This document shows, piece by piece, positions 1 to 64,000 of a stretch of 64,000 nucleotides of DNA. The notes below the pieces were generated by a model. That model was not told the DNA's origin and did not search any database. It saw only the letters and a program-made list of their open reading frames with translations. Position 1 is the first letter of the stretch. Every line of letters starts with the position of its first letter. Where the stretch lies: assembly GCA_016235815.1 (NCBI GenBank), contig JACRIM010000031.1:1-64000 (forward strand), written 5' to 3'. The position numbers were made by a program, and so were the translations under genes. The stretch comes from Planctomycetota bacterium. Its GTDB lineage: Bacteria; Planctomycetota; Phycisphaerae; UBA1845; UTPLA1.

Positions 1-40
1 GGGAGCCTCAAGCCTCAGGCCGAAGGTCCGCCGCGGTGGA

Positions 41-71
41 ACTCAAGACTCAAGACTCAAGCCTCAACACT
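41..71. repeat. Heptamer tandem repeat (actcaag)
   Basis: Three exact 7-bp units actcaag (41-47, 48-54, 55-61) are followed by the variant cctcaac (62-68) and a partial unit. A shorter patch of the same unit family (gcctcaa, gcctcag) is at 5-18. The same family recurs at 601-637 and inside holB at 8211-8245. Confidence 0.85.
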
Positions 72-166
72 CGCCCTTGGCGCTAGCGCCATCGCGATCA
101 CCGGACAAAAAACCCAAAATGTGCGTCAACCCACACCCCGCACTGCGAAGCAACCCCATCCTCCCC

Positions 167-198
167 TCCGTCGCTCCGTGGCTTCGTGGCTCTGCGAC
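167..198. repeat. Octamer tandem repeat (tccgtcgc/ttcgtggc), copy 1
   Basis: Four 8-bp units in a row: tccgtcgc, tccgtggc, ttcgtggc, tctgcgac. The 18 bp before it (149-166) nearly match those before the longer tract at 730-788. Confidence 0.8.
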
Positions 199-600
199 TC
201 AATCCCACCTAATCCCATGTCTTTTTACCCGGCCCCCAGCCCCCTGACCCCTAACAATACGCGAACAAATGTCAAACTGGAGAATCTGTATAGCCTGCAA
301 CAAATCAAAAGACCAACTGCCGCAATTGATAACCCACGTTGCGAAGCAACAGGTTCACTCACTCGACCCCTGGGCCCCTGGTCCCCCGATCCCCAATAAT
401 GAATTTGTTACAAATCCCCAACCCGCATTTCCAACGCAGGACCGAACATCCCGCTGAAACAGCGAGCAAGATTGATAGGTGTCGTTGGGAAAAAGACGAG
501 CAGCCAACAGGTGCGCCCATGCCTCAATCAGATCATTCCACGCCGACCGCGCAGAAGCGCATTCATCTGCGCCAATCCGCGCGATCTGCGTTTCCGATTC

Positions 601-637
601 CTCAAGCCTCACCCCTCAAGACTCAGGTCTCAGGACT
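601..637. repeat. Heptamer tandem repeat (gactcag/gtctcag)
   Basis: Degenerate 7-bp units of the (g/c)(a/c/t)ctca(a/g) pattern. The 14-mer cctcaagactcagg inside it is identical to one inside the holB coding sequence at 8212-8225. Confidence 0.8.
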
Positions 638-729
638 TTTCTTGCGTCCTTTTGCGGGCTTTTGCACTATTTTGCGGTGCTACTTTTTTTCACGCAAACC
701 CATCGTCGCAAAGCAACCCCACCCTCCCC

Positions 730-788
730 TCCGTCGCTTCGTGGCTCCGTCGCTTCGTCGCTTCGTGGCTTCGTGGCTCCGTCGCTCC
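730..788. repeat. Octamer tandem repeat (tccgtcgc/ttcgtggc), copy 2
   Basis: Seven consecutive 8-bp units alternating tccgtcgc, ttcgtggc and ttcgtcgc, plus a partial unit. Variation is confined to one or two positions per unit, which suggests expansion by slippage or repeated duplication. Confidence 0.85.
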
Positions 789-817
789 TACTATAAACCC
801 TCGGCCCCAGCCCCCAC

Positions 818-865
818 GTTTCGACGTTTCGACTTTTCGACTTTTCGACTTTCCGACGTTTCGAC
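818..865. repeat. Octamer tandem repeat (gtttcgac/ttttcgac)
   Basis: Six consecutive 8-bp units: gtttcgac, gtttcgac, ttttcgac, ttttcgac, tttccgac, gtttcgac. It ends 81 bp before the start codon of the pseudopilin gene at 947. Confidence 0.85.
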
Positions 866-946
866 CTGCACAAACCCAATCTGCGGTTACACTTCAGGAT
901 TTGTTTCCCGCGTGACTGTGGCCCATTGCGACCGATTCAATAAAAC

Positions 947-1897
947 ATGACCACCACATCCAAGCACCACCGCCCCGCCTTCACCCTCATCGAACTCCTC
1001 GTCGTCATTGCCATCATCGCGACACTGCTGGCCGTGCTGCTCCCCGCCCTCTCCGGTGCCCGGGCACAGGGCCAGTCCGTCAAATGCAAGTCCAACCTCC
1101 GCTACGTCGGCGTCGGCCTCATCATGTACTCCGACGTCAATGAAGGGTATGCCATCCCCTCCTACAACCTGCCCGCCCTCGGGCCGACCAATGTCACCGG
1201 CGGTCCCAACCAGCCGCTCGACGGCTGGGGACCGATTATGGACCGGGATAAGTTCGTCCCCGCAAACGAGAAGGACACCAACACCATCTTCTGCTGCCCC
1301 AGCACCGTGAACATCGAAGGCATGAAGGACGGCCAGACCGGCACGAACCCGCTCAAACCCCGCGGCTGGACCGATTGGCCGCTGGTCTTCAACTCTGTCG
1401 GCGGCGACAGCGTCACCAAGCGCGCCACCACCATCCCGCAATGGGGCTTCGACAAGATCATTCGCGTCAGCTACTGGCTCAACGCCTACAACCCCATCGG
1501 CGCCGCGCCGGCCAGCATCGAAGCCAACGACCTGCACTACACCGCCTCGATCGGATTCGGCCCGGATGCCGCGGGCAAGTACATCGAGCTGCGCCGCCTT
1601 CGCAACCCCAAGCCCGCCGAGTTCATCGTCGCCTCCGACGGCATCTACGTCGGCCGCCACGCCGTCACCCGCCTCGGCGATGCCAACAGCCGCATCGGAT
1701 ATCGCCACCCCATCGGCGGCAGGCTTGAGTTCGGCGCGAACAGCGTCTTCGCCGACAGCCACGTGGAAGCGATTCGCGGGGATAAGTTCCCCCGCGCCCT
1801 GGCCGCCGGTGATTCGCCGCAACTTGTCGCCGAGAAGCGCGCGGAAAACCTCCGCGGCCCGACGATCTACGCCGATCCGAGAAAAGCGTTTCCATGA
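947..1897 (+). CDS. Type II secretion/type IV pilus-like pseudopilin, DUF1559-type
   Basis: A 316-aa secreted structural protein of the prepilin class. The N-terminus has the class III signal: a short basic lead, then TFTLIELLVVIAII, which is the prepilin peptidase cleavage and methylation site (F/TLIEL) followed by the hydrophobic assembly helix. The rest is a globular domain of the kind found in the large planctomycete family of H-X9-DG pseudopilins; near the C-terminus VFADSHVEAIRGDKF resembles that motif with S in place of G. The gene stands alone: upstream is repeat-rich DNA and downstream a convergent gene ends 19 bp away. Such proteins are abundant in planctomycetes and their individual roles are mostly unknown, so I give no specific function. 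Confidence 0.88.
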   Translation: MTTTSKHHRPAFTLIELLVVIAIIATLLAVLLPALSGARAQGQSVKCKSNLRYVGVGLIMYSDVNEGYAIPSYNLPALGPTNVTGGPNQPLDGWGPIMDRDKFVPANEKDTNTIFCCPSTVNIEGMKDGQTGTNPLKPRGWTDWPLVFNSVGGDSVTKRATTIPQWGFDKIIRVSYWLNAYNPIGAAPASIEANDLHYTASIGFGPDAAGKYIELRRLRNPKPAEFIVASDGIYVGRHAVTRLGDANSRIGYRHPIGGRLEFGANSVFADSHVEAIRGDKFPRALAAGDSPQLVAEKRAENLRGPTIYADPRKAFP

Positions 1898-1915
1898 TTT
1901 GAGTTTGAGTAGGGC

Positions 1916-3994
1916 TTAACCGTTCGCCAAGTACGACGCGACGAACCCCGCGATATCCGATCCGTTCGCCAAGGAATCGACATTGATGTCCGACCGGGCC
2001 ACATGCTGCGCGTTCACGTCCAGCCCGAGCAGCACGTCCACGAAGTTCGACACATCGAGCGTGTCGATGTCGCCGTCGATGTCCAGATCCCCCGGCGGCG
2101 TCTTGATGAGTGTGAAGTGATCCGACGTCACGGAGTCGCGCCGAATGTTCGCCAGCGACAACACATTCCCCTCGATCGTCACCACGCACGATCCATAGTC
2201 CAATTCCGAGAAGTACATCAGCGGATGATCGGCCGTGCCGCTGATCGCCGCTCCGCCGTGTCCGGCAACGATGTAGACGGCGCCCTCATGGCTGGTTTGC
2301 CCGAGCGACTTCAGATAGGCCCCGGTTCCATCGGTTCGCCCATCGCCGGCATCAACGATGTGCCCGGCCGCGGTGGTCGGCGTGTCATAGGCGCCATCCA
2401 CAAGATACGACCGCTCGTAGATGTGCGAGTGCCCGCCCAGCACCAAATCCACTCCGCCCGCCTCGAGGATCGGCAGCGCGTTCTCGCGCATGTCCTTCAG
2501 TCGTCCGCTCGAATCCAGTGGATCGTCGGAATCATGCGACCCATGCGAATACGGCGGATGATGCCAATAGGCGATCACCCAGTTCTGCGTCGTCATGGCG
2601 AGATCATTCGCCAGCCACGTCAACATCGCCGACCCCGGCGTGCGCGGCGAATCGTGGGAATCGAGACAGATGAAATGCGCGTTCGCGTAGTCGAACGAGT
2701 AGTAGGCCTCGGTGTTCGAGGCAAGACCACCCGCCTCGGCGACCATGGGCATGACAAACGCGGTGTAATACGGGCCGGTTTGGGTCTGCGAATCCGACAA
2801 CGTCCCCTCGTGATTACCGAGCGTCGGCCAGCAGACCGTGTGCCGAAGAATGCCCTGATACACGCCGAAGTGGTAATTGTTGAATTCAGTATTCGTCCCG
2901 CTGTTGTAGGCGATGTCGCCCATGTGCAGCCAGAAATCGGGCGGGTCGGCCGCCGTCACGGCCAGCATGGCATTGCGCACCTGGGTCTGCTCGACGCTTC
3001 CGTTGCCGCAGTCGCCGACCATCCAAAACGAGAACTGCCCACGGCTTCCCGGCGTCGGCGATGTCGCCAGGTAGTGGTTCGCGTCGCCACCCGCGAGCAC
3101 CTGCCCGGTGAGGCCGACGTCGTAGTAGTACGTGGTGGCGGGCGACAATCCGCTCAGCGTGACGTAATGGTCAATCCGAAGTGTTGGATCGCTCACCGTC
3201 GATGTGAGCGAACCCGGCGCAGCGCCGAAGTGCACGACGCTGTCCGTGGCCATGTTCGTCCGCCAGCAAATTGTCATCGACGTCGGCGTGCCGAGCTGCA
3301 GATAAGGCGCACGCACCAGCGACGGCGGAACCGCGGCGCCGTAGTTGACGGTGAGCTTCGGCCGATTCGTAATCGCGGCATACTCGCTCGACCGGATTTG
3401 AACTCCGTCAGTGCCAGTGGAGAGGATGATCCACCCCTTGTTCAAAGCCGGATCGGAACTCCAGAGGACGAGACTCGGCGTGACGTCGATGTTGTAGGTC
3501 GTGAGCGAGGAGCCCGTTGCGGAATTGACATAGGTGCCATAATCGGCGGCGTCGACGCCCGGTGTGCCGCCGAGTGTGGCCCAAGTGGTGGCGCCGCTCC
3601 AGTTCGACGCGGCCTCATAGATTACTCCGACCGTTCCAGTATTAAAGACGGTGTACGTCAGCGTCGCGGACGTGATTTGAGAGCCTACGGGGACTTGCCC
3701 CACACCGCCGCCGAAGATGGAGTCAAAGCGGATAAGCCCTGCATTCACCTGGTTCGTTCCAGGGGGATCATCTCCGTCCCATTCGACGGACGCCGACGCG
3801 CCATTCGCCGTCGCCGGCGCAGCCTGTTGAATAAAGTTGTCCACCGTTCCGGAGTAGCCCGAGACGCCGTTCTGAAAGGTGACGAGCACGGCGCGAGCGG
3901 TCGAGGCGCACGCAAACGTACACGCAAGAATCGCGGCGATAAAGTGCCCGGCAGGCGTCGCGCAAACCGTCTTCCATGAACATTGCCGGATCAT
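1916..3994 (-). CDS. Secreted purple-acid-phosphatase-like metallophosphoesterase with dockerin-like tail
   Basis: A 692-aa exported phosphoesterase. Domains in order: signal peptide (residues 1-36); a DNRLRE/CBM96-like beta domain (about 36-215); a fibronectin/purple acid phosphatase N-like domain beginning VRAPYLQLGTPTSM; and a calcineurin-type catalytic domain with the ordered metal motifs GDCGNGS, GDIAYNSG, GNHEG, HHPPYSHG and GHSHIYER. The C-terminal ~60 residues carry two Ca-binding-type loops (DLDIDGDIDTLDV and DINVDSLANGSD), a dockerin-like module common in planctomycete exoproteins. Its start overlaps the stop of the upstream TPR gene by 4 nt (ATGA), indicating translational coupling. 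The substrate cannot be read from sequence; phosphomonoester or phosphodiester scavenging is plausible. Confidence 0.88.
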   Translation of the reverse strand: MIRQCSWKTVCATPAGHFIAAILACTFACASTARAVLVTFQNGVSGYSGTVDNFIQQAAPATANGASASVEWDGDDPPGTNQVNAGLIRFDSIFGGGVGQVPVGSQITSATLTYTVFNTGTVGVIYEAASNWSGATTWATLGGTPGVDAADYGTYVNSATGSSLTTYNIDVTPSLVLWSSDPALNKGWIILSTGTDGVQIRSSEYAAITNRPKLTVNYGAAVPPSLVRAPYLQLGTPTSMTICWRTNMATDSVVHFGAAPGSLTSTVSDPTLRIDHYVTLSGLSPATTYYYDVGLTGQVLAGGDANHYLATSPTPGSRGQFSFWMVGDCGNGSVEQTQVRNAMLAVTAADPPDFWLHMGDIAYNSGTNTEFNNYHFGVYQGILRHTVCWPTLGNHEGTLSDSQTQTGPYYTAFVMPMVAEAGGLASNTEAYYSFDYANAHFICLDSHDSPRTPGSAMLTWLANDLAMTTQNWVIAYWHHPPYSHGSHDSDDPLDSSGRLKDMRENALPILEAGGVDLVLGGHSHIYERSYLVDGAYDTPTTAAGHIVDAGDGRTDGTGAYLKSLGQTSHEGAVYIVAGHGGAAISGTADHPLMYFSELDYGSCVVTIEGNVLSLANIRRDSVTSDHFTLIKTPPGDLDIDGDIDTLDVSNFVDVLLGLDVNAQHVARSDINVDSLANGSDIAGFVASYLANG

Positions 3995-4986
3995 CGCGAC
4001 TCCTTCGGCGCACCGACTGCAACCGGTTTGTTGCCTGCTACACGCTTTTCAATCGTCGCAAGCAGCTCCCGGGCTTCGTCCAACTGCGGCGCCATGTCAC
4101 GCACGGCCTGCAAATCCCGGCGGGCATCCTCATCCTTCTTCATCGCCGCCAGAACGCGAGCACGGGCCATGAGATTCAAGGCCGTACGCTTCGCCAGAAC
4201 CATGCGCTCGGCCTCCTGCATCGCCGATTTCAAATCAGCCCCGGCGGCCGCCTCGTTACCCGCCGCGGTGTGAACCTCCGCCCGGCGCAGATACCAATCC
4301 GTCTTCACGGGCGCGGTCGCCAACGCGTCGTCAATAAGTTGAATCGCCGCCGCGTAGCGCCCTCGCGCCGTCTCGACCCGGATGAGCGGCAGTTGCAACA
4401 CCAGCGAGCGCGGCATTCGATCCAGACCCTGACGGTAACCCGTGGCGGCCTCATCGAGGCGGCCCGCTTGCTCGTGCAGCTTGCCGCGTTCGAGGAATGC
4501 ATCGAGATCGTTTGACGTGGTCAGGGCTTTGCTGAAATCATCGACGGCCTCGTTCATCCGCCCGGCATGGGCGCGAATCCGCGCCCGCTCGATCCAGGCG
4601 CGCTCGTCCTCGCCACCGTCGGCGATGTATCGAGTGAGTTCCGCCTCGGCTTCTGTCGCGCGATTGAGTTGGGATAGAACCAATCCCCGCTGCAACCGGA
4701 CAAGGCGACTCCGCGGATCGATCTGCCGCGCGGCATCGAGGTCGCTCACGGCATCGGCCGCGCGGCCGGCTTCGGCGTTGCAATGGGCGCGCTGGAGGAG
4801 CAGGTCGATTCGCTTCGGTTCTTTCGCAAGTTGCTGAGTAAGCCGGTCGATCTCGACGGCAGGCTCCGGATGGGCCGATGCAGCCGGCGTCGTGCTGATC
4901 ACGACGACCCATGCCGTTGTTGCGACAAGCGCGTAATTGCAACTGGTAACCCGGCATCGGAACATAGCGGCTCCACCCACCACCAT
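3991..4986 (-). CDS. Secreted or periplasmic TPR-repeat protein
   Basis: A 331-aa tetratricopeptide-repeat protein. A hydrophobic N-terminal stretch ending near PAASAHP looks like a signal peptide or anchor. About six degenerate TPR helical pairs follow (for example LLLQRAHCNAEAGRAADAV, AWIERARIRAHAGRMNEAV and DAFLERGKLHEQAGRLDEA). TPR arrays mediate protein-protein contacts; no catalytic motif is seen. It is first in a two-gene operon with the metallophosphoesterase, overlapping it by 4 nt, so it may help assemble or localise that enzyme, but this is inference. The start could also be the ATG a few codons downstream (MFRCRV). Confidence 0.8.
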   Translation of the reverse strand: MVVGGAAMFRCRVTSCNYALVATTAWVVVISTTPAASAHPEPAVEIDRLTQQLAKEPKRIDLLLQRAHCNAEAGRAADAVSDLDAARQIDPRSRLVRLQRGLVLSQLNRATEAEAELTRYIADGGEDERAWIERARIRAHAGRMNEAVDDFSKALTTSNDLDAFLERGKLHEQAGRLDEAATGYRQGLDRMPRSLVLQLPLIRVETARGRYAAAIQLIDDALATAPVKTDWYLRRAEVHTAAGNEAAAGADLKSAMQEAERMVLAKRTALNLMARARVLAAMKKDEDARRDLQAVRDMAPQLDEARELLATIEKRVAGNKPVAVGAPKESR

Positions 4987-5010
4987 CGTACCGAATTCAA
5001 GGGTTAAGAA

Positions 5011-5754
5011 TCAACTGCGAGACCCATGTCGTCCGACAAAAGCGGCGTAATCCTCCGGAGTGTCGATTCCAATGGCCGCGCGCGGGATGACGCCGACGAC
5101 CAATGGGTAGCCGTGTTCCAGCACACGGAGCTGCTCAAGCTTCTCCGTCTTCTCCAACTGTGTCGGTGGAAGCGTCGCGAGCTTCATCAGAAAGTCGCGC
5201 CGGTAGGCGTAGATTCCCAGGTGCAGCAGCCAATTCGACGGCGTCTCGACACGTCCGCCCGCATCACGATGGAATGGAATGAGCGCACGCGAGAAGTACA
5301 TCGCCCGACCGCGCTGATCGATGACAACCTTCACTACGTTTGGATCGGCGGGATTCGAGTTCGTCGCGAACGGGCACGCCAGCGTGCCGATGGGGGCATC
5401 CACATTGGCGGCCATCAGTTGCACAAGCTGATCGATGCTGGTCGGTTCCAATTCCGGCTCATCGCCCTGCACGTTCACAATCACATCAGCATCCGTACCT
5501 GCCGCGACCTCGGCTACGCGATCCGTCCCGCTGGGATGGTCGGCGCGGGTCATGGCCGCTTCGCCGCCGAAGGATTTCACCGCGTCGTAGATGCGTTGAT
5601 CGTCCGTCGCAACGACGACGCGCGATAGTGTCGCGGCCTTCGTCGCCTGTTCGTAGACGTGTTGGATCAGGAATTTGCCGGTTTCGCGAAGCAGGGGCTT
5701 GCCCGGCAGTCGCACGGAGGCATAGCGCGCCGGAATGACGGCGATGGCTTTCAT
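5011..5754 (-). CDS. kdsB: 3-deoxy-manno-octulosonate cytidylyltransferase (CMP-Kdo synthetase)
   Basis: Activates Kdo with CTP to CMP-Kdo for lipopolysaccharide inner-core synthesis in the cytoplasm. The 247-aa length fits the family. Diagnostic motifs are visible: the nucleotide-binding N-terminus AVIPARYASVRLPGKPL, the metal/CTP site VNVQGDEPELE, and FSRALIPFHRD. I start at the internal ATG giving MKAIAVIPAR, because KdsB proteins begin right at this strand; the frame extends 12 codons further upstream (to 5790) without conserved sequence. It shows that this organism makes Kdo and so probably has an LPS-type outer membrane. The nearest upstream gene on the same strand is the universal stress protein, about 57 bp away. 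Confidence 0.93.
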   Translation of the reverse strand: MKAIAVIPARYASVRLPGKPLLRETGKFLIQHVYEQATKAATLSRVVVATDDQRIYDAVKSFGGEAAMTRADHPSGTDRVAEVAAGTDADVIVNVQGDEPELEPTSIDQLVQLMAANVDAPIGTLACPFATNSNPADPNVVKVVIDQRGRAMYFSRALIPFHRDAGGRVETPSNWLLHLGIYAYRRDFLMKLATLPPTQLEKTEKLEQLRVLEHGYPLVVGVIPRAAIGIDTPEDYAAFVGRHGSRS

Positions 5755-5810
5755 AAAGCTAAGGCTATTCCCCTCGCCGTTTTGCGTCAAAGACGGGGCG
5801 AGCCACGGAA

Positions 5811-6281
5811 CTACGGCATCACGAATTCGTGAGCCGGCGAACGAATCGTCAGCACCGGGCAGGTCGCCTTGCGAACCACGCGCTCCGTCACCGATCCGAG
5901 GATCGCGTGACGAAGTCCGCTTCGTCCGTGTGTGCCCATGACGATCATGTCTATCTTTTCTTCGCGGGCGTAGCGGATGATCTCCATAAAGGGTCGTCCA
6001 ACGAGAACGGACTTCGTGACCGGAGACTTCACGTCGGCCAACTTCGATGCAACAAATTTCTCCATTTCCTTTTGCGACAGCGTGAGAATTTCATCCGGCG
6101 GCGGACCGACCGGCAGCGCACCCGGTCCCATGGCCATCCAATACTGATACGCTTCGTCAACGATGTGGAGAACGTGAATCTCGGCCTTGCACAAATCCGC
6201 GAACGAAATGGCATACGTCAGGGCGTGACTTGAGTAATCCGAGAAATCGGTGGGGAACAGAATCTTTCTTACCTGCACCAT
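5811..6281 (-). CDS. Universal stress protein (UspA family)
   Basis: A single-domain 156-aa UspA protein. It begins VQVRKILFPTDFSDYSSHAL, the typical first strand and Asp of the fold, and near the end has VMGTHGRSGL followed by GSVTERVV, matching the G-2x-G-9x-G(S/T) nucleotide-binding signature, so it probably binds ATP. The chosen ATG at 6281 has a GAGG Shine-Dalgarno-like element just upstream; a longer frame to 6323 adds only non-conserved residues. It is divergent from lipA; a shared control region lies between them. The role would be in cytoplasmic stress tolerance; the specific signal is unknown. Confidence 0.9.
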   Translation of the reverse strand: MVQVRKILFPTDFSDYSSHALTYAISFADLCKAEIHVLHIVDEAYQYWMAMGPGALPVGPPPDEILTLSQKEMEKFVASKLADVKSPVTKSVLVGRPFMEIIRYAREEKIDMIVMGTHGRSGLRHAILGSVTERVVRKATCPVLTIRSPAHEFVMP

Positions 6282-6322
6282 GGCACACCTCACAACCCTC
6301 TTCCCACCAGAAGCATAGCGCA

Positions 6323-6351
6323 TTCGACGGCCCTCGGAAACCAGCTATAAT
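6323..6351 (+). promoter_or_regulatory. Putative promoter of lipA
   Basis: A perfect -10 hexamer TATAAT at 6346-6351 sits 49 bp before the lipA ATG. The hexamer 17 bp upstream (6323-6328, TTCGAC) is a poor -35, so the promoter rests mainly on the -10 box. Confidence 0.45.
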
Positions 6352-6399
6352 GCGTGCGTTCATCGACCCCCGGAATCACAAACGCCCGACTCGTCGCCC

Positions 6400-7308
6400 A
6401 TGCAACTGACCATTCTCGAATCCACATCCGCAGTTCGCGAGCGACGGCTCCCGTCGTGGCTCAAACGGCCGCTCCCAACCGGCGATGTGTTGTTGAATAC
6501 GCGGGCCATTGTCGAGCGAAGCGGCGTCGCGACGGTCTGCGAAGAGGCCCGCTGCCCGAACCTGAGCGAATGCTGGTCGCACAAACATGCCACGTTCATG
6601 ATTCTCGGCGACCGTTGCACTCGGCGCTGCCACTTCTGCGCGGTATCGACCGCGCGGCCCGAACCGGTCAAGCCGGATGAGCCGCGGCGCCTGGCCGAAG
6701 CAGTGGCCGAACTTGGTTTGCGGCATGTCGTCATTACGGCCGTGGCCCGTGACGATCTGCCGGATGAAGGGGCGGGCCATTTTGCCGAATGCGTGCGCGA
6801 GGTGCGTCGCCATTCGCCCGAGTGCGCGATCGAAGTGTTGCCGGCCGACTTTCACGCCCGCGATGAACTGCTCGCCATGCTGTGCGACGCCAACCCCGAC
6901 ATTTACAACCACAATCAGGAGACGGTCGAACGGCTCTCACCGGCCATCCGCCCGCAGGCAAAATATCGCCGAACGCTGGATGTGCTTTGCAAGGTGAAGA
7001 ACCTGCTTCCCGAGGTCTATACCAAGAGCGGCCTCATGGTTGGCCTTGGCGAGACGCGCGACGAATTGCGCCAGACGATGCAGGACCTTCGCGATGTGAA
7101 CGTCGACATCCTCACGGTCGGGCAATACCTCCGCCCGAGCGAGGATCATGCACCGGTCGCGCGGTATCTGCCGCCTGCGGAATTCGACGAGATCGGTGCC
7201 GAGGCGCGGGCGATGGGCTTCCTTTCCGTCGCGTCGGGCCCATTCGTCCGCTCAAGCTATAACGCGGCCGATGTCTATCAGGCCATTCACCAGCGTCGGG
7301 GGCGCTAA
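6400..7308 (+). CDS. lipA: Lipoyl synthase
   Basis: Radical SAM enzyme that inserts two sulfurs into protein-bound octanoyl groups to make lipoyl cofactors for 2-oxoacid dehydrogenases and the glycine cleavage system. At 302 aa it has the usual length. Both cluster motifs are intact: the auxiliary 4Fe-4S site CEEARCPNLSECW (C-x4-C-x5-C) and the radical SAM triad CTRRCHFCAV (C-x3-C-x2-C). The C-terminal GPFVRSSYNA contains the conserved R-S-S-Y tail whose Ser ligates the auxiliary cluster. It heads a run of same-strand genes, with tmk starting 2 bp after the stop and holB overlapping tmk, so they are probably co-transcribed. lipB is not in the window. Confidence 0.96.
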   Translation: MQLTILESTSAVRERRLPSWLKRPLPTGDVLLNTRAIVERSGVATVCEEARCPNLSECWSHKHATFMILGDRCTRRCHFCAVSTARPEPVKPDEPRRLAEAVAELGLRHVVITAVARDDLPDEGAGHFAECVREVRRHSPECAIEVLPADFHARDELLAMLCDANPDIYNHNQETVERLSPAIRPQAKYRRTLDVLCKVKNLLPEVYTKSGLMVGLGETRDELRQTMQDLRDVNVDILTVGQYLRPSEDHAPVARYLPPAEFDEIGAEARAMGFLSVASGPFVRSSYNAADVYQAIHQRRGR

Positions 7309-7310
7309 AC

Positions 7311-8009
7311 GTGTCCACACCAACCCTCGAACGGATTCGCGGCAAGTTTCTCGTGTTCGACGGAGTCGACGGGGCGGGCAAAGGCTCGCAACTTCAATTG
7401 CTTGGGGAGGCGCTCACCGCCGCGGGCATTCCGTGGGTGCAAGCCAAAGACCCGGGCGGCACCGAGATCGGTGACCGCATTCGCCACGTTCTGCTCGACT
7501 ACGACCTGTCGAAAATGGATGTGCGATGCGAGGCCCTGCTCTTCATGGCGTCTCGCGCTCAACTCGTACACGACGTGATCGATCCGGCACTGGCTTCGGG
7601 AAAGACCGTCTTGTGCGACCGGTTCGTGTCGGCAACGTGCGCCTATCAAGGCGCGGCCGGCTATGACCCCACGCGCGTCATCGAGTTGGCACGATTCGCC
7701 ATCAACACGACGTGGCCGCATTTGACACTTATCTTCGATGTCGCGGCGGAGGAGGGGTTGGAGCGCACAGGCCGCAGGCCGAAATCGAAAAAGAAGAATG
7801 GCGACGTACACGGCCAGGTGCGGCTTTTCCACGACACACACCCCGACGCGATGGAGCATCGGCCGCTCGATTTTCACCAGAAGGTGCGGAACATGTTTCT
7901 CGATCTGCCCGCGATTTATCCGGCGCCGATCGCGATCATCAACGGTGCGGGTGACGTCGATGATGTGCGCAAGAAAATGATGGAGGCGATCGATCGTGCC
8001 GCTCTCTGA
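7311..8009 (+). CDS. tmk: Thymidylate kinase
   Basis: Phosphorylates dTMP to dTDP for DNA synthesis. The 232-aa protein starts with GTG, 2 bp after lipA. The Walker A motif is FDGVDGAGKGSQ, with Lys preceding Gly-Ser rather than the commoner GKTTQ or GKST. The dTMP-binding DRFVSATCAYQG and the DR(Y/F) motif are present; AKDPGGTEIGDRIR is the TMK P-loop partner region. A lid-like segment rich in Lys and Arg (RTGRRPKSKKKNG) follows. The 3' end overlaps holB by 14 nt, so expression of the two DNA-synthesis genes is coupled. The protein is slightly longer than the usual ~210 aa. Confidence 0.92.
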   Translation: MSTPTLERIRGKFLVFDGVDGAGKGSQLQLLGEALTAAGIPWVQAKDPGGTEIGDRIRHVLLDYDLSKMDVRCEALLFMASRAQLVHDVIDPALASGKTVLCDRFVSATCAYQGAAGYDPTRVIELARFAINTTWPHLTLIFDVAAEEGLERTGRRPKSKKKNGDVHGQVRLFHDTHPDAMEHRPLDFHQKVRNMFLDLPAIYPAPIAIINGAGDVDDVRKKMMEAIDRAAL

Positions 8010-9159
8010 CGTGCTGTATCAGGACGCCGCTATTGATCGGCTGCAACGGGCCCTGTCCAGCAGTCGCGTGCCCCACGCGTATCTTTTCACCGGACCCAAC
8101 GGAGTCGGTAAAGAACTGCTGGCATCAAGACTTGCGCAACTGCTCCTCTGCACGGGAAACGTCGCAGATGCCGGCCCCAGTCTCTTTGGCGGAGGGGATG
8201 CTGAGCCCGCGCCTCAAGACTCAGGACTCAAGTCTCAAGACTCCTGCAACACCTGCACCGATTGCATTCTCTTTGCCGCCGGTAACCACCCCGACTATCA
8301 CCGAATCCACCGTACCCTGAACAAGATGCACCCGGATAAAGCCGTGCAAAAACGCAAGGCGATTGATCTCGGCGTTGATGTCGTGCGTCACTTTGTTCTC
8401 GAACGCATCATGCTGCACCCCTCGCGCGGCAATGCAAAGGTATTCATCATTGTCGAAGCCGATCGACTGAGCATTCAGGCGCAGAATGCTCTGCTGAAAA
8501 CACTGGAAGAACCGCCGGGGCACAGCTATCTCATTCTGCTCGCTGCGACCCCTGATGAACTGCTCGCCACGACACGTTCGAGATGCCAGCACATCGCACT
8601 TGGAACGCTGCCGGACCATTTCATCGCCGAGCGGCTTCAACACGAACGACAACTTACGCCTGTCGATACGGCGTTTCTCGTTCAGCTTGCGCAGGGAAGC
8701 CTCGGAACGGCGCTTCGCTTTGCCGACATGGGCATCCACCAGCGCATCGGCGAGATCCTCGGCGCGTGCAAGGCGGCCGTTGAGGACCCGCTGGGGGCAG
8801 GAAAGGCGCTTGCCGAGTTGGCGAAAGAACTTGCCTCCAATTCGAAGGAGGCTGTCGACGCGGGCGAGGAAGGCGACACCAACGCCGCGCGGGAGGCGCA
8901 GGCACTGGTGCTTTCCATTGTGGGCACGGTCCTGCGCGACGTGCAGCGCGTCGTCGTCGGCAGTCCGCCGTTGGCCCGGCCGAATGAGCCGCTGATCGCG
9001 ACGCTGGCCGCGCGATGCACGACGCGCCCTTTGGCGGATTCGATCCGCGCCCTCTCACTGGCAGAATATCAGATTGAAAAAAACGCCAACGCCGGTCTGA
9101 TCTTTGACACGGTCGGCATCGCGATGAATCGCGCGTTCTCATCCGCCATTGGCGTGTAA
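7996..9159 (+). CDS. holB: DNA polymerase III delta' subunit (clamp loader)
   Basis: AAA+ subunit of the clamp loader that places the sliding clamp on DNA. The 387-aa protein starts at GTG within the end of tmk. It shows an intact P-loop, LFTGPNGVGKELL, the sensor region DRLSIQAQNALLKTLEEPP (the SRC-loop neighbourhood) and TTRSRCQHI. The zinc module is C-x31-C-x2-C-x2-C (LLLCTG then CNTCTDC), whereas the usual spacing between the first two cysteines is about eight residues. The extra residues include a stretch encoded by a 7-bp tandem repeat (8211-8245) of the same family as the intergenic tracts near 41 and 601. The reading frame stays open, so the gene is probably functional. Confidence 0.93.
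   Translation: MPLSDVLYQDAAIDRLQRALSSSRVPHAYLFTGPNGVGKELLASRLAQLLLCTGNVADAGPSLFGGGDAEPAPQDSGLKSQDSCNTCTDCILFAAGNHPDYHRIHRTLNKMHPDKAVQKRKAIDLGVDVVRHFVLERIMLHPSRGNAKVFIIVEADRLSIQAQNALLKTLEEPPGHSYLILLAATPDELLATTRSRCQHIALGTLPDHFIAERLQHERQLTPVDTAFLVQLAQGSLGTALRFADMGIHQRIGEILGACKAAVEDPLGAGKALAELAKELASNSKEAVDAGEEGDTNAAREAQALVLSIVGTVLRDVQRVVVGSPPLARPNEPLIATLAARCTTRPLADSIRALSLAEYQIEKNANAGLIFDTVGIAMNRAFSSAIGV
8211..8245. repeat. Heptamer repeat patch inside holB
   Basis: Five consecutive 7-bp units, gcctcaa, gactcag, gactcaa, gtctcaa, gactcct, lie inside the holB frame and encode PQDSGLKSQDS. The 14-mer cctcaagactcagg is shared exactly with the intergenic tract at 601-637. Units are 7 bp, but the whole insertion keeps the reading frame. 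Confidence 0.82.
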
Positions 9160-9184
9160 TTTCCAATACGACGCCCGCAGCATG

Positions 9185-9520
9185 TCACAGGGTGATCACC
9201 TTTTCCGCCGTTCGCATGGCCGTCAGGATGTCGTCCATGGTGCAGGACTTTTCGACGATCAGCTTCCCCTGCAGCCCGTAATGCTCCACACAGGTCGTGC
9301 AGGGGAGGAGTTCCACGCCGTTTTCGTGAAGCTGGGTCAATTCCACGGCGACGTACGAATCCCTGGCGGCGAGCTTCACGCCCGAGTTGTAAAGCAGAAT
9401 CGCCTCCAGCGAGTTCCCAAACGTGATCAGCTTTCGCAGGCACGTCGTCAGCGCCTTGCGCCCCAACTCCGCGTCGCCTTCGCCCAGTTGATCCCGGTTC
9501 AGCACAATGACCGTCTTCAT
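9185..9520 (-). CDS. DsrE-family protein, YedF C-terminal-like
   Basis: A 111-aa cytoplasmic DsrE/DsrF-fold protein. The middle AILLYNSGVKLA and the segment GVELLPCTTCVEHYGL match the DsrE half of YedF, a protein linked to sulfur-transfer and selenium metabolism; Cys in CTTC is the likely persulfide/selenide carrier. The usual N-terminal TusA-like domain of YedF is absent, so this is a stand-alone DsrE domain. It lies downstream of the M16 protease gene on the same strand, with a hairpin (9538-9569) between them, so it may be separately expressed. The link to selenium matters because a selenium-dependent-type molybdenum hydroxylase cluster is found at 33.8-39.2 kb. Confidence 0.75.
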   Translation of the reverse strand: MKTVIVLNRDQLGEGDAELGRKALTTCLRKLITFGNSLEAILLYNSGVKLAARDSYVAVELTQLHENGVELLPCTTCVEHYGLQGKLIVEKSCTMDDILTAMRTAEKVITL

Positions 9521-9537
9521 CGCATCGCTCCATGCAA

Positions 9538-9569
9538 AGAGCCGCGACCACCTTGATGGCCGCGGCTCT
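9538..9569 (-). terminator. Putative hairpin terminator after the M16 protease gene
   Basis: A perfect 9-bp inverted repeat, agagccgcg...cgcggctct, with a 14-nt loop lies between the M16 protease stop (9602) and the DsrE start (9520). On the minus strand it is followed only by a short ttt, so termination may be partial. Confidence 0.5.
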
Positions 9570-9601
9570 GGAATCGTACCTCAAAACGAACTGGCGATGC
9601 C

Positions 9602-12472
9602 CTAGCTGGAGGACTTTTCATCGCCGTCTTCGGCCGGCTTCTTCTTTTTCTTCTTGCCTTCCGACTTGCCCGGGGCGTCGCCCTTTTCTTCCATGATCTT
9701 CTCAAAGTCGCCGGCGCGAACCGCCACGAGCTTCGAGGAGTCAATGTATTTCTTGGCGATGCCGTTGATCTCCTCGACGGTCAGCTTCTTGACCTTCTCA
9801 AGATCATCGGCGCGGAACTTCATGGTGCGGCCGAGGTACAGGTCGCGGGCCAACATGCCGGCGAGGGCACCGTCGTTCGACATTTGCACCTTGATCTGCT
9901 CGAGGTAACCCTTGCGGGCATCCTCCAGCTCCTTCTCATTGAAGCCATCCTTGAGCACCTTTTCGATCTCTTCCTTCGCACAGTTCATCGCCTTCTCGGC
10001 GTTCTGCGGAGCGCAGATTCCAAAGGCGAAGAAGTTGCCGGCCTTCTCGTGCGAGCTGGCGGTCATGTTCGAACCGCAGCCGTAGGAAAGACCTTCCTTC
10101 TGGCGGATGCGGTTGAGCAGTCGCGAATTCGCATTCTGACCGAGCATGAAATTGGCCATGGAAAGCGCGACGTAATCGGGATCGTCGTCGCGAATTTCCA
10201 GGTTCATGCCGAGGGCGAACAGGGAGTTCGTCTTGTCCGGCGTGTTGATCACCAGGTTGTCCGGTTTGTTTTCTTGATAAGGCATGGCGATCCGCTCAAA
10301 AGGTTTGGGGCTTTTCCAACCTTTGAAGGCGTCGGTTAGCACCGTGGTGATCTCCGACTCATCAAAGTCGCCGATGACCGCGATCTCCGCGTGGCTGGCA
10401 CCCAGGAAATCCTTGTAGAGGGCTTTGACGTCGTCCAGTTCGACCTTCTTGATCCGCTCAATATTCTCTTCGATGGTCGGAATGTAGCGGATGTCGTCCT
10501 TCGGATACTGGGCGATTCGGCGTCGCATCTCCATCATGGCAAGGGCCGCCGGTTCGGATTGCATCTGCTCCATGCTGCTGAGCATCTGCTTCTTCATCTT
10601 CTCGAATTCCTTCTCGGGGAAGGTCGATTCTCGGCACATCTCGCCGACAAGTTGCAGCACCTGGGGCAGGTTCTCTCGCACCGTCTCGATGCTTCCGCTC
10701 AAAACGCCCGGCGCGCCCGGCCCGCCGCCCATGCCCATACGGCCGCCGCGACCGCCGCCGCCGCCACCGAAGTTGACGGTCGCCTTGAGCTTGTCAAAGG
10801 CGTCGGCCAGTTCGCGGCGCGAGTGCTTCGCGGTGCCGCGCTGCATCATGCCGCCGATGAAGCCGGCCGCGTCGGTGCGGCCCTTCAAGTCCTTCTCCGA
10901 TCCGTAGTGGAAGGTCATGGTGACATTGACCTTCTTGCCGCGCGTCTTCTTCGGGAGCAGGGCAACCTTCATCCCGTCGCCGACGGTGATGCGCTTGGTG
11001 CGACTTTCGACTGCCAACGGGGACACATCGAACTGCTCGCCTTCGGCAATCGCCTCGCGGCCCGCATAGTCCTTCAGCACCATTGCGATGTCCGGCGTTT
11101 CCGGAATCTTGGTCCGGGCCGGGTCCTTGGTTGGGATGAACATTCCGATTGTGCGATTGCTCGGTCGCAGGTACTGAGCCGCGACGCGCTTCACGTCGGA
11201 TGGCGTCACCTTTTCCATCTGATCGCGGTAATAGAACATCATCCGCCAGTCGCCCATCGCGGCGAATTCGGAGATGAAAACGCCGACCCGACCGCTGTCG
11301 TTGAACAGCATGTTGAACTGCTTTGCGGCGGCGTTCTTCGCGCGATCGACTTCTTCATCCGTGATGGTCTGAGTCGCCAAACCGTCCAGGGTTTCCAGCA
11401 TGATCTTGCGAACCTGGTCCAGCGACTTATCCATGCGAACCTCGGCCGATATTTCGAGCAGGCCGGGGTCGAAAAGGCTCTCCGCACTCGCTCGCACCGA
11501 AACGGCCAACTCGGATTCGACGAGGGCTTTGTAAAGCCGGCCGGTCTGCGTGGCGTCGAGGATGTCGGCCATGACTTCCAACGGGGCCATGTCTTCATGC
11601 GTTCCGGCACAGATGTGATAGGCAAGGTCGATGGCCTGCACGTCGCCCACGCGGCGCAAGGTGACTTCGCGCTCGCCGTCCTGCGTCGGCTCCATGGTGT
11701 AGGTCTTTTCGAGTTGGCGGGTCGGCTTGGGGATGGCGCCGAACAGTTCATTGATGCGCTTGAGCGTCTTGCCCGCGTCGAATTTGCCGGCGACGACGAG
11801 CATGGCATTGTCGGGCTGATAGTACTTCTTGTAGAAGGCCTGGAGCCGCTCGATGGGCACGCGCTCAATGTCTTCGCGGGAACCGATGGTGGACTTGCCA
11901 TAGTTGTGCCACAGGTAGGCGGTCGACCAGACGCGTTCGGAGAGCACGCCCATCGGGTTGTTTTCGCCCATTTCGAACTCATTGCGGACCACCGAGAATT
12001 CGGAGTCGAGGTCCTTCTTCGCGATGAAGCTGTTCACCATGCGGTCGGATTCGAGCTTGAGACCGAACTCAAGGTTTTCGTCGGTGGCGGACATCGTCTC
12101 GAAGTAATTGGTGCGGTCGTAGGACGTGGTGCCGTTGAACTGGGCACCGTGATCCTGCAGAGCCTTCCACACCTGCGGATGATCCGGCGTTCCCTTGAAG
12201 ACCATGTGCTCCAACAGGTGGGCCATGCCGGTCTCGCCGTAGCCCTCATGCCGCGAACCGACAAAGTAAGTGATGTTCACGGTGACCGTCGGCTTTGACT
12301 GGTCGGGGAAGAGCAGCACCTTGAGACCGTTGTCCAGGCGATACTCGGTGATGCCTTCGACCGAGGTCACTTTCTTCGGCTCGGGTGCATCAAAGGCCGA
12401 CACTCGGGCTGCGCTAATCGTCAAACCGGCGATCACGGCGCAACACCACGGAATTCGTTTCGACACGTTCAT
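9602..12472 (-). CDS. Secreted M16 (pitrilysin/insulinase-like) zinc metalloprotease, two-domain
   Basis: A 956-aa exported peptidase. I start at the ATG giving MNVSKRIPWCCAVIAG, which begins a clear signal peptide (cleavage near ARVSA-FDA); the frame extends 40 codons upstream without a signal. The first M16 half has the inverted zinc motif HLLEH (H85-x2-E88-H89) followed by the distal Glu region VRNEFEMGENNP. The second M16 half (from about residue 500) has GGMMQRG where HxxEH would be, so it is the non-catalytic partner half. A glycine-rich linker (GGGGGGRGGRMGMGGG) sits in the second half, and a Lys-rich tail ends the protein. It probably degrades peptides or proteins in the periplasm. 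It is monocistronic or linked weakly to the DsrE gene. Confidence 0.92.
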   Translation of the reverse strand: MNVSKRIPWCCAVIAGLTISAARVSAFDAPEPKKVTSVEGITEYRLDNGLKVLLFPDQSKPTVTVNITYFVGSRHEGYGETGMAHLLEHMVFKGTPDHPQVWKALQDHGAQFNGTTSYDRTNYFETMSATDENLEFGLKLESDRMVNSFIAKKDLDSEFSVVRNEFEMGENNPMGVLSERVWSTAYLWHNYGKSTIGSREDIERVPIERLQAFYKKYYQPDNAMLVVAGKFDAGKTLKRINELFGAIPKPTRQLEKTYTMEPTQDGEREVTLRRVGDVQAIDLAYHICAGTHEDMAPLEVMADILDATQTGRLYKALVESELAVSVRASAESLFDPGLLEISAEVRMDKSLDQVRKIMLETLDGLATQTITDEEVDRAKNAAAKQFNMLFNDSGRVGVFISEFAAMGDWRMMFYYRDQMEKVTPSDVKRVAAQYLRPSNRTIGMFIPTKDPARTKIPETPDIAMVLKDYAGREAIAEGEQFDVSPLAVESRTKRITVGDGMKVALLPKKTRGKKVNVTMTFHYGSEKDLKGRTDAAGFIGGMMQRGTAKHSRRELADAFDKLKATVNFGGGGGGRGGRMGMGGGPGAPGVLSGSIETVRENLPQVLQLVGEMCRESTFPEKEFEKMKKQMLSSMEQMQSEPAALAMMEMRRRIAQYPKDDIRYIPTIEENIERIKKVELDDVKALYKDFLGASHAEIAVIGDFDESEITTVLTDAFKGWKSPKPFERIAMPYQENKPDNLVINTPDKTNSLFALGMNLEIRDDDPDYVALSMANFMLGQNANSRLLNRIRQKEGLSYGCGSNMTASSHEKAGNFFAFGICAPQNAEKAMNCAKEEIEKVLKDGFNEKELEDARKGYLEQIKVQMSNDGALAGMLARDLYLGRTMKFRADDLEKVKKLTVEEINGIAKKYIDSSKLVAVRAGDFEKIMEEKGDAPGKSEGKKKKKKPAEDGDEKSSS

Positions 12473-12685
12473 CGCAATCCTCCGAAATGGGGTTCCACGA
12501 AGTTTGGAATTTGCAATACAAGAGAAAGCGGCGGCGGGCCGCTTCAAAAACGCCAATGCAGGCCTAGACGGGTATACTACTACCCACTCCACTTCCCTAC
12601 AAACGATAGAAACGCTTGGCGGGGCCTATTCTCACGCCCTTCAGCGGCAGAGGCGGGATTGTGAAATCAATGCAAACTGCACCGA

Positions 12686-15220
12686 TCAGCCTTCAAGATA
12701 GGCTTCTGTAAAGAACTGTACATCCGATCCATTGGCCGAACCGTCTCCGTCGAAATCGCAGGATTCCACATGGACTGGGTCGGTATCCAACCCAAGGGCG
12801 ACATCGACAAAGGCTCCGACATCAAGCACATTTACGAGGGTGTCGGCGTTGATGTCGGCCGGAAGCCGCAACAGGACCGTTGCAAACTGATCGCCGGGGA
12901 CCGTGGTCAGGTCGGGTGCAAGGCCGGGATTTGCATGCGGCCCACCAAGTCCCGGGAGCCATTGATTCATGACTTTTCCATCACCTCGCACGATGAACGC
13001 CGCCACTTTAATGGTCCCACCCAACCCTGTGCTGCCAACGTCGGCATAAGGAATCCAAAGATCAAATCCGCTTGTCGCCGTCCCGGCGTTCGACACGCTT
13101 TCGCTGGTGATGCCCTGCGTGTTCGTATTGTTCAGGGCCACTTGCATGGCGTTGGGGTTGGTGCCGCCGGTCAGCAGACCATCACCGTCGTTCATCATGC
13201 CCTGACCGCGATAGGTCTTTGTCACGGTGCCGGCCGTCGGCAGCGCAAACTGATCGACATAGACCGTACCGCTTGGGGCGTTCACGAAGATCATCTGATC
13301 CGGCGCGAAGCCGGCGTCGAATCGGAGGCCGGTCAGATTGTTCGGCCCGGATGGTGGCGGCGCGAAGCCGGTGAAATTCAGAACGTTCTGCCCGCCCGCG
13401 CTGCTGTCGATGAACAGTGCAAGCCCCGTCCCATCGGCCAGCATGTTGCCGGTGATGCCGATGCGCATTCCGCTGGCGCGTGCACGGAGATAGAGCTGGT
13501 TCAATTCATGAATCCCGTCACCGTAGGCGGGCGTGCTTTGCGTGGCGACCAGCGAATATGCACCAAGGTCGGACGGGATGTCGGCGCCGTCGATGTCGCC
13601 GGGGATCGGCGTCACCGGTGCGAGATTCACCTCCAGAAGACGGAACGCGTAATCGCCGAGCGTGATGCTGTAGGCGGCCTTGTTTGCATTTGTCAGATTG
13701 GTCAGGAACTGGCCCGTGAGCACATCACGCACAGTCGTCGTGCCGCCGGGGATCACCGTGTTTGATAGGTTAAACGTCGTGGCGGAAGACCCGCTCCGCA
13801 CGCGAATCGCGACGAGCATGGTCTGCTCACCGGCCGAATGACGCAGGAAGGACCACACGCGTGTGCTGTTGTTGGTCACCGGCACATACGCACCACGGCG
13901 AAGCGCGGCATTGTTGGCCCGCGCGGCGATCAGTTGTCGATAGGTTTCCAGCAGTGAGCTTGATACGCCGGTCTGCTCCTGAACGCTGCGGCCGTCGTTG
14001 TTCTGCGAGAAGCGAGCGTTATAGGCCGACGTGTTTAATACGAAATAGTTGCTCATCGGCGGGCCGGCGACGGCGTTCCATTTGAACGGCTCGCGCATGG
14101 GAATGTCATTGGCGTCGCTGCCGTAGTTGCCCTTGGTGCCCAGCATTCCGATTTCGTCACCGAAGTAAATGATTGGTGAAAAGGGCGCGGTCATCTGAAT
14201 GGCCGCCGCTGCTTTGGCCTTGGTAAGGCTTCCGCCGATGACAGATGTCAACCGATCGACATCGTGATCGCCAAGGATGCTGAGAAAGGTCCGTCCCGCG
14301 GGCATTTGCGCGAGCGTGGACGCAGTGGAGTTGTAGAGATTTGCCGACAATTCGCTGGAGAGTGCATCGCGAGCCGCGAATTCCCACGGTTTGGTAAAGG
14401 TCGAATCGAACGCGGGCATCAGGTTCGCGCCGGTGATTCCCCAGTCGGCCTGCTCAGCAAACGTAATGACCGCCGGATTCACGGCCTTCAGCGCAGACTT
14501 CCATGGAATCCAGAAATCGGACAGGTTGTAGCCCCATCCGTTGGGTCCGCTACCGTAATACTCCCAAACGTGGTCAAGCCGAAAGCCATCGATGCCGTCG
14601 GACGGGTCGCCGTCGTTGTTGGGATCGAGCCAATGACGTGCCCAATTGGTGTCGAGCGCAACGGGGTTCGGATTGCGCAAGTCCCAATGGATAAAGCCGA
14701 CACTGCTGCCGTTCCATGTCGAATAGACGCTTCCCTGATAGGTCGTGTTCCCCGCGTTTGTGAAGGCAAGCCATGTGTCATATGGGCTGGCCGGATTGCC
14801 GTTCGCGCTTTGATACCAAATCGAATTATGGCTGATGCCGTAGACGACGAAGTCGATGAAGACTTTGATTTGCCGTGCATGGGCCTGCTGCACGAAGTTC
14901 AGAAACTCCGGCTCGGTCCCGAACCATGAATTCAGTTGATCCGCGGGACCGTGTTGATAGCCGTGATAGGCCGGCGAGGGGAAGATCGGCGTCATCCAAA
15001 CCGCCGTCACGCCCAAACCCTGCAAGTAATCCAGCGAGGCAGTCATGCCGCCGAAGTCGCCGAATCGTTGGGCGTCGTTGTTCGAGTCGCGCCATGCGAT
15101 GGGCATGAATTGATAGAAGACTTCGTCGCGAACATCGCGCGGAGCCGGGGGGAACGCCAAGGCCAAGTCAGTCGACACGATCAGCGCGGCAAGAACGGTG
15201 ACGATGCAGACTGGTCTCAT
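12686..15220 (-). CDS. Secreted GH13 alpha-amylase-family glycoside hydrolase with dockerin-like tail
   Basis: An 844-aa exported alpha-glucan hydrolase. The start is the ATG giving MRPVCIVTVLAALIV, a signal peptide; a longer frame adds 19 poor residues. GH13 motifs: region I equivalent FIDFVVYGISHN; region II DGFRLDHV with the nucleophile Asp; region III TFAEQAD with the acid/base Glu; region IV LGDHDVDR. The start of the barrel, VFYQFMPIAWRDSN, is typical. A beta domain follows the barrel, then about 200 residues of beta-rich sequence. The last ~60 residues form a dockerin-like double loop (DINADTLVNVLDV and DFDGDGSANGSD) like that of the metallophosphoesterase at 1.9-4.0 kb. It probably attacks starch or glycogen outside the cytoplasm; exact specificity is not readable. 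Confidence 0.92.
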   Translation of the reverse strand: MRPVCIVTVLAALIVSTDLALAFPPAPRDVRDEVFYQFMPIAWRDSNNDAQRFGDFGGMTASLDYLQGLGVTAVWMTPIFPSPAYHGYQHGPADQLNSWFGTEPEFLNFVQQAHARQIKVFIDFVVYGISHNSIWYQSANGNPASPYDTWLAFTNAGNTTYQGSVYSTWNGSSVGFIHWDLRNPNPVALDTNWARHWLDPNNDGDPSDGIDGFRLDHVWEYYGSGPNGWGYNLSDFWIPWKSALKAVNPAVITFAEQADWGITGANLMPAFDSTFTKPWEFAARDALSSELSANLYNSTASTLAQMPAGRTFLSILGDHDVDRLTSVIGGSLTKAKAAAAIQMTAPFSPIIYFGDEIGMLGTKGNYGSDANDIPMREPFKWNAVAGPPMSNYFVLNTSAYNARFSQNNDGRSVQEQTGVSSSLLETYRQLIAARANNAALRRGAYVPVTNNSTRVWSFLRHSAGEQTMLVAIRVRSGSSATTFNLSNTVIPGGTTTVRDVLTGQFLTNLTNANKAAYSITLGDYAFRLLEVNLAPVTPIPGDIDGADIPSDLGAYSLVATQSTPAYGDGIHELNQLYLRARASGMRIGITGNMLADGTGLALFIDSSAGGQNVLNFTGFAPPPSGPNNLTGLRFDAGFAPDQMIFVNAPSGTVYVDQFALPTAGTVTKTYRGQGMMNDGDGLLTGGTNPNAMQVALNNTNTQGITSESVSNAGTATSGFDLWIPYADVGSTGLGGTIKVAAFIVRGDGKVMNQWLPGLGGPHANPGLAPDLTTVPGDQFATVLLRLPADINADTLVNVLDVGAFVDVALGLDTDPVHVESCDFDGDGSANGSDVQFFTEAYLEG

Positions 15221-15456
15221 CCGGGGTTCCCTCGTGGGCGGGCAGCCTCCCTCCGAAGGCTGAGGCAACTCATGCACAGTATATCACGATGGCCCGCCAA
15301 ATGCCGTTCTACGGGCTGTTTTGAACGATCGGATGCAAGCTCCGACGGCATTTGGTAAAATGCATCCGATATTCGGTCGACGGCGCGATTCGCCCGATGC
15401 CCCGTCGCGCGGTATCGTCTGCGCTTCGAACGAGCCGCCGGCTGGAAAGTTTGCCC

Positions 15457-16800
15457 ATGGTCGCCAGTCTTAACGTCATCAATAACCCGGACCCGCTCGC
15501 AGGCGAGGCCAGCTTTGCCCCGAGTACATGCGGGCCGGACAGCCAATGCGGCAACGGCCTCGAAAAAATCTACCCCACCTGCGCCGTCCGTTACGGCCAT
15601 ATGAATTTCATCGGGGAATTCCGCTATGCACAGGGGATGCTTTTTGGTTGCGGCCAAAAGGTCATCATCCAGACCGAGCGCGGCATCGAGGTCGGGCAGA
15701 TGGTGAGCCTGACCTGTTCGGGTTGCGACAAGTCAGTCAAACGCACGACGATGCTGGAATTTGTGAAGAACAGCGGGCCGGATTTCCTTCGGCCCAAGTC
15801 GGGGCGAATCGTTCGCAGCGCGACCGTGCAGGATCTCGACGAAGAACGCCGGATTAACAAAGACGCGGAGTTAAAGCTGCTCCGAGCCAAGGCCCTTGCC
15901 CGAGAGCGCGAGTTGCCGATGAAATTCGTTACGTGCGAACACCTATTCGGCGGCGAGCGGGTCATCTTCCACTTCATGTCGGAGAACCGTGTTGACTTTC
16001 GCGATCTCGTGCGCGATCTGGCCCACGAGTATCACACGCGCATTGAAATGCACCAGGTCGGCGCACGGGATGAGGCGCGGCTGGTTGCCGACTACGAAAT
16101 CTGCGGTCGCGAATGCTGCTGCAAGAACTTTCTGAAGACGTTGCGACCCGTCACCATGCGAATGGCGAAATTGCAAAAGGCCACGCTGGATCCGTCGAAG
16201 GTTTCCGGCCGTTGCGGCAGACTGCGTTGTTGCCTCCGCTATGAACATGAGGGCTATGAGGAACTGAACACCAAGCTTCCCCGCGCCGGCACGCGTGTCG
16301 AGACGGATCGCGGGATCGGCACGGTCAAGGACCGCCAGGTGTTGACCCAGCTTCTGATGATTCAGTACGACACCGATGGCTTCATCGAAACGGTCGGGAT
16401 CGAAATGGCCAAGGTGCTCGATCGCAACGCACCGCCCGCGCCTACGCCGGAGGAAATGGAAGAACGGGCACGGGGCGGGTCATCCAACGACCGTCGACGC
16501 GATCGCAATCACGACCGCCGCGACAACCGGCCCCCGCAAGACCGTCCTCAACAAGATCGCGCTCCACAGGATCGGCCGCCGCCGATGCCGCGCCCGATGC
16601 AATCTCCTCCGCCGGACACGCAACCGTCAAACGACGATCGTCCAATGCCTCCGGATTCGGAGCAGGACAATCAGACCAATAGTCAATCTGACAATCAGCA
16701 CAGGCACCGTCGCCGGGGGCGACGTCGTGGACGCCGCGGTGGACCAGGCCCGCAGGGTGATGGTGGACCTCCTCCGACCGGCGGTCCGGCCGGATCGTAA
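15457..16800 (+). CDS. PSP1-domain protein, RicT (YaaT)-like, with Arg-rich tail
   Basis: A 447-aa cytoplasmic protein. The central part is the PSP1/RicT domain: FRYAQGMLFGCGQKVII, CEHLFGGERVIFHFMSENRV, and the Cys-rich CGRECCCKNFLKTL plus GRCGRLRCCLRYEHEGY. In Bacillus RicT belongs to a 4Fe-4S-containing complex that affects RNase Y and mRNA maturation. Several cysteines at the N-terminus (CGPDSQCGNGLEKIYPTC) could add another metal site. The C-terminal ~100 residues are disordered, Pro/Gln- and Arg-rich (HRHRRRGRRRGRRGG), resembling RNA-binding tails. The start was set at 15457, which has a GGAAAG element 7 nt upstream; the frame runs 35 codons further up. It leads the run into the Minf_1886 pair. 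Confidence 0.85.
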   Translation: MVASLNVINNPDPLAGEASFAPSTCGPDSQCGNGLEKIYPTCAVRYGHMNFIGEFRYAQGMLFGCGQKVIIQTERGIEVGQMVSLTCSGCDKSVKRTTMLEFVKNSGPDFLRPKSGRIVRSATVQDLDEERRINKDAELKLLRAKALARERELPMKFVTCEHLFGGERVIFHFMSENRVDFRDLVRDLAHEYHTRIEMHQVGARDEARLVADYEICGRECCCKNFLKTLRPVTMRMAKLQKATLDPSKVSGRCGRLRCCLRYEHEGYEELNTKLPRAGTRVETDRGIGTVKDRQVLTQLLMIQYDTDGFIETVGIEMAKVLDRNAPPAPTPEEMEERARGGSSNDRRRDRNHDRRDNRPPQDRPQQDRAPQDRPPPMPRPMQSPPPDTQPSNDDRPMPPDSEQDNQTNSQSDNQHRHRRRGRRRGRRGGPGPQGDGGPPPTGGPAGS

Positions 16801-16837
16801 GCAATCGAACCACGGTTTTGTTAATTAACTGGAAGCC

Positions 16838-17398
16838 ATGCGCACGCCGCCGCAAAAGACTGTTGCCGATGTCGCTCGCGAATTGGGGCGGTATTCCGTC
16901 GACGCGTTTGAGTTCCTCCGCGAGGGGCTGGACTACACCGTTCAGCACCGGCACGGCGAAAACGTGCCCGAGATTCGCAAGATCGTGGTTTGGCTCGAGG
17001 AAAACCAGTTCGATGAAGACGACCTGTCGGAGCTTTACGAACAAGGCGCGTTGCCGGATGACATCGAATCGTTCATCGCCGAGCAAGGCGGGCCGGATAC
17101 GGTTCTTTCGTGTCTGAATCTGCACGTCGATGGCAAAGACCTGTGCCACGGGCTGCGCGATCTGGCCTGCGAGCGATGGGGACTCATGGCGCCGGCCGTT
17201 CTTGCGTCGTGGGGCATACGCAACACGCTGGACTTCGGTCGCATGGTCTTCGCCCTTGTCGACAGCGACTTGTTGCAGAAGCAACCCGACGACAGCCTTA
17301 GCGATTTCGAGAATGTCTTCGATTTCAAGTCGGCCTTTGAAACCAACTTCCGAATCGACCTCGCCCAGAACGGCAAAAAGGTCGCCAAAGGAGCCTGA
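16838..17398 (+). CDS. Minf_1886-family conserved protein
   Basis: A 186-aa protein of unknown function. The N-terminal portion DVARELGRYSVDAFEFLREG followed by LDYTVQH and the later HVDGKDLCHGLRDLACERWG match the family restricted mainly to planctomycetes and verrucomicrobia (Minf_1886; I recall a TIGRFAM of this type). It is acidic and apparently cytoplasmic, with no catalytic motif. A GGAAG Shine-Dalgarno element precedes the ATG. Its TGA overlaps the ATG of the next small gene (TGATG), a coupled pair. The family function is unknown and I do not assign one. Confidence 0.8.
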   Translation: MRTPPQKTVADVARELGRYSVDAFEFLREGLDYTVQHRHGENVPEIRKIVVWLEENQFDEDDLSELYEQGALPDDIESFIAEQGGPDTVLSCLNLHVDGKDLCHGLRDLACERWGLMAPAVLASWGIRNTLDFGRMVFALVDSDLLQKQPDDSLSDFENVFDFKSAFETNFRIDLAQNGKKVAKGA

Positions 17399-17559
17399 TG
17401 CCGATGCCAAGCACGCCGGAACCGGATTACGCATGGGAGAAAGAACTGGCCCCCAAGATCTCGGGCGGCTACGTCGCATTCGTCGCCGTCCTCTATACAC
17501 TTTGGATCACCGGCATGATCGCCATCGCCGTCAATCGCTGGTTCGGCTCGCTGCAATAG
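17398..17559 (+). CDS. 53-aa single-span membrane protein
   Basis: A small reading frame, ATG CCG ATG CCA onward, coding MPMPSTPEPDYAWEKELAP, then one hydrophobic span (YVAFVAVLYTLWITGMIAIA) and a short tail NRWFGSLQ. The start overlaps the stop of the Minf_1886 gene as TGATG, which is strong evidence for translation. The pattern of an acidic soluble N-terminus, one membrane helix and a basic end suggests an inner-membrane microprotein that may anchor or accompany the Minf_1886 product. No family name is known to me. Confidence 0.75.
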   Translation: MPMPSTPEPDYAWEKELAPKISGGYVAFVAVLYTLWITGMIAIAVNRWFGSLQ

Positions 17560-17597
17560 TCGCCGACACCGCATCGCGTTCGCGTCAGGGATGACTC

Positions 17598-19295
17598 ATG
17601 ACCGCCGTCGCTCACGATCCAGTATTGGCCGAAAACGACGCGACGCTCACCAACAATCTACGCTCCCTTGACGTTCACCATCCGCAAACTGCTCAGCACA
17701 TTCGTGACGCCCGTGTTTCCGACACAATGCTTGTCGCATCCGGCCGCGACGGCGCGACCACCTTCACCTGGACGGACGATGCCGGTGTCACGCAATGGCT
17801 TGGCCGTACATCGATGCCGACGATCAGCATTCCGGCACTGCTCGAGACATTTCAACCGGGACTTGGTAACGTCCTGCTTCATCCATTTGGCCACGGTCTT
17901 GAAGCGCGATTGCTGCTGGACCGGACGCTCCGCCACCAGGCCATCTTCATCGTCGACGCTGATGCCGCCGCTGTTCGTGTCACGCTTTCGTTGACCGACC
18001 TGCACGACGGATTCGACACCGGCCGGCTGCACGTCTTTACCGGCGAGCGGGCGTGGGAGGAGTTTGAGGCATTTTTGATTGAGAACCCCGGTTACCTTTC
18101 GCCGGACCGCGTGCTGGCGCGGCCGTGGTTTGGCCGGACGGACGTGCATGAACTGACGAATCGACTTTCGGCGATTGCCATGCGTGTGAGTAATGCTCGC
18201 GCTGCGCAGTCCGCGCCGACGCCCAACACCCTCGATTTGCTCATCCTCTCGAATGTCGCATCGCCGCGCACGCTTGATGCGGCAGCGAACATTCGAACCG
18301 CCGCGGCGGCGCTCGGCTGGGCCTGCGACGCGCTCGTGCCCGATTCGCCGGCGCGCATGGAGTCGAATTACGTCCAACGCTGCATCGACGCTGCAAATCC
18401 GGGCACCACGATGATCATCGACACCGCCCCCGATCGAATGAATTATCGTTTGCCGCCTGGTCCGCGTGTCATGTTTCTGACCACCGACGTCGACATCGAA
18501 ACACAGCAGGCGGCCGATTTGTTTGCATGCGTGGATTCGAATAATCGGCGGGACGCACTGCTGCGCGCCGGTTGGGCTGCCGACCACGTCTTTGTCGTGC
18601 CGCCTGCCGCATCGCTCCACGCGACAACGCACGCGGCGCGGCGCGGTCACAGGATCGCGCTGATTGGCAATCGTCCAGATCCATCGCCCGAAGCCGCGGG
18701 ACTGAATCTCCAATCGCATCAACATATCTGGCGGGTGGTCGGCGAGCTGCTGCGCGCCGATGGATTGCCAAACGCCGCCGATCTGCTCGCACGCACTGAA
18801 AAGAAGCTCGGCGTTCGACTCGAAAGCGAACACGTTCGCGCCGGACTCATTCAACGCATCGAGATGCACCTGCTTCCCAATGCCGCGCACGACGCAGCCG
18901 TGGCGGCACTTGCCGGCGAAGGAATCGAAGTCGCCGCGTGCGGCACGGGCTGGAACGCAATTCCAATGTGTACTCCTGATGACATCGGGTTGGCGATCAT
19001 CACCTGGCCTGACCGCGACGCCGTTTGCCGCGCCCTGGATCTGCTCGCGATGGGAATTCCGGTTGCCGCAGCAGCCGAGATGCCCTGGCCGCCGGATTTC
19101 GATACAAGTCTGGTGTTCACGTTCGCGACGCCGGACGAACTGGCTCCGGTCGCGACTGACTTCGTAAAGAATCCATCCGCGGCGCTAGAGCGCGCGAACC
19201 GTGCCAGGGCACACGTCATCGCTCAGCACACCTGGTTGACGCGCCTTCGCGACCTTGCGAACGCGCTTCGACTTTCAACCCGCGCTCCGCTCTAA
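17598..19295 (+). CDS. Putative glycosyltransferase-like protein
   Basis: A 565-aa protein I cannot place firmly. The N-terminal half (LLHPFGHGLEARLLLDR, then QAIFIVDADAAAVRVTLSL) resembles the Rossmann-like N-domain of motility-accessory-factor/MptE-like glycosyltransferases, which bind a nucleotide in a GxGxE-type loop. The C-terminal half (RIALIGNRPDPS, ICTWP-like strands, and a final helix AHVIAQHTWLTRLRDL) resembles the acceptor half of CgeB-type GT-B enzymes, where the gene ends with the typical HTW-x-R helix. No signal peptide or membrane span is seen. It lies 4 bp before the CDF transporter gene on the same strand. A cytoplasmic sugar transferase is a plausible but unproven role. Confidence 0.5.
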   Translation: MTAVAHDPVLAENDATLTNNLRSLDVHHPQTAQHIRDARVSDTMLVASGRDGATTFTWTDDAGVTQWLGRTSMPTISIPALLETFQPGLGNVLLHPFGHGLEARLLLDRTLRHQAIFIVDADAAAVRVTLSLTDLHDGFDTGRLHVFTGERAWEEFEAFLIENPGYLSPDRVLARPWFGRTDVHELTNRLSAIAMRVSNARAAQSAPTPNTLDLLILSNVASPRTLDAAANIRTAAAALGWACDALVPDSPARMESNYVQRCIDAANPGTTMIIDTAPDRMNYRLPPGPRVMFLTTDVDIETQQAADLFACVDSNNRRDALLRAGWAADHVFVVPPAASLHATTHAARRGHRIALIGNRPDPSPEAAGLNLQSHQHIWRVVGELLRADGLPNAADLLARTEKKLGVRLESEHVRAGLIQRIEMHLLPNAAHDAAVAALAGEGIEVAACGTGWNAIPMCTPDDIGLAIITWPDRDAVCRALDLLAMGIPVAAAAEMPWPPDFDTSLVFTFATPDELAPVATDFVKNPSAALERANRARAHVIAQHTWLTRLRDLANALRLSTRAPL

Positions 19296-19298
19296 TCC

Positions 19299-20300
19299 AT
19301 GTTATCGACCGCCATGGCACCCGCTCTCCTTACACCCGATCAGCTCGAAGCCGCCAAGCGCGCCCGCGCGTGCAAGGTCGCCATGGCTGCGAGCTTCTCC
19401 GTCGGATTCGTTGAGTTGGTGATGGGCTATTTTCTCGGGATGGCCAGCCTTGGCGCCGAGGGCGTCCACACGATTCTCGACGGCGTTGACTCGGTCATCG
19501 TGTTGATCGCGGTCTATCTCGCCGCGCGCCCCGCGGATCGGTCACATCCCTTTGGACATGGCAAGTTCGAAACGCTCGGTGCGGCGGTCGAAGGCTCGTT
19601 CATCGTTGCAGCCGCCATAGGCATTGCCTATGAAGCGGTCCTGCGCTTCATTCACGGACAGATGCCGGAGCGGATTCCGCTATACACCGTGGCGGTCATG
19701 GGCGGCGCGGCGGTGTTCTATTTGATGGTCTCGGCGTACTTGATGAAGCTGGCTCGCGAGACAAAATCACCCGCCGTGCTTGCCGAGGCGTTACACCTTC
19801 GCACCCATATCTACATCACCGGCGGCGTCGCGGGCGGATTGCTCGTCGGCAGCCTTGGCCATTATCCGATCGTCGACACACTGCTGGCGATGGCGATCGC
19901 AGTCTGCCTGATTGTGATCGCATGGCACGTGTTCAAGGAGGTGTTCAGCCAGTTCACGGATGCCTCGCTCCCCGCGGATGAGATCGCCGAACTGGCCGAA
20001 TTGGTCGGAGGATTCGAAAATCAATTTATCGAAGTGCACGGTCTGCGCACGCGACGCAGCGGTGCTGAGCGGCACATCGAAATGCACCTCGTGATGCTGC
20101 CTGAAACCTCCGTCGCGACGGCCCATGCCCTGAGTCATCGGATTGAAGACGCCGTCATGGCGAAGTGGCCAACGACCCGCATCACCATTCACATCGAACC
20201 CGTCAACACCGCCGCCGCGGAGCATGAGGGGTGGCTCAAGGGTCAGCCCAAGGTGCGCACGGCGGACGAAACGCCGACCGCCCGAGAGTTCATTCATTAA
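19299..20300 (+). CDS. Cation diffusion facilitator family transporter with altered metal site
   Basis: A 333-aa inner-membrane divalent metal/proton antiporter of the CDF family. Six hydrophobic spans, the loop HPFGHGKFETLGA after TM3, and a cytoplasmic C-terminal ferredoxin-like domain (VHGLRTRRSGAERHIEMHLV) are visible. The TM2 site is GVHTILDGVDS (H-x3-D). The TM5 site is EALHLRTHIYIT, H-x3-H instead of the usual H-x3-D, so the four ligands would be His, Asp, His, His. This may change the transported metal. The first ATG is used; the ATG five codons later (MAPALLTPDQ) is as good. It ends 3 bp from the convergent acidic membrane protein. Confidence 0.9.
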   Translation: MLSTAMAPALLTPDQLEAAKRARACKVAMAASFSVGFVELVMGYFLGMASLGAEGVHTILDGVDSVIVLIAVYLAARPADRSHPFGHGKFETLGAAVEGSFIVAAAIGIAYEAVLRFIHGQMPERIPLYTVAVMGGAAVFYLMVSAYLMKLARETKSPAVLAEALHLRTHIYITGGVAGGLLVGSLGHYPIVDTLLAMAIAVCLIVIAWHVFKEVFSQFTDASLPADEIAELAELVGGFENQFIEVHGLRTRRSGAERHIEMHLVMLPETSVATAHALSHRIEDAVMAKWPTTRITIHIEPVNTAAAEHEGWLKGQPKVRTADETPTAREFIH

Positions 20301-20303
20301 TAA

Positions 20304-21209
20304 TCAGTGCCCGCCGTGACCTGATGATGGAGCGCTGCCGTGTTTTGCCGCGGGCTCACTTGGCTTGGCGGCTTCCTTCGGTTCGGCTTTCTGCGGGAAC
20401 GGCGGCATCGCGGCATATGGGTTGTGTTTCATCATGGACGGTGCGAACATCGCGACGCCGCCCATCATCATGCTGATCAACCCGATGGCTCCCAGCGCGT
20501 TCTTGACGCCGGGGCTGATCCCGCGGAACGGCCAATCCAACAACATGAGCAGTCGAATGCAGATATTCGGAACCGCGAATACGACCGTCCGAGCCATGTA
20601 AATCGCACCATGTTTGATGAGACCGCCGAGGGTGCGGCGCGGAGGAACCAGATTGGTGGACGCCGAATCCGCTTGCGCCTCAGGCGGCGCTGCAACCGCC
20701 TCGGTGGCAACCAATTCAATCGCTGAAACCGCGGGGGGCGCCTCTTCGGATTCGCCTGATTCGATTTGCGACAACGCATCGGCGCTGTTCGCCTCGGAGG
20801 ATTCGATGGCCGCGTCGTCGTCCGTTGCCTCCACATCCTGATCGACCGCAGCAACTGAATCGGCGGTCTCTGGTTCGTTTGCCGTTAACGAACCAACATC
20901 CTCGGCGTTTTCTGATGCGTCTTCGACGGATTCCGCGCCCGGCGCGGCGTCTGCCGATTCGTTCACTTCGGCGACAAGTTGCGCGACGTCCTGCGTGACC
21001 AATTCGACCGCTGCCTCGGCGTCCGGCTCGGCATCGCCCAGTTGCCCGGCGGGATTGCCGGTCGCTGCATCGGGCGAGGCTTTGGCCCCGACGCCTTCCA
21101 CGATCTCATGGGTTAGCGACTCGGCCTGTTGGAGCAGGCGCTCGATCTCCTGATCGCCGACGGTAAGTGGCGGCTGATCGGGGTTGGGGTTGTTCGGCGA
21201 TTCGGGCAT
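20304..21209 (-). CDS. Acidic, low-complexity protein with C-terminal membrane segment
   Basis: A 301-aa protein of unknown function. Residues 10-60 contain a possible helix (GDQEIERLLQQAESLTHEIV). Then about 120 residues are low-complexity, rich in Glu, Asp, Ala and Ser. A conserved-looking membrane-proximal part follows (RTLGGLIKHGAIYMARTVVF, AVPNICIRLLMLLDWPFRGI, NALGAIGLISMMMGGVAMF), which includes one or two hydrophobic stretches. The tail is Lys/Pro-rich and ends GSAPSSGHGGH, a possible metal-binding His end. The start giving MPESPNNPNP is preferred over the frame's far-upstream ATG, which would overlap rsmE. It is divergent from rsmE with a ~100-bp gap. Confidence 0.65.
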   Translation of the reverse strand: MPESPNNPNPDQPPLTVGDQEIERLLQQAESLTHEIVEGVGAKASPDAATGNPAGQLGDAEPDAEAAVELVTQDVAQLVAEVNESADAAPGAESVEDASENAEDVGSLTANEPETADSVAAVDQDVEATDDDAAIESSEANSADALSQIESGESEEAPPAVSAIELVATEAVAAPPEAQADSASTNLVPPRRTLGGLIKHGAIYMARTVVFAVPNICIRLLMLLDWPFRGISPGVKNALGAIGLISMMMGGVAMFAPSMMKHNPYAAMPPFPQKAEPKEAAKPSEPAAKHGSAPSSGHGGH

Positions 21210-21313
21210 GCGCGCGGATTCTCCGTGGTTCGCACCCTTGTTATCGGCCCGAGCGAGCGACGGAGGTGAGCGGCTTGCTTGTCGGCGTGGCGGCGGCGGT
21301 CGAACATGGGGCC

Positions 21314-22042
21314 ATGCGGCCAAGAAGGTTCAAGGCGGAGACGCTGGATGATGCAATCGTCACACTCGACGAAGCACAGTCGCGCCATGCCGTGACGGTG
21401 CTGCGATTAAACCCGGGGGAAACGGTCACATTGTTCGACGGCGCAGGACAGGAGGCGGTCGGCGAAATCGTTGATGCGCGCGGCGACGGCATGACCGTTC
21501 GAATCGTTTCGCGCCGGATTGCGAAGCCAACCTCAGGCGGGCTGACCCTGGTCGTCGCCACGCCGAAGGGCGAGCGGGCCGACTGGATGGTGGAGAAATG
21601 CGCCGAGCTTGGTGTGCGGGCGATCGTGCCGCTGCTGTGCGAGCGCGGGCACGTAACACCGGGCGACGGAAAGATCAGACGCTGGCGGCGCAAGGCGGAC
21701 GAGGCCGCCAAGCAGTCGGAGCAGTCCGTGACGATGAGTGTGGGCGAACCGGCGACCTTGTCGGCCATGCTACAGAACAAAGAGCAGGGCGCACTCCTGT
21801 TTGTCGCTGATCCATGCGCCGAATCGACGATCGGAGCCGCGCTGCGATCGGCATCGCATGATGCGCGCTCGATGATCTTCATCGGACCCGAGGGTGGTTT
21901 TTCCGACGACGAATTGAAAACGCTCTGCGACGCCGGAGCGAATCCCGTGCGATTGGCGGAGTCCATCCTCCGAATTGAGACAGCGGCGGTCGCGGCGGCG
22001 AGCATCTGGGCTGCATGGAGGGCCGATATCGCAGGGGAATAA
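21314..22042 (+). CDS. rsmE: 16S rRNA (uracil-1498-N3)-methyltransferase
   Basis: A SPOUT-class methyltransferase of 242 aa that methylates U1498 of 16S rRNA in the assembled 30S subunit. The N-terminal PUA-like part is MRPRRFKAETLDDAIVTLDE, with HAVTVLRLNPGE. The SPOUT knot carries IGPEGGFSDDELKTLCDAG and VRLAESILRIETAAVAAAS, the family's SAM-binding trefoil signature; ADWMVEKCAELGVRAIVPL is also typical. The start is the ATG at 21314, where the RsmE fold begins; the frame runs 49 codons upstream into the divergent control region. No close same-strand neighbour precedes it. Confidence 0.95.
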   Translation: MRPRRFKAETLDDAIVTLDEAQSRHAVTVLRLNPGETVTLFDGAGQEAVGEIVDARGDGMTVRIVSRRIAKPTSGGLTLVVATPKGERADWMVEKCAELGVRAIVPLLCERGHVTPGDGKIRRWRRKADEAAKQSEQSVTMSVGEPATLSAMLQNKEQGALLFVADPCAESTIGAALRSASHDARSMIFIGPEGGFSDDELKTLCDAGANPVRLAESILRIETAAVAAASIWAAWRADIAGE

Positions 22043-22105
22043 TCGGCGCGGCCCGGCGGTTTAACAGGCTGTCACCAGCGCGACGGTCCGCGGCCGACCG
22101 TGCTT

Positions 22106-22134
22106 TTGACTCGCCCGCGCCGCATTCCTAGAAT
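22106..22134 (+). promoter_or_regulatory. Sigma-70-type promoter of trxA
   Basis: -35 TTGACT (22106-22111) and -10 TAGAAT (22129-22134) with the ideal 17-bp spacer. The predicted start lies near 22141, giving a ~35-nt leader containing AAGGAG (22163-22168) 7 nt before the thioredoxin ATG. Confidence 0.7.
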
Positions 22135-22175
22135 GCCGACGCAACAGCAAACCAATTTCACCAAGGAGACACGCG

Positions 22176-22508
22176 ATGGCGGGTGCAAATACACTGGAGT
22201 TCACCGACGACAACTTCGAAGCCGAAGTTCTCAAAGCCAATGTTCCGGTTCTTGTCGATTTCTGGGCCGACTGGTGCATGCCCTGCAAGGCCCTTGGCCC
22301 GACGATCGATGAGCTTGCGACCGAATTCGCCGGCAAGGTCAAGGTCGGCAAGATGAGCACCGAGGACAGCCGGGACACGCCGGTCAAGTACAACGTTCAG
22401 GCGATCCCGACGATACTGATCTTCAAGGGCGGGGAGGTCGTGCAGAAGTTCGTCGGCCTTACTCCGAAGAAGGATTTCCAGGCGGCGCTGGCCGGCGCGC
22501 TGAAGTAA
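22176..22508 (+). CDS. trxA: Thioredoxin
   Basis: A 110-aa cytoplasmic thioredoxin that reduces protein disulfides. The active site is DFWADWCMPCKALGPTIDE; the usual WCGPC is WCMPC here, which changes the residue between the two cysteines and may shift the redox potential. The cis-proline loop AIPTILIFKGGE and the C-terminal FQAALAGALK are normal. Strong promoter and Shine-Dalgarno elements precede it and a hairpin terminator follows, so it is a single-gene unit. It is convergent with the VKOR-DsbA fusion gene, another thiol-redox protein, with the terminator shared between them. Confidence 0.95.
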   Translation: MAGANTLEFTDDNFEAEVLKANVPVLVDFWADWCMPCKALGPTIDELATEFAGKVKVGKMSTEDSRDTPVKYNVQAIPTILIFKGGEVVQKFVGLTPKKDFQAALAGALK

Positions 22509-22540
22509 GCCTGGCAAACAGAAAAACATGGCAAGGAAAA

Positions 22541-22572
22541 GGGCGGTGCACCGGGGTGCCGCCCTTTTATTT
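22541..22572. terminator. Bidirectional rho-independent terminator between trxA and the VKOR gene
   Basis: A GC-rich stem (gggcggtgcacc...ggtgccgccc) followed by ttttattt on the plus strand and preceded by aaaa, so it can end both convergent genes. Confidence 0.75.
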
Positions 22573-22593
22573 GTACCATGGAATCGTGACGTA

Positions 22594-24453
22594 CTACTTC
22601 GCCGCTTCGGCGAGCATTTGATTGAGCACCACGTCCGTACCGCGAATCCAGCGCGGGACAAACTTGCCATTGATAAAGATCGCGGGAATACCACTGAAGC
22701 CGAGGCGTTTGCCGAAGGCGGCGTCCTCGGCGAGGTTCTGCGAGACCTCGTTTGAGGCAGCCACCTGCTTCCATTTGGCCGCGTCGATGCCCAGGTTCGC
22801 GACAAATGAATCGAGCGACGCCTCATTCATGGTGCCCTGATTCGACATCAGCCAAATGTGAAGTTTCCAATAGGCATCGCCGCCTCCGACCATGCCCGCG
22901 GCGATGGCGGCCTTGTGGGCCATGCAGGCCTTTTCGTGCTTGGTGACGCCGCACGATGGATTACATTCCATGTTCACCGGGTAATGGTGAAAGTCATAGG
23001 TCACGTCGTTGCGCCCGGCGGCGAAGGCGCGGATCATTTCGTCGACCTTTGCAGAGTTCGGCTCCTGCAAATCGGCCCACACGGCAACCTTGACACGCCC
23101 ATCGGCCGCGCCGAATGAGTGGCTGAATGACGCACGCGGAAGCGTCATCTCCGGCCGCTCGCGCCAGTCGGTGAAATACTTTTCAATCGCAGGCGGCGGC
23201 TGATCGTTGATGCAGGTGGCGGACGGCGGGTTCTTTTCCAATACCGCTGCAACAGCGCGCGACACGGCCTGTGGCGCGAAGACGCCCTTCAGTTCGACGC
23301 CGTTGATGAAGACCATCGGGGTGTAATGAAGGCCGAGGTAGTTGCCGTCCTCAATGTCCTCTCGCACGCGGGCCAGCGTCTCCTCGCTGGTCATCGTTTC
23401 AACGAAGCGCGTGGTGTCGAATCCGAGGCTGGCCACGCCGGCGTTCAACACGTTGGTATCCGAAAACATTCCCTTATTGTCGAAGAGCCACTTGTGCATC
23501 TTCCAGAAGCCCTCTTCGCCGTAGAGGATTGCGGCGGCCTCAGCAGCACGAGCGGCCCAGCAGGCGTTGCCATGCAGGTCCATGCTGACATAAGGATTGC
23601 ACATCGTGCTCATCGGGAAGTGGCGATAGGCAACCGAAATGTCATTGCGCCGTTCAACGAGTTGGGCGATATCCTGTTCGGTGCGAAGGCAGTCGGGGCA
23701 TTGGAAGTCGGAGAGCACGACGATGCGTATCGGCGCGCTTTCCGGGCCTCGGCGATGACGCCCGGTGAAGCCATTGGGCCAGCGCTTCGGCTGCGCTGGG
23801 GTAGCGCCGGACTGCTTCGGCGGTGTGACGTCGACCGTCGATTGATTCGCGGGCTTCTGCGTCGTCGCGTCGGCGATTTTCTGCGTGGAGTCGGCGAGTT
23901 GCTTCTCCCCTTCCTTCGCCTTCTCCTGTTTTTGTTGCGTCTCTGCGATGGCCAGTGCCAGCGTTGCAACAAGAAACGTAACAGCGGCCGTGATCAATTG
24001 TGTATGCGTGGCGGACTTGGACTTCGCGGAAGATTCCAGCACGAGCCAGAAAACGAAATTCCCAACGTGGGCGATGGCGCAATACGCACAAAAGTGCTTC
24101 ATCGTACCCATCACGATCAGGAACACGACCGATGCCAGCACTCCCACGCGCGCCAGCAACAGGAACGATGCGCTGACACCGCTGCTTCGTGCACGGCTCC
24201 ACGCGATTAGTGCGCCGATGAAGTACGCCAGACCAACGTGCGACACCGGCCAGCCGATGCCGGGCACCTTGCCCCATGCACTGGCGGAAAGCTGCGCACA
24301 CGGGCTTCCCGCGCCGCAACCGGGCAGGGCGATTCCGGCGATGTGCTGCACCACCAACATGCCGGAGCCGACGACGGCCGCCAGCAAGGCGATGATTCCA
24401 ATGGCGTGCGGCCCTGATTTGATCGCGGACGATTCGATGGGTCGGTCGGTCAT
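22594..24453 (-). CDS. VKOR-DsbA-DsbA fusion, envelope thiol oxidoreductase
   Basis: A 619-aa inner-membrane protein that would form disulfides in exported proteins. The N-terminal ~175 residues form a VKOR domain: PGCGAGSPCAQL (C46, C52), WPVSHVGLAYF (the conserved Ser region) and the quinone-proximal HFCAYCAIAHV (C122, C125). A charged coiled linker follows (about 172-225). The first thioredoxin-fold domain has FQCPDC (C252, C255) and a cis-Pro loop HYTPMVFING. A second, related domain follows from about 425, with the same CNP...H...AC cysteine pair and GIPAIFING, but its CxxC position reads QEPNSA (464-467), so it has lost the redox cysteines. The duplication with a dead second copy is unusual. 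Confidence 0.88.
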   Translation of the reverse strand: MTDRPIESSAIKSGPHAIGIIALLAAVVGSGMLVVQHIAGIALPGCGAGSPCAQLSASAWGKVPGIGWPVSHVGLAYFIGALIAWSRARSSGVSASFLLLARVGVLASVVFLIVMGTMKHFCAYCAIAHVGNFVFWLVLESSAKSKSATHTQLITAAVTFLVATLALAIAETQQKQEKAKEGEKQLADSTQKIADATTQKPANQSTVDVTPPKQSGATPAQPKRWPNGFTGRHRRGPESAPIRIVVLSDFQCPDCLRTEQDIAQLVERRNDISVAYRHFPMSTMCNPYVSMDLHGNACWAARAAEAAAILYGEEGFWKMHKWLFDNKGMFSDTNVLNAGVASLGFDTTRFVETMTSEETLARVREDIEDGNYLGLHYTPMVFINGVELKGVFAPQAVSRAVAAVLEKNPPSATCINDQPPPAIEKYFTDWRERPEMTLPRASFSHSFGAADGRVKVAVWADLQEPNSAKVDEMIRAFAAGRNDVTYDFHHYPVNMECNPSCGVTKHEKACMAHKAAIAAGMVGGGDAYWKLHIWLMSNQGTMNEASLDSFVANLGIDAAKWKQVAASNEVSQNLAEDAAFGKRLGFSGIPAIFINGKFVPRWIRGTDVVLNQMLAEAAK

Positions 24454-24552
24454 TCGAAGATTCCTGGTGACAACGAATTCTTACTCCACGCGCTACATAA
24501 TAGCCGAGACGATTCGCGGCCGAAGCGCGATAACCCGAGGCTTTACCGAGTG

Positions 24553-24582
24553 TTACACCACCGGCGAATTCCGAACTACAAT
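24553..24582 (+). promoter_or_regulatory. Putative promoter of rnpB
   Basis: -35 TTACAC (24553-24558), 18-bp spacer, -10 TACAAT (24577-24582). The predicted transcription start, near 24589, coincides with the first base of the RNase P RNA P1 helix. Confidence 0.65.
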
Positions 24583-24589
24583 AGCGGGT

Positions 24590-25022
24590 CAGCAGAGTGG
24601 GCCAGGCGGTCGCTCGGAGTGCTTGCATTCCGGGAGGAAAGTCCGAACTGGACAGGGCACGGTGACGGCTAACGGCCGCCGGCGGCGACGCCAGGGAAAG
24701 TGCCACAGAAACTACACCGCCTAAGCTCGTCTTCGGACGAGCCGGCAAGGGTGAAAAGGTGCGGTAAGAGCGCACCGCGCGATCGGCAACGATCGTGGCA
24801 GGGTAAACCCCACCGCCAGCAAGCCCACGTAGGCGGCAAGTGAACCGTCGCATCCGCGATCTTGGGATCCCAAATGCGACGCTCCGCGAGACGGCTCGTC
24901 TCGTTCGAGCCGCGGGTAGGGTGCTTGAGCCGACGAGCAATCGTCGGCCCAGAGAAATGATCGCCACCGCGCATCGGAAACGATACGCGGGACAGAATTC
25001 GGCTTACCGGCTCACTCTGCTG
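24590..25022 (+). ncRNA. rnpB: RNase P RNA (bacterial class A)
   Basis: The catalytic RNA of RNase P, which removes 5' leaders from tRNA precursors. Diagnostic conserved blocks are present in order: gaggaaagtccg (24693-type CR-I block, here around 24638-24650), acagaaac near 24706-24713, gtgaaaaggtgcggtaagag around 24751-24770, and gcaagccca / gacagaattcggcttac near the 3' end. The 5' cagcagagtgggcc pairs perfectly with the 3' ggctcactctgctg, closing helix P1. A T-run (attttttc) after 25022 fits the transcript end. The P12-type region around 24840-24920 is long and rich in hairpins. Length is ~433 nt. Confidence 0.95.
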
Positions 25023-25352
25023 ATTTTTTCGACATATCGGCGCAACACACTTCTTCCTACTCAGTTCGATGTTATTCCTGAGCGTCGAATCGGGCCCCGC
25101 GCCCTGCTGCGTCTCACGATTGGGCATTCATGTTCGGGTGAATGAGAAGGAAGGGGCGAGATCGCATGCGTGATCGGTGCGCGCACCGCGCCGATGCGTC
25201 TGGTGGGCGGTGCGCGCCGGGATGCAGGCAAAAGGGTTTGATCGATGTCAGAATCGCCAAGTTGTTCGATGATGCGTGTCGTGGGATTGTGGAAAAACCC
25301 ACACTCGAGTGCGGATTTTCACGGCGAACAAGCGCTTGGATCAGTGAGTTAT
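25023..25352. other. Intergenic stretch between rnpB and the PEP-CTERM gene
   Basis: About 330 bp with no supportable gene. It begins with the T-run that probably ends rnpB transcription and contains a perfect 14-bp palindrome, cggtgcgcgcaccg, at 25175-25188. Open frames here have no family resemblance. Confidence 0.6.
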
Positions 25353-26087
25353 CTAACTGCGCCTTCGCCGAAGGAGCATCGTGGCCAAGGCCAGCGGGAG
25401 AATCGCGGATGGCTCGGGGACGGGCGTGAGCGTGAAATGAACGTAACCATCGCCGGTTCCGACTGCCCCCGTGTTGCCGAGCGCGAGTATGCGCATGCTG
25501 TAGCCAATCAGATATTGGTGCCCAGCCAAGAGTGTGGCTTGATGAGAAATCGAAAATGTGCCCGCTGCGGGATAGGAAACGAAAGTGTCGGCAACACGAT
25601 TGATGCTGAAAACTTCCGGCCAAAGCTCGCCTTCTACGATGGACGCACCGACGACAAGATCGGTGTACAGATTCGGCCCGGTGAGGTTGTAGTTGTACGA
25701 GGCGTCCACGGTCACCAGCAGATCGGCGGTGGCGGTGAAGTAGATGCTACCTCCCGAGCTGCAGTGCTCAGTGGCCGCGCCTCCGGGAAAGGGTGGTAGA
25801 TTTTGGGCTTCGCAATGCTGCGATCCGAGGGACAGAAAATTGCCGTATTCTTCATCCCAGGAGAAGTTGAAGCCTGCGGCGGAACTAGATTCGCGGTCAT
25901 AAACTTGTACGGAATCAACAAATGGGTTGGTTACGGTTTGAAACGACCAACCGCTTCCGTAAGGAAAAACGCCTTGAACTCCTGCGCCAACCGACCACTG
26001 ATCGACCGTGAAAACGGATGCGGGAGCGGGAGATATGCAAGTGAGGAAAATCGCTAGAACAATGCTGAAAGTAGATGCGATTCTCAT
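25353..26087 (-). CDS. PEP-CTERM sorting-domain exoprotein
   Basis: A 244-aa exported protein. It has an N-terminal signal peptide (MRIASTFSIVLAIFLTCISPAPAS) split here only by description: hydrophobic core about residues 6-18, cleavage near 24. The body is beta-rich, with Gly/Ser/Tyr and no enzyme motif. The C-terminus VPEPSAILPLALATMLLRRR is a PEP-CTERM tail: P-E-P motif, one hydrophobic span, then an Arg cluster, recognised by an exosortase that removes it during transfer to the surface or matrix. No exosortase gene is in the window. The promoter at 26116-26144 fits the start. The function is unknown; such proteins are often surface or extracellular-polymer associated. Confidence 0.85.
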   Translation of the reverse strand: MRIASTFSIVLAIFLTCISPAPASVFTVDQWSVGAGVQGVFPYGSGWSFQTVTNPFVDSVQVYDRESSSAAGFNFSWDEEYGNFLSLGSQHCEAQNLPPFPGGAATEHCSSGGSIYFTATADLLVTVDASYNYNLTGPNLYTDLVVGASIVEGELWPEVFSINRVADTFVSYPAAGTFSISHQATLLAGHQYLIGYSMRILALGNTGAVGTGDGYVHFTLTPVPEPSAILPLALATMLLRRRRS

Positions 26088-26115
26088 ATGAGTAACACCA
26101 AGGCCATCCTAGGTA

Positions 26116-26144
26116 ATTGTACACCGACATCACAGTCTGGACAA
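26116..26144 (-). promoter_or_regulatory. Putative promoter of the PEP-CTERM gene
   Basis: On the minus strand: -35 TTGTCC (26144-26139), 17-bp spacer, -10 TACAAT (26121-26116). It lies 29-57 bp upstream of the ATG at 26087. Confidence 0.6.
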
Positions 26145-26176
26145 CCGACGACTTCCCCAAGACAGGAGAAACTGCA

Positions 26177-26260
26177 ATGAAAAGAACGATGATTATTGGC
26201 ATCTTCAGCGTTTTGTTTGCATCGCATATTGGATCGCTGGGAATTGTCGGGTCAAAATAG
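26177..26260 (+). pseudogene. Remnant of a secreted-protein gene, signal peptide only
   Basis: A good ribosome site (caggag, 8 nt spacing) precedes an ATG that opens a 27-codon frame: MKRTMIIGIFSVLFASHIGS and six more residues. This is a textbook signal peptide with a basic start and a hydrophobic core, but the frame stops at a TAG that lies inside the first copy of the 17-bp direct repeat aaaataggggtcattca. No continuation is seen in other frames. The most likely reading is that an exported-protein gene lost its body when the repeat array was inserted. A very short functional peptide is the alternative. Confidence 0.55.
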
Positions 26261-26385
26261 GGGTCATTCATGCTCTGTAGAAAACCACGACTCGCCTGAC
26301 GATCATCAGGAAAATAGGGGTCATTCAACTTTAGGAAAATAGGGGTCATTCAACTTTAGGAACGGGGGAAAATAGGGGTCATTCA
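26254..26385. repeat. Four direct repeats of aaaataggggtcattca
   Basis: Exact 17-bp copies start at 26254, 26311, 26336 and 26369; the last three extend to aaaataggggtcattcaacttta (described as 17 + 7 bp). The spacing is irregular (57, 25, 33 bp), so it is not a CRISPR. In the minus orientation the unit reads tgaatgacccctatttt, a type of sequence often found beside REP-associated (Y1/IS200-like) transposase genes; no transposase is here. Confidence 0.85.
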
Positions 26386-26692
26386 ACTTTATGAACGAGT
26401 CCTCTTGCTTTGCTGCCAGTCAGGAGTTCGACTGTAGAAAATGCGGCACGCCCAACACGCGTGAAGTCGCGCAAATGATGGATGTCCCCGGCGGGACCGC
26501 CCGCCGCCGCCGCGTTTTTTGTAATTGGAAATTCGCAAATCGAAATCCTCCCCCCGGCCCAACCCTCGCCCGGCCCACGACTTACCACCTCCGGAAAAAT
26601 AATCCGAAAATCCCCTTGCCTCCGACAACCCGCCAACTATATTAGTTAGGTATTTGTTAGTATCCGCTCGGCCGACTGAAAGGAGGCCCCGC

Positions 26693-26760
26693 ATGATCCG
26701 CGCCCTTTCAAGAAGACACTGTTGCGCAGCAACTGCTACCTGCACTTGGCCCCTTGAACC
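26693..26760 (+). pseudogene. Possible truncated gene start with strong ribosome site
   Basis: aaaggagg (26679-26686) is spaced 6 nt from ATG at 26693. The downstream codons (MIRALSRRHCC) lead straight into the repeat-derived tract and show no family resemblance. It may be the relic of a gene interrupted by the repeat tract; chance is the alternative. Confidence 0.3.
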
Positions 26761-26902
26761 CTCAAACCCTTGGCCCCCCAATCCCCGATCCCCTCACACG
26801 CACGCCGGGAAACGCCAGCAGATGCCAGCTGTTTTTCATTTCCCGCGTCAAATTGCCGCAATTACAACCCCATCCCGCGCGTCGCGCAGCGACCCTTTCT
26901 CC

Positions 26903-26946
26903 CCTCTGTGCCTCTGTGCCTCAGTGCCTTCGTGCCTCTGTGCCTT
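26903..26946. repeat. Octamer tandem repeat (cctctgtg)
   Basis: Five 8-bp units in a row (cctctgtg, cctctgtg, cctcagtg, ccttcgtg, cctctgtg) plus a half unit. Same period as the tracts at 730-788 and 818-865. Three 7-bp gttcccc/gttccct units follow at 26956-26976. Confidence 0.85.
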
Positions 26947-27115
26947 GTCTGTCCTGTTCCCCGTTCCCCGTTCCCTCAATCCCGCCGTGCCTTTGTGCCT
27001 CCGCGCAAACTCTTTGTGCGTTCTTGTGGCCGCCAACCAGGTTTTTGCGGCTTTTTGTGGGGGTAGTTTTTTTTCGCGATGCACCGCGCCGATTCAAAAC
27101 CAAAGACAATGAAGC

Positions 27116-28387
27116 TTAATTCGACGAGGCGTGTTTCACTTGGATGTCGGCGGATGCGAGGTCGCGCGCGATGGCGCGATCCGGAAGCGACACGACATCC
27201 ACCGGCAGCCGCCGCGGGGCCATGTCGGTCTTCGCCATTTGCGTGAAGTGATCGTCGTTGAACATGTTCGCGGCGTCGGCGCGGCCGGCGAGGAAGCGGT
27301 CGAAGAATTCCAGCGTGCGGCGGGCATATTCCCGGGGAACGACATCGACCGATTGATTGTGCTTCGCGCCGGGCACGACCCAGAGATACTTGGGCTGCGA
27401 GGCAAGGGCATACAACATGCGCGACAATTCCTCGGGGATGTAGCTGTCGCGCTCGCCGTGGATGAAGAACATCGGGCGCGGGCTCATCCGCAGCAGGGCT
27501 TTTTTCACGCTGGGAAACGTGCACTTAAACTTGAACCGGCACGTCAGAAACAGGCACCAGCGGAGGAACTGCCAGAACTCGGGCGGGTGGTTCTCATAGA
27601 CGATGCGCACCTTGGCGAAGATTTTCGCCCAGCGCTTCATCAAATGTTCCAGCGTTGCATCCGATGAGAACGCCCCATCGACGACGATCGCTTTCACCGA
27701 CGGGCACGTCGCACTGCAGAGGATCGACGTACCAGCGCCGCGCGAGATACCAAACAAACCAATCTCCACCGGCCGGCCCATCTCCTCCAGCCACTGCTCA
27801 ACATAGCGAATCGCGCCCACCATGTCGGCCATCTCGCGCTCGCTGGCCCATTGGCGCGGGGTGTAGCCCTCCTGGCCGGCGGATTTGCCGTGGCCGCGGA
27901 AGTCGAACGAGAAGACGTCGTAGCCTTCGGCGATCAAGTGGCGGCAGTATCGGGCGCAGCTGTGGCGATCGCTTTTGAATTCGGGGGCGAAGATGATGAG
28001 GCCGCGTCGTTCCACGCCCGGCGGCGGATGCATGAAGATGCCGCGCAGTCGAACACCGTCGGTGGCGTAGAAGTCTTTCTCATCGCCGTGCATACGGTCG
28101 AAGCCGAGCTGCGTCATGGAGAGCGGCGGTTCGGTATCGCTGATGATGTTCAGGCAGATGCGAACGTACTTGCCGATGACCAGAATCGGGACAACGAGGA
28201 GCAGAAAGAGCGTGAGCAGAATGGACGTGAGCGCCCAGTTGTGGGCGAGGGCGTCCCAGACGCTGGCGAGGATCAGGGGTGCGAGGAGGCCTGAATCTGC
28301 AATCACGATTTGCTCCGGCGAATGATCGCTCCGGCTTGTATTGCCCCGGAGCGACCAGCTATTAACCGCGGTATGGTAGACGGGCAT
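27116..28387 (-). CDS. Membrane-anchored alpha/beta hydrolase
   Basis: A 423-aa serine hydrolase with an N-terminal membrane helix (about residues 50-72, WALTSILLTLFLLLVVPIL). The alpha/beta fold shows FDFRGHGKSAGQEGY, the nucleophile elbow LFGISRGAGTS (G-x-S-x-G), the acid in HGERDSYIPEE and the catalytic His in VPGAKHNQSVD. It is like the serine aminopeptidase S33/monoacylglycerol-lipase-like proteins, probably acting on a lipid or ester substrate at the membrane. The first ATG is used; starts further in are possible because residues 1-35 look non-conserved. It is divergent from the molybdenum-hydroxylase operon, with a 114-bp gap, so a functional link cannot be assumed. Confidence 0.82.
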   Translation of the reverse strand: MPVYHTAVNSWSLRGNTSRSDHSPEQIVIADSGLLAPLILASVWDALAHNWALTSILLTLFLLLVVPILVIGKYVRICLNIISDTEPPLSMTQLGFDRMHGDEKDFYATDGVRLRGIFMHPPPGVERRGLIIFAPEFKSDRHSCARYCRHLIAEGYDVFSFDFRGHGKSAGQEGYTPRQWASEREMADMVGAIRYVEQWLEEMGRPVEIGLFGISRGAGTSILCSATCPSVKAIVVDGAFSSDATLEHLMKRWAKIFAKVRIVYENHPPEFWQFLRWCLFLTCRFKFKCTFPSVKKALLRMSPRPMFFIHGERDSYIPEELSRMLYALASQPKYLWVVPGAKHNQSVDVVPREYARRTLEFFDRFLAGRADAANMFNDDHFTQMAKTDMAPRRLPVDVVSLPDRAIARDLASADIQVKHASSN

Positions 28388-28501
28388 TCCCGCCGTAGCC
28401 AGAAAATCCCGCCCGGTCCTAAAATCGCCCCGGAAAAGAGGTTAGAATTGTCGGTCTGACGTCATTGGCCGCCCACGACGGGTGCCCTGAATGGAACCGG
28501 A

Positions 28502-30706
28502 ATGAGCATCGGCACGAACACAATTCGCGTGGACGGCTGCGCCAAATTGACCGGCGCGGCGATGTACGTCGACGACCTGACGCTGCCCGGGATGCTCCAT
28601 GGGGCGACGATTCGCACGCCGATCGCGCGCGGCCGTATTAAAAAGATCCATTTCGACCCGGCCATCAACTGGTCGGAGTTCGTCGTCGTCGACCATCGGG
28701 ACATCCCCGGGGGCAATGCGGTCGCCCTCATCGAGAGAGATCAACCGGCACTGGTAGCGAGCGAGTTTCGTCATAAGCACGAGGCGGTGTTGCTGATTGC
28801 CAATGCGTCGGTTCACAAATTGCGCGATGCCGTGCGGGCGATTCGCCTGGAGGTCGAGCCGCTGCCGGCCATTCTGGATGCGCGCGCGACCGCGCGACCC
28901 GAGCAGATTCAACACGGCGCGGACAATGTGCTGAAACGCCTCACGATCCACAAAGGCGATCCCGGGGCGGTCTTCGCCTCAGCGCCGCATGTCATCGAGG
29001 GGACGTATCACACCGGGGCGCAGGAGCATGTGTATCTTGAAACCCAGGGCATGCTCGCCCATCGTGAGAACGGCCGGATGGTCGTGCGCGGGTCGATGCA
29101 GTGTCCGTACTACGTGCTCGATTCGCTGACCCATGCATTTGGCTGGCCGCGCGAGGCATTCAGCGTCGTGCAGGCGGCGGTCGGCGGAGGCTTCGGCGGC
29201 AAGGAGGATTACCCATCGAACATTGCCATTCACGCAGCACTGCTTGCAGAGAAGGCCGGCGCGCCGGTGAAGCTGGTCTATGACCGGCAGGAGGACATGG
29301 CCGCGACGACCAAGCGGCATCCAAGTTGGGTGCGCCATCGCACTGCGGTGGACAAAGATGGGCGATTGCTGGCGATGGAGATCGAGGTGATGCTCGATGG
29401 CGGCGCGTATGTCACGCTGTCACCGGTCGTGCTCAGTCGTGGGTGCATTCACTCGTCGGGGCCGTATTTCTGCGAGCATATTCACATTCACGGCGAGGCT
29501 CGGCTGACGAACTCGATGCCCTACGGAGCGTTTCGCGGATTCGGCGCGCCGCAGACCATCTTCGCGATGGAGCGGCACATGGATGTGATCGGATCGCGCA
29601 TCGGCGTGGACCCCGTCGAACTGCGCCGACGAAACTTCCTTCGCGATGGACAAACGATGGCGACGGGTCAGATTTATCGCGATGGGACGGATCTCGTTGC
29701 ATTGATGGATCGCACACTGCGCGAGGCCGACTATCACGCGAAGCGAAAATCGCACGCATCGTTCAACGCGACGCATCCCTATCTGCGAAGGGGAATCGGC
29801 ATCGCGTCGTTTCACCACGGCTCGGGCTTTACCGGCGGAGGCGAGACGAAACTTGCGTCGGAGGTTTGGGTCGAAGGGATGCCCGACGGCAGCGTGGAAG
29901 TGCAAACGGCGCAGACCGACATGGGCCAGGGCACATCGACGATTCTCGCGCAGGTCGCGGCGGATGCGCTGGAGATGTCCCCGGGCGGCGTGCTCGTCGC
30001 GACACCCGATACAGCGCGCGTGCCCAACAGTGGGCCGACCGTGGCGAGTCGGACGGCAATGGTCGTGGGCAAACTGACGCATCGCGCGGCGGAAGATTTG
30101 TCGAAACAGCTTGGCGGCGTGCGCGGACCGAGCATCACGGGGGCGATCCGTGCGTGGCACGCGGCGAACCCGGGCAAGAACCTCGTCGGCCGGGCGAAAT
30201 ATGAAAAGCCCGCGACGATTGTGTGGAACGATGCGACGTATCAGGGCGATGCCTATGCCTCGTATTCATGGGCGACCTACGTGGCCGAGGTGGAGGTCGA
30301 TCTGCGGACGTATGCAACGCGTGTGACGGATTTCGTCGCGGCGCAGGAAGTCGGGCGTGTGCTGAATCCGACCCTGGCGCGCGGGCAGGTGCAGGGCGGC
30401 GTCGTACAGGGAATCGGCTGGGCAATCTACGAAGACGTCGTACTCGAAGACGGCGCGATGAAAAACTGCCAGATGACGAATTACATCATCCCCGCCAGCG
30501 CCGACCTGCCGCCGATTCGCGTCTTTTTTGAAGAGACGCCATCGCCCTATGGACCCGGCGGTGCGAAGGGAATCGGCGAGATGCCCATCGACGGCCCTGC
30601 GCCGGCTGTGGTGAATGCGATTAGTGCGGCAGTGGGCATGTCCATTGATGCCATTCCTGTGACACCCGAACGGCTGATGGAGCGATTGGATGGTGCGCAT
30701 GGATAG
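28502..30706 (+). CDS. Molybdenum hydroxylase, Mo-binding large subunit (XdhA/CoxL type)
   Basis: A 734-aa catalytic subunit of a three-subunit molybdenum hydroxylase. The N-terminal a/b hammerhead ([20 protein letters not shown]) is followed by the Mo-cofactor domains: [29 protein letters not shown] (a conserved Arg region of xanthine dehydrogenases), [20 protein letters not shown] and [18 protein letters not shown], whose Glu is the catalytic base position. It hydroxylates an N-heterocycle or aldehyde using water; the substrate cannot be told. It is the first gene of a Mo-FeS-FAD operon, with 17-bp and 14-bp overlaps to the next genes. The gene symbol is left empty because purine versus other substrate is unclear. 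Confidence 0.88.
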
Positions 30707-31172
30707 GCTCGCCCTTCGATTCATGCTGAATGGCCGTGAGACAACGGTCGAGACTGCGCTCGATGCGCGGCTGCTCGATGTGCTTCGCTACGACTGCGCC
30801 CAGACCGGCACCAAGGAAGGCTGCGGCGAAGGCGAGTGCGGGGCGTGTACCGTGCTGCTCGATGGGTTGCCGGTGAATTCGTGTCTTGTACCGGCGTTTC
30901 AGGTCGAGGGGCGGCGCGTAGAGACGGTCGAATCAACGCCAGTGGAACTCGCCGCTTCGCTCAATGCAACCGGCACGTCGCAATGCGGTGCATGTACACC
31001 GGGCATCGTGATGTCCATTCGGTGGCTCGCCGAACATCCGGAAGCGATGGAATCGATGACCCTGCGCGAGATCATGAGCGGCAATCTCTGTCGCTGCACC
31101 GGCTACGACGGCGTCATCGAAGGAGCCGTGCAAGCACTGAAGCAATGCGGAGGCGACCATGCAGGTGCATAG
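30690..31172 (+). CDS. Molybdenum hydroxylase, 2Fe-2S subunit (XdhC/CoxS type)
   Basis: A 160-aa electron-transfer subunit with two 2Fe-2S clusters. The plant-type cluster is [15 protein letters not shown] (plus Cys in NSCLVPA), and the second uses [11 protein letters not shown] and [10 protein letters not shown]. It passes electrons from the Mo centre to the FAD subunit. The ATG at 30690 overlaps the end of the Mo subunit; an alternative ATG is at 30699 (MDRLALRF). It overlaps the FAD subunit start by 14 bp, so all three are tightly co-translated. Confidence 0.9.
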
Positions 31173-31977
31173 GCCCGCCACGCTTGACGAAGCGCTGCAA
31201 CTCATGCAGCGGCCCGACGCGCGACCTCAGCCAATCGCCGGCGGGACGGACCTGCTCGTTTCGTGGCATCATCGAGCGAAGGAGAGCGTGCGACTGATGG
31301 ATATGTCGCGGCTCGAAGAGCTGCGCACATTGCGACTGACAAACGAGTCGCTGGAGATCGGTGCGCTCGCGACGTACTGGGACGTCATCACGTCGGCGGA
31401 GATTTCGGAGACATTTCCATTACTTGCGCAGGCAGCCAAGCAGGTCGGAGCGATGCAAATCCAAACGCGCGGGACATGGGCCGGCAACATCGGTAACGGC
31501 TCGCCCGCGGCCGACGGCGTGCCGGTGCTCATGGCGTACGACGCGACCGTGACGCTGGCTTCGTCGCGCGGTCGGCGCGATGTGGCGCTGTGTGACTACT
31601 GGACGGGCTACAAAAAATCGGTCAAAGCCGACGACGAATTGATCGTCGGCATTCGTGTTCCGCGCCGCGCGTGCGATTTCGAATGGTTCCACAAGGTCGG
31701 GGCGCGGGCAGCGCAGGCCATCACCAAGGTCGGCGTTGCGATGGTGCATTCGGCGGACGGGTGGCGCGTGACGGCGAACAGCGTGGCCCCTTTCGTATGT
31801 CGATGTCGAGCGATGGAGGCGGCGCTTGATCGTGGCGAGGTGTTCCAAGGCCCTGATGATGTGCGGCAAGTGATCTCGCGCGACGTGTCGCCGATTGACG
31901 ACCTGCGTTCGACGGCGGCGTATCGGCTCGCAGTGCTATCGCGACTGGTGTTTTTCCGAATGTCGGGGCATTTGTAA
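31159..31977 (+). CDS. Molybdenum hydroxylase, FAD-binding subunit (XdhB/CoxM type)
   Basis: A 272-aa flavin subunit that passes electrons to NAD+ or another acceptor. The FAD-binding motifs are [15 protein letters not shown] (the AGGTDLL pyrophosphate loop) and [20 protein letters not shown] (the GGNI/SP signature). It ends the three-gene operon. The final 42 bp overlap the 3' end of the convergent zinc-ribbon gene, a fairly large tail-to-tail overlap. The C-terminal domain of CoxM type is short. Function and substrate follow the Mo subunit. Confidence 0.9.
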
Positions 31978-32532
31978 GAGTGTCCCGCACTCAGGACATC
32001 GATTGCTGATTCCTCTCAGATCGTAACCGCAAGTATTGCAGGCTTCAGGTTCATGAGGTCGGCGCTTGCGGTGAATGATGACAATGAACAGGCTCACAAG
32101 AATCGGCAGCCACAGCGGCAACACGCATGATTTTATCTGAGTTCCGTGAGCCGGGTCGTGCAATCGAAAGATTGGTTTCCAGAATCCGAACAGGCGTTGA
32201 CCCATGAGTGGTTCGCGCCACCATACCAAATCACAAATCTCAGAAATCCATAATTCCGCATAGCAGTTTACTTCCCATGTACCGCGTCCCTCGATTGACT
32301 GACCTGCGCCGGTTGCCTCCATAGGAGGAAGAAAGCCATTGCGTAACCAACTTGCTCTAAGACCCGAGTCATCTCCCCAATAGACTCCAATGAATCCTTG
32401 TTGAATTGTCCAAGTAAGAGACCAGCCGTAATAGTTTATTTCACAGAGCAGACTGATCGCAAAGAGAATCAACGAAGTCGAAAGCAGTACATATCCAAGG
32501 CGAAGGCGGTCGCGTTTGGTAATACCATTCAT
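31936..32532 (-). CDS. Membrane protein with CGYDLRG/CPECG zinc ribbon
   Basis: A 198-aa protein with two hydrophobic spans: one near the N-terminus (YVLLSTSLILFAISLLCEI) and one before the tail (VLPLWLPILVSLFIVIIHR). The C-terminus has NTCGYDLRGISNRCPECGT, a rubredoxin-like C-x2-C...C-x2-C zinc ribbon of a form very common in planctomycete genomes, usually on otherwise unrelated membrane proteins. Function unknown. Its start overlaps the xdhC stop by 4 nt (ATGA), so it is translationally coupled to xdhC, and its 3' end overlaps the FAD subunit gene by 42 bp. Confidence 0.72.
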   Translation of the reverse strand: MNGITKRDRLRLGYVLLSTSLILFAISLLCEINYYGWSLTWTIQQGFIGVYWGDDSGLRASWLRNGFLPPMEATGAGQSIEGRGTWEVNCYAELWISEICDLVWWREPLMGQRLFGFWKPIFRLHDPAHGTQIKSCVLPLWLPILVSLFIVIIHRKRRPHEPEACNTCGYDLRGISNRCPECGTLLQMPRHSEKHQSR

Positions 32533-33491
32533 CTGGACTGATCCGATGTTGAATGTGATTCGATCGGTCCCTCCACCAAAAGAGGTGTAGCGCGGCGACG
32601 AATTTCAATGAGCTGCCCCACGATGCTGACGGCGATTTCGGGGACGGTGATGGCGCGGATGTCGAGGCCGATGGGCGTGTGGACGCGGACGAGCTGCTCG
32701 TCCGTGACGCCGAGGGCGCGAAGATCGTCGAAGATCAGCCGGCTCTTGCGACGGCTGCCGATGAGGCCAATGTATGCGGCAGCGCGGCGGACGACGGCTT
32801 CGACGGCCTGTTCGTCGTGCTGGTGGCCGCGCGTGACGATGACGACATAGGAGCCGGCATCGAGTGGCTGCTCGCGAAGTGATTGCGGGATGTCGCCGAT
32901 GACGAGCTTCACGCGCGGGTCGAACCGCAACGAGGATGCGTAGTCGGCGCGGTCATCGATGACGACGACGTGAAAGTCGAGATCAACGGCCAGCCGCGCG
33001 ACGGCCTGCCCGACGTGGCCCGCACCGGCGATGAGCAACGTGGGCGGGATTTCGAGGTTCACCAGATAGCGCAGGCGTTTTCCGTCGTGATCGATGTCGA
33101 TGGGGAACGATGCCGGCTCTCGGCGGCGCGTTTTCTCAAGGGCGATTCGCCACGGATCGAGATCGCAGTCGCCCACGAACGGCATCACGGCGACCTTCAT
33201 ACGCCCACCGCAGATGAGGCCGTCATCCCAGCCGAAGTCGTGATCGAGGACGTAATCCAGCAACGCGCTGCTGCCTTGATGCATGAGCTCCAAGGCACGT
33301 CGCCGCACCTCGGCCTCGACGCATCCGCCGCCGAGCGTGCCGGTGGTGGAGCCGTCAGCGCGGACGAGCATGGTCGCGCCGGGGCATTGCGGCGTGCTGC
33401 CGCGCGTTTCTACGATGGTGCAGAGCGTGACAGGCCGACGGGCGTCGGTGTCGTTGATGAGCGATTCAAGAGTAGGGAGGAGGTCGCTCAT
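32529..33491 (-). CDS. xdhC: XdhC-family molybdenum cofactor insertion/sulfuration protein
   Basis: A 320-aa accessory protein that binds and sulfurates or delivers the Mo cofactor to xanthine-dehydrogenase-type enzymes. N-terminal XdhC/CoxI domain: CTIVETRGSTPQCPGATMLV, GTLGGGCVEAEV, with the conserved Cys of GGGC. C-terminal Rossmann domain: PTLLIAGAGHVGQAVARLA and YVVIVTRGHQHDEQAV, IGLIGSRRKSR. The start is the ATG at 33491; the frame extends 74 codons upstream across the antitoxin gene but that part is a shadow. It lies 25 bp after the ParD-like gene and belongs with the fused hydroxylase transcribed before it. Confidence 0.93.
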   Translation of the reverse strand: MSDLLPTLESLINDTDARRPVTLCTIVETRGSTPQCPGATMLVRADGSTTGTLGGGCVEAEVRRRALELMHQGSSALLDYVLDHDFGWDDGLICGGRMKVAVMPFVGDCDLDPWRIALEKTRRREPASFPIDIDHDGKRLRYLVNLEIPPTLLIAGAGHVGQAVARLAVDLDFHVVVIDDRADYASSLRFDPRVKLVIGDIPQSLREQPLDAGSYVVIVTRGHQHDEQAVEAVVRRAAAYIGLIGSRRKSRLIFDDLRALGVTDEQLVRVHTPIGLDIRAITVPEIAVSIVGQLIEIRRRATPLLVEGPIESHSTSDQSR

Positions 33492-33516
33492 GATTACAAT
33501 AGGGTGAGCGTGGCGT

Positions 33517-33765
33517 CTATTTGGATCTGCCAGCCTTGCGATGACGAAACGCCGCATCGCCATCAAGCGTGCCGGACTTTCGGATGCTGCGTTCGCCTTC
33601 TTCCAGAAGCGCATCCAGTTCGCCGGGGCGAAACTCGCCAAAGTCTTCCTGGGCGATAAGGCTCCCGATCGCAGCGGATACAACGTCTTCTGGGCAATCG
33701 TACTGCCCGTCACGGACCTTCTTTTCGATCAGTCGCTGAGTACGACGGCTTAGTGTGAGGGTCAT
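33517..33765 (-). CDS. ParD-like ribbon-helix-helix antitoxin, no toxin partner
   Basis: An 82-aa DNA-binding antitoxin-like protein. The start MTLTLSRRTQRLIEKKVRDG and CPEDVVSAAIGSL match the ParD/CC2985-type RHH antitoxins, in which the first strand binds the operator, followed by an acidic C-terminal toxin-binding arm (LDALLEEGERSIRKSG). A GGAG ribosome site precedes the ATG. A ParE-like toxin gene would be expected directly downstream, but the next gene, 25 bp away, is xdhC. So it is an orphan sitting inside the molybdenum-hydroxylase transcription unit between the fused enzyme (29 bp upstream) and xdhC. It might act as a plain regulator of that operon. Confidence 0.78.
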   Translation of the reverse strand: MTLTLSRRTQRLIEKKVRDGQYDCPEDVVSAAIGSLIAQEDFGEFRPGELDALLEEGERSIRKSGTLDGDAAFRHRKAGRSK

Positions 33766-33794
33766 TCGTGTAGCTCCATTTCGTACTTGCCCGT

Positions 33795-36497
33795 TCAGTT
33801 TGACCTCGGCCCCAGCATCGCCTTCGCCGCCGGGGAATCCTTCATCGGCAGTGTCGTGCGGTGGAAGCCCTCGAACTTCGCCAGCGCGCCGGCCACGGCC
33901 GGGGCGGTCGGAACGAGGCCGATCTCGGCAACACCGCGAGCGCCGTAGGGACACTCGGGGTCGGGCGTCTCCACGATGATGAGTTCCAACTCCGGCATCT
34001 GGTGCGCTCGCAACACGCCGCAGGATTTAACGTCGTCCGTCACGAGGCGACCCTTCTCGTACACCATTTCTTCGGTGAGCGCGTAGCCCAGGCCCATGTG
34101 GATCGAGCCTTGCAACTGCCCCTCCAGCAGCGTCGGGTTCATTGCCTTGCCGACATCGTGGGCGGCGATGAACTTTTTGATGCGGCCGGTGTCATCGAGG
34201 ATGCACACCTGCGTTGCGAAGCCGTAGGTCAGGTGCGTCTTGGGGTCAGGGACATCGGCGCCAAACTTATCCGTCTTGTAACACTCCCAACCGCCGAGAT
34301 ACTTGCGGCCGGCGAGCGATTGCAGTTTCTTCCGTGCAGATTCCGGCGATTCGCCATTCATGCCGACCGACGCGAGATCCGCGGCTAACTTTTTGCACGC
34401 ATCGATGACGGCGTGACATGTGAGCACCGTTCCGCGACTACCCGTCGTCTGGCCTGCGTCGTTTGGATCATCCGTGTCGCAGGTCGCGTGGAAAACTTCG
34501 TGCGGCAGCCCTGTCTCCTGCACGGCCGTTTGAATCGCGACGGTGAACAGCCCCTGGCCCATCTCGGTGTGGCCGGTGCGAAGGGTAATGTGGCCGTCCG
34601 GTTCGACCGTAAAGCTGGCCCGGCCGATCTCGGGCAGACCATTGCCGATGCCGACGTTCTTGATGCCACAGGCGATGCCCGCGAACTTCTCGGCGCGGTA
34701 GGCATCGCGCACGGCGAGCAGCGTTTCTTCGAGGCCGAATGGTTTCGTGAGGCGTTGGCCGGTGCAGAAGCGGTCGCCCTGACGCAGGATATTCCGCCAG
34801 CGAATTTCCCAGCCGTCGATGCCGATCTTTTCGGCGAGCATGTCCAGCGCGCCTTCAATGGCATAGGCCGCCTGATTCGCACCGAAGCCGCGCATGGCAC
34901 CGTTCGGCGGGTTGTTCGTGTAGACCGCGAGGGCCTCGATATCGATCGTGTCGCACTTGTACGGCCCGATGGCGTGGCCCGCGGCGCGCTCCAGCACTTT
35001 TGCGCCGACTGAAGCATAGGCTCCCTTGTCACCGAGGATGCGCGCCCGAACGGCTGTCAGGCGTCCATCGGCGTCGCAACCAACTTTCAAATGAATTCGA
35101 ACGGGGTGACGCTTGGGATGCACACGCAGACTCTGCTCGCGCGTCAGTACGCACTTCACGGGCTTGCCGACCAACACGGCGCACAAGGCCGTTTGCGCCT
35201 GGATGCTCATGTCCTCTTTGCCGCCGAACGCGCCGCCATTGCTGACCAGCTCGGCCTGCACACGCTCAATCGGCCAGCCGAGAATCTTCGCGATCTGCCG
35301 ACGATCGTCGAAGATGCCCTGCCCCTGCGTCAGCACACGGACAGCCGACACCGGCGAACCATTGCCCGACACAGCGCCATTCTCAAACAACGGTGAGGCT
35401 ATGCACGCCTCAGGTTCGAGAAACATGTGTTCGATGCACTGAGTCTGCCATGTGTTTTCGATAACGTGTGCGGAGACCGCGAGTCGGCCTTCCACGTCGC
35501 CGCGAGACAGGGCGCTCTTCGAAAGCAGGTTGCCCTTGGCGTGGACCCTTGGCGCATCGGGCTTGAGCGCATCCTCCGGCGTGGTTACCGGCTCGCGCAC
35601 CTCGTAATCGATTGCGATCAATTCCGCAGCGCGACGGGCCGTGTGCTCATCCGCGGCGACGACAAACGCCAGCATGTCGCCGACGTAACGTGTCTCTTCG
35701 CCCTCGGCGATAAAGATGGGCCAGTCTTGCGTGATCAACCCGACGACGCGGTCGCCGGGGACATCCTTTGCGGTCACAACGCGGATCACTCCCGGAAGTG
35801 CAAGCGCGGGAGCCGGGTCGATCCGCTTCACCAGCGCGCGAGGATGGTCACTCAATCGTGGTGCCGCAAAGACCATGCCGGGCACACTGATGTCATCGAT
35901 AAACTTCTTGTCGCCCAGGGCCGATTCGCGCCCGACGTACTTCGGCAGGCGATCGCCAACACCGCCCTTGCAGCCGTTCTCCGGCATCGGCTCACCCCGG
36001 CGAACCTTCGCCAGCAAGTCGATGGCCTCGACGATCTTGGTGTAGCCCGTGCAACGGCAGAGATGCGCACGAAGCTCCGTGTTAATCTGGTCGTGCGTCG
36101 GCGCGGGATTTTTCTCGCACAAGGCATGTGCCCGAATGGCGATGCCGGGGATGCAGAAGCCGCATTGCACCGCGCCGCTTTGGGCGAAGCACTCGGAGAT
36201 TTGCTCACGCTGCGGTCCCGAAAGCCCCTCCAGCGTCGTCACCTGCTTATTTGCAACAGTCGACGCCTTGATCGTACAGGAGAGGCGCGGCTTGCCGTCG
36301 ATGAGGATCGTGCAACAGCCGCACTGCCCCATTGGCTGGCAGCCATCCTTGGGCGAGAGGATTTGTAAGTCTTCGCGCAGGACATCGAGCAGGCTCTTGC
36401 CCTGATCGACCACGCTCACGGCGCGACCATTCAACACGAACGAAAAGGACTCCTCCTTAAACGGACGCGCGACCGGGATGTCCACGATTTGTGACAT
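33795..36497 (-). CDS. Fused 2Fe-2S/Mo hydroxylase, selenium-dependent xanthine dehydrogenase type
   Basis: A 900-aa enzyme with the iron-sulfur part at the N-terminus (residues 1-160: CQPMGQCGCCTILIDGK, CGFCIPGIAIRA and CRCTGYTK) fused to the Mo-binding part (from about 190). Mo motifs: NGGAFGGKEDMSIQAQ, NGAMRGFGANQAAYA (M-R-G-F-G, as in the selenium-dependent family rather than F-R-G-F-G), TGHTEMGQGLFTVAIQ, and RGVAEIGLVPTAPAV, with the catalytic Glu. There is no FAD domain. This is the architecture of Se-dependent xanthine dehydrogenases, which carry a labile selenium ligand on Mo and contain no selenocysteine codon. A YgfK-like gene divergent from it and MocA beyond support the call. Substrate: xanthine or another purine is likely, not proved. 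Confidence 0.85.
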   Translation of the reverse strand: MSQIVDIPVARPFKEESFSFVLNGRAVSVVDQGKSLLDVLREDLQILSPKDGCQPMGQCGCCTILIDGKPRLSCTIKASTVANKQVTTLEGLSGPQREQISECFAQSGAVQCGFCIPGIAIRAHALCEKNPAPTHDQINTELRAHLCRCTGYTKIVEAIDLLAKVRRGEPMPENGCKGGVGDRLPKYVGRESALGDKKFIDDISVPGMVFAAPRLSDHPRALVKRIDPAPALALPGVIRVVTAKDVPGDRVVGLITQDWPIFIAEGEETRYVGDMLAFVVAADEHTARRAAELIAIDYEVREPVTTPEDALKPDAPRVHAKGNLLSKSALSRGDVEGRLAVSAHVIENTWQTQCIEHMFLEPEACIASPLFENGAVSGNGSPVSAVRVLTQGQGIFDDRRQIAKILGWPIERVQAELVSNGGAFGGKEDMSIQAQTALCAVLVGKPVKCVLTREQSLRVHPKRHPVRIHLKVGCDADGRLTAVRARILGDKGAYASVGAKVLERAAGHAIGPYKCDTIDIEALAVYTNNPPNGAMRGFGANQAAYAIEGALDMLAEKIGIDGWEIRWRNILRQGDRFCTGQRLTKPFGLEETLLAVRDAYRAEKFAGIACGIKNVGIGNGLPEIGRASFTVEPDGHITLRTGHTEMGQGLFTVAIQTAVQETGLPHEVFHATCDTDDPNDAGQTTGSRGTVLTCHAVIDACKKLAADLASVGMNGESPESARKKLQSLAGRKYLGGWECYKTDKFGADVPDPKTHLTYGFATQVCILDDTGRIKKFIAAHDVGKAMNPTLLEGQLQGSIHMGLGYALTEEMVYEKGRLVTDDVKSCGVLRAHQMPELELIIVETPDPECPYGARGVAEIGLVPTAPAVAGALAKFEGFHRTTLPMKDSPAAKAMLGPRSN

Positions 36498-36577
36498 GCC
36501 TGATCATTATACCGGGCTTGTGGGATGCAACCAAAGAATTGAGCACGCCGAATCAGCGAAGAATCAGTTATCGATGG

Positions 36578-36583
36578 TACAAT
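36578..36583 (+). promoter_or_regulatory. Possible -10 element close to the ygfK-like start
   Basis: TACAAT at 36578-36583 (extended form, tggtacaat) ends 8 nt before the ATG at 36592. If used, the transcript would be nearly leaderless. No good -35 is seen. The 94-bp divergent gap also serves the fused hydroxylase. Confidence 0.3.
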
Positions 36584-36591
36584 AACTCGCT

Positions 36592-38613
36592 ATGGCCGAG
36601 TTGGTTCCTGCCCCCTTTCCCGATCTCGTTACCCGCCTGTACCGGGAACCGCGGAACCAGGACGCCCTTTTCGAACTGAAGCGCAATCGCTGGTATGCCC
36701 CGCCGACCGGCGGACCCGACCTCTCCGTGCAATTCCATGACCAACGCGCCGGCAACCCGCTCGGGCCTGCCGCCGGGCCGCACACGCAGATGGCGCAAAA
36801 CATTCTGCTCAGCTATGTCGCGGGCGGACGCATCCTCGAACTCAAGACCGTGCAAATCAACGACCGCCTCACCATCGGCCGACCATGCATCGATCTGACG
36901 AACGTGGGGTACAACATTGAATGGTCGCAAGAGTTGCTCGTGGAAGATTCGATCCGCGAGTACGTGGCCGGAGCGATGCTCGTGCACATGTTTCGCTTCG
37001 CGCACGAAGCAACGCACAACGAACCGCACGTGCCCGCAAGCGGTCTTTCTCAACTGCCTGGGCCGACGGGCGAGGTGATCTACGACCTCAGCGTCGGCTA
37101 CGACCTCGCGGGGATTCGAAGCGACAAGATTCGGGCGTTCCTCCACTCGATGCGCGACGCCTCCGTTCTCGTCGACCGGCTTCGCGACGAGATACCTTCG
37201 GAATTCGCCGCGGCACGGGCCTTGGAGTACCCATCCTGTCTCTCGAACAGCATCACACTTTCGACCTTTCACGGTTGCCCTGCCGACGAGATCGAGCGAA
37301 TCTGCGAATTCCTGATCGGCGAGGAAGATTTCAGCGTCATCGTCAAGATGAACCCGCCCATGCTCGGCAAGGAACGGCTTGAGCATCTGCTCCACGACGT
37401 GATGGGCTACACCGAACTAGCGGTAAACCCTTCGGCGTACGCGTCGGGCCTGGCATTTGACGAGGGCGTTCAGCTCTGTCGCCGGCTCACCGATTACGCC
37501 ACGGCTCGCGGACGGTACTTCGGGGCGAAGTTCAGCAACACGCTTGAAGTGATGAACCACCGCGATTTCTTTACGCCGGACAATAACGTGATGTACCTCT
37601 CGGGCCAGCCGCTGCACGTCATCACCATGACGCTGACGGATGAATTCGCACGGGCAATAGGGCCGCAGTTTCCAATCTCGTTCAGCGCGGGGATCGACGC
37701 GCAGAACTTCCCCGCTGCCGTAGCGTGTGGCTTCACCCCGATCACCGTGAGCAGCGATTTGCTTCGACCCGGCGGGTATGGACGAATGGGAGCATACCTG
37801 GAGAAACTGGCGAGCGAGATGCGGCGCGTCGGGGCGGGAAATGTGGATGAGTACATCCTGCGCGCACGTGAAAACGGCACTGCGGGAACGAATCAAGATG
37901 CTGCTGCAAGGAACCTGTCGATTATCGCTGAGGAAGTGCGCAACGACCCGCGATACCGCGCCGACAAAAATCGCAAGATACCGACGCGCGTTGATTCACA
38001 CCTGGAGACGTTCGACTGCCTCACCTGCGACAAGTGCCTGCCGGTCTGCCCCAACGCGGCAAACTTCACCTATCCCACGCCGATCACCGCGTTCGACTAC
38101 CACGATTTAGTCATCGCCACGGATGGATCGTGGAAACCCGGCGAGTCGCACCGATTCGAAATCACCGAGACCATGCAGATTGCCTGCTACAGCGACTTCT
38201 GCAATGAATGCGGCAACTGCGACACCTTTTGCCCCGAATACGGCGGCCCCTACATCAAGAAACCGACGTTTTTCGGCAGCGTGGCGACATGGGAAAAGGC
38301 CGCCCCGCGCGACGGCTTTGTCACGCAGCGCACGAAGAACGGCGGCTGGATTCGCGGTCGTGTCAAAGGGCATCTATTTCAGCTGACGGTAAATGCCGCA
38401 GACGGCTGTGCGATATTTGATGATGGCGCCGCCGAGATTGAATTCGCCATAGGTAGAATGACACCGAACGAAGTGAATAAAAAAGCAAACGGTGAGCACC
38501 ATGTGAACATGTGGGCGTATCACACCCTGCGGCACCTTTACCATGGCGTGCATGACCCATCGCGAATCAACCAGGTGAACTCAGCTGCGCATGTCGCGGA
38601 GTCGCGATCGTGA
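36592..38613 (+). CDS. YgfK-like protein lacking the FAD/NAD(P) module
   Basis: A 673-aa protein related to YgfK, the putative selenate-reductase-type partner of Se-dependent molybdenum hydroxylases. The N-terminal half is a dihydroorotate-dehydrogenase-like TIM barrel: AAGPHTQMAQNILLSY, ELKTVQINDRLTI, STFHGCPADEIERI, NNVMYLSGQPLHVITM, and ITVSSDLLRPGGYGRMGAYL. The C-terminal part has ferredoxin-type motifs CLTCDKCLPVCPNAANF (C476, C479, C482, C486) and CNECGNCDTFCPEYGG (C537, C540, C543, C547). Full-length YgfK (about 1030 aa) has a GltD-like FAD/NAD(P) domain between these two parts; here the barrel runs straight into the Fe-S region. The gene is divergent from the fused hydroxylase and overlaps mocA by 4 nt (GTGA). 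Confidence 0.85.
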   Translation: MAELVPAPFPDLVTRLYREPRNQDALFELKRNRWYAPPTGGPDLSVQFHDQRAGNPLGPAAGPHTQMAQNILLSYVAGGRILELKTVQINDRLTIGRPCIDLTNVGYNIEWSQELLVEDSIREYVAGAMLVHMFRFAHEATHNEPHVPASGLSQLPGPTGEVIYDLSVGYDLAGIRSDKIRAFLHSMRDASVLVDRLRDEIPSEFAAARALEYPSCLSNSITLSTFHGCPADEIERICEFLIGEEDFSVIVKMNPPMLGKERLEHLLHDVMGYTELAVNPSAYASGLAFDEGVQLCRRLTDYATARGRYFGAKFSNTLEVMNHRDFFTPDNNVMYLSGQPLHVITMTLTDEFARAIGPQFPISFSAGIDAQNFPAAVACGFTPITVSSDLLRPGGYGRMGAYLEKLASEMRRVGAGNVDEYILRARENGTAGTNQDAAARNLSIIAEEVRNDPRYRADKNRKIPTRVDSHLETFDCLTCDKCLPVCPNAANFTYPTPITAFDYHDLVIATDGSWKPGESHRFEITETMQIACYSDFCNECGNCDTFCPEYGGPYIKKPTFFGSVATWEKAAPRDGFVTQRTKNGGWIRGRVKGHLFQLTVNAADGCAIFDDGAAEIEFAIGRMTPNEVNKKANGEHHVNMWAYHTLRHLYHGVHDPSRINQVNSAAHVAESRS

Positions 38614-39218
38614 GCGAAATACCGGTTGAGGTTCACGCCATCATCCCCGCCGCCGGCTTCTCTCGACGAATGGGCCGCGACAAGCAACTCATCGAGATCG
38701 ACGGACGACCAATGCTACTGAGCATAGTGAATACGTTGATCGAGGCCGGCCTGTCGCGCGTCATGGTAGTAACGCGCCGCGCCATCGCCGAGTCGCTGAG
38801 CCTCCCACATCATGATCATGTCCAAATCTCCTATAACGAGGACGCAACGAGCGAGATGATCGACTCCATACGTATCGGCCTCGATGCACTCGCTCACACC
38901 GTTGACGTTAAGCCAACCGGCTACCTCGTCTGTCCCGGCGATCTGCCTCGGCTCTCGACCGACGACGTGCGCGCTTGCCTTGACGCTTTCTCGAAGAACG
39001 CCAACCGAATTATCATCGCGTCACACTCGGGACGGCGCGGTCACCCGCTTATCTTTCCTGCGTCACTGTCCGTCTTCGTTCACTCCCCCACATGCGACCT
39101 CGGTCTCAATGCCATTTGCCTCGTTCACGCCGATACCTTACTTCTCGTGCCATGCGCCTCCGACGGCATCCTTATCGATGCCGACAGGCCGGACGATTTG
39201 CCGCCGAAGGCCCGTTGA
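38610..39218 (+). CDS. mocA: Molybdenum cofactor nucleotidyltransferase (MocA/YgfJ-like)
   Basis: A 202-aa enzyme that attaches CMP (or GMP) to molybdopterin to make the dinucleotide cofactor used by xanthine-dehydrogenase-type enzymes. The NTP-transferase signature is AIIPAAGFSRRMGRDKQLI, with GYLVCPGDLPRLSTDDV as the second acidic metal motif and SGRRGHPLIFP the third, all as in MocA/YgfJ. The start is GTG, overlapping the stop of the ygfK-like gene (GTGA). It completes a divergent cofactor/enzyme cluster with the fused hydroxylase and xdhC. Whether it makes MCD or MGD is not certain, but MCD is expected for this enzyme family. Confidence 0.9.
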   Translation: MSEIPVEVHAIIPAAGFSRRMGRDKQLIEIDGRPMLLSIVNTLIEAGLSRVMVVTRRAIAESLSLPHHDHVQISYNEDATSEMIDSIRIGLDALAHTVDVKPTGYLVCPGDLPRLSTDDVRACLDAFSKNANRIIIASHSGRRGHPLIFPASLSVFVHSPTCDLGLNAICLVHADTLLLVPCASDGILIDADRPDDLPPKAR

Positions 39219-39329
39219 CTCCCGATAATCCGTTCGCGCAACTTGCACCACAATACCACGCCTGCGGCGTTCCTAACCCCTTTGCCGCCACCGACCGATT
39301 CAGACCACGGGCATGGGGTGCGCTGTATC

Positions 39330-41306
39330 GTGATCAAACGACCGAAAATCCTGGAAGTGCTCATTCGCTCGGAGGATCCCGCCGCCGATCAGGCGATCGC
39401 GTCGGGTCTGCCCTTGCTCGGTTCCGAGGAGCAGTGCCGCTTCGTCGAGCTTCTCGTCACACGAAGCCGAGAGGGCGCGCTTGAAATCCTTCCCGAGCTG
39501 TTCGACCGGCTCACCCCGGAGGCGCAGGCCCGGCTCGTGCAGCACACCGGCCATCTGTTCGGCGCGCTCCGCTCCACGGTGCGCAGCGCCAATCTTCAGA
39601 CGCGCCTCAACAGCCTGAACATCATTCGCCGAAGCCGCAACCCGCGACTCGCGTACCTCGCCGCGGCCTGCGTGCATGACGGCTCGCATCACATTCGCGG
39701 AGAAGCAGCTCACACCCTTCTGGAACTCACCGAACTTCACTGTCGCAACTACACCGACACCACGGATCTGCTTCGCGACGCCTGCGACGGCGACTCGGCC
39801 CTTACGCTGCCAATCATCCAGACGCTTCGCATGATGCATGACGAACGGCAACAGCTCGTCGCGGCCATCCGCGATACGTTGTCGCACTTCGAAAGTCACC
39901 ATCGCCCTGAAGTTCTCGCCGCGGCCATGTACCTGGCGCTCGAACTGGAAGATGCCCTGTTTTCCGAAGGTATCCTGCGACGCGGGAAGCTAAATCAGGC
40001 CATGCTTGAGGTATTCACGACGTCGCCCTCGCCGCGCCTCGCGTCCTTCACCTACATCGCCCTCCGCTATCCCGAACTTCGACGACGCATCGTTTCCGTA
40101 CTCTCCAACCTCCGCGACCCCGCCTTTTTCGCGGAGGTCATTCGTCACCACTGGCTCGCCCGCGACCCGTCCATTCGCGAACATCTCGCCGCCATTCGCT
40201 CGCTCGTCTGGCTGGCAGACGGCTTCGAAGCCGCCTTCACCCTGCCTGCGAGTGTCGCCGCCATGGCACCACAGTGGATTGCCTCGCTCGGACTGGCCAG
40301 CGACCAGAAGGTGCGCCTGCTTCAGAACTTCCTGCTCATTGATAACCCCGCTGCCAATCGCGCCGCCGTCTGGGAATTGACCCGCATTCACACGCCCGCC
40401 GGAAGCCTTGCCCTTCAGGGGGCGGCCGACCATGATGACCCCGCGATCCGGCGGCTCGCCGATCTTGAGTGTCGTCATCGACGCCGCGTCGATTCACGAC
40501 AAGTTCGCCAGGTCCGCCGCAACCGCCCGGATGAATGGTGCGGCCTCCTGGACAAGAGCGGCCTGAACGAAGATTTCGAATCCTTTTGGGTCGGCTTCGA
40601 GCGCATTCCCCCACACCTCGCCACGGCGGGCGGGCTGCACGCGCTGAAGTTCATCAACGGCTTCCAAACACAGATCCAGGTAAAGCTCATCGCCCAGCAC
40701 CCGGCCGATCGTGCCCGCGCATTGAAGATGCTTATCGACCTCGGATTGACCGAGCGCTACTGCAAGGAAATCTTCAGCGCTGCCAATGATTCCGTCAGCG
40801 AGGTTCGCGGCCTTGCCATACGGGCGCTCGGACGCCTCGGCGACGGCACAAGCCGGCGAATCCTGGAACGCGCCCTGTCCGACCCGGATCCATCGGTACA
40901 AGCCGCGACCATCGAAGCGCTCGACCACATCGGCTCGCCCAAGCGTGCCGAGCTTTTCCAGCAAAAGACGCAAAGCGCCAGTCCCGAGGTCCGCGCCGCC
41001 GCGATCGCCGCGCTCCTTCGGATGCATGTGCCCGCCGCCGCCATGGCGCTGGTCGCCATGCTCAAGGATGAACGAAGCGAACATCGCAGCAGCGCACTTA
41101 GCGTGGTCGAGCAACTGAACCTGCACGCCATCGCACCGCGCGTCGCTGAAATGGCCGCAACGGATCCCGACGAGCGTGTCGCCCGCATCGCCCAGCACCT
41201 GCAACGGCGGCTCAAACGCTCAAAGTCGGACCGCGCCGGCAAAATCAATGAAAATGCCGGGCAGTCGCCGCAGTCCATCAATCTCCACGGAGGGATTTCG
41301 CTATGA
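39330..41306 (+). CDS. HEAT-repeat protein
   Basis: A 658-aa all-helical scaffold protein. The second half has clear HEAT-like repeats, for example AIRALGRLGDGTSRRILERA, SVQAATIEALDHIGSPKRA, EVRAAAIAALLRMHVPAAA and HRSSALSVVEQLNLHAIAP; the N-terminal half also consists of paired helices (RNPRLAYLAAACVHDGSHHI). No enzyme motif, signal peptide or membrane span. The start is uncertain: I use GTG at 39330 (IKRPKILEVL), because the frame upstream to ATG 39243 is Pro/Thr-rich and unlike the protein. Its stop overlaps the next gene's start (ATGA), so the two form a translationally coupled pair. Function unknown; protein scaffolding is inferred. Confidence 0.75.
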   Translation: MIKRPKILEVLIRSEDPAADQAIASGLPLLGSEEQCRFVELLVTRSREGALEILPELFDRLTPEAQARLVQHTGHLFGALRSTVRSANLQTRLNSLNIIRRSRNPRLAYLAAACVHDGSHHIRGEAAHTLLELTELHCRNYTDTTDLLRDACDGDSALTLPIIQTLRMMHDERQQLVAAIRDTLSHFESHHRPEVLAAAMYLALELEDALFSEGILRRGKLNQAMLEVFTTSPSPRLASFTYIALRYPELRRRIVSVLSNLRDPAFFAEVIRHHWLARDPSIREHLAAIRSLVWLADGFEAAFTLPASVAAMAPQWIASLGLASDQKVRLLQNFLLIDNPAANRAAVWELTRIHTPAGSLALQGAADHDDPAIRRLADLECRHRRRVDSRQVRQVRRNRPDEWCGLLDKSGLNEDFESFWVGFERIPPHLATAGGLHALKFINGFQTQIQVKLIAQHPADRARALKMLIDLGLTERYCKEIFSAANDSVSEVRGLAIRALGRLGDGTSRRILERALSDPDPSVQAATIEALDHIGSPKRAELFQQKTQSASPEVRAAAIAALLRMHVPAAAMALVAMLKDERSEHRSSALSVVEQLNLHAIAPRVAEMAATDPDERVARIAQHLQRRLKRSKSDRAGKINENAGQSPQSINLHGGISL

Positions 41307-41806
41307 ATCAGGCAATCCTTCGAGTGTGGACCATGCTCATCGCCGCGACCGGCCAAGCCGAACCGATGGCCCCGTGGGAAGGTGTGCAGAAGGCATTCCG
41401 AAACGCGCTTCCGCGCGAAGCGGGCGAACTGTCGCCGTTTCAAATGGCCCTGCGCTTTGTCGCGGGAATGATCGCCGTCGTGCTGGTCTTTTACCTCGTG
41501 GCCCGATACTCCCAGCGTGGGCGCACGGACACTCGCCACCCGGCCCCGGGCAGGTTCTTTTCGAGCGTTCTCTCTGAACTCGGAATCGGATCGCTCGACA
41601 GGCTCCTGCTCAGCCGAATCGCCCACCACAGCGAATTGGCCCAGCCGACCGTCATACTCTTTAGCACGGAATTGCTTCGTCGTTACTCGGAAGAGTGGAT
41701 TGACTCGCTTTCGATTGCGCCACTGAAAGTGTTTGTCCGTGGGCGCATCAAGGCTATTGAAGCTCAGGCATTCTCCACGTCGCAGACGCCGTCGGCCGGC
41801 GCCTAA
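41303..41806 (+). CDS. Single-span membrane protein coupled to the HEAT-repeat gene
   Basis: A 167-aa protein with a moderately hydrophobic start (QAILRVWTMLIAATGQAE, possibly a signal) and one transmembrane segment (ALRFVAGMIAVVLVFYLVA). The C-terminal ~90 residues look soluble (FFSSVLSELGIGSLDRLLLS) with no recognised domain. It overlaps the HEAT gene by 4 nt and ends 13 bp from the convergent PTPS gene. I do not recognise the family; it may be a membrane partner of the HEAT protein. Confidence 0.68.
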   Translation: MNQAILRVWTMLIAATGQAEPMAPWEGVQKAFRNALPREAGELSPFQMALRFVAGMIAVVLVFYLVARYSQRGRTDTRHPAPGRFFSSVLSELGIGSLDRLLLSRIAHHSELAQPTVILFSTELLRRYSEEWIDSLSIAPLKVFVRGRIKAIEAQAFSTSQTPSAGA

Positions 41807-41819
41807 GGCCCGTTACCAT

Positions 41820-42644
41820 TTAAGGCTGCGAATACTCCGCATAAGTTTTTGCCGTCTCCCACACCCGGACCCGCCGCAGCCGCGCCGGAGACACTTTCGC
41901 CTCAAGCAATTCCCAGATTCGGTGTGCGATGTTTTCGACCGAAGGATTTCGCGCGGCAAAGTCCGCCGTATCCGTGTTCAAGTGCTTGTGATCAAAGCGG
42001 TCGATGACCTCGTGCTTCACAATGGACTCGAACTGCGGCAACGGCAGCACAGCGCCACTCTCCGGCGACACCTCACCCGCGACGGTCACCTCCACTTGAT
42101 AGTTGTGGCCGTGCCCGTTGGGGTTATTGCATTTGCCGAAGACGCGGCGATTCTCCTCGGCCGACAGCGTCGGCACATGCAGTCGGTGCGATGCGGAGAA
42201 CTCAAAACACTGGGTTAGCTCGACCATATCATCCGCTCCTGAACGGACGGCGTACGACAAATACGGCGTCGTCCACAATTGAAGCAACACCAGCGTGATT
42301 CCCGGCGAGACCCCGGCCCGAAGCTGCGAGGCCACTTCGCGATACACCTCACGCACCAGTCGCTCACCCGTCAATCCCACGCCGCTGGCAAGCAGCATTC
42401 GCGCTGCGGACGGAATCGCAAAGCGACGAAGCAGCGCGTCCAACTCCTGGATGTTCACCAGATAACCGGTCGTCGCATTCGGAATACCTGAAACAGTGAT
42501 CCGCAGGACCAGGTGCGGCGCCACTCCCACCGCCGACGGCCACCCTCCCCACGAATTCGTCACCGGCAATGCACCCTCAAACCCGCTCTCCCCGTGCGCA
42601 GCCCGTGCCCAATCGCGGTCGATGGCAAAGCGAATCTCGCGCAT
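41820..42644 (-). CDS. 6-pyruvoyl-tetrahydropterin synthase/QueD-like protein with duplicated domain
   Basis: A 274-aa protein with two PTPS-type domains. The C-terminal copy is intact: FEFSASHRLHVPTLSAEEN supplies the first zinc His, CNNPNGHGHNYQVEVTVAG the His-x-His pair and catalytic Cys, and RFDHKHLN plus the final Glu region complete the site. This would make 6-carboxytetrahydropterin for queuosine/7-deazaguanine synthesis or a related pterin. The N-terminal copy keeps the fold (VLRITVSGIPNATTGYLVNI) but has no zinc histidines. I start at MREIRFAIDRDW; the frame continues 15 codons upstream. No other queuosine genes are in the window. Confidence 0.85.
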   Translation of the reverse strand: MREIRFAIDRDWARAAHGESGFEGALPVTNSWGGWPSAVGVAPHLVLRITVSGIPNATTGYLVNIQELDALLRRFAIPSAARMLLASGVGLTGERLVREVYREVASQLRAGVSPGITLVLLQLWTTPYLSYAVRSGADDMVELTQCFEFSASHRLHVPTLSAEENRRVFGKCNNPNGHGHNYQVEVTVAGEVSPESGAVLPLPQFESIVKHEVIDRFDHKHLNTDTADFAARNPSVENIAHRIWELLEAKVSPARLRRVRVWETAKTYAEYSQP

Positions 42645-42731
42645 CAATCGAACGGGGCGACTAGAGGTCGACGTGATGGATGATGCCACGGACGGGATTG
42701 TAGTGCCGAGACCAAATGCAGGCGTCCGTCC

Positions 42732-42914
42732 CTACAACTGTCGTGGTGGATTGCGCGGGTCCAAACCCTGGCGGATCATCTCCATTCGCTCCTGGTGCTT
42801 GTGCGACATGGAAACGACCTGCCGAACGGCGCCAGCGGCGATGCCGGCAATGGCGATCCATGCAAACCACGGAATCGTGCTGCAGAACTTCCAAAAAGAA
42901 TCCAACGCGACCAT
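42732..42914 (-). CDS. 60-aa small membrane protein
   Basis: A small protein with one membrane span (FCSTIPWFAWIAIAGIAAGA) and a charged tail (SHKHQERMEMIRQGLDPRNP). The tail resembles the cytoplasmic end of several small bacterial membrane proteins with an ERMxMI-x-GLDP motif. A GAGAGGG ribosome site stands 9 nt before the ATG. It is divergent from gyrA. Function unknown. Confidence 0.7.
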   Translation of the reverse strand: MVALDSFWKFCSTIPWFAWIAIAGIAAGAVRQVVSMSHKHQERMEMIRQGLDPRNPPRQL

Positions 42915-43108
42915 GCTCGCACCCTCTCAATCCATCGTGGCGAACCGCCAAGCCCGTATTGTGCCGCATAGCCGGGTTATTTGCACAGCCGCCATTTCCC
43001 CGTCCGGTTGCCCGCCCATCCATCTCGCCGAATCGCCTTCTTCCTCATACAATCCGACCAGACAAAATCGGTCAGAGTAGGGCCCCACATAGCGAGTGAG
43101 AAGCACCC

Positions 43109-45712
43109 ATGAGTGAGTCGCAACCCGAGAAGATTCGCAACCTCCCCATCGTCGATGAGATGCAGGATTCCTACCTGCGCTACGCCATGAGCGTCATCGT
43201 CTCCCGGGCCTTGCCCGACGTGCGCGACGGCCTCAAGCCCAGCCAGCGGCGAATCCTCGTCGCCATGAATGACCTTAACCTCGGCCCCCGAAGTGCGCAC
43301 CGAAAGTGTGCCAAAATCTCCGGCGATACCTCCGGCAATTATCACCCGCACGGTGAGGCCGTCGTCTATCCGACGCTCGTCCGTATGGCCCAATCCTTCA
43401 ACATGCGCTACCCGATGATCGACGGACAGGGCAACTTCGGATCCATCGACGGCGACCCACCCGCCGCCATGCGATACACCGAAGCACGCATGGCTGCGCC
43501 GACCGTCGACATGATGGACGATATCGACAAGGAGACCGTCGACTTCATCCCCAACTACGACGACACCACCACCGAACCCGTGGTGCTCCCCGCCAAGTTT
43601 CCCAATCTGCTGGTCAACGGCAGCACCGGCATTGCCGTCGGCATGGCGACCAACCTCCCGCCGCACAACATCGGAGAAATATGCAATGGCCTGATCGCTT
43701 TAATTGAGAATCCCGCGATCACCGTCGAAGAATTGATGAAGCATGTGCCCGCGCCAGATTTTCCGACCGGCGGCTTCATCTGCGGGCGCAGCGGAATCAT
43801 CGACGCCTACACGCGCGGCCGAGGCACGCTCACGCTTCGCGCCAAGTCGCACTTTGAGGAAATGAAGGGCGACCGCGTACGAATCGTCGTGGATGAGATC
43901 CCCTACGGAATCCTGAAAAACACGATTACAGAAAAGATCGCGGAATGCGTCAAAGACGGCCGTCTGCCGGAAGTCAGCGATGTACGCGATGAGTCGGACC
44001 GCAAGTATGCGGTACGGCTCGTGGTCGAATGCAAATCGGGCGTCAGCGAAGAAGTCGTGCTGAACAAGCTCTACGAGCACACACCGTTGCAGACGACCTA
44101 CACCATCATGAACATCGCACTGGTGGGCAAGCAGCCGCAAACGCTCTCGCTCAAGCAGCTCATGGAGCATTACCTCGAGCACCGCCGGGATGTCATCACC
44201 CGGCGCACTCGGTTCCTGTTGCGAAAGGCCCGGCAAAAAGCCCACATCCTCGAGGGCCTGATCCTCGCACTCGGCGATATCGACGCCATCATCGATTTGA
44301 TCAAGAAGTCAAAAAGCCCCGACGAAGCCAAGACGGCCCTCATGGACCGCCCCCTTCGCCTCGCCGAATCGGCTTCGCTGGCAAAGCTCCTCCCCGCTCA
44401 GTTCATTGCCCGTGTATCAAAGACCGATCAACGCCTCACCCATGTACAGGCGGCGGCGATCCTCTCGATGCAGTTGCAGCGCCTCACCGGTCTCGAAATC
44501 GAAAAACTCGCGAAGGAATATGGCGAACTCGTCGATGAGATCGAAGGCTACCAGCGCATCCTTCAGGACCCGGCGTTGGTCCTCGACATCGTTCGGGAGG
44601 ATCTCCATGAGATGAAGGCCAAGTACGCCGACGCCCGTCGTACTCAGATCATCGCGGCCGTCGGCGAGTTCCGCATGGAAGAACTCATCGAAGACCGGCC
44701 GATGATCGTCACGATCTCGCACGAGGGCTACATCAAGCGCGTGCCGACCGAGACCTATCGCAGCCAGGGACGCGGCGGCCGCGGCATACGAGGCAGCGAC
44801 ACCAAGGAAGGCGACTTCATCGAAGACTTGTTTGTCGCCAGCACGCACAATTACCTGCTGTTTTTCACGAACCGTGGGCGCGTCTATTGGATCAAGGTAT
44901 ACGACATTCCCGAGATGGCCCGCACGGCCCGCGGCCGATCAATCGCAAATTTGCTGAAGATGCAGGATAACGAACGGCACACCGCCGTACTGCCCGTGTC
45001 GCAATTCGAGGAGAAGTTCGTCTTCTTCGCGACAGCCAACGGCACCGTGAAAAAAACCGCACTCGGTGCATACTCTCGCCCCCGCCCCAGCGGCATCATT
45101 GCCATCAGCCTCGACCCCGATGATTCACTGATCAACGTCGCCCTGGTTTCTGATCAGGACGAAGTGGTTCTCGGTACGCGACAGGGCATGGCGGTTCGCT
45201 TCAACCAGACCGACGTTCGCGCCATGGGCCGCGCCGCCGGCGGCGTCCGCGGCATCACGCTCAAACGCGATGACATCGTCGTCGACATGGCTGTCATTCG
45301 GCCCGGAATGAGCCTGCTCACGGTGTGCGAAAATGGCTACGGCAAGCGCACCGAGATCGAGGAATATCGCCTGCAAAAGCGCGGCGGCAGCGGTGTCATT
45401 AACATCAAGGCCACTGAACGAAACGGCGAGGTCGTCGCGCTGCGATCCGTCACCGATTCCGACGAACTTATGCTCATCACCGCGAATGGCATCATGCTTC
45501 GCACGCCCATCTCGGAGACTCGCGAGATCGGCCGTGCGACGCAGGGCGTTCGGCTGATTCGCCTCGACGAAGGCGACAAGGTCGTGTCCGTCGCCCGCGT
45601 GGCAAAGGATGAGGAGGTTGGCGGAGAAGCGTCGCAGGCATCAACGGAACCGGGCTCCCCGCCGACCGAGCCTGGCGCGACGAGTCCTACGGAGCCTGAT
45701 TCTGAGGGTTAA
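43109..45712 (+). CDS. gyrA: DNA gyrase subunit A
   Basis: The 867-aa breakage-reunion subunit of the type II topoisomerase that introduces negative supercoils. Motifs: [20 protein letters not shown], the active Tyr in [11 protein letters not shown] (Y123), and the GyrA box [13 protein letters not shown] before the beta-pinwheel, which separates gyrase from topoisomerase IV. The quinolone region reads [14 protein letters not shown]: Ala84 and Pro88 stand where E. coli has Ser83 and Asp87, predicting weak quinolone binding. The extreme C-terminus is acidic with Pro/Thr/Ser repeats ([17 protein letters not shown]), a low-complexity tail. gyrB is not adjacent. Confidence 0.97.
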
Positions 45713-45811
45713 CCTCCTGACGTCGCCGCGATATTGGACTCACCCAGCGTTGTAAACGGTGATTTCTTGCAAGTGTCGCGATACAATAACCGGAAGCCGG
45801 AGGCCACAGGC

Positions 45812-46075
45812 ATGTCGACGTTCGAAGTATCCATCGAACCCGAACTGGCGGCACGATTGCAAGCGCTTGCCGATGCAGAAGGCGTGGACGTTCAGACGTA
45901 CATTCGCAACACCATTCAGAGCCAGGTTGATATCGCCTCGGCCCCATTGCCGGGTACTCGTGAGGAACATACCGCTGCCTGGCTCGCGTGGACTCAAAGT
46001 CATGGATGGAATACGGCGGTGGCCGTCGATGATCGCGAGTCCATCTACGCGGGACGCGGCGAGTCAGAGTCCTGA
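45812..46075 (+). CDS. VapB-like antitoxin
   Basis: An 87-aa antitoxin-like protein coupled to a PIN-domain gene. The start MSTFEVSIEPELAARLQALA with DVQTYIRNTIQSQVDIAS resembles a ribbon-helix-helix DNA-binding antitoxin. The C-terminal part (TAAWLAWTQSHGWNTAVAV, then DRESIYAGRGESES) would neutralise the toxin. GGAGG is 8 nt before the ATG. Its TGA overlaps the first codon of the toxin frame (CTGA). Antitoxins of this kind repress their own promoter; a TACAAT box is near 45782-45787. Confidence 0.72.
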   Translation: MSTFEVSIEPELAARLQALADAEGVDVQTYIRNTIQSQVDIASAPLPGTREEHTAAWLAWTQSHGWNTAVAVDDRESIYAGRGESES

Positions 46076-46506
46076 TCGACACCAATATACTCATGCGGTG
46101 TGCACAACCGATGCACCCACACTTCAAGCCCGCTGAACGATCTGTTCAACAACATATTCACCGTGGCGACACGCTCTATGTTGTGCCCCAGAATCTTTAT
46201 GAATTCTGGGTCGTGGCGACTCGACCGACCAGTCAGAACGGGCTTGGATTTGACAAACGGCAGGCCTGCCTGGAGATCGCGGCAATCCGAAGGCTCTTCA
46301 TACTACTGCTCGACGAACGAGGAATATTTACGGAATGGGAGCGTCTCATCCTTGACCATGACATTGAAGGAAAGCGAACGCATGATGCACGACTTGTCGC
46401 CGCCGCAATACGGCATCGACTCGATGCGATCTTGACGTTTAACGTAGACGATTTCAGAACATTCGGCGCCGTTGACATCCTGTCGCCGACGACGTCTCTG
46501 GCTTGA
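46072..46506 (+). CDS. PIN-domain toxin (VapC-like) with noncanonical CTG start
   Basis: A 144-aa ribonuclease toxin if read from CTG at 46072: LIDTNILMRCAQPMHPHF, then NLYEFWVVATRPTSQNGLG, THDARLVAAAIRHRLDAILT and FNVDDFRTFG. The four acidic PIN residues are Asp in IDTN, Glu in LYEF, Asp in HDAR and Asp in NVDDF. The first ATG in frame (46093) lies after the IDTN Asp, so a protein from there would lose one catalytic residue. In-frame ATG, GTG and TTG are absent between the upstream stop (46030) and 46093. Either CTG is used, overlapping the antitoxin TGA (CTGA), or the toxin start has decayed. Confidence 0.7.
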   Translation: MIDTNILMRCAQPMHPHFKPAERSVQQHIHRGDTLYVVPQNLYEFWVVATRPTSQNGLGFDKRQACLEIAAIRRLFILLLDERGIFTEWERLILDHDIEGKRTHDARLVAAAIRHRLDAILTFNVDDFRTFGAVDILSPTTSLA

Positions 46507-46519
46507 TAATACGTTTCGA

Positions 46520-47314
46520 ATGTCTGCCCGACCCGATTCATTCTTCTTCCAGGCGGTACGCCGGCTTTCAGACCTGCTTGTCCCCCGTGTCTGCATGTCA
46601 TGCAATGCATCGGTCGGCATCGAGGCACCCGAACTTTGCGACACCTGCGGATGGGAATTGTCCGCGCTGGTCGCACACCCCTATTGCACTTATTGCGGCG
46701 AAGGACGCGGGCCGCATCTGCTTCGCGAGGGCATCTGCACATCCTGTCAGACCGGCGATTCCGAAATCCGTTACTCGAAATTCGTTCGCGTCGGGCCCTA
46801 CAGCGGATCGCTTCGCCGACTCATCCTCCAATACAAACACGAGTTCGTGCTCGATCGATTTCTCGGCAGCCTGCTCGCACATGCGATTCAGGGAAAGTTG
46901 GACCCACGCGAGATCGACCTTTGGATTCCGATCCCTTCTCACTGGCGACGACGCATCCAACGCGGATTCCAGCCGACGCGCCTTCTCGCCAATGCGGCCC
47001 TTCAGCACCTGGCGGGCCGCGTCGAACCCTGGCTCGAATCCGCCAGATACCTTCCTCCGCTTCATGCCGGCATGAAATCAACCGACCGCGCCGCCATGAT
47101 TCGCGGCGCGTTTCGCCTGGCACGGGGTGCCCGTCTGCGAGGGAAACGAATTATGCTCATTGACGATGTCACCACCACCGGTGTCACCCTCCGTGAAGCG
47201 CGCCGAACCCTTCGCGAGGGCGGTGCTCGCTGGGTTGGCGTCGCCGTCCTCGCCAAAGTCGTCGAACTTCCTGCACTTACCTCCGGAGTTGACCCCTCTG
47301 CACAGGGCCAATAG
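46520..47314 (+). CDS. comF: ComF family phosphoribosyltransferase-like protein
   Basis: A 264-aa protein with an N-terminal zinc-finger part (CMSCNASVG, CDTCGWEL, CTYCGEGRG, CTSCQTG; eight Cys in four pairs) and a C-terminal phosphoribosyltransferase domain. The PRPP loop is MLIDDVTTTGVTL, preceded by IPIPSHWRRRIQRGFQPTRL and by STDRAAMIRGAF. ComF proteins take part in DNA uptake and replication-fork/branched-DNA processing; ATP or nucleotide is the likely ligand. The ATG at 46520 begins MSARPDSFFFQ and lies 13 bp after the PIN-domain stop. It is followed 136 bp later by hpf. Confidence 0.92.
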   Translation: MSARPDSFFFQAVRRLSDLLVPRVCMSCNASVGIEAPELCDTCGWELSALVAHPYCTYCGEGRGPHLLREGICTSCQTGDSEIRYSKFVRVGPYSGSLRRLILQYKHEFVLDRFLGSLLAHAIQGKLDPREIDLWIPIPSHWRRRIQRGFQPTRLLANAALQHLAGRVEPWLESARYLPPLHAGMKSTDRAAMIRGAFRLARGARLRGKRIMLIDDVTTTGVTLREARRTLREGGARWVGVAVLAKVVELPALTSGVDPSAQGQ

Positions 47315-47450
47315 ACTCCCGGTGAGGGGCGATTTGTAACCATTTGACCATGTTCGCCTTACGATGATTGCCGAGACTTTCAATTCCAGGTCGGCCCACG
47401 GGCAGGGGCCACCGTCGGTCCCCCGCCTTTCCGGCGAAGGAGAACCCATA

Positions 47451-47780
47451 ATGCGAATCAAGATCAGCGGCCGCCACATGGAGATGGCCGATTCTCTCAA
47501 GGCCTATGCCGATGAAAAAGCCGGACATCTCAATCGCTTTTACGACCGGCTTCAGTCAGTCGAAATTATTTTTGACCAGGAAGGTGGAAAAGTCCGCTGT
47601 GAAATGATCGCAACGGCCGACCACCACACCACCTTTGTCGCCAAAGAAACGCACGCCGATGCCTTTGCCGCCTTTGACGCGGCGATCAAGGACGTCGAAC
47701 GCCAACTGACGCGCCACAAAGAAAAACACCGAAATCGAAAACACCTCACCGGTCCGGAGGCCCACGGAGCCGAAGACTGA
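47451..47780 (+). CDS. hpf: Ribosome hibernation promoting factor (short HPF)
   Basis: A 109-aa ribosome-binding protein that promotes 70S dimerisation or protects idle ribosomes. MRIKISGRHMEMADSLKAYA and KAGHLNRFYDRLQSVEIIFD are the S30AE fold. There is no long C-terminal dimerisation domain, so it is the short form. AAGGAG, 8 nt before the ATG, fixes the start; the frame extends 29 codons further up. It leads hpf-ptsN-HPr-EI, the gene order known near rpoN in proteobacteria, though rpoN is not in this window. Confidence 0.93.
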   Translation: MRIKISGRHMEMADSLKAYADEKAGHLNRFYDRLQSVEIIFDQEGGKVRCEMIATADHHTTFVAKETHADAFAAFDAAIKDVERQLTRHKEKHRNRKHLTGPEAHGAED

Positions 47781-47810
47781 TCCCCCGTCGAAGCCAAAAG
47801 GCGAACTCCC

Positions 47811-48284
47811 ATGAAGATGCTCGATTTTGTCGTACGAAATGCGGTCATCGCAGACCTTCAGGCGACGGACCGCAACGGTGTCATTCGTGAAATGGTCTTC
47901 GCACTTGCAAACGCAGGAGCACTGACGGAAGCGGACAGTGAGGCCGTCTTTCGCGCTGTGGCCGAACGCGAGCGTCAAGGCTCGACCGGTTTCGGAAAAG
48001 GCGTCGCCGTCCCGCACGTCAAGCACGCCAAGATTCCGCGCATGATGGCTGCGATCGGCCGGAGCGCCGCGGGGATTGACTTTGCCGCCCTGGATCGGGC
48101 CCCCGTTTACACCGTGGTGCTGCTTCTTTCCCCGCCGGAGAAGCCGGACGAACATTTGCAGGCCATGGAAAGCATCTTCAGACACCTTCAGCGGGATAAC
48201 TTCCGCCGTTTTCTTAAACAAGCTGAAACGACCCAGGCCATTCTGGAGTTAATCGAAGAAGCCGACGCCATGCCGGCCGGTTGA
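47811..48284 (+). CDS. ptsN: Nitrogen-PTS-type EIIA protein
   Basis: A 157-aa cytoplasmic EIIA of the fructose/mannitol-nitrogen family. The phosphoacceptor is His69 in GFGKGVAVPHVKH, matching the GxAxPH site of EIIA-Ntr. No EIIB or EIIC permease domain is attached or adjacent, so it probably has a regulatory role rather than sugar uptake, receiving phosphate from the HPr encoded next. It starts 30 bp after hpf and precedes the HPr gene by 155 bp. Confidence 0.92.
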   Translation: MKMLDFVVRNAVIADLQATDRNGVIREMVFALANAGALTEADSEAVFRAVAERERQGSTGFGKGVAVPHVKHAKIPRMMAAIGRSAAGIDFAALDRAPVYTVVLLLSPPEKPDEHLQAMESIFRHLQRDNFRRFLKQAETTQAILELIEEADAMPAG

Positions 48285-48439
48285 TGAATGGGCCTGTGGC
48301 AAGGGCTTCCAACCGAAGAATCCCGGAGTGATAAAACACTTTTTTCGCTTCCGTCTTGCAATGAATCAGGACGGTCGCCCCACGAAACGGACACCAACAC
48401 ACAAATCGGCAACCGCCGGAGCAGACATGGACGAACCGA

Positions 48440-48724
48440 ATGTCGTCACCAAGTACACGAGTCGAGCGCGAAGTCACCGTCCCCAACAAGCAGGGGCTCC
48501 ATGCACGCCCGGTGCTGCGCTTTGTCGACCTCGCGTCCAAGTTCGACTCTTCGATCCGAGTCTGCAAACGCGACACTGCGGTCGATGGCAAAAGCCCCAT
48601 GGAGATGATGCTCCTCGAAGCCACTCAGGGAACCGTCCTCAAAATTGTTGCCGAGGGTGCGGACTGCGAGAAGGCCGTCACCGAATTATCGCGTCTTGTC
48701 AGCGACGGATTCGGCGAGGAGTAA
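48440..48724 (+). CDS. HPr phosphocarrier protein (NPr-like)
   Basis: A 94-aa phosphocarrier. VPNKQGLHARPVLRFVDLAS has the active-site His (H21) in the GLHARP motif; KSPMEMMLLEA carries the regulatory Ser position but with Pro after it. It accepts phosphate from EI and passes it to EIIA. A Ser kinase (HprK) is not in the window. It lies between ptsN and ptsI, as NPr does near rpoN in enterobacteria, except that EI follows directly here. The symbol is left empty because HPr versus NPr is undecided. Confidence 0.93.
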   Translation: MSSPSTRVEREVTVPNKQGLHARPVLRFVDLASKFDSSIRVCKRDTAVDGKSPMEMMLLEATQGTVLKIVAEGADCEKAVTELSRLVSDGFGEE

Positions 48725-48791
48725 GCCGCGTCGGTTACTCCATTCTTCGCGTGAGCAGCAATCCACTCCCGTCTTTCTCCGGAGTATCCCC

Positions 48792-50531
48792 ATGCCTCTG
48801 ATGCGCGGCATCGGTGTTTCCTCCGGCGTCGTCCTCGGACCGGCCATCGTGCTGGAGACCGAGGAAACGCGCGTCCCGCGACGAACCATCCAGCGGGCAC
48901 AGATCCCTCACGAAATGGGCCTTCTCGCCAAGGCCTTCGAGTCGGCCCGCATCGCCATTGGACAGGAGCGCGTCGAGTTCTCGCACCGCGCCGGCACCGA
49001 ACTAGCGGATATTTTCGGGTTCCACGAGCGCTGGCTGGCCGATCCCAAACCGCTCAAGGAAATCGAACAGCTTATCGACGAGAAACTCTACAGCGCCGCC
49101 TATGCCGTCAGTGTCTTCATGCGCCGTTATCGTCGCCGCTTTCAGGAAATGGCCAGCCCGTTTCTCCAGGAGCGGGCGAAAGACGTCGTCGACATCGAGC
49201 GACGACTCCTCCACGAACTCAGCGGCGAATCACGCGATGAGCTACAGGGAGAGGGTGATCCCGTCATCATCGTGGCACACGATCTGACACCCTCTCAAAT
49301 CGTCGCCCTCGATAAATCCAAGCGACTCCTCGGATTCGTCACCGACGTTGGCGGTCCGACCTCTCACACCGCGATTATCGCGGCCGGCCTCGGCATTCCC
49401 GCCATCGTCGGTCTGGGAAACATCACCGCCAATGCTTCCTCCGGCGATACCCTGATCCTCGACGGCACTCACGGCGTGGTCGTCATCAACCCCGACACCA
49501 CTCAGAAGAAGGAATATGCCGAGCGCGCGGTCCATCTGCAGGAAGTCCGCGCCAATCTCGCCGAGCTGCGCGAGATGTTCGCCGAAACCAAGGACGGCTA
49601 CATCGTCCAGCTTCTCGGCAACATCGAATTTCCCGACGAAGTCCCCGGCTGCATCGCTCAGGGCGCCACCGGCATTGGCCTCTTTCGCACCGAGTTTCTC
49701 TTCATGCAGGACAGCGGCCCGCCGTCTGAGGAGCAACAATACGAAGCATACAAGACCGCCGCGGAAGCGCTCGCCGATCGTCCGCTCGTCATTCGAACGA
49801 TGGACGTCGGCGGTGACAAGCTCATGCCCGGAGGAACGTGGGAGCCTGAGAAGAATCCGTTCCTCGGACTGCGCTCGATTCGCTACAGCCTCCAACACCT
49901 GTCGATTTTCCGACCGCAACTTCGCGCCATCGTCCGCGCCAGTGTTCACGGCGACGTGCGCATCATGTTCCCGCTCATCTCGCGCATCATGGAGCTGCGC
50001 CAGGCCAAGTTCGTTCTGAACCTCGTCAAGGAGGAACTCGAAGAAGAAGGATTCGACTTCAAGAGCGACATCCCGGTCGGCGTCATGATCGAAACCCCGG
50101 CCGCGGCGATTTGTGCGCGCGAACTGGCCCACGAATGCAATTTCATGAGCATCGGGACCAACGATCTCATCCAATACACCCTTGCCGTGGATCGGGCCAA
50201 TGAGCGCGTCGCCCAGCTCTACACCGCCGCCGACCCATCAGTCCTTCGGCTCATCCGAGCGGTGGTTCGGGTCGGCCAAAGGCAAAAGGTGCCGGTCAGC
50301 GTCTGCGGCGAAATGGCGGGGGACCCCATGTTCACTATCTGGTTGGTAGGAATGGGGTTACAGACGCTTTCCATGGCGGCAAGCAACATCCCGCGGGCGA
50401 AAAAGATCATCCGCAGCATCACAATGACCGATGCCCGTCGCGTGGCCCGCCGGGTCCTGTCTTTTGAAACCGAGCGGGAGGTGCTAAACTTCCTCCGAGA
50501 CGAGACTCGTAAGGTCTGGGGCGATATCTAA
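48792..50531 (+). CDS. ptsI: PTS enzyme I (phosphoenolpyruvate-protein phosphotransferase)
   Basis: A 579-aa enzyme that moves phosphate from PEP to HPr. The phospho-His is in GGPTSHTAIIAAGLGIPA (H192). The PEP-binding barrel has GIGLFRTEFLFMQ, RTMDVGGDKLMPG and VGVMIETPAAA; MSIGTNDLIQYTLAVDR and the catalytic Cys in VSVCGEMAGDP are intact. No GAF domain is found at the N-terminus, unlike PtsP. It begins at MPLMRGIGVSSGVV; the frame runs 49 codons upstream over the HPr gene. It closes the hpf-ptsN-HPr-EI run. Confidence 0.95.
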   Translation: MPLMRGIGVSSGVVLGPAIVLETEETRVPRRTIQRAQIPHEMGLLAKAFESARIAIGQERVEFSHRAGTELADIFGFHERWLADPKPLKEIEQLIDEKLYSAAYAVSVFMRRYRRRFQEMASPFLQERAKDVVDIERRLLHELSGESRDELQGEGDPVIIVAHDLTPSQIVALDKSKRLLGFVTDVGGPTSHTAIIAAGLGIPAIVGLGNITANASSGDTLILDGTHGVVVINPDTTQKKEYAERAVHLQEVRANLAELREMFAETKDGYIVQLLGNIEFPDEVPGCIAQGATGIGLFRTEFLFMQDSGPPSEEQQYEAYKTAAEALADRPLVIRTMDVGGDKLMPGGTWEPEKNPFLGLRSIRYSLQHLSIFRPQLRAIVRASVHGDVRIMFPLISRIMELRQAKFVLNLVKEELEEEGFDFKSDIPVGVMIETPAAAICARELAHECNFMSIGTNDLIQYTLAVDRANERVAQLYTAADPSVLRLIRAVVRVGQRQKVPVSVCGEMAGDPMFTIWLVGMGLQTLSMAASNIPRAKKIIRSITMTDARRVARRVLSFETEREVLNFLRDETRKVWGDI

Positions 50532-50553
50532 CCCCGCGTCCTCCGGCAACCAG

Positions 50554-50580
50554 CGGAACGGCACTCATCGTGCCCTTCCG
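50554..50580 (+). other. Stem-loop after ptsI
   Basis: An imperfect hairpin, cggaa/ttccg and ggcac/gtgcc with one mismatch, lies about 25 bp after the ptsI stop. No T-run follows, so it may stabilise the mRNA end rather than act as a simple terminator. Confidence 0.4.
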
Positions 50581-50697
50581 CCACTTGCCGAATCAAGTAG
50601 GCGGGTGAAAAAACCATGTTCCGAGCCGGGGCGATGTTCGCACCGCGGGCTTCGGATCGAACCCAGTAATGAACAGTAGAGAGGGATCACCACCGGT

Positions 50698-51330
50698 TTG
50701 CGTAATCGTTTGGCGTTTCGCTTTGCCATTGAAGGCGATCTCCGATTTATCTCTCACCACGACTCACTGAGACTCTTCGAGCGGGCGCTATCCCGCGCGA
50801 ATCTGCCCGTGCGGTTTTCCGCGGGGTTTAACCCCAGGCCCCGCATGAGGCTGGCCCTGCCAAGGCCGGTCGGCATCGCTTCTCGCGATGAATTGCTCGT
50901 GGTGGAACTAACGCATGAAACGGCCGAAGCCGACGCGCACCGCGCGCTCACGGCCCAGATGCCCGAAGGCATCACGCTCCTGTCCGCCGAAGCACTTGCG
51001 GACACCGATCAGCGCCGACCATGCGAGGCAACCTATGAGTTGCCGATCATCCCCGACGAGGCCGACGAAGTCGCCCGCCGGGTCTCGGAGTTCCTCACCA
51101 AGGACAAAGCCCCCGTCGAACGCATCGATCGGAAAACCCAGCGCCGCCGGACCGTCGACATTCGTGTGTTCATCACGAGCGCACGCCTCGACGATTCACG
51201 GCTGACCTGGACGCAAAGCGTCACTCAGGACGGCACCGCCAAAGTCGGCGAAGTGCTCGACGCCCTTGGACTGGCCTCCCGCGACCGAATGCACCATGTT
51301 GTGCGTGTTCGCGTGGCCTGCTCCGCATGA
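50698..51330 (+). CDS. TIGR03936/DUF2344 family, radical SAM-associated protein
   Basis: A 210-aa protein that starts at TTG. LAFRFAIEGDLRFISHHDSL with RLFERALSRANLPVRFSAGF and NPRPRMRLALPRPVGIAS is the standard beginning of the DUF2344 family, which is usually encoded next to, or fused with, a B12-binding radical SAM protein (TIGR03960) and upstream of rng/rne. Here the radical SAM partner is absent, but an RNase E/G gene follows by 53 bp. A GAGGG element near 50681-50685 may be the ribosome site. The precise role is unknown; it might act in tRNA or rRNA modification. Confidence 0.85.
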   Translation: MRNRLAFRFAIEGDLRFISHHDSLRLFERALSRANLPVRFSAGFNPRPRMRLALPRPVGIASRDELLVVELTHETAEADAHRALTAQMPEGITLLSAEALADTDQRRPCEATYELPIIPDEADEVARRVSEFLTKDKAPVERIDRKTQRRRTVDIRVFITSARLDDSRLTWTQSVTQDGTAKVGEVLDALGLASRDRMHHVVRVRVACSA

Positions 51331-51383
51331 CGCCTCCGATCACCTATCGCGCATCCCGCCCGTGACTCCCGGAAAGGACCACC

Positions 51384-53909
51384 GTGGCAGAACCCAAAAA
51401 GAAAACCCGGACTCGATCCGCAGGCGCCGCAGCACGCACAAAATCGTCCACCGGATCGCCGCGAGGCCGGCGAAAGCCATCCCCTCCGAAAGACGCTCCC
51501 GCGCCGGCGCCCGAGCGTGAAATCATGCAGGAGACCGCCGTCCTTGAACGGTCGATTCCAGCTCCCGCCAACTTCGACGATTCCGACTTCAGCGCCGGGA
51601 TCCTCGAGCCCGGCGAAATGCCGCCCATGCGGCACGCACCACCTCCGCCGTCTTCCGCCGCGTCGTACGGTCGCCCGTCCCGCGGCTTCGAGAAGCCCAT
51701 CGGGGAAGAACGGGCCGTCGAAAAATCCACGGCCACCCGCGCCGGCGAAGACGACGGAACGTTCATCGACGACGCCCCGGCTGAAATTGAAGACACCGAT
51801 CTCGAACCCGAATCACCACTCGCTGAAAGCGACGAGGCGGATATCGAGGAAGCGCACGAAGATGCCGTCGAATCGACCGAACCCCGGCGACCGGTCGACG
51901 ACGAACGAGGCGATGGTCGCCGCCGTCGCCGCGGCCGACGCGGCCGTGGTGGTCGCGGTCGCAGCCGGGAAGATGGAATGGTCGCCGAAGCACCGCGCAC
52001 CGGCACCCCCCGCGAAATTGAGGAGACCGAAGAAGAAGAGGTCCTTCCGCGCGGCGCCACCTATGGCGACGAAGGCTCCGCCCCCAGCGTCATCGGCCAG
52101 CCTCGCGGACCACGCGACGACACCCGTCGCACCGGAAGAGGTCGGCCGGCGCGAATGCAGGAGCCGGAAGAAGAAGTCGCCGACGACCGCGAAATGCTCA
52201 TTAACGTTTCCGACGCCGATGAATGCCGCATCGCATTGCTTCGCGAAGGCCGCCTCGATGAGCTGTACATCGAACGCGCCTCGTCGGCGTCCAATGTCGG
52301 CAACATTTACAAGGGTCGCGTCACCAACGTCGAGCCATCGATCCAGGCCGCATTCATCGACTTCGGCCTGCCCATTCACGGGTTTTTGCACATCAGCGAC
52401 CTTCACCCGAAATACTTCCCTGAGAGCAAGGGGGAGAATGAACTCGTGGGCCGCAAGACGCCGCGCCGACAGCGCCCCCCGATTCAGACCTGCCTGAAGC
52501 GCGGACAGGAACTCATCGTGCAAGTCATCAAGGAAGGCATCGGGACAAAAGGCCCGACCCTCTCCACCTATATCTCCATCCCAGGCCGATTCCTGGTGAT
52601 GATGCCCGGCATGGAGGAACTCGGCGTCTCCCGGAAGATCGAAGACGAAGATCAACGCCGAAAGCTTCGCGACCTCCTCAATCAACTTGAGCTGCCCCGC
52701 GACATGGGCTTCATCGTCCGGACCGCAGGCATCGACCGCCAAGTACGCGACCTCCAGCGTGATCTCAACTATCTCACTCGTCTCTGGATCAAAGTGGCCG
52801 CCCGGATCAAGTCCGAGCCCGCGCCAGCCGAGCTTTATCGCGAGTCCGACCTCGTTATTCGAACCATCCGCGATGTGTACGATTCCAGCATTCGACGAAT
52901 CCTCGTCGACAACGAGGCCGTCGCCGCGCGAGTACGAGAGTTCCTCGCCATCGCCAGCCCCAAGGCACTCGATGCCGTGGAATGCTACGACGGCATCGAT
53001 CCGCTCTTCCACCGCTTTGGCATTGAGAACGAGATCGACAAGCTCCATTCAAAAAACGTACCGCTACCCTGTGGCGGATCACTGGTCATCGAACAGACCG
53101 AGGCCCTTGTCGCCATCGACGTGAACTCCGGCCGATTCCGAGTCTCCGATAACCCCGAAGAGACTTCCTTTCGCGTTAATCAGGAAGCCGCGGACGAAAT
53201 CGCCCGTCAGCTTCGACTGCGCGACCTCGGCGGTCTTATCATCTGCGATTTCATCGACATGATGGCCGAGAAACACCGGCGCGCGATTGAGAATCGCCTC
53301 GCTGACGCCCTGAAGAAACACAAGGAGCGTGCCAAGTTGCTGCGCATCTCGCGCTTCGGCATCCTTGAAATGACCCGTCAACGACAACGACCGTCGTTCG
53401 CCAAGAGCATGTTCGCCGACTGCCCGCGATGCGGCGGCAGTGGTCGGGTCAAGGCCCCGGAATCCGTCGCCCTCGACGCCATGCGCCAGATCTCGATTGC
53501 CAGCCACAAGGAGGGCGTCGCCAGCATCGACGTGCGCGTCGCCGCCCCAGTCGCCAGTGAACTGCTCAATCGAAAGCGACACCAAATCACCGACCTCGAA
53601 CGCGCCGGCGGTCAAACCATCCGCGTCCACGGTGAGCCGAATTTCGGGATCGACCAGATCACCCTTGTCGCAACCGACCGGCGCGGACGTGAAATCGCCG
53701 GTGGCGCGGCTCCGGCCTCATCCCAACGCCCCCCAAGAGGTTACAACACGAATCGCAATACCCCGGTCCCGGCTGAACGACGTCCCGCCGGCCCGCAAGA
53801 TTCAGGGGATGGCGAACCGCAAACCAGTGGACCACGGCCCGACGGTGGCCGCAGGCGGCGCGGTGGCCGGCGGCGCGGCGGACGCGGTCGAGGCGCTCCA
53901 CGAGCCTGA
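51384..53909 (+). CDS. rng: Ribonuclease E/G with long disordered N-terminus
   Basis: An 841-aa endoribonuclease for rRNA and mRNA processing. The start is GTG. The first ~270 residues are low-complexity, Pro/Ala/Glu-rich with an Arg/Gly stretch (RRRRGRRGRGGRGRSRED). The S1 domain begins near 300 (GNIYKGRVTNVEPSIQAAFI, GFLHISDLHPKYFPES). The catalytic part has VAIDVNSGRFRV and the second Asp in CDFIDMMAEKHRR, the metal site, and a zinc-link-type CPRCGGSGRV. A second Arg/Gly-rich tail ends the protein (GGRRRRGGRRRGG). The extended N-terminus replaces the usual C-terminal scaffold of RNase E. Confidence 0.92.
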   Translation: MAEPKKKTRTRSAGAAARTKSSTGSPRGRRKPSPPKDAPAPAPEREIMQETAVLERSIPAPANFDDSDFSAGILEPGEMPPMRHAPPPPSSAASYGRPSRGFEKPIGEERAVEKSTATRAGEDDGTFIDDAPAEIEDTDLEPESPLAESDEADIEEAHEDAVESTEPRRPVDDERGDGRRRRRGRRGRGGRGRSREDGMVAEAPRTGTPREIEETEEEEVLPRGATYGDEGSAPSVIGQPRGPRDDTRRTGRGRPARMQEPEEEVADDREMLINVSDADECRIALLREGRLDELYIERASSASNVGNIYKGRVTNVEPSIQAAFIDFGLPIHGFLHISDLHPKYFPESKGENELVGRKTPRRQRPPIQTCLKRGQELIVQVIKEGIGTKGPTLSTYISIPGRFLVMMPGMEELGVSRKIEDEDQRRKLRDLLNQLELPRDMGFIVRTAGIDRQVRDLQRDLNYLTRLWIKVAARIKSEPAPAELYRESDLVIRTIRDVYDSSIRRILVDNEAVAARVREFLAIASPKALDAVECYDGIDPLFHRFGIENEIDKLHSKNVPLPCGGSLVIEQTEALVAIDVNSGRFRVSDNPEETSFRVNQEAADEIARQLRLRDLGGLIICDFIDMMAEKHRRAIENRLADALKKHKERAKLLRISRFGILEMTRQRQRPSFAKSMFADCPRCGGSGRVKAPESVALDAMRQISIASHKEGVASIDVRVAAPVASELLNRKRHQITDLERAGGQTIRVHGEPNFGIDQITLVATDRRGREIAGGAAPASSQRPPRGYNTNRNTPVPAERRPAGPQDSGDGEPQTSGPRPDGGRRRRGGRRRGGRGRGAPRA

Positions 53910-53931
53910 TTTTCACGCATATAAGGTCACA

Positions 53932-54432
53932 ATGAAACGGACATCTTCACAATTTCATGTTGCATCCACCCGCCGCGTGGGCGGACTCCTCGCGTCTTCG
54001 ATTGTCGCGATGGTGTCCGTTGGGTGCGGCCCCGTTTGGCTTGTCGATCCCGGCTTTGCCGAGAAGCAAGCCAAGCAGGAAAACAAGCCCATCATGTGGT
54101 ACTTCAAGTCCTGGGACTCCTCCCAGCACCGTAACATGCGATTGCAGGTCTTCGCTGACTCGCGCGTGGCGAGCGAGATGAAAGACATCATCAACGTTGA
54201 GTTGGAGTTTGCCTTCTTCCAGGATTATCGCAATCGATACGGCGTGAAGACACCACAGGTTTGCGTCATGTGCACACCCGATGGTCGAAAAGTCGGAACG
54301 TCGCTCTATGTGAACCCCGTCCCAACCCCAGAGAAATTCGCGGATTGGCTGCGCACGACGAAGGCCGAAGCCAAGTCCGGCCCGCCTCCCGCGTCGTCTG
54401 GCGCTCCTCCCGCGGCTCCTGAAAAGAAGTAA
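53932..54432 (+). CDS. Lipoprotein with a thioredoxin-like core lacking CxxC
   Basis: A 166-aa exported protein. The N-terminal SSIVAMVSVGCGPVW has a lipobox-like Cys (VSVGC), so it is probably anchored to a membrane. The middle (NKPIMWYFKSWDSSQHRNMR, then YGVKTPQVCVMCTPDGRKVG) resembles a thioredoxin-like strand order with cis-Pro-like TPQV but without the N-terminal CxxC motif. The tail is Pro/Ala/Ser-rich. It follows rng by 22 bp and is ended by a strong terminator. Function unknown. Confidence 0.7.
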   Translation: MKRTSSQFHVASTRRVGGLLASSIVAMVSVGCGPVWLVDPGFAEKQAKQENKPIMWYFKSWDSSQHRNMRLQVFADSRVASEMKDIINVELEFAFFQDYRNRYGVKTPQVCVMCTPDGRKVGTSLYVNPVPTPEKFADWLRTTKAEAKSGPPPASSGAPPAAPEKK

Positions 54433-54441
54433 CAAAGAAAA

Positions 54442-54480
54442 AAAGCCCCGCAGTGCGAAACACACCGCGGGGCTTTCTTT
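54442..54480. terminator. Bidirectional rho-independent terminator
   Basis: A perfect stem, aaagccccgc...gcggggcttt (54442-54451 with 54467-54476), is followed by tcttttttctttg on the plus strand and preceded by an A-rich run, so it serves both the lipoprotein gene and the convergent LTxxQ gene. Confidence 0.9.
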
Positions 54481-54498
54481 TTTCTTTGAGCGCGACAA

Positions 54499-55167
54499 CT
54501 ATCGCGGCCGATTCGCCTCGATCGCTTCGAGGATCGCCAACTGATCCGCCGTCAGGATCGCCTTCAATTCATCCAGCGCCTGTTGCCGACGTGCCTCAAT
54601 CGCCGTGTGCAGATTGTCCTGAATCGTTGCAATCTGCGCCTTCTGAGCATCGGTCAACCCAAGTTCCTCGGCCAACCTGTCGAGCATTGCCTGTCGCCGC
54701 GTCGCCGGGTCACACTCGCCTTCCATCATCGGATGTGGACCATCCACTTCAGCGTTTGCGGAGCCTCCGCCAAACGGTCCGCCCATGCCGCGACCCATTC
54801 GCCCGCCAAACGGTCCCGGCGGCGGTCCGAATCCGCCCCCAAACGGTGCCGGATGATTCGCCTTGATTTCGTCCCAGGTTGCCTGCTGCTCCGCCGTCAA
54901 CACATTGCGGATGTCCGCCTCCGCCTGCTCGCGAAGCGGCTCAATGTCATTGCGCATGCTCTCAAAGATCGCCTGCGCCTGCGTCTTCTGTTCAACCGTA
55001 AGGCCCAGCGGATCAGGAAATCCACCCGACAGCGCGTCAGCCGATGCATTCCGCGCCGCACTGTCCGTGCCGCCAAAGAACGTGCCCGGTCCGCACCCCC
55101 AGGCCGCGATTGCCAACACAGGGCTAAGACACAGGACACACTGATACCGACGTCGCCTTGCTTTCAT
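54499..55167 (-). CDS. LTxxQ-motif (CpxP/Spy-like) lipoprotein
   Basis: A 222-aa envelope protein. The N-terminal signal with AIAAWGCGPG is a lipobox-like site. Two repeats of the Spy/CpxP pattern follow: LTVEQKTQAQAIFESM with LTAEQQATWDEI, and LTDAQKAQIATIQDN with LTADQLAILEAI (four LTxxQ motifs). A Gly/Pro/Phe-rich linker separates the halves. Proteins of this family bind misfolded proteins or metals in the periplasm and restrain the Cpx sensor. The gene is divergent from CpxR- and CpxA-like genes, as cpxP is in E. coli. The start is the ATG at 55167; the frame beyond it is antisense shadow. Confidence 0.82.
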   Translation of the reverse strand: MKARRRRYQCVLCLSPVLAIAAWGCGPGTFFGGTDSAARNASADALSGGFPDPLGLTVEQKTQAQAIFESMRNDIEPLREQAEADIRNVLTAEQQATWDEIKANHPAPFGGGFGPPPGPFGGRMGRGMGGPFGGGSANAEVDGPHPMMEGECDPATRRQAMLDRLAEELGLTDAQKAQIATIQDNLHTAIEARRQQALDELKAILTADQLAILEAIEANRPR

Positions 55168-55353
55168 AGGTAGTCTCCTTCTCTCTGGACTTCGTACGAG
55201 CGGGCAGGACTGTTCGCAGGCGAACATGGTCCCTGCATGTAAGAGATAACGACCAATTCTCGGCAAACACCATCGTCGACACGTAAATAAGTGGAGAATC
55301 TTGGTTGACGTTTCTTTACTCCGCCATCGCATCCCCCTGAATCCAACCCGATC

Positions 55354-55359
55354 TATAAT
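55354..55359 (+). promoter_or_regulatory. Consensus -10 box upstream of the response-regulator gene
   Basis: TATAAT at 55354-55359, 37 bp before the ATG at 55396. No -35 element at 16-18 bp spacing is seen, so activation by a regulator (possibly the CpxR-like protein itself) is plausible. Confidence 0.45.
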
Positions 55360-55395
55360 AGCGACACTCGCACGCTCACGTATTTTGAGGTTTTC

Positions 55396-56115
55396 ATGGC
55401 CGTCGCACCCACCCCACGCCCAGCAGGCCGCCTCCTCATCGTCGATGACGACGTTGAATTGTGCGAACTCGTTCGCACCTACCTCAAAGCAGATGGGCTC
55501 GAAACCGTGGCCGTCCACCAGGCCGACGCAGGCGCAAATGCCGCGCTCACCGGCGGTTTCGACCTCGTCCTTCTCGACGTCGGCCTCTCCGGTCAAAGCG
55601 GTTTCGACGTCCTTCGTCGCATTCGCGCCGAATCCACCATCCCCGTGCTCATGCTGACCGCGCGTGGCGAAGACGTGGACCGCATCGTCGGCCTCGAACT
55701 GGGCGCTGATGATTACCTGCCGAAACCGTTCAACCCGCGCGAACTCGTCGCACGCATTCACGCCATCCTGCGTCGCAGTCGTCCCGCCGCAGCCGAACCG
55801 GGCATGCCTGATCGCCTTGTGGTCGCCGACGTGGAAATGAACATCGCGGCCCGCGTCGTCAAACGCGCCGGCGAACCAGTGGTCCTCACCGGTGTTGAGT
55901 TCAGTCTCCTCGAAGTCCTGCTGCGCGATGCCGGCAAGGTTGTTCACCGCGACGACCTTTTCATGAAAGTGCTCGGCCGTCGCGAAATGCCCGACGACCG
56001 CAGCCTCGACATGCACGTGAGCAACCTGCGAAAAAAGCTCGGCCACAAGGTCGGCGACATCGAACGCATCAAAACCGTCCGCGGCCTCGGGTATGTGTAC
56101 GCCGTCGCAAATTAG
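55396..56115 (+). CDS. CpxR-like OmpR-family response regulator
   Basis: A 239-aa transcription factor. The receiver domain has LLIVDDDVELCELVRTYLKA, the phospho-Asp in LVLLDVGLSGQSG (D61) and GLELGADDYLPKPFNPRELV, closest to the CpxR form. The winged-helix DNA-binding domain ends with MHVSNLRKKLGHKVGDIERI and KTVRGLGYVYAVAN, an OmpR/PhoB type. It is 24 bp upstream of the histidine kinase gene on the same strand and divergent from the LTxxQ lipoprotein gene, so autoregulation and control of the lipoprotein are likely. Confidence 0.93.
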   Translation: MAVAPTPRPAGRLLIVDDDVELCELVRTYLKADGLETVAVHQADAGANAALTGGFDLVLLDVGLSGQSGFDVLRRIRAESTIPVLMLTARGEDVDRIVGLELGADDYLPKPFNPRELVARIHAILRRSRPAAAEPGMPDRLVVADVEMNIAARVVKRAGEPVVLTGVEFSLLEVLLRDAGKVVHRDDLFMKVLGRREMPDDRSLDMHVSNLRKKLGHKVGDIERIKTVRGLGYVYAVAN

Positions 56116-56139
56116 GCACAATCACGATTCAGGATTTGA

Positions 56140-57651
56140 ATGCGAACCCTCTTCGTCAAAATCTTCGCCTGGTTCTGGGCAGCAATCGTACTTGTCGCCG
56201 GCGCTGCATTTCTTTCCGCAACATGGCTCCAATCGCGCCCGGAGTCCGAACAATCCCGCCTCCGGGCCATGGCCGGAATGTTCACGTCCATGCAGGGCCG
56301 ATCTCTCATCGAAATCCTTGAACGCGAGGGACCCGATGAAGTACGCGCCCTTTTCAAACGTTGGGACCGGTTCCCCGATTCGCACTCGATTCTCTTTGAC
56401 GCCGACGGCCGTGAACTTCTCGGCTGCGTGCCATTCAAAGGCGCCGTCGACGCCATGCGTCACGTACTCGAATCCAAAGACACCTATCTCATCCAACAAG
56501 AAGACCTGACGATCGTCGCCGTGCCCATACGCGGCCGCTACGATAAACAGTATGTCATGGTTCGCGAGTTGCCGGTCGCCGGCTCGCCCACGGCGCGGGA
56601 GGTCCCGCCGGTCAGCAGTCCTCCCATCGGGCCGCTGGGCGAAGTGCCGCGCCAAAGCCAGTCGCCCAAACCCGAGTCGCGCCCGCCACCCCGACCGGAT
56701 GGCCGATCCCCGCGACCACGCTTCCCATGGGACATGCTCATGTCCCAACCCGAGATCGCCGCCAGCATTCTCGGCGCCGTCATCCTGACCGGCGGCCTCG
56801 TCTGTTACGGCCTAGCCCGCCACCTCACAAATCCCGTGCGGCAGCTTCGCTCCGCCGCCCGACGATTTGCCAACGGCGATCTTTCCGTTCGCCTCGGCGT
56901 AACCGGCCGACATGATGAAATCGGCGATCTCTCGCGCGATTTCGACTACATGGCCGATCGCCTGGAACGCCTCGTCTCCGGGCAGCGACAGATCCTTCGC
57001 GACATCTCGCACGAACTTCGCTCGCCGCTGGCGCGCCTGACGGTCGCCCTCGGCATCGCCGAGCGAGGCACGCCCGACGCCGCCCGTGATGCCCTGCAAC
57101 GAATCGAAAAGGAGACGCTGCGGCTGAATGAGCTGATCGGTCAATTGCTCACGCTTTCGCGTCTGGAAAGCGGCGTCGAGGAAAACACGTACGAACCGGT
57201 CGAACTGCACGCCCTCATCGACGCCGTCGCCCGCGATGCCGATTTCGAAGCCAAGGGACGCGATCGCGCTGTTCGGGTTACTGAAAACGCACCATGCGTC
57301 ATCCACGGTAGCAGTGAACTGCTTCGGCGCGCCATCGAAAATGTCGTGCGCAACGCCGTACGCCACACGGCCGCGGGCACCACCGTTGATATTTCGCTCC
57401 ACCGCAATGGCGCAAATCGCGCCGACATCACGGTTCGCGATTACGGCCCCGGCATTCCGGAAGAGGAGTTGCAGGATGTATTTCTTCCGTTCCGCCGCGG
57501 ATCAAACAATGCCGGTGAAGCGTTCGAAGGCGCTGGTCTCGGCCTCGCCATCACCGATCGCGCCGTCCGCGCTCATGGCGGCACTGTCCGCGCCGCAAAT
57601 GCGAACGGCGGCGGCCTGACAGTCGAGATTGAATTGCCGATTGATAAATAG
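56140..57651 (+). CDS. CpxA-like sensor histidine kinase
   Basis: A 503-aa inner-membrane kinase. TM1 is near residues 8-28, then a periplasmic segment with DSHSILFDADGRELLG (PAS-like), a Pro-rich linker, TM2 (IAASILGAVILTGGLVCYGL), HAMP (LTNPVRQLRSAARRFANGDL), and the H-box RDISHELRSPLARLTV with His291. The N and G boxes are RRAIENVVRNAVRHTAAGT, ITVRDYGPGIPEE and GAGLGLAITDRAV. The H-box and HAMP wording is close to CpxA. It follows the response-regulator gene by 24 bp and ends 16 bp from the convergent radical SAM gene. The inducing signal is probably envelope stress, by analogy only. Confidence 0.9.
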   Translation: MRTLFVKIFAWFWAAIVLVAGAAFLSATWLQSRPESEQSRLRAMAGMFTSMQGRSLIEILEREGPDEVRALFKRWDRFPDSHSILFDADGRELLGCVPFKGAVDAMRHVLESKDTYLIQQEDLTIVAVPIRGRYDKQYVMVRELPVAGSPTAREVPPVSSPPIGPLGEVPRQSQSPKPESRPPPRPDGRSPRPRFPWDMLMSQPEIAASILGAVILTGGLVCYGLARHLTNPVRQLRSAARRFANGDLSVRLGVTGRHDEIGDLSRDFDYMADRLERLVSGQRQILRDISHELRSPLARLTVALGIAERGTPDAARDALQRIEKETLRLNELIGQLLTLSRLESGVEENTYEPVELHALIDAVARDADFEAKGRDRAVRVTENAPCVIHGSSELLRRAIENVVRNAVRHTAAGTTVDISLHRNGANRADITVRDYGPGIPEEELQDVFLPFRRGSNNAGEAFEGAGLGLAITDRAVRAHGGTVRAANANGGGLTVEIELPIDK

Positions 57652-57667
57652 AACAGGGCGTTGAGCC

Positions 57668-58786
57668 TCACCCACACCACGCGGCGCGCGGCATACCCGT
57701 CCCCGTCGAACGCGTCGGAGCATCAGCCTCCCACACTCCTGCAATCGCCCCGTCACACGAAGGACACCGCCCCGCCGTTTTCATTCGATTCTCAAGCACG
57801 TAGAACCCGCGCCGACGAATCACCGCCTCGCCGCACGACGGACAATGCGTGTTCTCACACTCGCCGACGTCGCCCGGCAGGTTCCCCGCATACACATAGC
57901 GCAACCCCGCCGCCTTCCCGATCCTGTGCGCACGCGCCAAGGTCTCCGGCGGCGTCCGCGGCGGATCCGTCATCTTGTAATCCGGATGAAACGCCGTCAC
58001 GTGCCACGGAATGTCCTTCGACACGCCCGCCAGAAATCCCGCGATCTGCGAAAGCTCCGCATCGCCGTCGTTGAACCCTGGGATCACCAGCGTCACGATT
58101 TCCACCCAGAACTTCATGGCCACAAGTTGCTCAATGGTTGCGAGCACATTTGCCAACACGCCGCCCAACTCGCGATAGTGTCGATCGTCAAAACTTTTAA
58201 GATCGACCTTGTACAAATCGACATAAGGCCGAATGAACCGCAGCACCTCCGGCGTCGCGTTGCCGTTCGACACATACCCGCAGACAAGCCCGCGCGCCTT
58301 CGCCTCCTTGAACACCTCCACCGCCCATTCGCTCGTGATCAGCGGCTCGTTATACGTCGACACCACCACCGGCGCACGATGCTGCACCGCCAACTCCGCC
58401 AACTCCCGAGGCGAACATTGATTCGGCAAGCTCACGGCCTGGTCATCGCGAAGGGCCTGCGACGTCACCCAATTCTGGCAATACGAACAATGGAGATCAC
58501 ACCCCAGCATTCCGAACGAGAGCGCATCGCGTCCCGGAAACGCATGATGAAACGGCTTCTTCTCGATTGGGTCGATCTGCAGCCCCGCGACATAGCCCCC
58601 GGGCACGCGAAGCTCGCCACGGCGATTGAATCGCACGCGACAAATCCCGTCGCGCCCGTCCCGAATCAGGCAGCGATGCCCACAGGCCAGACACCGAATC
58701 GCGTCACCTTCCTGACGGATCAGATCAGGATGTGCCGCATATGTCTTCTCGCCCAAAAGGCTTCGCAGTGAACCGATGGTGCTCAT
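57668..58786 (-). CDS. amrS: AmmeMemoRadiSam system radical SAM enzyme
   Basis: A 372-aa radical SAM enzyme. GCDLHCSYCQNWVTS has the C-x3-C-x2-C motif. The N-terminus RCLACGHRCLIRDGRDGICR carries the extra Cys region, DPIEKKPFHHAFPGRDALSF is typical, and the C-terminus has CENTHCPSCGEAVIRR and CPSCDGAIAGVW, two further Cys pairs. The Memo and AMMECR1 partners are not in the window. The substrate is unknown. The start is the ATG at 58786 (MSTIGSLRSLLGEKTYA); the frame extends upstream only as shadow. It is 28 bp downstream of the P-type ATPase on the same strand. Confidence 0.9.
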   Translation of the reverse strand: MSTIGSLRSLLGEKTYAAHPDLIRQEGDAIRCLACGHRCLIRDGRDGICRVRFNRRGELRVPGGYVAGLQIDPIEKKPFHHAFPGRDALSFGMLGCDLHCSYCQNWVTSQALRDDQAVSLPNQCSPRELAELAVQHRAPVVVSTYNEPLITSEWAVEVFKEAKARGLVCGYVSNGNATPEVLRFIRPYVDLYKVDLKSFDDRHYRELGGVLANVLATIEQLVAMKFWVEIVTLVIPGFNDGDAELSQIAGFLAGVSKDIPWHVTAFHPDYKMTDPPRTPPETLARAHRIGKAAGLRYVYAGNLPGDVGECENTHCPSCGEAVIRRRGFYVLENRMKTAGRCPSCDGAIAGVWEADAPTRSTGTGMPRAAWCG

Positions 58787-58814
58787 GAAATCCGCACCGT
58801 TCCAGACGATCCTT

Positions 58815-60920
58815 CTAGGCCGTCGCGGGAACCGCGTTCGTCGGCGCGCCGTCCCCGCGCTCTTCCCGAAGCACATCCTCATGCGTCGCCTTCTCTTCGC
58901 CGAAGCGAACCAGGCGCGCTGAGTTGAACACGACCACCAGACTCGACAGGAAATGCAGCACCGCCGCGAAGATCGGCGGCACCACGTCAAACGCGCCAAG
59001 CGACATCACCGCGACGACGAACAATACACCGAACACCAGATTCTGCACGACGACTTTTCGCGTCGCCCGGCTCAGCTTCACGAGAAACGGAATGCGCGTC
59101 AGGTCGTTGTTGAGCAGTGCAATCGACGCCGAGTTAATCGCCACGTCGCTGCCCGCCGCACCCATCGCCACGCCGAGGTCGCCCGCCGCCAGCGCCGGCG
59201 CATCATTCACGCCGTCGCCAATGACCATCACGCGATGTCCTTCCGCGCGCATCTGTTCGACCAGCGCCAGCTTCTCCTGCGGCAAACACTCCGCCTTGTA
59301 TTCCGTGCACGCCATCTCCGCCGCGACGCGCCGTGCCACCGCTGCACGGTCGCCCGTCAGCATGGCAATTCGTTTGATCCCCGCCGTGCGAAGCTCCTCA
59401 ACCGCGCCGCGTGCCGCGCTCCGCGTACGATCCTCCAGTCCCACCACGCCCATCACGCGGCCATCCACCGCGACATAGAGCAGGCTCATCCCTTCGGCTT
59501 CGTCCGCGAGCGACTGCACCGACTGTGTCTGCACGCCACGCTCCTTGAGGAAGCTGTCGCGGCCGACCAACACCGACCGACCGTCCACCGTCGCCACAAC
59601 GCCCTTGCCCGGCACTTCCTCAAACTTCTCAGCCTGCGACATCCGCACATTCGCTTCGCGGGCGACCTCGATCAGCGCCTTGGCCGCCGGGTGATTGCTT
59701 AATTGCTCCGCCGAAGCGGCAAGTCGAAGTAACTCCGCCCCCTCGACCTTCTCCGCCGGCATCAGCCGCGTCACGGAGAGAATGCCCGTCGTCAAAGTGC
59801 CCGTCTTATCGAACACCACCGCCGTCAGCCGCCCCGCGCTCTCCAAATGTGCAACATCCTTAATGAGAATTCCAAGCCGCGCAGCACACGAAAGGCCCGC
59901 GATCATCGCCGTCGGCGTTGCCATAATCAGCGCACACGGGCAGCTCGCTACCAGCATCGTGATGGCCCGCTGAATGCCGTGATCATCCTTCGTAAAGAAG
60001 AGCACCAGACCCGCGAGCATCAACACCACCGGCGTGTACCAGATCACATAGCGGTCGATCAACCGCATGATCGGAATTCGCGTCCGCTCGGCTCGCAGGA
60101 TCAGATCCTGCACCTGCCCAAGCGTCGTCTCTCCGCCGACTTTCGTGACCTCGATCTCCAACGCACCCGTCAAGTTCGACGTTCCACTGAACACCGCGTC
60201 CCCCGGCCGTTTGTCGACCGGCAACGATTCGCCCGTGATGTTCGCCTGATTCACCGTCGAATCACCCGACACCACGCGCCCATCCACCGGGATGTTGTCT
60301 CCCGGACGAACGCGCACGCGCTGCCCGCGCTGCAGCTTCGCGACCTCGATCTGAACCTCGCCGCCCTCGGAAATGAGGTTCGCCGTCTTCGGCGTCAGCT
60401 TGATCAGGTCTTCAATACTCGCCCGCGCCCCGATGGCGGTGCGTGTCTCGACGATTTCCGACAGCAACAGGAAAAACGCGATCACCCCCGCAGCGCGATA
60501 GTCGTTCGTGGCGAACGCGGCCACAATCGCCAATGCAACAAGCTCATCCATGTGCATGTGCCCGCGAATCAGATTCGCCAACGCATGCCACAAGATCCTC
60601 ACCGCAAGCAGCAACGCCCCCACGCCTGCCGCCACGTCCATGTGAAACTGGTACAGATACGTCGTGACCTCACTCACACCGCCGCCCGGCATGGTCACCC
60701 GCTCCAACTGTGCAGGGCTGTACCACTGAACGAAGTAACTGGTCAGCACCAGAAGCCCGCCGACCATCGTCACAAACAGCCAAAACCCCGCCGATCGCTC
60801 CGCATTTGCCGTCGTCGCGTGCTCGTGGAAGTGGTCGTGGTGATCGTGCCCATGATCGTGATGATGGTGGGCGTGATGATCGGCCTCGGCCTGCTTAACT
60901 CCGAATATCTCGTGCGCCAT
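58815..60920 (-). CDS. Heavy-metal P1B-type ATPase with His-rich N-terminus
   Basis: A 701-aa inner-membrane metal pump. The N-terminal 40 residues are His-rich (HHAHHHHDHGHDHHDHFHEH), a likely Zn/Co/Ni/Cu-binding tail in place of a CxxC domain. Motifs in order: TGES in NITGESLPVDK, CPCALIMATPTAM (residues near 325), DKTGTLTTG, the SNHPAAKALIE HP motif, and GDGVNDAPALAAG. The C-terminal helix VLHFLSSLVVVFNSARLVR has an unusual H-x2-SS before the NSARL segment. CPC is used by Cu+, Zn2+ and Cd2+ pumps; the final helix does not match the standard Zn or Cu motifs, so specificity is undecided. It is the first gene in a same-strand pair with amrS. Confidence 0.93.
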   Translation of the reverse strand: MAHEIFGVKQAEADHHAHHHHDHGHDHHDHFHEHATTANAERSAGFWLFVTMVGGLLVLTSYFVQWYSPAQLERVTMPGGGVSEVTTYLYQFHMDVAAGVGALLLAVRILWHALANLIRGHMHMDELVALAIVAAFATNDYRAAGVIAFFLLLSEIVETRTAIGARASIEDLIKLTPKTANLISEGGEVQIEVAKLQRGQRVRVRPGDNIPVDGRVVSGDSTVNQANITGESLPVDKRPGDAVFSGTSNLTGALEIEVTKVGGETTLGQVQDLILRAERTRIPIMRLIDRYVIWYTPVVLMLAGLVLFFTKDDHGIQRAITMLVASCPCALIMATPTAMIAGLSCAARLGILIKDVAHLESAGRLTAVVFDKTGTLTTGILSVTRLMPAEKVEGAELLRLAASAEQLSNHPAAKALIEVAREANVRMSQAEKFEEVPGKGVVATVDGRSVLVGRDSFLKERGVQTQSVQSLADEAEGMSLLYVAVDGRVMGVVGLEDRTRSAARGAVEELRTAGIKRIAMLTGDRAAVARRVAAEMACTEYKAECLPQEKLALVEQMRAEGHRVMVIGDGVNDAPALAAGDLGVAMGAAGSDVAINSASIALLNNDLTRIPFLVKLSRATRKVVVQNLVFGVLFVVAVMSLGAFDVVPPIFAAVLHFLSSLVVVFNSARLVRFGEEKATHEDVLREERGDGAPTNAVPATA

Positions 60921-61044
60921 GGGGTCTCGCCTGGGTCGTTTGGGTCTCTATTTTCTTCGTTGGTATGACCGGGAATCATAGGGGCCGGAGGCCGTTTGTG
61001 ACAATCATCCCCGGTCGACTTGTTGGCGGCCGCCGACCGCGCAT

Positions 61045-61368
61045 TTATCGCTTTTCGATGGAGTACAACCACCATCGTTTCTTCGGGCTTTCCCCCGTTT
61101 TTACGTGCCGAACCGCGTAGATCGTCATCACGTCACCGCCCTCGGTCCGAATGCGCCAAAAGTGCTTGCGGTAATACCGTTCGCCGCCGCGATGGTCCTC
61201 TGCCTCGCTCACCTTCCAATCCTCCAACACCTCCACGATGCAGTAATGATGATCCCGCCAGGTGAAACCCGACGGTAGCCCCGGCCGCCCACTTGCCATC
61301 GCCGCGGCATCCCCCGTCCCGCGATCGGGTTTAATGGCCTCCGAAACGAATTCATCGTTCGGTGTCAT
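61045..61368 (-). CDS. DUF6504-like protein
   Basis: A 107-aa protein. FTWRDHHYCIVEVLEDWKVS and RYYRKHFWRIRTEGGDVMTI are beta-rich segments typical of the DUF6504 family, ending WWLYSIEKR. No signal or membrane span. It is 50 bp upstream of the lipid-kinase gene only in orientation terms (same strand, lipid kinase start at 62327 is upstream of it), so the two could be co-transcribed. Role unknown. Confidence 0.7.
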   Translation of the reverse strand: MTPNDEFVSEAIKPDRGTGDAAAMASGRPGLPSGFTWRDHHYCIVEVLEDWKVSEAEDHRGGERYYRKHFWRIRTEGGDVMTIYAVRHVKTGESPKKRWWLYSIEKR

Positions 61369-61418
61369 GAACGACCCTTCCTTCCTTCACACCCTTCCCT
61401 CGCGCACCGAACGAGACT

Positions 61419-62327
61419 CTATGCCCGCCAGTCCGGCGATACCAGAAACCTCGCCCGCTCCCCCGTCATCGAAAACTCCACCGGCAACGGCTCCGCAAGG
61501 TCCCCGTCGATTTCCACCTCCACATGCCCCGCCGCCGAAACACGGACACTGCGTGTCTGCGAATAGTGCACTCCGCGCGAACCAACATGCCGCCCCAATA
61601 CGACCATCAGCGCATGGCGGATCAGCCGCAACCGCGACGCGCATTCGAACGCGCACACATCCAACAACCCATCCTGCGGGTCCGCCTTTGGAACCAATCT
61701 CAACCCAATCGCATAACGCGGAATATTCCCCACGAACACCATGCCGCGTCCTTCATACTGCACTCCGTCGTCCGTCTCCACCCGAATCGACGGATGTCGA
61801 AACGTCAGTAGCGTCTTCAGGATCGGCCACACATAACTCAAATGCGTGATATGTCCGCGCCGCCCCCCGTGCACCATTCGCACCACTTCCGCATCAAATC
61901 CAACGCCGCCAACCAGAAGGAACTTTTTCGCCCTGTTCGTCCACCGCGCCTCGGCAATATCGATATCCAGCGGCACGCCCTCGCGCAGCAGCCTCGCGGC
62001 CGAGTCCACGTCCGCCGTCATCCCCAAATACTTGGCGACCAGGTTCTCCGTCCCCCGCGGGACAATCACGATCGGTACCCCCGGCCGAACCGACGTCGCC
62101 ACCTCGCGAACCGTCCCATCCCCGCCGACCACGACCAGCGCCCGGCATTCTTCCGGACGACACGCTGCAACCACGCGCGCCCCGTCTCCCGGCCCGGTCG
62201 TCCGATGCACCCGCGCCGCCGACCCCATTGCTTCCACGTGCTGTACGAGAGCCGCCACGATCGGCTCACTGCTCGACCGCCCCGAAACCGGGTTAACCAC
62301 CACCTGCACATACCGATCATCCGTCAT
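61419..62327 (-). CDS. Diacylglycerol/lipid kinase family protein
   Basis: A 302-aa lipid kinase of the DagK/YegS type. VVVNPVSGRSSSEPIVAAL, LVVVGGDGTVREVATSV (the GGDGT nucleotide site) and IVIVPRGTENLVAKYLGM (the P-x-GT-x-N motif with E instead of N/D earlier) are in order, followed by the acidic DGLLDVCAFE and the C-terminal DGDLAEPLPVEFSM. It phosphorylates diacylglycerol or a related lipid at the cytoplasmic membrane face. The start is the ATG giving MTDDRYVQVVVNP; the frame reaches 43 codons further up. It is divergent from the signal peptidase gene. Confidence 0.88.
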   Translation of the reverse strand: MTDDRYVQVVVNPVSGRSSSEPIVAALVQHVEAMGSAARVHRTTGPGDGARVVAACRPEECRALVVVGGDGTVREVATSVRPGVPIVIVPRGTENLVAKYLGMTADVDSAARLLREGVPLDIDIAEARWTNRAKKFLLVGGVGFDAEVVRMVHGGRRGHITHLSYVWPILKTLLTFRHPSIRVETDDGVQYEGRGMVFVGNIPRYAIGLRLVPKADPQDGLLDVCAFECASRLRLIRHALMVVLGRHVGSRGVHYSQTRSVRVSAAGHVEVEIDGDLAEPLPVEFSMTGERARFLVSPDWRA

Positions 62328-62517
62328 ACTGGTCCACAGTTGTACCCCGCCGCTCCGCATTCCCCAACGATGCGAGGCAATCCTTCCTCTTTCTCCATCC
62401 GTTATTCGACATTCTGCATTCCCTTTGACCGCCACCGCCAAGAGCCGTATGTTCATCGTGGTACAGCAGCGTGAAAACCATCAATCCATGCCGATATCCC
62501 CATAGGCCCCGAACGCC

Positions 62518-64000
62518 ATGACCGACAACGCCCCCAAGCCCGTCATCACCACCGACATGCCCAAGCCCGACGGCATCCGCGACACCATCGAGTCCATCGT
62601 CGTCGCCTTTATCCTTGCCTTCGTCTTCCGCGCCTTCGTTGTCGAAGCCTTCGTCATCCCGACCGGCTCCATGGCCCCGGGCCTGTATGGCAAGCATTCC
62701 CAACACCGCTGCGCCGTATGCAACTATTCCTTCGCCTTCGGCATCCGCGAATCCGTTCGATTCGTCAATAGCAACTATTTCCAAAAGGGAACCCTTGAGG
62801 CCGATGGCGGCTTTTCCATCCGCTGCCCCAACTGCGGCTGGAATGGCGACGGCAACAGCGACCTGAACCGCTCCAGTGAAACCCGCGTTGTCGGAGATTC
62901 CGGCGACCGCATCCTCGTCCTCAAATGGCCCTACGACGTCGGCGGCGCGCTGCTCGGCCCCAAACGCTGGGATGTTGTCGTCTTCAAAGATCCGCAGGAT
63001 GGCGACACCAACTTCATTAAGCGCCTCATCGGTCTCCCCGGCGAAGTCCTCGAACTCATCGACGGCGACGTCTATTCCGCGCCGGCCAAAAGCATCCCGG
63101 ATGACATTCGCGCTGCCCTCTCGAAACCGCCGCCTCCCGGCAATCCGGACTTCCGACGGCTCACCCCGGAACAGGAACTTCGCCTCGCCAAACACCTCGC
63201 GATCCAGCGCAAAACCAAAATCGCGCAGGACTCTCTCTGGATCGTCCACTACGACCACGACTTCCGGCCCGACCTCGCCCTCATGCAAAACAACCCCGGT
63301 TTCAATCCGCCCTATTGGCGATCAACCGGCGACGGCGCGAGCGACTGGGACGCCACCACTCCCGTGGTGCGTTTCAGTCCGAAATCCGACAAGGAACAAT
63401 GGATCGAACTCGCCGGCCGCCCGGTTCAGGATGTCTATGCGTACAACGATGTCGGCATGATCCCCTCCAACCCCGTCAACGTTGGAGATGTTCGCCTGAA
63501 GTTCGTTTTCTTCCCCCAATACGACAAACTCACCACTCCACCGACCGATGCCGCGCTGCTCCTCGCTCTTCGCAAGGGCAACGACGAATTCGACCTGCGG
63601 ATCCAGCTCGATGGCAACGTCATCATGGAGAAGCCCGGAGACCGCGGCATCAAGCGCGAACTCGCCCGCGGCAAGACAACCGCCTTCGCCTCCGGCAAAC
63701 CCCTCGACATTGAATACGAGAACCTCGACTACCGCGTCGCCCTTCGAATCAATGGCGAAGAAGTCCTTGCTACTCGCGACGCAGACTATTCGCCCAATCT
63801 CCCCAAGCTGCTCGAGCGACCCTACCGTGACGGCCGCTATTCCCAGGCCGCTATCCTGATCGGAGCGAAAAACCTCCCGCTCGAACTCCGCCACCTCACC
63901 GTCCATCGCGATGTTTTCTACCGGTCCGATTGCGAGTTGGAATCAATTTCACCCACCGGCCGCGCCAACCCCTATGCACGCTATCCCGGCTGGGGCACCG
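62518..64000 (+). CDS. lepB: Signal peptidase I with zinc-ribbon insert (3' end outside window)
   Basis: At least 494 aa of a membrane-bound leader peptidase; the frame is open at the window end. The N-terminal span ESIVVAFILAFVFRAFVVEA is followed by the catalytic Ser in VIPTGSMAPGLYGKH (S51) and the catalytic Lys in NFIKRLIGLPGE (K168), with GDRILVLKWPYD and KRWDVVVFKDP as box C and D. Between Ser and Lys is a four-Cys ribbon, CAVCNYSF and CPNCGWNGD (C65, C68, C103, C106), absent from E. coli LepB. After the Lys comes an insert of over 280 residues, beta-rich, before the expected last box. The start has no clear ribosome site. It is divergent from the lipid-kinase gene. Confidence 0.9.
   Translation, partial: MTDNAPKPVITTDMPKPDGIRDTIESIVVAFILAFVFRAFVVEAFVIPTGSMAPGLYGKHSQHRCAVCNYSFAFGIRESVRFVNSNYFQKGTLEADGGFSIRCPNCGWNGDGNSDLNRSSETRVVGDSGDRILVLKWPYDVGGALLGPKRWDVVVFKDPQDGDTNFIKRLIGLPGEVLELIDGDVYSAPAKSIPDDIRAALSKPPPPGNPDFRRLTPEQELRLAKHLAIQRKTKIAQDSLWIVHYDHDFRPDLALMQNNPGFNPPYWRSTGDGASDWDATTPVVRFSPKSDKEQWIELAGRPVQDVYAYNDVGMIPSNPVNVGDVRLKFVFFPQYDKLTTPPTDAALLLALRKGNDEFDLRIQLDGNVIMEKPGDRGIKRELARGKTTAFASGKPLDIEYENLDYRVALRINGEEVLATRDADYSPNLPKLLERPYRDGRYSQAAILIGAKNLPLELRHLTVHRDVFYRSDCELESISPTGRANPYARYPGWGT

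Follow-up and report, generated by a model that had tools for sequence, protein, structure and literature searches.

A relative of YgfK without its FAD/NAD(P) module, encoded beside a molybdenum (Mo) hydroxylase that also lacks an FAD domain, raises the question of which reactions the two proteins catalyze and from where they obtain or to where they deliver their electrons. Both genes lie in a stretch of 64,000 nucleotides from a Planctomycetota bacterium (assembly GCA_016235815.1, contig JACRIM010000031.1, positions 1 to 64,000), hereafter called the window. The interval 36592–39218, from which the question arose, spans two genes, those of the short YgfK and of a MocA-like protein.

Features of the Locus

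The features of the window that are relevant to this analysis were the following.

28502–30706, + strand: Mo subunit of a separate three-subunit xanthine-dehydrogenase-type enzyme (profile matches)
30690–31172, + strand: 2Fe-2S subunit of the three-subunit enzyme (profile matches)
31159–31977, + strand: FAD subunit of the three-subunit enzyme (profile matches)
32529–33713, − strand: XdhC-like maturation factor of Mo hydroxylases (profile matches)
33795–36497, − strand: fused 2Fe-2S/Mo hydroxylase of the XdhAC type, FAD domain absent (TIGR03311, 935 bits, above the cut-off of 830)
36498–36591, no strand: divergent intergenic region of 94 bp between the fused Mo enzyme and short ygfK
36592–38613, + strand: short YgfK (barrel at residues ~25–448, motifs C476–C486 and C537–C547, C-terminal beta domain)
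38610–39218, + strand: MocA-like molybdenum cofactor cytidylyltransferase, overlapping the ygfK stop (TIGR03310, 110 bits, below the cut-off of 186)

Profile scans agreed with the initial annotation in that the divergent neighbor is a fused 2Fe-2S/Mo enzyme without an FAD domain. It was 43% identical, over the whole length, to the selenium-dependent xanthine dehydrogenase of Enterococcus faecalis, a TIGR03311 enzyme that likewise has no FAD domain and keeps its 2Fe-2S cysteines intact. FAD-free Mo enzymes of this family are already known, so that the neighbor by itself is unremarkable. The 2Fe-2S cysteine motifs were kept in the enzymes of the window, E. faecalis and Collinsella and were missing from E. 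coli XdhD (L057:23317-26187). Besides the flavin-free enzyme, the window holds a second Mo hydroxylase (28502–31977), which contains FAD. On the cofactor side, the MocA and XdhC named in the initial annotation were both found as MocA-like and XdhC-like genes, and mocA is kept beside short ygfK in relatives. No sigma-70-like promoter was matched in the 94-bp divergent region.

The gene yqeB is a marker of selenium-dependent Mo hydroxylases (PMC2276186), and E. faecalis pairs its TIGR03311 enzyme with a full-length YgfK and with yqeB, yqeC and selD. Two of the selenium genes that the initial annotation had proposed to look for, selD and yqeB, gave a divided answer in the 26 genomes of the class that encode short YgfK (see below): selD was present in 24 of them, each time with one in-frame TGA as in selenocysteine-type SelD (G000:C21:11582-12505 in the window's genome), whereas yqeB (TIGR03309) was detected in none of the 26, the E. 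coli positive control being found. Since the marker is absent from all 26, selenium dependence of the fused enzyme is doubtful; a selenium-containing Mo site is unlikely, and the TIGR03311 family name is misleading here.

The Short YgfK Protein

The short ygfK gene is one intact open frame of 673 amino acids without internal stops or frameshifts, and no second homologue was found in the 4.58-Mb genome. The YgfK profile TIGR03315 matched the protein in two separate stretches (4e-107, 359 bits), the score remaining below the cut-off of 835 bits, compared with 1779 bits for E. coli YgfK. Residues 5–419 matched profile positions 5–404, which corresponds to the N-terminal barrel of YgfK (1–405), and local alignment paired the barrel with residues 6–405 of the E. 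coli protein at about 32% identity. The Pfam scan yielded Fer4-type matches alone, in the C-terminal part, and no match to a Fer4_20/FAD/NAD(P) module; E. coli YgfK, scanned identically, gave Fer4_20 at 453–532 and Pyr_redox_2 at 552–839. Both CxxCxxCxxxC motifs (C476/C479/C482/C486 and C537/C540/C543/C547) aligned locally to the C-terminal region of E. coli YgfK, at about 905–957. In 51 aligned relatives the second motif was invariant in its four cysteines, as were C476, C482 and C486 of the first.

The initial annotation had stated that the barrel and both motifs are retained without a frameshift and that a GltD-like module has been lost from between the motifs. The retention and the loss were both borne out by these data, but the position given for the module was wrong. 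As Fer4_20 and Pyr_redox_2 of the E. coli protein (together 453–839) precede both motifs, the alignments place the missing module between the barrel and the C-terminal Fe-S domain.

The predicted structure of the barrel (AF2, pLDDT 92, pTM 0.94) was that of an FMN-type TIM barrel of the dihydroorotate and dihydropyrimidine dehydrogenase type. Its best match was pig dihydropyrimidine dehydrogenase (Z 28.7, 293 residues, 2.6 Å with VIA), which was also the top match of Foldseek, and the model also superposed on dihydroorotate dehydrogenases (Foldseek, VIA). This match makes it reasonable to infer both FMN binding and a ring reduction from the model. A sequence search of short YgfK against solved structures gave no significant match. 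The domain following the first Fe-S motif (residues ~483–673, window 38038–38613) is beta-rich and, when modelled separately (a modest model), had no match in the PDB at E ≤ 0.001, a result that does not bear on whether the domain is novel.

Distribution and Phylogeny of the Short Form

Short YgfK was found in 26 of 298 sampled genomes of the window's class, where full-length matches were open frames of about 660–880 amino acids and one clear fragment (in genome G127) lay where a contig ends. In a GTDB scan at least 576 relatives were retrieved, the 44 that were translated measuring about 640–750 amino acids. The best 80 of these (at least 576) relatives belonged to Planctomycetota, Sumerlaeota, KSB1, Ignavibacteriota, Acidobacteriota, Verrucomicrobiota, Marinimicrobia, Myxococcota, Armatimonadota, Elusimicrobiota and others. 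The short form is real, conserved and widespread and, as judged from these sequences, constitutes one large clade, which is retained in Planctomycetota and in some ten further phyla. The initial annotation had suggested a survey of its spread and had allowed for a truncation limited to one strain; a strain-specific truncation or frameshift of ygfK is ruled out by the intact frame and by the presence of the short form in many genomes and phyla.

In a tree of the barrel, rooted by midpoint only, the short forms made up one group with a support of 85. Its sisters were two long YgfK proteins of 1135–1177 amino acids from the same phylum (L226 from genome G346 and L227 from genome G322), which have FAD motifs and a GltD-like module between the barrel and the C-terminal domain, and the YgfK type of E. 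coli, Enterococcus and Collinsella was located farther away. The simplest reading of this tree would be a single early loss of the module in the short clade.

Co-occurrence and Gene Context

The TIGR03311 Mo enzyme was encoded in all 26 genomes with short YgfK and in only 2 of the 272 others of the class (Fisher p 2e-35, kinship not corrected); counted by genus, it occurred in 19 of 19 versus one other (p 2e-26, kinship not corrected either). An SsnA-family gene was present in 25 of the 26, and the TIGR03314 match was absent from G127, a genome 86% complete in which short ygfK is cut by the contig end. Among the best 80 of the at least 576 GTDB loci, the Mo gene directly adjoined short ygfK in 24, divergently in 13 and co-directionally in 11. 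Thirty-five GTDB loci had at least 9 kb on each side, and these contained ssnA (23), the Mo enzyme (20), ygeW (14) and ygeY (12). When 20-kb neighborhoods were searched by tblastn with the genes of the purine cluster of E. coli, ssnA, mocA, xdhC, ygeW, ygeY, yqeA and the Mo enzyme gene were located near short ygfK in relatives. The same gene set surrounded it in many phyla, where clusters contain palp1-ssnA-ygfK(short)-Mo enzyme-ygeW-palp2-ygeY-yqeA.

In the genome of the window, ssnA, two PALP-family enzymes, ygeW and ygeY were found together on another contig (C27). Its SsnA (G000:C27:164747-166033) matched the full TIGR03314 model with 372 bits, below the cut-off of 455.5, and YgeW (TIGR03316, 626 bits versus a cut-off of 500) and YgeY (TIGR03526, 516 versus 321.5) exceeded theirs. 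The hydantoinase HyuA was not seen in the parts of contigs C27 and C5 that were read. Two PALP-family enzymes are kept in ssnA clusters (L065:1056-2405 on the − strand and ~2390–3838 on the + strand, with homologues in L080–L159), and they may take the place of the diaminopropionate ammonia-lyase YgeX.

The two genomes of the class with the Mo enzyme and without short YgfK, G118 and G251, were informative. In both, the ygfK slot holds a PreT-like and PreA-like pair (L164:8795-11325 in G118:C138 and L165:12698-15228 in G251:C264), which adjoins the FAD-free Mo enzyme and lies near mocA and ssnA. The PreT-PreA pair corresponds by sequence to a two-chain dihydropyrimidine dehydrogenase and seems to have taken the place of the reductase of the purine ring; this swap is strong evidence that the slot belongs to a ring-reducing enzyme. 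Short YgfK and the FAD-free Mo enzyme are one functional unit.

Proposed Function

A reductive uric-acid pathway was characterized in 2025 in gut bacteria (PMC12507026, PMC12990295). In this pathway urate is converted into yanthine by XdhD-YgfM with NADH (PMC12507026) or by XdhAC of C. sporogenes, which was supplied with an artificial donor and whose physiological donor has been named an open question (PMC12990295), and yanthine is converted into ureidomethyl-hydantoin by E. coli YgfK and SsnA with NAD(P)H (PMC12507026). C. difficile has an XdhD without the FAD subunit and a ring reductase, UacX, without an FAD domain, for which ferredoxin was proposed (PMC12507026), and for C. chromiireducens PydAc, a dihydropyrimidine dehydrogenase that has no FAD domain, reduced ferredoxin has been demonstrated as the donor (PMC7332683). 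The initial annotation knew of no description of such a design. These FAD-less analogues contradict that view, and by analogy the pair of short YgfK and the Mo enzyme appears to repeat the PydAc/UacX logic with a different reductase family.

From sequence, predicted fold, conservation, co-occurrence and gene context we infer, with a probability of roughly 0.7, that short YgfK is a yanthine reductase fed externally through its Fe-S clusters and that the Mo enzyme is a urate reductase. Urate produced by the three-subunit xanthine dehydrogenase (28502–31977) would be reduced to yanthine (2,8-dioxopurine) by the divergent FAD-free Mo enzyme, acting as an XdhAC-type urate reductase, and short YgfK would then reduce yanthine, breaking its aromaticity. 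The active site would be in the FMN barrel, to which the two C-terminal 4Fe-4S clusters would pass electrons. As the NAD(P)H/FAD module is missing, these should come from an external one-electron carrier, most likely reduced ferredoxin, with a flavoprotein of the PreT type acting in trans as the alternative, and the Mo enzyme would take electrons via its 2Fe-2S clusters from the same kind of donor. The later steps would be carried out by SsnA, YgeW, YgeY and the PLP enzymes of the second locus. With a barrel identity to E. coli YgfK of only about 32%, the substrate could differ.

If so, a second enzyme of the reductive uric-acid pathway would also lack its NAD(P)H module, and the two co-occur in many phyla beyond the gut. 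The joint loss points to one shared donor, other than a pyridine nucleotide, for both FAD-less enzymes, which is directly testable. The pathway would be extended to Planctomycetota, Ignavibacteriota, Acidobacteriota, Myxococcota and others, in which the protein is still annotated as selenate reductase. That annotation derives from the old family name, TIGR03315 being called "putative selenate reductase subunit YgfK"; however, yanthine reduction has been demonstrated for YgfK of E. coli (PMC12507026) and the context of short ygfK is that of purine breakdown, so that a role as a selenate reductase subunit is very improbable.

The initial annotation had also suggested a compact route from Mo to 2Fe-2S to 4Fe-4S to the barrel flavin. 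On this reading the Mo enzyme would oxidize a purine, such as xanthine to give urate, and hand the electrons to YgfK within one complex, as a self-contained redox couple. The two genes co-occur almost without exception and often lie directly side by side, both enzymes lack a pyridine-nucleotide site, and the clusters contain no dedicated donor, all of which agrees with such a route. However, the homologous FAD-less XdhAC and XdhD are urate reductases, and both enzymes would therefore consume electrons (PMC12507026, PMC12990295); a separate FAD-containing xanthine dehydrogenase is available for the oxidation in the window and in several relatives, and in several genomes the two genes are far apart or on different contigs. 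The functional unit and the passage of electrons through Fe-S clusters can be retained from this proposal, whereas Mo as the electron source is not supported, both enzymes being reductases in this pathway, and we consider the route quite unlikely. A broader version, in which one complex with a single Fe-S entry performs both urate reductions in sequence, or else drives ring reduction at FMN with electrons from a purine oxidized at Mo, no pyridine nucleotide being involved, is also unlikely; were either form true, it would represent a molybdo-flavo Fe-S assembly of a new kind and account for the physiological donor of XdhAC.

Candidate Electron Donors

No convincing ferredoxin gene was identified in the short-ygfK clusters, nor was a GltD-type subunit found in clusters L080–L159, save for one YgfT-like match in L124. 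The initial annotation had considered that the missing domain might be encoded elsewhere as a separate flavoprotein, and the window's genome does encode a single Fer4_20 protein (447 amino acids, G000:C5:2401-3741) that matches residues 432–836 of YgfK, which is exactly the missing stretch. A function as the small subunit of glutamate synthase was ruled out for this protein, the large subunit (PF01645) being absent from this genome, and it is PreT-like instead. It could thus be imagined that YgfK is split, with the PreT-type FAD/NAD(P) protein docking as PreT does on PreA and the dependence on NAD(P)H being kept. Orthologues (about 60% identity or more) in 22 of the 26 short-YgfK genomes versus 1 of the 272 others argue for this reading, as does the PreT-PreA pair filling the ygfK slot of G118 and G251. 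Nevertheless, the PreT-type gene lies outside the ygfK clusters and adjoins preA in at least 10 genomes, the window's genome has a preA-like gene of its own (G000:C27:114516-115607), and four genomes with short YgfK (G254, G266, G096 and G127) have no orthologue. The adjoining preA genes offer a simpler reason than a split YgfK for the distribution of the orthologues. A flavoprotein covering the missing region therefore exists, but its first partner is probably PreA, judging from gene order, although it may serve both PreA and short YgfK; a split YgfK appears rather doubtful. By the precedent of PydAc and UacX, ferredoxin would most likely be the first choice of donor and PreT in trans the second.

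Comparison with Known Systems

E. coli YgfK shares with the short form the N-terminal barrel, the C-terminal 4Fe-4S domain with two motifs and the link to SsnA and to a Mo hydroxylase, and differs in its use of NAD(P)H through the module at 453–839. UacX and PydAc, FAD-less reductases of the DHOD family that are driven by viologen or ferredoxin, resemble short YgfK in combining an FMN barrel with Fe-S clusters while missing the NAD(P)H module; UacX has as its partner a FAD-less XdhD, similarly to the Mo enzyme here. Both are members of the PydA/DHO_dh family, in contrast to short YgfK, which belongs to the YgfK family. Moreover, PydAc has two ferredoxin domains of eight cysteines each and four 4Fe-4S clusters, whereas short YgfK has two four-cysteine motifs, that is, eight motif cysteines in total, and is not of the PydAc type in this respect. 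PreA of the E. coli PreT-PreA enzyme is likewise a separate chain with a barrel and a C-terminal Fe-S domain and a possible PreT-type partner, but its barrel is of a different family and, unlike preA, short ygfK has no adjoining PreT gene in its clusters. Finally, in Collinsella aerofaciens a gene for a 4Fe-4S protein (L161:14994-15473) is located between a full-length ygfK and an FAD-free xdh, and its product is a possible electron link between YgfK and that enzyme.
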